13,682 bases of DNA from an uncultured Gemmatimonadota bacterium. GTDB lineage: Bacteria; Gemmatimonadota; Gemmatimonadetes; Gemmatimonadales; GWC2-71-9. The notes under the pieces were generated by a model. The model did no database searches. It was not told the DNA's origin and saw nothing but the letters and a program-made list of their open reading frames with translations. The position numbers and the translations under genes were made by a program. This document shows positions 1-13,682 of this stretch, piece by piece. Position 1 is the stretch's first letter, and every line of letters begins with the position of its first letter. The stretch is from positions 1 through 13,682 of the forward strand of contig CAJVYZ010000013.1 of assembly GCA_913009915.1 (NCBI GenBank). Direction: 5' to 3'.

Positions 1-133
1 CCCCTACGATGTTCTGACCGGAGATGCCAACCCGGCCCTCTACGGGGTCCTTGTAGATGGCGGTGGTGATTTCACGCCCCCGAAAGGCCACTGTTCGAGG
101 GGCGCCGACGTTGATTGAGACGATCGAACTCAT
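1..133 (-). CDS. MOSC-domain protein, N-terminal part (cut by window edge)
   Basis: Reading the minus strand from ATG at 133 gives 44 codons open to the window edge. The start reads MSSIVSINVG and is followed by a basic FRGREI stretch, then the hallmark YKDPVEGRVGISGQN. This matches the N-terminus of stand-alone MOSC (molybdenum cofactor sulfurase C-terminal, YiiM-like) proteins, where a short strand and a K/R-rich turn lead into P-V-x-G-R-V. These are cytosolic proteins thought to bind sulfur or the molybdenum cofactor, often linked to detoxification of N-hydroxylated compounds. The catalytic Cys of the family lies further on and cannot be seen. No good Shine-Dalgarno precedes the ATG. It lies downstream of the MarR gene on the same strand, with a 235-bp gap, so regulation by that MarR is possible but not shown. 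Confidence 0.8.
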   Translation of the reverse strand, partial: MSSIVSINVGAPRTVAFRGREITTAIYKDPVEGRVGISGQNIVG

Positions 134-368
134 GGAATTGGTGGCCTGGGTGGTCCGTAGCGTCTATCTCGACGGAAGGGACTGACTCGCCAGGAATTGA
201 CCAAGTGGACATCTCCTCGGATGGGACGGGTTCCCAAGATTCAAGCGGCGTTCGATCGCCGACATTCCAAGTTCTTTTCGGGCTCGGACGATCTCCAGTG
301 CGGGCTCCGGGATGGATGCTGAATCTGGTGCGACCACCCGCTTTGGTACCTGCCGATCCGATCTGTGA
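134..368. other. intergenic stretch between MarR and MOSC genes; possible decayed coding sequence
   Basis: No convincing gene is present here. One minus-strand frame is open from the end of the MarR gene to a TAG at 166-164. It contains PALEIVRARKELG, faintly like the helix region of IS481-type transposases, but has no start, no catalytic residues and no continuation, so a decayed transposase piece is only a guess. A short hairpin (cggcg, loop ttcgat, cgccg) sits at 246-261 and lacks a T-tract. No promoter for the MOSC gene stands out. Confidence 0.2.
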
Positions 369-791
369 TCAATCCCAATCAGTGCTCAGGATTTCGCGCA
401 ACTGCGCAACCCGGGTGTCGCCGATTGCGGTCTCCAGTCGTGATTCGAGGTCGGCGAATACGTCCATGGCGACTCCGATGCTCCGCTTCCCCTTGGCGGT
501 GGGTCTGACCAATTTGGCGCGGCGATCAGAAGGATCGGAAACCAGGTGGACCAGCCCCTGGCGCTCGAGCCCTCTAACCAGCTCGTTGACGGCTTGGCGG
601 GTGACTCCGAGATTCCTTGCGAGGTCTGCTTGGCGCGAACCTGCGAATGCCAACTCGGCGAAAAGCAACGACTGGGCCGATGTGATATCCAGACCGAGCC
701 GGTCCGCCTGGGCGGCCCTCAGGGCATCGTCGAACCACCTGAACCGATCAAGCAATAGTCGGGCGAGGGGTGTAGGTATCACTTGCTTCAT
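369..791 (-). CDS. MarR-family transcriptional regulator
   Basis: This 140-residue protein has typical MarR length and layout. An N-terminal dimerisation helix (about 5-30) is followed by a winged helix-turn-helix: helix 2 near 52-60 (GSRQADLARN), recognition helix near 63-75 (VTRQAVNELVRGL), and a basic wing at 86-95 (DPSDRRAKLV). C-terminal helices then complete the dimer interface. MarR proteins bind palindromic operators as dimers and usually release DNA on binding a small ligand or on thiol oxidation. This one has no cysteine, which argues against thiol sensing. The ATG at 791 is used because the fold is complete from there. A perfect TTGTCA/TGACAA inverted repeat lies 10 bp upstream, implying autoregulation. 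It is divergent from the copper ATPase operon and upstream of the MOSC gene. Its ligand is unknown. Confidence 0.9.
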   Translation of the reverse strand: MKQVIPTPLARLLLDRFRWFDDALRAAQADRLGLDITSAQSLLFAELAFAGSRQADLARNLGVTRQAVNELVRGLERQGLVHLVSDPSDRRAKLVRPTAKGKRSIGVAMDVFADLESRLETAIGDTRVAQLREILSTDWD

Positions 792-800
792 CTTAGTGGT

Positions 801-819
801 TTGTCAAGACACCTGACAA
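801..819 (-). promoter_or_regulatory. probable MarR operator/promoter (inverted repeat)
   Basis: TTGTCA at 801-806 and TGACAA at 814-819 form a perfect 6-bp inverted repeat with a 7-bp centre, 10 bp before the marR ATG. Read on the minus strand, each arm resembles a -35 hexamer (TTGTCA at 819-814, TTGACA at 807-802). A weak -10 candidate, CTAAGA at 796-791, follows the outer arm with a 17-bp spacing, which would give a leaderless or nearly leaderless mRNA. Position and symmetry suggest autorepression; binding is inferred. Confidence 0.5.
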
Positions 820-858
820 TGGACGGTCGGAGCCGGGCGCCGCATCCGAAAATCCTCC

Positions 859-890
859 TTGACATTCCACCCGACTGGAAGGCGTAGGGT
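859..890 (+). promoter_or_regulatory. MerR-type metal-responsive promoter, copy 1 (copper ATPase operon)
   Basis: The -35 TTGACA (859-864) and -10 TAGGGT (885-890) are separated by exactly 20 bp, longer than the 16-18 bp of ordinary sigma-70-type promoters. The spacer holds a dyad, TTCCA (865-869) and TGGAA (876-880). An overlong spacer containing a dyad is the hallmark of promoters activated by MerR-family metal sensors (CueR, ZntR, MerR), which untwist the DNA. The same layout recurs at 6466, 7456 and 7203(-). Transcription would start near 897, leaving a leader of about 75 nt before the ATPase ATG at 972. Confidence 0.8.
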
Positions 891-971
891 CTGATGATTG
901 CAAAGAAGTTGTAGGAAAACTTGGTCTGACCGCGAGTCGACCAGGCGCAAGCGAAATGGAAGGAGACGATC

Positions 972-3419
972 ATGAGAGATCCTGTATGTGGGATGGAGGT
1001 GAGCGAGGACTCGCTCACCATCGACGGCTACCCGGACGTAGGGTTCTGTTCAGACCACTGCCGGAGTGCATTCGTGGACGAGCCGCAGAAATACCTCGAC
1101 GGCGACGTAGCCGCCGAGTCGGGCAGCGCGGTTCTGGAGATGGAGGCACCCTCCCCCAGGTTCGGTGAACAAGAGACGATCCATCTGGCGATTGATGGAA
1201 TGACATGTTCGTCCTGCGTCACGACGATCGAGCGAGCTTTGGTGTCCACCCCAGGTGTGGTGGACGCGAGAGTGAATTTTGCGTCTGAAGAGGTCACGGT
1301 CGAGGCACAAGACGTACCCATCGAAGTCCTGACCGCGGCGGTGGCCGACGCGGGCTATTCAGCCCGGCCCCTGGACGATGAGGATGATGGGGACGCGGAA
1401 GCCGAGGCCAGGGAGCGGCTCTACCGAACGCTGCTTCAGAAGTTCTGGTTTGCGGCGATCGTGTCCCTCCCGGTGATTTACTTCTCCTACCCGGAGTTGT
1501 TTCCCGGGATACCGGCCAAAGGTTCCACGGCGCTGAATCTCATTTGGGGTGCGATGGCGTTGCTGACGTTGCCCGTGATGCTGTGGGCCGGTTCTCAGTT
1601 CTACACGGGGGCCTGGGCCGCGTTCAAACACCGGTCGGCCAACATGTACACCCTGATCGCCACTGGGATCACTGCAGCCTGGACCTATTCGGCTACGGCG
1701 CTCTTGTTCCCTGGATTGTTTCCAGAAGAACGCCTGCGGGACGTTTTCTTTGACGTGACCGCAGTGGTCACAGCCTTGGTCGTGCTTGGCATGGCCTTGG
1801 AGATTCGAGCCAGGGCCAAAACATCTGAGGCCCTCAAGAAACTGATCGGTATGCAGGCCAAGACCGCTCGTATCGTGCGCGACGGCCAAGAAATCGATGT
1901 CCCGATCGAAGACGTCGTGGTCGGAGACACGATCGTGGTTCGCCCTGGGGAAAAGATTCCCGTGGACGGCCAGGTACTGAGCGGTGCTTCGGCCGTCGAC
2001 GAGTCAATGGTGACCGGCGAACCGATTCCTTCAGAGAAGGTGACCGGCGACCCGGTTATTGGGTCCACTATCAACAAAACGGGAAGCTTTCGGTTCGAGG
2101 CCACGAGGGTTGGCAAGGACACCATGCTGTCCCAGATCATTCGCATGGTCCGGGAGGCCCAGGGATCCAAGGCGCCTATTCAGCGCACCGTGGACAAGGT
2201 CGCCAGCTACTTCGTTCCTGCGGTGATGATCATCGCGGTGTCGACGTTCATGGTCTGGTATACGTTCGGTCCCTCGCCTGCTCTGCTCTACGCAGTGATC
2301 ACTACGGTGACCGTGCTGGTCATAGCGTGTCCATGCGCATTGGGGCTTGCAACTCCGACCTCATTGATGGTCGGGATCGGCAAGGGCGCCGAGAACGGAA
2401 TCCTGATCAAGTCAGGTGATGCGCTGGAAACGGCCCACCGAATCACGACCGTGGTGCTCGACAAGACCGGCACCGTGACCATGGGCCAACCGTCGTTGAC
2501 CGACGTAATCGTGATGGGTGAGGTCGACGAGGACAAGCTGTTGATGCTGGCGGCCTCGGCCGAACGGGCGTCTGAGCACCCTCTCGGTGAGGCGATCGTC
2601 GGTGGGGCGCATCAGCGAGGCCTGAACCTGCGAGACCCGGAAACGTTCCTGGCGACCCCAGGACACGGAATCTCGGCGACCATCGATGACCACCTGGTGG
2701 TTCTTGGCAACCTCAAATTCATGGCCGACCAGGGGATCGGGGCCGGAGCTGCCGAATCCGTCCTGGAAGGTCTGGCGGATGAAGGCAAGACAGCCATGGT
2801 GGTCGGAGTAGATGGCGAACTTGCCGGCGTCGTCGCCGTGGCCGACACAATCAAAGAAGACTCGGTAGCTGCGATACAGCGGATGCATGACCTTGGCCTC
2901 GAGGTGGCGATGCTCACCGGTGACAACATCCGTACCGCCAAGGCCATCGGTGCCAAGGTAGGTATAGATCGCATCCTCGCGGAGGTCCTCCCAGAGGACA
3001 AGGCCAACGAGGTGTCAAAGCTGCAGGGCGAGGGCAAGGTGGTCGCGATGGTCGGAGACGGCATCAACGACGCACCAGCCCTGGCTCAGGCAGACGTTGG
3101 CTTGGCAATGGGAACCGGTACGGACGTCGCCATGGAATCGGGCGACATCACGTTGGTGAAGGGAAGCCTGACCGGAGTCGTGACCGCCATCGAGCTGTCG
3201 CAGGCGACCATGCGCAACATCCATCAGAACCTGGTGGGCGCCTTCGCCTACAACACGCTCGGTATACCGGTAGCCGCCGGGGTTTTCTTCCCATTCTTCG
3301 GCCTGCTGCTCAGCCCGCTCCTTGCCGGCGCAGCCATGGCGTTCTCATCGGTGACCGTGGTCACCAACGCCAACCGGTTGCGCTCTTGGGAGCCCTCAAT
3401 CAAGGAGGAGACAGTGTGA
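972..3419 (+). CDS. copA: Cu(+)-exporting P1B-type ATPase with N-terminal YHS and HMA domains
   Basis: This 815-residue inner-membrane pump exports monovalent copper at the cost of ATP. An N-terminal YHS domain (about 1-45, Cys6, Cys26, Cys30; opens RDPVCGM) is followed by one heavy-metal-associated domain with GMTCSSC (76-82). Next come the membrane helices, the actuator loop TGE (348-350), the ion-site CPC (453-455), phosphorylation motif DKTGT (497-501), nucleotide-binding HP (536-537), TGDN (649-652) and GDGIND (695-700). The last helices carry YN (760-761) and MAFSS (789-793), the signature of Cu(+)-selective P1B-1 pumps. All catalytic residues are present and the length is normal plus the YHS extension. 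The ATG at 972 has AAGGAG at 960-965, six bases away. It is first in an operon behind the MerR-type promoter at 859 and its stop overlaps the cupredoxin start. Silver is the likely alternative substrate. Confidence 0.96.
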
Positions 3420-3790
3420 TGAATGTACTACTCGTAAACCTGGGCGGGCTCGGGGTGATCGGACTGATCGTCTGGTACTTCTGGCTTTCGTCCAGTTCAG
3501 GCACGGCCGCCGTGGTTACGGCGGGAGGTGTCCAGGAGACCAAGGTGATTGTGAAGGGCGGATACTCGCCCGACACGATCAGGGTCGAAGCCGGCCGCCC
3601 GGTACGGCTCCTGTTCGACCGCCGGGAAGCGGATCCATGTTCGGAAAGGGTCGTGTTCGACGCCTTCGGTGTCTCTGCGGAGCTACCCACCGGTACCGAG
3701 GTGCCGGTCGAGTTCACTCCGACCGAACCCGGCGAGTACGAATTTGCTTGCCAGATGGGCATGTTGAAGGGAAAGGTGATCGTGTCATGA
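3419..3790 (+). CDS. membrane-anchored cupredoxin-domain protein
   Basis: This 123-residue protein has one N-terminal hydrophobic segment (about 4-24), a short Ser/Gly/Ala linker, and one cupredoxin_1-type beta sandwich (about 38-123). Candidate copper ligands are Cys74 in the DPCSERVVF turn and the C-terminal FACQMGM loop (Cys111, Met113, Met115), a pattern seen in cupredoxin domains that accompany copper ATPases. It probably sits on the outer face of the cytoplasmic membrane, accepting, buffering or oxidising copper delivered by the pump. The ATG at 3419 overlaps the TGA of the ATPase gene (GTGTGATG), and AAGGAGGAG lies about 10 bases upstream inside that gene. The in-frame GTG at 3416 is a possible but less likely start. 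Tight coupling supports a shared role in copper handling. Confidence 0.88.
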   Translation: MNVLLVNLGGLGVIGLIVWYFWLSSSSGTAAVVTAGGVQETKVIVKGGYSPDTIRVEAGRPVRLLFDRREADPCSERVVFDAFGVSAELPTGTEVPVEFTPTEPGEYEFACQMGMLKGKVIVS

Positions 3791-4026
3791 AACGCAAAAC
3801 AGATCGAGCCGCCCAAGGTCCTGGTTGGGATGAGCTCCTCGTCTGGTGCCCAACAGACGACTCGCCGCTGGTAAGCGGCGAGTCGGCAGGGGAGAACCCC
3901 AAAAGTGCATCTGGTACCGGTGGCGATCGGGAGGGGGCGGTCCGTCGCCGAAAAAACAGACGCCGCCGGCGACACGTGTCGTCTCCCTCCGGGAAGAGTG
4001 CAGACTCGCTTGGGGGTGAGGCATGA
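3787..4026 (+). CDS. small basic hypothetical protein (coding status uncertain)
   Basis: A 79-codon frame starts at an ATG overlapping the TGA of the cupredoxin gene (ATGA) and ends in a TGA overlapping the ABC ATPase start (ATGA). Coupling at both ends is what argues for it being a gene. The product is hydrophilic, with one Cys near position 21, Gly/Ser-rich, and carries a strongly basic run at about 51-62 (RRRKNRRRRRH). I see no domain or signal peptide and do not recognise the family. Against it, the same DNA forms a perfect 11-bp hairpin at 3858-3885 and a 7-bp hairpin at 3944-3973, so it may be a structured mRNA spacer whose open frame is incidental. Confidence 0.45.
   Translation: MKRKTDRAAQGPGWDELLVWCPTDDSPLVSGESAGENPKSASGTGGDREGAVRRRKNRRRRRHVSSPSGKSADSLGGEA
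3858..3885 (+). repeat. perfect 11-bp inverted repeat (hairpin) inside the copper operon
   Basis: CGACTCGCCGC (3858-3868) pairs perfectly with GCGGCGAGTCG (3875-3885) across a TGGTAA loop. The stem is GC-rich and no T-tract follows, so it is not a standard intrinsic terminator. It could act as an mRNA stability or attenuation element between the ATPase/cupredoxin genes and the ABC genes. Confidence 0.75.
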
Positions 4027-4742
4027 AGCCGACTACCACCGGTCAGGGGGCCACCGACCAGAGCGCCGTCGTCCAGAGCGCCGTCGGCGCTCTGGACGAA
4101 ATCACCGGTTTGCCGGTGGTGCTGGAAGCTCAGCAGGTCACCAAGACCTACCGGCGTGGATGGCGCCGAACCGAGAATCAGGTTCTGACCGGGGCCGATC
4201 TCACGATCCAGGCAGGAGAGATCGTCGGGTTGGTCGGTGAGAACGGATCCGGCAAATCGACACTGATGAAGATCCTGGTCGGTTCGCTCGAAAGCGACGG
4301 TGGTCGGGTGGAGATGCGCGGCAGCTTTGGATATTGCCCTCAGGAGCCGCTCCTCTACGAGCGACTCACGTGTGACGAGCACTTCGAGCTGTTCGGCGAG
4401 GCATACGGTCTCGATCGGAGCGTCATCGACCGAAACCGTGACGATCTCTACAAGATGTTCAGCTTCGGTCGCTACCGCGATATGCGGGTCGAGGAACTTT
4501 CAGGCGGGACCAGAGCCAAGCTCAATCTGGGTCTGGCCCTGCTGCACGATCCGGACGTCCTGCTCCTCGACGAACCATATGCGGGCTTCGACTGGGATAC
4601 TTACCTGCGCTTTTGGGACCTGGCCGCTGAACGTCGCGACGCGGGTCGGGCGGTTCTGATCATCAGCCATTTCGTCGCCGACGAGGAACGATTCGACCGG
4701 ATCGTTCATTTGCGTGACGGGAAGGCGGTTGCCCGATGGTGA
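4023..4742 (+). CDS. ABC transporter ATP-binding protein
   Basis: This 239-residue cytoplasmic ATPase subunit powers the permease encoded next. Walker A is GENGSGKST (72-80), the Q-loop is YCPQEP (Gln107), the signature is LSGGT (159-163), Walker B ends in LLLDE (Asp183, Glu184), and the switch histidine is His216. All catalytic residues are present. The first 30 or so residues precede the ABC fold and are partly encoded by a 15-bp tandem repeat, so translation may in fact begin later; ATG 4023 is favoured by its ATGA overlap with the previous frame. The subfamily resembles ABC-2-type exporters, including the NosF-like group that works with copper enzymes. The substrate is not readable from sequence. 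Its place behind copA and a cupredoxin suggests a role in copper homeostasis or in maturing or exporting an envelope component. Confidence 0.92.
   Translation: MKPTTTGQGATDQSAVVQSAVGALDEITGLPVVLEAQQVTKTYRRGWRRTENQVLTGADLTIQAGEIVGLVGENGSGKSTLMKILVGSLESDGGRVEMRGSFGYCPQEPLLYERLTCDEHFELFGEAYGLDRSVIDRNRDDLYKMFSFGRYRDMRVEELSGGTRAKLNLGLALLHDPDVLLLDEPYAGFDWDTYLRFWDLAAERRDAGRAVLIISHFVADEERFDRIVHLRDGKAVARW
4058..4099 (+). repeat. tandem 15-bp repeat ending in a perfect 14-bp inverted repeat
   Basis: The unit CCAGAGCGCCGTCGT occurs twice in tandem from 4058 (the second copy diverges at its end). Its second copy forms a stem with the following bases: TCGTCCAGAGCGCC (4069-4082) pairs perfectly with GGCGCTCTGGACGA (4086-4099) across a GTC loop. 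It lies 46 bases after the ABC ATPase ATG and encodes a repeated QSAV. A stem this strong so near a start could slow early elongation or mark a recent local duplication. No T-tract follows. Confidence 0.75.
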
Positions 4743-6238
4743 CCGCACGACTCACTGGACGCTACCTGGCCGAATATTCCCGCCGCCCGGTCAACCTGGC
4801 GCTGCTGGTATTGGTTCCTCTGGTCTTCGTCGTGCTCGCCTCCGGGGCGATCACAGATTTCGCCGAGATCGTCGGCGGGGTGGGAGATGCTGGCCAGCTC
4901 GCCGCCCCAACCGCGGGATGGGCCGCGGCGTTCCTCTCAGGCGTTGCCGGGTTCTTCCATGTGCTCGGGTCTCGCGACACGGATCGCCGGCTCGCCAACG
5001 CCGGGATGGGCGCGTGGCGGATCACCGTTGCGCGTCTCGCTTCGGGATTGGCGTTGGCGTTGCTCGCCTCAGGGACCGCGATCATTGCTCTGGCTTTGCG
5101 GGCGGGGATCGCGGATCCGGTTCGGACCATCACCGGAACCGTCATGTTCGCAGTCATCTATCTTGGGATCGGGGTTGCCGTCGGTTCCTTGGTGAGCAAC
5201 GATGTCAATGGATCACTGATCGTGATCTTCGTCTGGATGCTCGACGTCTTTCTCGGGCCGGCCATGGCTGGTACCAGTGTTGGGATCAGCCGGGTGTTCC
5301 CCTCCTACTACGTCACCCTGTTCGTGCTCGGCGACCCTGGGGTCCAGACGGGTCCCATGGGCGACCTCGGGTGGGCACTGGTGTGGACCGTTGGCGCCCT
5401 CGGTCTGGCCGTGGCGCTGTTCGCCGCCGCGACTGCTACCCGGCGAAACGTCTGGCGTCTGACCAAGCCGGTTGGAACCAGCTGGGGTCGCATCAAAGCG
5501 GGGATTCGCTACGGCCTGCGCGACCACCGTCGCAACGTTGCGCTGTGGGTGCTGCTCGTCGTTCTGCCGGCTCTCTTCATCTCTCTCAGCTTCTACATCA
5601 CCCCTGAGGAGCCCACCCCCGTGGAACTCGTCGAGGGCGGTGTCGCACAGATCCAGACCCTGTCGATGGTCGACGTACATGGCGCGATCATGGTCCCGAT
5701 CACGATTGCGTTCTTGGCAGGGCTGGCCGGCCTCTTCGTCGTCCAGGGGTCCCTGGAGGGCGACGCTCGTCTCACGCTGGCGGGATTTCGTCCTCGCGAG
5801 ATCCTCGTCTCCCGGCTGGGGGTCATCGCTATCGCCGGCCTGCTCACCACCGTGGTGTCCCTGGCTGTCACCGCCATCGACTTCACTCCGCAGAGCTGGG
5901 CCTGGTTCACGGTCGGGAACGCGCTGGTGGCAGCCACCTACGGGATGGTCGGCGTCCTCATCGGTGCCGTGTTCGGGCGGCTCGGGGGCCTCTACCTTAT
6001 GTTCCTCCTGCCGTTCATCGATGTCGGGATAGGCCAGAACATCATGTTTTCCGCCGCACCCCCTGGTTGGGGAAATGTCCTACCCGGCCGCGGGGCTGTC
6101 CAGGTCCTCGTTGACGGTGCCTTCACACCCACCTTCGATCAGGTAGGCGGCCTGATGCTCGCGATCGCCTGGCTCGTTGCACTTGGCCTGGCGGCCGCGG
6201 CCGTGGTCAACCGCATTGCCGAGCCAAAAAGGGCGTGA
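4736..6238 (+). CDS. ABC-2-type transporter permease, tandemly duplicated (about 12 TM)
   Basis: This 500-residue integral membrane protein has about six hydrophobic segments in each half (near 20-40, 62-78, 100-122, 131-153, 160-178, 210-232; and 267-288, 317-337, 360-382, 392-412, 418-436, 470-490). The halves are visibly related: GSRDTDRRLANAG at 78-90 matches GSLEGDARLTLAG at 338-350, each followed by an I-x-V-(A/S)-R-L step, and the helix with Asp170 matches the one with Asp429. One polypeptide therefore supplies both transmembrane halves for a dimer of the preceding ATPase. The ATG overlaps the ATPase stop by 7 bases. It is the last gene of the copper operon; no clear terminator follows. 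Substrate unknown. No cysteine is present. Confidence 0.85.
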   Translation: MVTARLTGRYLAEYSRRPVNLALLVLVPLVFVVLASGAITDFAEIVGGVGDAGQLAAPTAGWAAAFLSGVAGFFHVLGSRDTDRRLANAGMGAWRITVARLASGLALALLASGTAIIALALRAGIADPVRTITGTVMFAVIYLGIGVAVGSLVSNDVNGSLIVIFVWMLDVFLGPAMAGTSVGISRVFPSYYVTLFVLGDPGVQTGPMGDLGWALVWTVGALGLAVALFAAATATRRNVWRLTKPVGTSWGRIKAGIRYGLRDHRRNVALWVLLVVLPALFISLSFYITPEEPTPVELVEGGVAQIQTLSMVDVHGAIMVPITIAFLAGLAGLFVVQGSLEGDARLTLAGFRPREILVSRLGVIAIAGLLTTVVSLAVTAIDFTPQSWAWFTVGNALVAATYGMVGVLIGAVFGRLGGLYLMFLLPFIDVGIGQNIMFSAAPPGWGNVLPGRGAVQVLVDGAFTPTFDQVGGLMLAIAWLVALGLAAAAVVNRIAEPKRA

Positions 6239-6266
6239 CAATGACCGGCGGCCGCAAGAGACCCTC

Positions 6267-6449
6267 ATGAGACCCGACCCTGCTTCAGAGCTGGTGGTCG
6301 CCTATCTGCGGGTCAACGGCTACTTCATCCTGACCGACCTCGAACTCCATGTGCTCGAGGATGGTTCCTACCGGACCTCGACGGACGTGGACATCGTCGC
6401 GGTTCCTCATCCCGCCCTTCCGGGCCGAGCACACCACAAGCGCTTGTGA
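6267..6449 (+). pseudogene. 5' stub of a hypothetical gene of the 'AYLRVNGYF' type
   Basis: The frame from ATG 6267 begins MRPDPASELVVAYLRVNGYF and continues with an LTDLELH / TDVDIVAV pattern. From memory this resembles the N-terminus of uncharacterised proteins of roughly 200 residues or more in actinobacteria and other phyla, where the first 45-50 residues include 'AYL-VNGYF' and 'TD-DILAV'. Here the match ends after about 48 codons at DIVAVPHP, the frame drifts into unrelated sequence, and a stop follows at 6447-6449. I read it as the surviving start of a truncated gene. A short real protein of 60 residues is possible but less likely. It lies 28 bp after the ABC permease gene and just before MerR-type promoter copy 2. 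Confidence 0.55.
6435..6448. repeat. perfect 14-bp palindrome upstream of promoter copy 2
   Basis: CACAAGCGCTTGTG is a perfect palindrome lying 17 bp before the -35 of promoter copy 2. It may be a binding site for another dimeric regulator or chance. No equivalent is seen before the other three promoter copies. Confidence 0.35.
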
Positions 6450-6465
6450 CACCGCAGAAAGCCTC

Positions 6466-6497
6466 TTGACATTCCAGTCGACTAGAAGGTCTATGGT
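6466..6497 (+). promoter_or_regulatory. MerR-type metal-responsive promoter, copy 2
   Basis: The -35 TTGACA (6466-6471) and -10 TATGGT (6492-6497) are 20 bp apart. This is the most symmetric copy: from ACATTCCAGTC to GACTAGAAGGT (6469-6490) it is a 22-bp dyad centred on GTCGAC with two mismatched pairs. It lies downstream of a gene stub and upstream of a 20-codon ORF with a good ribosome binding site. The stretch after the -10, including GCGCACAT and GCAGC, is shared with copy 3, so the similarity extends past the core promoter. Confidence 0.78.
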
Positions 6498-6589
6498 GAC
6501 GGGTGCGCACATCGAAGGCAGCGCCCACCCGACCTGTTCTATGTGTGAGTTTTGAGAAACCCAGCAATGACCAAGAAAGGAGACACTGA

Positions 6590-6652
6590 ATGAAGCGCTT
6601 CACCGTGCCACGCGTGGCCCACTGCAATGACGGCCACAGAGCCGGGTCCTGA
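6590..6652 (+). CDS. 20-residue ORF with strong ribosome binding site (truncated gene or small peptide)
   Basis: The ATG at 6590 is preceded by AAAGGAG (6576-6582) at 7-base spacing, one of the best Shine-Dalgarno sequences in the window, and by MerR-type promoter copy 2 about 90 bp upstream. The frame codes for only 20 residues, starting MKRFTVP and containing HCNDGH, before TGA at 6650. The opening resembles the first strand of HMA-type copper chaperones (K-x-F/Y-T-V-x-x-M-x-C), so this may be the start of a chaperone gene whose remainder was lost. A genuine metal-binding micropeptide is the alternative. I cannot find chaperone motifs in the other frames downstream. Confidence 0.35.
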   Translation: MKRFTVPRVAHCNDGHRAGS

Positions 6653-6679
6653 GCAAGACGCAAAACCGCTCCAGAAAGC

Positions 6680-6710
6680 GATAGCCACCTCCAATAACGA
6701 GGTGGCTATC
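6680..6710 (-). terminator. probable intrinsic terminator of the PQ-loop gene (possibly bidirectional)
   Basis: A perfect 12-bp stem, GATAGCCACCTC (6680-6691) with GAGGTGGCTATC (6699-6710), encloses a 7-base loop. On the minus strand it begins 20 bases after the PQ-loop stop codon and is followed by GCTTTCTGG, a modest U-rich tail. On the plus strand it lies 28 bases after the 20-codon ORF but has no U-tract, though it may still stop or stabilise that transcript. Placement between two convergent transcripts supports a terminator role. Confidence 0.6.
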
Positions 6711-6730
6711 TACGTGTGGGCCGCTGACAC

Positions 6731-7099
6731 TTACGAGCCGCTGGGCATTGGAGTGTCGGAGTTGGTGATGGGCCGATCCGACGGCATGACAATCTCCGGT
6801 CCCGGGTTGGCTGACTTCCCGCAGTGGTCTTCACAGGGCCGGCCCTTGAGCCGTCGTGAGAGAAGATAGATCGAGGTCAACGCCACCAGCTGGTAGGCCT
6901 GAAGCGAGATGAACACAGGATCTTGGGCTGTGATGGCGTAAACAAGAAGAAGAGCCGCATACAGGGTCCACACCAGATACGCCCATGTGCTCACTCCGGC
7001 TGTGCAGCGCGCTCTCACGAGATGGACTATCTGCGGCACGTATGCCACGACGACGAGGCCCATACCTGCGAAACCGAGCCACTGGATTGACCCATCCAT
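6731..7099 (-). CDS. PQ-loop repeat (SemiSWEET-like) membrane protein with Cys/His tail
   Basis: This 122-residue protein has three hydrophobic segments (about 5-27, 38-57, 65-83), the size and topology of a single PQ-loop unit such as bacterial SemiSWEET. The PQ motif is at 22-23 in AYVPQIVHL, and the second helix carries STWAYLVW. Family members move small solutes across the membrane, sugars in characterised SemiSWEETs, but the substrate here is unknown. The hydrophilic tail after residue 84 contains CEDHC (Cys89, His92, Cys93), a possible metal site and not a usual family feature as far as I know. The start at 7099 is chosen because GGAGG (minus strand, 7113-7109) lies 9 bases upstream; the longer frame from GTG 7180 would begin inside the promoter. 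Expression is expected from MerR-type promoter copy 4, with a leader of about 65 nt. Confidence 0.8.
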   Translation of the reverse strand: MDGSIQWLGFAGMGLVVVAYVPQIVHLVRARCTAGVSTWAYLVWTLYAALLLVYAITAQDPVFISLQAYQLVALTSIYLLSRRLKGRPCEDHCGKSANPGPEIVMPSDRPITNSDTPMPSGS

Positions 7100-7171
7100 C
7101 TCCCGCTGCCTCCGATCGGTGGTTCGTGCCCGTCGCGCAACAATGAGCGTTCCATCCCACGCTCTGCGAGC

Positions 7172-7203
7172 ACCGTACACCTTTCATCCGACTGGAATGT
7201 CAA
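7172..7203 (-). promoter_or_regulatory. MerR-type metal-responsive promoter, copy 4 (PQ-loop gene)
   Basis: On the minus strand, TTGACA (7203-7198) and TACGGT (7177-7172) are separated by 20 bp beginning TTCCAGTCG and containing AAAGGTG. The first 12 bases, CTTGACATTCCA, are identical to the other three copies; the second half-site is the most divergent. It points at the PQ-loop gene, whose start is about 70 bp downstream. Confidence 0.72.
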
Positions 7204-7206
7204 GTG

Positions 7207-7322
7207 GATTCCTCACTGTCTCCGCCACGGCGTCTACGCCTGGGCCAGGCGTGAGAAGTCCTTGCCATGACTGGCGAGGCGGGCGAGGAGCCAATCCGTG
7301 CGGTGGATTCAGGCTAAGTTGA
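7207..7322. other. non-coding stretch with a short palindrome
   Basis: No gene is recognisable between promoter copy 4 and the kinase stub. ACGCCTG (7236-7242) pairs with CAGGCGT (7246-7252) across GGC, making a compact 7-bp hairpin. No T-tract follows, so a terminator is unlikely. It may be an operator or a structural relic. Confidence 0.3.
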
Positions 7323-7416
7323 TCGCTTCCAGAACTTCGACGGATGGTGTTCGAGGATTTGGGGCCGACCTTCATCAAGCCGGCGCAGATCCTCAGCACA
7401 AGAGCGGATCTGATCG
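7323..7416 (+). pseudogene. short remnant of an AarF/ABC1/UbiB-family kinase gene
   Basis: In the frame running from 7323 through ATG 7344, the translation gives LPELRRMVFEDLG and then PTFIKPAQILSTRADL. This matches the very conserved AarF/ABC1 (UbiB-family) motif 'LGPTFIKLGQILSTRPDL', the KxGQ motif of these atypical kinases, except that the LG before the Gln has become PA. Family members are around 450-550 residues; only about 30 codons survive here, with a stop just upstream (7320-7322) and unrelated sequence after. It is therefore a gene fragment. It ends about 40 bp before MerR-type promoter copy 3. Confidence 0.65.
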
Positions 7417-7455
7417 GAGCGGGACAACCAAGAATCAAGCGCGCTAAGCAATCCC

Positions 7456-7487
7456 TTGACATTCCATTCGACCGTAAGGTTTATGAT
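7456..7487 (+). promoter_or_regulatory. MerR-type metal-responsive promoter, copy 3 (YHS and nuo-like operon)
   Basis: The -35 TTGACA (7456-7461) and -10 TATGAT (7482-7487) are 20 bp apart, with TTCCATTCGACCG and TAAGGTT between. The -10 is the closest to consensus of the four copies. The first downstream gene is the YHS protein at 7665, giving a leader of about 170 nt that holds no convincing gene. A weak -10-like TACGAT at 7623-7628 within the leader could be a second, constitutive start but lacks a -35. Confidence 0.78.
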
Positions 7488-7664
7488 GGTGGCGCACATT
7501 GAGTGCAGCAGGAAATCGACGGCATCGTCGATGTCGTTCGACTCCTGGTCGGGTCGCTGTCCGGCTGAGGGGGGTGGTGGCCAGGTCGATTCGATCAGCC
7601 CTCTGCCCCACCTCCGGTAGGGTACGATCCGGCCGGTCAAGAGAACAACCGGAAGGAGATCGAA

Positions 7665-7811
7665 ATGGCTGTCAAGGATCCCATATGTGGGATGACGATC
7701 GAGGAGACTGACGCGGTCGGAAAGAGCGACTACGAGGGTAAGACCTACTACTTCTGTTCGATGGATTGCAAAGAGGAGTTCGACTCCAACCCAGACGACT
7801 ACGCCGACTGA
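7665..7811 (+). CDS. stand-alone YHS-domain protein
   Basis: This 48-residue protein is just one YHS domain. It opens MAVKDPICGM and has Cys8 plus the pair Cys32 and Cys36 in YYFCSMDCKEEF, ending NPDDY. YHS domains are treble-clef-like, cysteine-containing modules found in copper and mercury pumps and believed to bind or transfer soft metals. The sequence parallels the YHS domain at the N-terminus of the copper ATPase in this window (RDPVCGM, FCSDHC). The ATG at 7665 has GGAAGGAG about 7 bases upstream. The stop is separated from the GTG of nuoA by a single base, so the two are almost surely co-transcribed and coupled. Likely role: cytosolic metal buffer or delivery factor for the complex encoded downstream; that role is inferred. 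Confidence 0.9.
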   Translation: MAVKDPICGMTIEETDAVGKSDYEGKTYYFCSMDCKEEFDSNPDDYAD

Positions 7812-7812
7812 C

Positions 7813-8166
7813 GTGGCGTTGCTCGGGTCCGCACTGGCTGTCTTCCTCGCCGCCGTGTTGGCGGTCGGCATGACGCGCTGGGTTGGTGATGTCCTCAACC
7901 CGCTGGCCTTGACCGTCTCCGAGAAGGTCCCTTTCTCCGGCGGGTCGCCGCCGGATTTTCACGCTTGGAACCGGTTCCACATCCGCTGGTACACCATGGC
8001 TCTGCTGTTCCTCGCCTTCGACATGGAGATGGTCTTCATGTATCCGTGGGCGGTGGTGTTCGTGCGGGAGGGGCTGATTTCGCCGGTGGAGATGCTGATG
8101 TTCATCCTCATCCTGTTGGTCGGCATTGTCTACGCCTGGCGTGAACGCGGGTTCGAGTGGGCGTAA
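7813..8166 (+). CDS. nuoA: NuoA-like subunit of a complex I-type assembly
   Basis: This 117-residue membrane protein has three hydrophobic segments (about 5-25, 60-83, 92-108) in the NuoA pattern. The family core is recognisable as NRFHIRWYTMALLFLAFD followed by MEMVFMYPWAVVF, keeping the acidic F-D-x-E pair in the second helix. However, the loop that in NuoA normally carries Y-E-C-G reads EKVPFSGG: the conserved Cys and the Glu before it are missing. That loop helps form the quinone-cavity entrance in complex I. The start is GTG 7813, one base after the YHS stop and without its own ribosome binding site, so translation is coupled. The stop overlaps the next gene by 10 bases. Confident as a NuoA homologue, not as part of a quinone-reducing enzyme. 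Confidence 0.88.
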   Translation: MALLGSALAVFLAAVLAVGMTRWVGDVLNPLALTVSEKVPFSGGSPPDFHAWNRFHIRWYTMALLFLAFDMEMVFMYPWAVVFVREGLISPVEMLMFILILLVGIVYAWRERGFEWA

Positions 8167-9446
8167 GGGAGGCTCTTGCCGGATTGGCCCGATGGAGCCC
8201 CGTTCCCGTATTCCCCATCGTTGGGGGTGGTGCCCGCGATCTGGTGAGGGACCTTCGGTTGCGGCCCGAAGTCGAGCTGGTGGCCACCCCGCGCCATGCC
8301 ACATTGTTGCTGGTGGCCGGGCGGTTTCCCTCCGGAGCCATTCCGGGGCTGGCCGTCGTCCACGATCAGATACCTGTCCCGCGAGCCACCGTGCGCTGGA
8401 ATGGGGAGGTCAGCGACGAGATCTCGTCGGCGCGGCTGGTCGGCGGCGACGAAGAAGATTTGATCGCCACCCTGGTCGCTCTCCACCGAGAGATGATGGC
8501 GGATCCGAGCCGCTCTGGGCCACCCATTCTCCCTGACGTCGATGCCGTCGAGTGGCGTGGGGTCGGCCCCTACGGGCACGGTGGCAAGGGTATGACAGGT
8601 GGCACCCCATACGGGCGACCCCTGGCGGAGCGAGCCGGCGATCGTGACGGAATAGAACTCGACCAACTTCCCGTGACCATCGGACCCTGGGTGGGCGCCC
8701 TCCCATGGGGCCTGGAGCTTGCGGTGAAGCTACAGGGTGACCTCGTTCAGGAGGTCGAGGTGGGACCTCGGCTCTCAACCGACCCACCAACCGATGTTTT
8801 CTCGATGGCGACGCGTAAGCCAATGACGGTGGCAGTCCTCGAGTTGGAACGCGCCCGCCACCACCTCCGCTGGCTGGCGGATGCCCTCTCGATCCAAGGG
8901 CTTTCCGCCCTCGGTCTCCGGGCATTGCGTCTTGGCAAGATCCTCACCCCCCACCACCAGCGGGAGGTCAGGCGGTTGCTGGCGATGGTCCGGCGCAGTG
9001 GGATCTTTGGTCTCGCATTGAACCGGGCCGGGGGGGAAGTGACCGGGTCCCAGGCAAAGGGTTTGGGTCCGGTTGCTCGGGCCGGGGGCGTCGATGACGA
9101 CGCCAGGCGCGATGAGCCTGCCTACCGGGAGTTGGGCTTTCAAACGATTCTCCACCAGAAGGGAGATGCGGCCGCGCGGTGGCGTCAGCGCATGGCCGAG
9201 GTGACCCAGTCGCTCGACCTCTCCGACAGAGCGGGGGACCGGACTGCCTTCGGGGCCGGGCTGGTCGAAGGCCCCCGAGGTCGGATCACCGCGAACGGGC
9301 CATCGCCGTCGGTCGTCGTTCTCGATCTGTTGCCTCAGTTGCTCTCCGGTTTGGAGTGGGGCGACGCCGTCTCGTTGGTGTGGAGTCTCGACATCGATCC
9401 CACCGAGAGCGTGGAGACCCATGTGGACAATCGGGGTGCCTCGTGA
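8157..9446 (+). CDS. cysteine-free NuoB-NuoD-like fusion protein
   Basis: This 429-residue soluble protein looks like NuoB joined to NuoD, with NuoC missing. Residues 1-115 follow NuoB: TPRHATLLLVAG (44-55) and VVHDQIPVPR (67-76) match the 'PRxADxLxVxG' and 'xYDQMPxP' stretches, but the tandem-Cys site reads GGG (23-25) and every N2-cluster Cys is absent. A Gly-rich linker (137-150) leads to the NuoD-like part from about 168: TIGPWVGALPWG replaces GPQHPxxHG (both His lost), the HRG/VDY region with the quinone Tyr is deleted, and the late NuoD pattern LGPVARAGGVDDDARR / GDAAARWRQRMAEVTQSL is clear, ending SLVWSLDID (compare IGSIDIVLGEVDR). The whole protein has no cysteine. It probably caps NuoH without electron transfer. 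Relation to Ehr-type (hydrogenase-related) subunits is the alternative; the nuoA neighbour favours complex I ancestry. Start GTG 8157. Confidence 0.8.
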   Translation: MGVREALAGLARWSPVPVFPIVGGGARDLVRDLRLRPEVELVATPRHATLLLVAGRFPSGAIPGLAVVHDQIPVPRATVRWNGEVSDEISSARLVGGDEEDLIATLVALHREMMADPSRSGPPILPDVDAVEWRGVGPYGHGGKGMTGGTPYGRPLAERAGDRDGIELDQLPVTIGPWVGALPWGLELAVKLQGDLVQEVEVGPRLSTDPPTDVFSMATRKPMTVAVLELERARHHLRWLADALSIQGLSALGLRALRLGKILTPHHQREVRRLLAMVRRSGIFGLALNRAGGEVTGSQAKGLGPVARAGGVDDDARRDEPAYRELGFQTILHQKGDAAARWRQRMAEVTQSLDLSDRAGDRTAFGAGLVEGPRGRITANGPSPSVVVLDLLPQLLSGLEWGDAVSLVWSLDIDPTESVETHVDNRGAS

Positions 9447-10360
9447 ACCCCCTGGTGGCGGTGGTGTTGATAGGGGTTGTCATGGTTGTCTCGGTTTACC
9501 TGGTGGCTGTTATCGACACCGCCGTCGAAACTCGAGTTTCCGGCGGGCGGGGCTATGCCAGGGCCTGGCTGGCTCCGATCTCGCGGGCCGCTCGACTTGC
9601 CCTGCAACGCCGTACCGTCACAGAGCGACCCGACGCCGAGGCCTGGGTTCTGGGACCTGCGCTGTTGGGCGGGCTGGCGGCGGTGGCGCTCACGTCCATC
9701 CCATTTGCCCCTGGCGTCGATGTCGCGGACATCCCCGCCGGGATCGTGCTGTTTGGGGCGGCACTCCTCCAGGTGATGGTGGCGGTGGTCCTCCACGGGT
9801 GGGGGGCAAACTCGGTGTTCCCCCTCCTCGGGGCGTTTCGCATGGCGGCCGTTGGCCTGTCCATGGGCATTCCGTTCTCCCTGGTACTGATCACCACCGC
9901 GATCCCCGCCGAATCGCTGTCGGTGGGTGCGATCATCGCCTCCCAAGAGGGCGTGTGGAACGTTCTACGCCAGCCGATTGGTCTCCCGGTCTATCTGATC
10001 ACGGCCCTCGGTTTCTCTTTCTGGGGTCCGCTGCAATTGCCTGACGGAGCCGATCTGGCGGGGGGAACCAGCGCAGAGATCTCCGGGACGGCGCTTCTGG
10101 TTTGGCGGATCGCCCGTGCCTCCATTTTGGTGTCCCTGGCGGCCATGGGAGCCGCGGCCTTTCTTGGCGGGTACCTGGGCCCGTGGCTACCCGGCTGGCT
10201 GTGGATGATCGTCAAGACGATGGGGCTGGCCGCTCTCATGATCTGGTCTGGTCACCGCATTGCCCGGGCAAGGATGGAATCGGTGGTCTTGTTGGGATGG
10301 ACGGTCCTGCTCCCCGTCGCCCTGGTCGACGTGTTCGTGTCGGGGGCGTTGACACTGTGA
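9443..10360 (+). CDS. nuoH: NuoH-like membrane subunit, degenerate at the quinone/E-channel
   Basis: This 305-residue protein has about eight hydrophobic segments. Homology to NuoH is clearest in the second half: GPLQLPDGADLAGG (195-208) corresponds to 'PFDLPEAExELVAG', TSAEISG (209-215) to 'HTEYSG', FLGGYLGP (240-247) to 'FLGGWxGP', and the end LLGWTVLLPVALV to 'RLGWKVLLPLAL'. Residues that matter in complex I are altered: the first-half 'ISYE' motif reads LSMGI (139-143), and the acidic PEAE is reduced to PDGA. NuoH normally anchors the peripheral arm and forms the quinone chamber and the start of the proton path. Start GTG 9443 overlaps the previous stop (GTGA), and its own stop overlaps nuoJ by 4 bases. 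nuoI, normally next, is absent. No cysteine. Confidence 0.85.
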   Translation: MNPLVAVVLIGVVMVVSVYLVAVIDTAVETRVSGGRGYARAWLAPISRAARLALQRRTVTERPDAEAWVLGPALLGGLAAVALTSIPFAPGVDVADIPAGIVLFGAALLQVMVAVVLHGWGANSVFPLLGAFRMAAVGLSMGIPFSLVLITTAIPAESLSVGAIIASQEGVWNVLRQPIGLPVYLITALGFSFWGPLQLPDGADLAGGTSAEISGTALLVWRIARASILVSLAAMGAAAFLGGYLGPWLPGWLWMIVKTMGLAALMIWSGHRIARARMESVVLLGWTVLLPVALVDVFVSGALTL

Positions 10361-10911
10361 ACCTGATCTCGGACATACTGTTTTGGGTGTTTTCGGTCGC
10401 CGCGGTGGTGACCGGGTTGCTGGTGTTCATCACTGACTCGATGGTGCGGGCCGCCTATTGGTTGATGGCCTCCTTCGTCGCCGTTGGGGGGATCTTGATG
10501 ATTCTCGACGCCCAGTTTCTGGGACTCATCCTGATCCTGATGATGGCGGGGGAAATGACGATCATGGCAATCTTCATGGTCATGTTCATGATGAACCCGG
10601 CGGGGCTCAACCCGATGACCATGGTTCATCAACACCGCACCTCCATCGTGGCGGGGGCCGGGGCCTTCGTGGCGTTGGCGGCCGTTGGGCTCCTCGCCGA
10701 ATTTCCGGACCGTCCCGTCCCGCCCGGTGTCGATCCCACGGTCGACCTCGGCGTCGAGCTGTTGGGAGAGTCGATGTTGATATTCGAGTCGGCCGGGGTG
10801 GCGTTGCTGGCTGTCATGATCGGCGCCGTGGCGCTGGTCTCCAAGCGGGGCCGTTACGGCATCGCCGAGGAGGGCTCAGAGGAGCCGTCATTGGAGATGA
10901 GCGAGGAATGA
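10357..10911 (+). CDS. nuoJ: NuoJ-like membrane subunit with methionine-rich helix
   Basis: This 184-residue protein has five hydrophobic segments (about 6-26, 33-50, 55-79, 95-115, 145-165) as in NuoJ. The conserved third-helix stretch, DAQFLGLILILMMAGEM (51-67), aligns with NuoJ 'AEFLAxxQxLVYAGAV', but carries Glu66 inside the helix where families usually have a small or aliphatic residue. It is followed by a dense run of methionines: Met62, 63, 67, 70, 74, 76, 78, 79, 87 and 89, then His91 and His93. In complex I this helix holds the pi-bulge that switches during turnover. GTG 10357 overlaps the nuoH stop (GTGA). The C-terminal 30 residues are acidic. The stop overlaps nuoK (ATGA). No cysteine. 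Confidence 0.87.
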   Translation: MNLISDILFWVFSVAAVVTGLLVFITDSMVRAAYWLMASFVAVGGILMILDAQFLGLILILMMAGEMTIMAIFMVMFMMNPAGLNPMTMVHQHRTSIVAGAGAFVALAAVGLLAEFPDRPVPPGVDPTVDLGVELLGESMLIFESAGVALLAVMIGAVALVSKRGRYGIAEEGSEEPSLEMSEE

Positions 10912-11213
10912 GCCTGGAGGCATTGCTCGTTGTGTCCGCCGCCCTCTTCGGAGTGGGTGTTTACGGGGCTTTGAGCCAGCAATCGTTCGTGATGATCATG
11001 ATGGGTCTCGAGCTGATGCTCAATGGGGCCATCCTGGCGGTCGTGGCCTTTTGGTGGGGAAGCACTGGTGGCAACCCCGAGGGTCAGTTGTTGGCGGTCG
11101 TGGTGTTGGCGGTGATGGCGATTGAGGCAGCGATCGGGTTCGCGCTGGTGGCGAACGTCTATCGGGTGCGAAAAGCCGACATCTCCGAGAAGTTGCGGAG
11201 GCTCCGGCACTGA
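10908..11213 (+). CDS. nuoK: NuoK-like antiporter-type subunit
   Basis: This 101-residue protein has three transmembrane helices and normal NuoK/MrpC length. Both membrane glutamates essential for proton translocation in NuoK are present: Glu35 in MMGLELMLNG and Glu73 in MAIEAAIGFAL. The C-terminal tail is basic (KLRRLRH). The ion path of this subunit therefore looks functional, in contrast with the degenerate NuoB/NuoD/NuoH-like parts. ATG 10908 overlaps the nuoJ stop (ATGA), and its TGA shares one base with the nuoL ATG. Confidence 0.93.
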   Translation: MSLEALLVVSAALFGVGVYGALSQQSFVMIMMGLELMLNGAILAVVAFWWGSTGGNPEGQLLAVVVLAVMAIEAAIGFALVANVYRVRKADISEKLRRLRH

Positions 11214-13129
11214 TGGTGTGGCTTCCGATTCTGTTCCCACTGGTCGGCGCAGCAGGCTTGTGGCTGCTGCGCCGGCATCGGTCACTGCTGGGCCCGGTCG
11301 CCGTTGCCTCCCTGGCAGGCGCTCTGGCGTCTGCGGTGGTGATCGCGATTTCCGGCGCCACTTTCACATGGAGCTGGGGAGCGGGAATCGACCTGACTCT
11401 GGCCGTGGAGGACGCAGGCCGGGTGATGGTGGTGCTGGTGCCCTTGGTGGCGGTCGCCGTGGTTCTTTTCGCCGCGTCGAGCCTGCGCGACGACCCGGCC
11501 TTGGCCCGGCTCCTGATACTCATGACCGCGTTTGTGGCAGCGATGGAAATGTTGGTGTTGGCCGCCGATTTCCTCACCCTGCTCATCGGCTGGGAGCTGG
11601 TCGGAGCCGCTTCCTGGGCGCTGATCGGCCATGACTGGCGAAACCCGCAGGCCCCGGCGTCGGCCAAAGAGGCGTTCATCACCACCCGTTTCGGGGATCT
11701 GGGGCTCTACGTCGCCGCCGGGGCAGCGTTTGCCGCCGTCGGGAGCTTCCAGTACTCCGACCTGGCCCAAAGTCCCGATTCCGGCTGGCTGGCCGTGGTG
11801 GCGGGAGGCGTCGTGCTGGCAGCGGCGGCAAAGTCTGCGCAACTGCCGTTCTCCCCGTGGCTGTTTTCGGCGATGGCCGGCCCCACGCCTGTCTCGGCAC
11901 TGCTCCACTCGGCCACCATGGTCGCCGCTGGCGCCTACGCCCTCATCCGCCTTCAACCCATCCTCTCCGAGGTGGTCTGGTTCGGTCCCCTCGTGGTGGG
12001 TCTGGGGCTGCTCACCGCGCTGGCCGGCGGGTTGGTTGCCTTCGCCCAGACCGACTTCAAGTTTGCCCTCGCCGGGTCCACCTCCGCCCAGTATGGGTTG
12101 ATGCTGGTGGCGACCGGCGCCGGCTACACAGCCGCCGGGATGGGCCAGCTCACTGCCCACGCCTTCTTCAAGGCCTTGCTGTTTCTGGGAGCCGGGGTCG
12201 CCCTCCATTCAGCTGGCACCCTGGACCTGGGGAAGCTCCGCCTGGGATCGAGCCTGCCCCGCATGGCCGCGCTGTTCGGGGTGGGGGCTGCCGCGTTGGC
12301 CGCGGTCCCACCGCTGGGTGCGGCGTTCACCAAGGAGACCGTGCTCGCCGCGGCAGTCCAGTCTGGCGTCTGGGTCGCGGCGGGGACCGTTGCCGCTGGT
12401 CTTCTTTCAGCGCTCTACGCCTCACGACTGCATCTCCTCGCCTATGGCCCTGGCCCGTTGATCGCAGCCAACCCCGGCCCCCATCGTGTGGAGATCGGAG
12501 CTCTGGCCATGCTCGCCGGTCTCACCCTGGCGCTGAGCATGATCTGGCTGCCAGGCGGCGAGGAGTTGTTGACCGAACTCACCGGCGGTTTGCTGGCGCC
12601 CGGCAAGCTCTGGGAACTCGGAATTTCGCTGGCAGCCATCGCCGTGGCGTTCGGGTTCGTGTGGTTGCTCTGGCGGCGGAATCGCCTGGTCGGCGGTGGC
12701 ATCCCTCAGAGGCTGCGCCGTTTCGTGGCCGACTGGTGGGGTATTCCTAACGCGACCCGGCGGGTGGTCGTCGATCCGCTGCTGCACCTATCTCGAGACC
12801 TGGCAGAGGGCGACCACTCGGTCATCGACGCGGTAGTGCGTGGCGCGGGAGCCGGGGCGATCGGTGTCGCCAAGCGGCTGCGGCGCAGGGTGGAAGCAGC
12901 CGTCGACCGAGCGGTTGAGGGAGTTGGTGGTGGAACACTGGGGGCGGCCCTCTTGTCGCGTAAGTTCGATGACGACGCGGTCGACGGCACCGTCGAAGGG
13001 ATTGCTCGCGGGGTCCGACTTGGTGGAGAAAAAAGTCAACGCATCCAGACCGGCATGTCTCACGACTACTACACGCTGGCGGTCGCCGGCACCGTGGTTG
13101 TGGTGATCGTGGCGGCGATATGGAGGTAG
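11213..13129 (+). CDS. nuoL: NuoL-like antiporter subunit
   Basis: This 638-residue membrane protein is of full NuoL length. Channel residues are retained: Glu128 in GWELVG, Lys207 in AKSAQLPFSPW, AMAGPTPVSALLHSATMV with His232, Lys283 in TDFKFALAGST, His316 and Lys320 in AHAFFKALLF, and Lys374 in FTKETV. After about 490 comes the long C-terminal part expected for the lateral helix and last helix of NuoL, with a repeated pattern: DHSVIDAVVRG (534-544) and DDDAVDGTVEG (586-596), then SQRIQTGMSHDYYTLAV (608-624), which matches the NuoL 'LQTGxVxxYAL' end. It should pump or exchange H+ (or Na+). Start ATG 11213 overlaps the nuoK stop. No cysteine. Confidence 0.94.
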   Translation: MVWLPILFPLVGAAGLWLLRRHRSLLGPVAVASLAGALASAVVIAISGATFTWSWGAGIDLTLAVEDAGRVMVVLVPLVAVAVVLFAASSLRDDPALARLLILMTAFVAAMEMLVLAADFLTLLIGWELVGAASWALIGHDWRNPQAPASAKEAFITTRFGDLGLYVAAGAAFAAVGSFQYSDLAQSPDSGWLAVVAGGVVLAAAAKSAQLPFSPWLFSAMAGPTPVSALLHSATMVAAGAYALIRLQPILSEVVWFGPLVVGLGLLTALAGGLVAFAQTDFKFALAGSTSAQYGLMLVATGAGYTAAGMGQLTAHAFFKALLFLGAGVALHSAGTLDLGKLRLGSSLPRMAALFGVGAAALAAVPPLGAAFTKETVLAAAVQSGVWVAAGTVAAGLLSALYASRLHLLAYGPGPLIAANPGPHRVEIGALAMLAGLTLALSMIWLPGGEELLTELTGGLLAPGKLWELGISLAAIAVAFGFVWLLWRRNRLVGGGIPQRLRRFVADWWGIPNATRRVVVDPLLHLSRDLAEGDHSVIDAVVRGAGAGAIGVAKRLRRRVEAAVDRAVEGVGGGTLGAALLSRKFDDDAVDGTVEGIARGVRLGGEKSQRIQTGMSHDYYTLAVAGTVVVVIVAAIWR

Positions 13130-13133
13130 AAGA

Positions 13134-13543
13134 ATGTTGAGTATCGCCATATTCGTGCCGGTTGTAGCGGCCGTCATCATGCTGGCGTTTCCCCGGGACC
13201 GACCCGAGCTTGCCCGCTGGACAGCGCTGGGAGTAAGCGGAGTCCCCTTTGTAGTGATTATCGCGGCCTGGGCGCGATTCGAGGGCGGCCCTGGGTTCGA
13301 GATGGTCGAATCCCTGCCGTGGATCCCCTCGATCGGGGTGTCCTATCAGGTCGGTCTCGACGGTCTGTCGCTGCCGCTGGTTGCCTTGACCGCCTTGTTG
13401 TTCACTGCCTCGATTGCCTTCCCCGTCGACCTGCGGGGCCGGGCCCGCCAGTACTACGCCGCCTTCCTGTTCCTAGAAGGTGTCTCGCTCGGGCTCTTCC
13501 TGTCGCTCGACCTCATTCTCTTCTTCGTGTTCTTTGACCTGTC
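13134..13543 (+). CDS. nuoM: NuoM-like antiporter subunit, truncated by assembly artefact
   Basis: About 136 genuine codons remain. The start MLSIAIFVPV, the LGLDGLSLPLVALT-type stretch (VGLDGLSLPLVALTALL, 73-89), YYAAFLFLEG (107-116) and DLILFFVFFDLS (126-137) follow NuoM in order. The conserved channel Glu of NuoM ('FWELMLIPM') is here Asp135. ATG 13134 is 4 bases after the nuoL stop and has GGAGG upstream. From 13544 the sequence is Illumina adapter, so the apparent stop at 13563-13565 is not biological; the real gene should continue for another 350 or so codons, probably followed by nuoN. Confidence 0.88.
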
Positions 13544-13601
13544 AGATCGGAAGAGCGTCGTGTAGGGAAAGAGTGTAGATCTCGGTGGTCGCCGTATCAT
13601 T
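13544..13601. other. Illumina P5/TruSeq adapter read-through (artefact)
   Basis: From 13544 the sequence begins AGATCGGAAGAGCGTCGTGT and ends GGTCGCCGTATCATT, the exact reverse complement of the 58-base Illumina TruSeq universal (P5) adapter. It interrupts the nuoM reading frame. It is a library-construction sequence, not part of the genome. Confidence 0.98.
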
Positions 13602-13682
13602 AAAAAAAAAAATCTACATCAAGATCATTATGTCTATTACTAGCTACTATCTGTCATGTGTCACGACATTGTTCCTTACTCC
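13602..13682. other. post-adapter poly-A and AT-rich junk
   Basis: Eleven A residues (13602-13612) follow the adapter, then about 70 bases of AT-rich sequence unlike the GC-rich remainder. This is typical of sequencer output beyond the end of an insert. No feature should be called here. Confidence 0.9.

Follow-up and report, generated by a model that had tools for sequence, protein, structure and literature searches.

What can a complex I-like operon do when it encodes none of the redox-cofactor subunits? This question is raised by a stretch of 13,682 nucleotides (hereafter, the window) from an uncultured Gemmatimonadota bacterium. A first-pass annotation, made from the sequence alone, had taken the operon for a distinct assembly free of redox cofactors, which either carries ions independently or ties their flow to a partner other than electrons. 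This interpretation is supported here: the operon copies form one clade, and the redox subunits are absent inside a conserved operon. A link to metals, which the annotation had not noticed, makes copper or another soft metal a candidate for the replacement of electrons.

Organization of the Operon

The window holds, in this order and all on the forward strand, genes for NuoA, a Cys-free B–D fusion, NuoH, NuoJ, NuoK, NuoL, and the start of NuoM, as had been annotated, with Pfam or NCBIfam matches for every membrane subunit. The first gene of the operon, yhs (7665..7811), had been missed; it encodes a 48-residue YHS-domain protein (PF04945, 4.2e-16; ATG and stop read), and its stop lies one base ahead of the GTG of nuoA. 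It is followed by a NuoA-like subunit of 117 residues (7813..8166; PF00507, 4e-26), the fusion of 429 residues (8157..9446), a NuoH-like subunit, whose GTG start was read (9443..10360; PF00146, 6e-40), a NuoJ-like subunit of 184 residues (10357..10911; PF00499, 4e-22), a NuoK-like subunit of 101 residues (10908..11213; PF00420, 1.7e-18), a NuoL-like subunit of 638 residues (11213..13129; PF00361, 1.2e-47), and the 5′ part of nuoM (13134..13543; NCBIfam NDH_I_M, 1e-32).

The earlier view of the operon as intact up to the contig break holds, apart from the missed first gene and the end of the 143-residue NuoM frame. The sequence from about 13544 onward is Illumina adapter, and the final residues of this frame are consequently an artefact; positions 13544..13682 (strand not assigned), with adapter read-through and unplaced sequence, lie outside the operon. 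Another contig of the same genome, C404, opens with a stretch shared with the window (78 of 80 nucleotides identical) and continues with the rest of nuoM, nuoN, and genes for a 108-residue protein and a FAD-type protein. With NuoN encoded there, none of the membrane subunits (A, H, J, K, L, M, N) is missing, and the locus is a nine-gene operon, yhs-A-BD-H-J-K-L-M-N, for a membrane complex of complex I ancestry.

The absence of the subunits C, E, F, G, and I had been claimed from the window, and it holds more widely: tblastn searches with C, E, F, G, and I of the host as queries gave no match within the operon in 26 complete chromosomal or MAG copies and 9 plasmid copies. The space between nuoH and nuoJ, where nuoI had been reported missing, does not contain this gene, the aligned ends being −1 to 47 nucleotides apart in 39 loci. 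Genes that could have spoken against the annotation downstream of nuoM (nuoI, nuoE–G, or a normal nuoB) were not found on C404. The host does have separate ordinary nuo genes, whose existence had been left as a question, in two clusters on other contigs: one of the 14-subunit type (C160) and one of the 11-subunit type (C632).

A Redox-Dead Cap

The 429-residue protein is a genuine B–D fusion. A profile of 25 fusion relatives matches solved NuoB chains at residues 40–82 (7.5e-8) and NuoD chains mainly at residues 270–363 (1.9e-13), and the predicted fold (pLDDT 87, pTM 0.86) matches the 49-kDa subunits of complex I. These profile and fold matches bear out the earlier description of a NuoB domain fused to NuoD, without NuoC. 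A Gly-rich linker (residues 134–157; 8556..8627, forward strand) is highly conserved, yet unstructured in the fold model, and a Rubrobacter relative carries heavy-metal-binding (HMBD) domains between its B and D parts.

In complex I, four Cys of NuoB bind cluster N2, and the His residues of the HPxxH motif of NuoD belong to the quinone site. All four Cys are missing in the fusions aligned to E. coli NuoB, the quinone-site His are replaced in the aligned relatives shown, and the segment preceding the quinone tyrosine has been lost. The fusion of the window contains no Cys at all, and the Cys-richest column among 70 relatives holds this residue in only 13; accordingly, no conserved column is available among them for the NiFe-site Cys of a hydrogenase large subunit, and the cap shows no succession of cofactor sites. 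With neither Fe-S ligands nor quinone histidines left, the cap is redox-dead.

The Membrane Arm

The membrane arm is complete and retains most of its charged pump residues, both lysines and glutamates. NuoL keeps all six key sites in 28 of 28 copies, and E36 of NuoK and D79 and E81 of NuoA are also retained. In NuoM, K234 is kept in 29/29 copies, but E144 is changed to Asp in 24 of them; similarly, NuoN keeps K217 in 27/27 copies, but E133 in only three of the 27. Several charges of NuoH are altered.

Distribution and Conservation

Among 7997 candidates sharing most words with the fusion, 840 proteins match it at E ≤ 1e-3, and a single genome scan yielded 37 operon loci, which is beyond chance. 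According to their titles, the MAG hosts are Acidimicrobiia, other Actinomycetota, Chloroflexi, and Gemmatimonadetes, and the plasmid hosts, with Halomonas sp. KO116 and Paracoccus sediminicola among them, are Pseudomonadota and Rubrobacter. The operon copies form one clade (100/100); the trees have long branches, and only monophyly is drawn from them. A literature search of titles and abstract beginnings returned no description of the B–D fusion, the operon, or its copper link, in keeping with the view that the fusion is not an already characterised subunit; the consulted part of a survey of Nuo variants (PMC12361115) mentions neither operon nor fusion.

A decaying or mis-assembled complex I might be suspected from the adapter at the contig end, from a Martelella copy of which NuoA and the beginning of the cap remain, and from a fragmented Vreelandella copy. 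Against this stand the 26 chromosomal or MAG and 9 plasmid copies, which have all eight genes and of which one belongs to a single-contig genome, as well as the single clade and its invariant motifs. Conservation across phyla leads us to reject this explanation, to which we attach a negligible probability, and the annotation had likewise judged that a complete operon of this kind, now also known from plasmids, does not look like decay.

Linkage to Copper Genes

The copper link of the operon is strong. Upstream in the window, on the forward strand, lie genes for a P-type ATPase that carries YHS-like and HMA domains and scores closest to the copper type (972..3419), and for a cupredoxin-like protein (3419..3790; PF13473, 2.3e-21). 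Around 41 copies, up to a distance of 10 kb, HMA was found 7 times (expected ≤0.58), CsoR 5 times (0.45), and DUF326/Csp 3 times (0.07), whereas 70 other nuoD-family places used as a control gave 0, 1, and 0, respectively; the linkage thus exceeds expectation, control included, although around 28 of the 41 copies none of the three lies within this distance. On plasmids of cultured bacteria, 8 of the 11 copies read are near copper-resistance genes (cop genes or multicopper oxidases), and the other three plasmids show no annotated copper gene. CueR is annotated beside the Roseivivax, Acuticoccus, and Martelella copies, and of six neighbouring ATPases that were scored, five come closest to copper types.

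Copper may not be the only metal, since the regulators at loci L039 and L075 score best as Zn or Cd/Pb types, that at L126 is of the ArsR type, and the ATPase at L049 is of the Zn/Cd type. The same machine could on these grounds serve a soft or heavy metal other than copper (Ag, Cd, Zn, Pb, or Hg), or several, and Met and His also bind Ag(I). We regard this as improbable in view of the CueR genes, the copper genes adjoining 8/11 plasmid copies, and the scores of the ATPases.

Cupredoxins, cytochromes c, and multicopper oxidases near some copies would also fit a role of copper as redox carrier, in which Cu(I)/Cu(II) in the YHS protein or the Met-rich region replaces the Fe-S clusters and electron flow still drives pumping. 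The losses at the quinone site, both of its histidines and of the segment before the tyrosine, and a cap with no visible chain of cofactor sites make this very unlikely.

Metal-Binding Modules and Methionine Enrichment

A metal-binding partner is encoded in the operon itself, either as YHS or as HMBD within plasmid caps. The YHS protein of the window retains the DxxC and CxxxC of a Cu-sensing YHS domain, and a related YHS domain works as a Cu2+ switch (PMC4626032); a PDB search with it gave no match below E 0.02. A YHS gene precedes nuoA in 37 of 43 non-plasmid loci, and its position is occupied by a CsoR-, Csp- or ArsR-type gene in three others. The YHS motif is missing from 6/43 non-plasmid and from 11/11 plasmid loci, and none was found around ordinary nuo genes in 34 loci. 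Among 118 neighbour proteins, YHS is the commonest Pfam domain (15), followed by zf-FCS (9, overlapping YHS), with all others at 5 or fewer. The HMBD motif is present in 6 of the 9 complete plasmid caps (Pfam HMBD in both of those scanned), and the remaining three have His-rich NuoJ tails.

The E-channel of complex I is formed by A, J, and K, together with part of H. In the operon, A, J, and K share about 21 conserved Met at positions where ordinary complex I mostly differs. Columns with at least 90% Met number 13 in J, 6 in A, and 5 in K, compared to 1, 0, and 1 in ordinary complex I; the excess of K by itself is weak (P=0.11). The remaining subunits show no such excess (H 0/0, L 2/7, M 0/2, N 0/0, family/ordinary), and NuoH is not Met-rich. 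In the TM2 segment of NuoA (7996..8040, forward strand), conserved Met 62, 71, 73, and 76 alternate with the acidic D70 and E72, and the TM3 segment of NuoJ (residues 62–79; 10540..10593, forward strand) holds conserved Met 62, 63, 67, 70, 74, 76, 78, and 79. This Met ladder is retained in distant and plasmid copies. Five of the eight NuoJ Met fall within 80 degrees on one helix face, and random positions do likewise in 16% of trials (P=0.16), for which reason no common face is claimed. The NuoJ fold model is of low confidence (pLDDT 65, pTM 0.49) and was left out of the reading. No path was traced through the full membrane thickness.

A Candidate Copper Translocator

The reading that we favour on the sequence evidence, and hold to be more probable than not, is that the complex handles a soft metal, with Cu(I) the likeliest, in place of electron transfer. 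It would be a proton-coupled Cu(I) translocator that has the membrane arm of complex I as its scaffold and probably works as an exporter. As to how it would work, we give about even chances to a proton-driven Cu(I) pump, with a Met-lined E-channel in place of the quinone/proton route and the former Fe-S cap now receiving metal from YHS or HMBD. Cu(I) would come from a metal-binding module in the cytosol, which is YHS here and HMBD or a His-rich segment in other copies, and be handed on to what was once the quinone cavity, between the cap and NuoH/A/J. The Met-rich region of A, J, and K would then admit the ion into the membrane, with TM3 of NuoJ as a putative gate, and proton flow through L, M, and N would power the step, resulting in proton-coupled Cu(I) export. 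Export is preferred to import because the neighbouring CopA-type ATPases, CsoR/CueR-type regulators, and multicopper oxidases belong to excess-copper responses.

Alternatively, copper might not be carried at all: the complex could be a copper-gated proton/cation antiporter, whose L/M/N arm is opened or shut in metal stress by sensing through YHS or HMBD and the Met-rich region. The Mrp antiporters are a precedent for antiporter-type subunits that function without redox partners, and the pump residues of NuoL are fully retained. A YHS domain can, moreover, be a switch rather than a carrier (PMC4626032). Nevertheless, a sensor needs neither some 21 conserved membrane Met in A/J/K nor multiple HMBD copies and long His-rich stretches, and we consider gating unlikely, if more plausible than a different metal.

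Relation to Known Systems and Implications

With complex I (Nuo/NDH-1, also in its 11-subunit form, which has no E, F, or G), the candidate Cu(I) translocator shares the subunits A, B, D, H, J, K, L, M, and N as homologues, in the same order, and the key residues of NuoL and NuoK; in one midpoint-rooted tree, whose branches are long, its NuoJ falls with that of the 11-subunit type. Unlike complex I, it lacks C, E, F, G, and I, fuses B to D without the N2 Cys or quinone His, and adds Met-rich A/J/K and a YHS or HMBD partner. The Mrp (CPA3) antiporters also have antiporter-type subunits without redox cofactors, and the NuoL-like subunit matches MrpA models at a lower score; however, the operon has NuoA, NuoH, and a B–D cap, and its best matches are complex I subunits. 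MBH, MBS, FHL, and Ehr resemble it in their B, D, H, and antiporter modules, with MBH subunit alpha and FHL subunit 5 among the matches of the fusion profile, but conserved Cys that could hold a NiFe site or an Fe-S cluster are lacking in its cap. Copper resistance systems (P1B ATPases, Cus, CueO/CopA oxidases, Csp) have in common with the operon YHS, HMA or HMBD domains, Met/His-rich segments, and CueR/CsoR-type neighbours, whereas its scaffold is the membrane arm of complex I and not an ATPase, an RND pump, or an oxidase.

Several subunits of the operon carry the annotation of ordinary NADH-quinone oxidoreductase subunits, and surveys of complex I can be misled by this. It has long been asked how electron transfer in complex I drives proton pumping at a distance, and a natural relative with most of the membrane machinery and a metal-linked cap makes coupling testable without electrons; since plasmids of cultured marine bacteria carry the operon, such tests are practical. 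If the proposal is true, the operon would represent a new way for bacteria to handle copper and a new type of machine, in which the long-range coupling of complex I links protons to a metal ion with no electrons involved.

Operon Composition and Distribution

The window spans one entire contig of a fragmented host genome (638 contigs, 78% complete). Open frames and HMM scans bear out the gene set proposed by the first-pass annotation (nuoA, a B-D fusion, nuoH, nuoJ, nuoK, nuoL and a 5' portion of nuoM), preceded by an overlooked first gene, yhs (7665–7811, forward strand), which encodes a 48-residue YHS protein and ends one base before nuoA. Genuine sequence stops near 13543; the stretch at 13544–13682, which gives NuoM an artificial end, consists of what we take to be Illumina adapter and of unplaced sequence. 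Host contig C404 begins with the terminal stretch of the window (78 of 80 nucleotides identical) and carries the remainder of M, nuoN (477 residues), a 108-residue protein that matches no Pfam family, and a FAD-type protein. Thus, the operon reads A-BD-H-J-K-L-M-N, and nuoM is followed by these genes instead of nuoI, nuoE-G or a normal nuoB. Two separate, ordinary nuo clusters are also present in the host: a 14-subunit type that runs to the end of C160 (A and C–J identified, B not called), and one of the 11-subunit type on C632 (A–D and I–N identified, H not called). Between a CopA-like/cupredoxin pair and the operon, the window encodes an ABC ATPase and an ABC-2-like permease (4023–6238); a similar ATPase lies upstream in locus L076.

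The fusion has at least 840 protein matches at E ≤ 1e-3 (best 120 of 840 listed), the closest named one among the matches listed being from an Acidimicrobiia MAG. A single scan of genome contigs yielded 37 loci, titled as Acidimicrobiia, other Actinomycetota, Chloroflexi/Dehalococcoidia/Anaerolinea, Gemmatimonad, and one Cyanobacteria MAG. Already known copies included, the family occurs in 14 of 396 whole genomes sampled from the window's phylum and in 5 of 301 from the phylum of a Chloroflexi-titled genome, and full-length matches are found in 4 of 59 close relatives (G000–G058, the window's own genome counted). Most of these relatives hold two NuoJ genes, as expected if each has two clusters for ordinary complex I, and those having the operon hold three or four. 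One copy (L123) lies in a single-contig genome of 4.6 Mb.

The eight genes are complete and ordered in 26 loci. H adjoins J in all 39 loci showing both, and C, E, F, G and I have no match within the operon in any of the loci, in agreement with the initial claim that E, F, G and I are missing and that no nuoI separates H from J; the weak matches that such subunits do give are kilobases distant (L033, L057). Trees of NuoH and NuoL had been proposed at that stage, and that of NuoL, together with one of NuoJ, places the family on one branch with 100/100 support (34 of 51 rows for NuoL, 38 of 72 for NuoJ). Genome G450 has two copies (L030, L032) on separate contigs. Locus L051 holds a second, partial M plus N after the first set (16197–19953), due to duplication or an assembly fault, and an N run at the expected place of A, while in L052 a divergent 11-subunit-type nuo cluster (1–3031, reverse strand; A–D and H seen) lies beside the operon start.

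The B-D Fusion

The family profile of the 429-residue fusion, or cap (8157–9446, forward strand), matches NuoB and NuoD chains of solved structures, and its AlphaFold model (pLDDT 87, pTM 0.86) resembles 49-kDa subunits, with a best E of 8e-8 and a TM of about 0.4–0.5; both results uphold the assignment. Alignment with E. coli NuoB, E. coli NuoCD and two host NuoD proteins reveals that the four cluster-N2 cysteines are absent, and the richest cap column has Cys in 13 of the 70 sequences, which sustains the early description of a cysteine-less NuoB domain. The HPxxH histidines and a tyrosine of NuoD have quinone-site roles; in the same alignment, the histidines are absent from the cap and the tyrosine segment is deleted. 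Judging from its sequence, the cap is redox-dead. The Gly-rich linker joining B and D (residues 134–157) is strongly conserved but modelled without structure, suggesting that it folds on a partner.

Charged Residues and Methionines of the Membrane Arm

Among the pump residues, NuoL retains E144, K229, H254, K305, K342 and K399 in all 28 sequences, and NuoN retains K217 (27/27) and K395 (26/27), with E133 kept in 3 of 27 only. In NuoM, K234 and H348 are invariant (29/29), E144 is replaced by D in 24 and kept in 5, and E407 is kept in 23 of 29. NuoH keeps E228 and has D for E220 (35/35 each), with E36, R37, D63, E157 and others lost or variable. NuoK E36 (45/45), NuoK E72 (44/45) and NuoA E81 (51/51) are conserved, and NuoA D79 is kept in 44 and replaced by E in 7.

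Columns with at least 90% Met were compared between the family and ordinary complex I sequences from relatives and E. coli. They number 13 versus 1 in NuoJ (32 and 34 sequences), 6 versus 0 in NuoA (37 and only 5) and 5 versus 1 in NuoK (31 and 33), compared with 0/0 in H, 2/7 in L, 0/2 in M and 0/0 in N; setting aside the one J and two K columns in which Met also predominates in ordinary complex I leaves 21. Mean Met content is likewise higher in J (7.8 versus 3.2%), A (6.0 versus 2.2%) and K (7.8 versus 5.2%), and lower in H, L, M and N. When distant and plasmid copies are counted as well, Met occupies nine NuoJ sites besides M72 in 45 or 46 of 46 sequences, three sites of NuoA in 51/51 (a fourth in 45), and three of NuoK in 45/45 (a fourth in 39). 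Two His are conserved in A and one in J. Under a naive model, NuoJ has an excess of Met in its conserved columns (12 of 59, P = 3e-7), with P = 0.012 for A and P = 0.11 for K. A one-sided helix face of Met is not significant (P = 0.16), and no continuous Met route through the membrane is shown. The NuoJ methionines cluster in TM3 around the position of E. coli Y59; according to PMC10212512, a pi-bulge in this helix gates the central axis in complex I, whose E-channel comprises A, J, K and part of H.

Association with Metal-Related Genes

In 37 of 43 non-plasmid loci having upstream DNA, a YHS motif lies 5' of nuoA; it does so in 0 of 11 plasmid loci, and 34 ordinary nuo loci (160,669 b in total, mostly short stretches around nuoJ) contain no such motif. 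The YHS domain of an M. phlei cyclase, as described in PMC4626032, is a Cu2+ switch whose ligands are probably Asp and three Cys, and its DxxC and CxxxC spacing is identical to that of the operon protein. Six non-plasmid loci lack YHS. Three of them have, directly upstream, a CsoR/RicR-like repressor (L123), a DUF326/Csp-like Cys-rich protein (L125) or an ArsR-type metalloregulator (L126), the RicR and Csp1 NCBIfam matches being below model cut-offs and the corresponding Pfam matches above theirs; no clear counterpart is seen there in L056, L063 and L127. CsoR-type genes also occur immediately 3' of N (L029) and before yhs (L061), and a Csp-like gene before yhs (L051).

Within 10 kb of 41 copies in 42 genomes (those in G460 and G463 left out), HMA proteins are found near at least 7 copies among the matches listed (expected at most 0.58, P = 3e-6), the CsoR family near 5 (expected 0.45, P = 1e-4) and DUF326/Csp near 3 (expected 0.07, P = 6e-5), compared with 0 (among the matches listed), 1 and 0 around 70 nuoD-family places elsewhere in these genomes. 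At least 13 of the 41 copies have one or more of the three nearby, and 28 have none among the matches listed. Five of six neighbouring ATPases scored are closest to copper types; that of L049 is closest to Zn/Cd types, and MerR-type neighbours of L039 and L075 score best, below cut-off, with Zn or Cd/Pb types. Two distant copies share similar small c-type cytochromes 3' of N in the same direction (L123:19286–19654 and L124:3089–3499), followed in L124 by a protein that looks by eye like a cupredoxin and lacks an NCBIfam match.

Plasmid copies were found by tblastn in 19 records, 11 of which were examined. Copper genes lie within the 12–14 kb flanks of eight: Halomonas sp. KO116 (copC, copD, azurin, two-component system, multicopper oxidase, copB), Roseivivax marinus (cueR, P-ATPase, HMA, multicopper oxidase), Rubrobacter marinus (four-helix copper protein, metal-sensitive regulators, P-ATPase, multicopper oxidase), Acuticoccus (cueR, P-ATPase, copper oxidase), Sulfitobacter faviae (multicopper oxidase, copB), Nitratireductor (multicopper oxidase, CopD), Roseovarius indicus (copB, multicopper oxidase, plastocyanin) and Martelella (cueR, P-ATPase, multicopper oxidase). 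No annotated copper gene occurs in these flanks in Paracoccus, Thioclava and Vreelandella. All eight subunits are matched in nine copies, with none of C, E, F, G or I inside the operon; a NuoG-like match lies some 11 kb downstream in two records, the Halomonas one being a formate dehydrogenase. Matches are fragmentary in Vreelandella, and the Martelella mediterranea plasmid (L144) retains only nuoA and the cap start beside an ISL3 transposase, still adjoined by cueR and a heavy-metal P-ATPase. The cap is short, with a reduced D part, in Roseivivax (302 residues) and Acuticoccus (289 residues), and Rubrobacter H is short as annotated. The motif CPM[HD]P occurs one to five times per cap in six of nine plasmid caps, and Pfam HMBD is called in both of those scanned; in Rubrobacter, the HMBDs are placed between the B and D parts. 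The three copies without the motif (Halomonas, Roseivivax, Acuticoccus) hold His-rich NuoJ tails.

Proposed Function and Place among Known Systems

Neighbouring genes, partner domains, fused domains and the Met pattern all point to copper or a similar soft metal, a link that is very probable. Passage of the metal through the Met region of A, J and K, coupled to protons, is a reading that we favour slightly, and export rather than import is proposed more tentatively. From the positions of the motifs, the metal would enter via YHS or HMBD, the former quinone cavity and then NuoJ TM3, the sidedness of this route being taken from known complex I structure.

The complex lacks the defining cofactors and quinone site of complex I, differs from Mrp in the presence of H, A and B-D, and its cap has none of the metal ligands that define the hydrogenases, so that the combination stands apart from all three, as first supposed. 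It is best called a previously undescribed variant within the complex I superfamily; no description was found in the open-access papers searched. If copper pumping is shown, this complex would be a new kind of machine.
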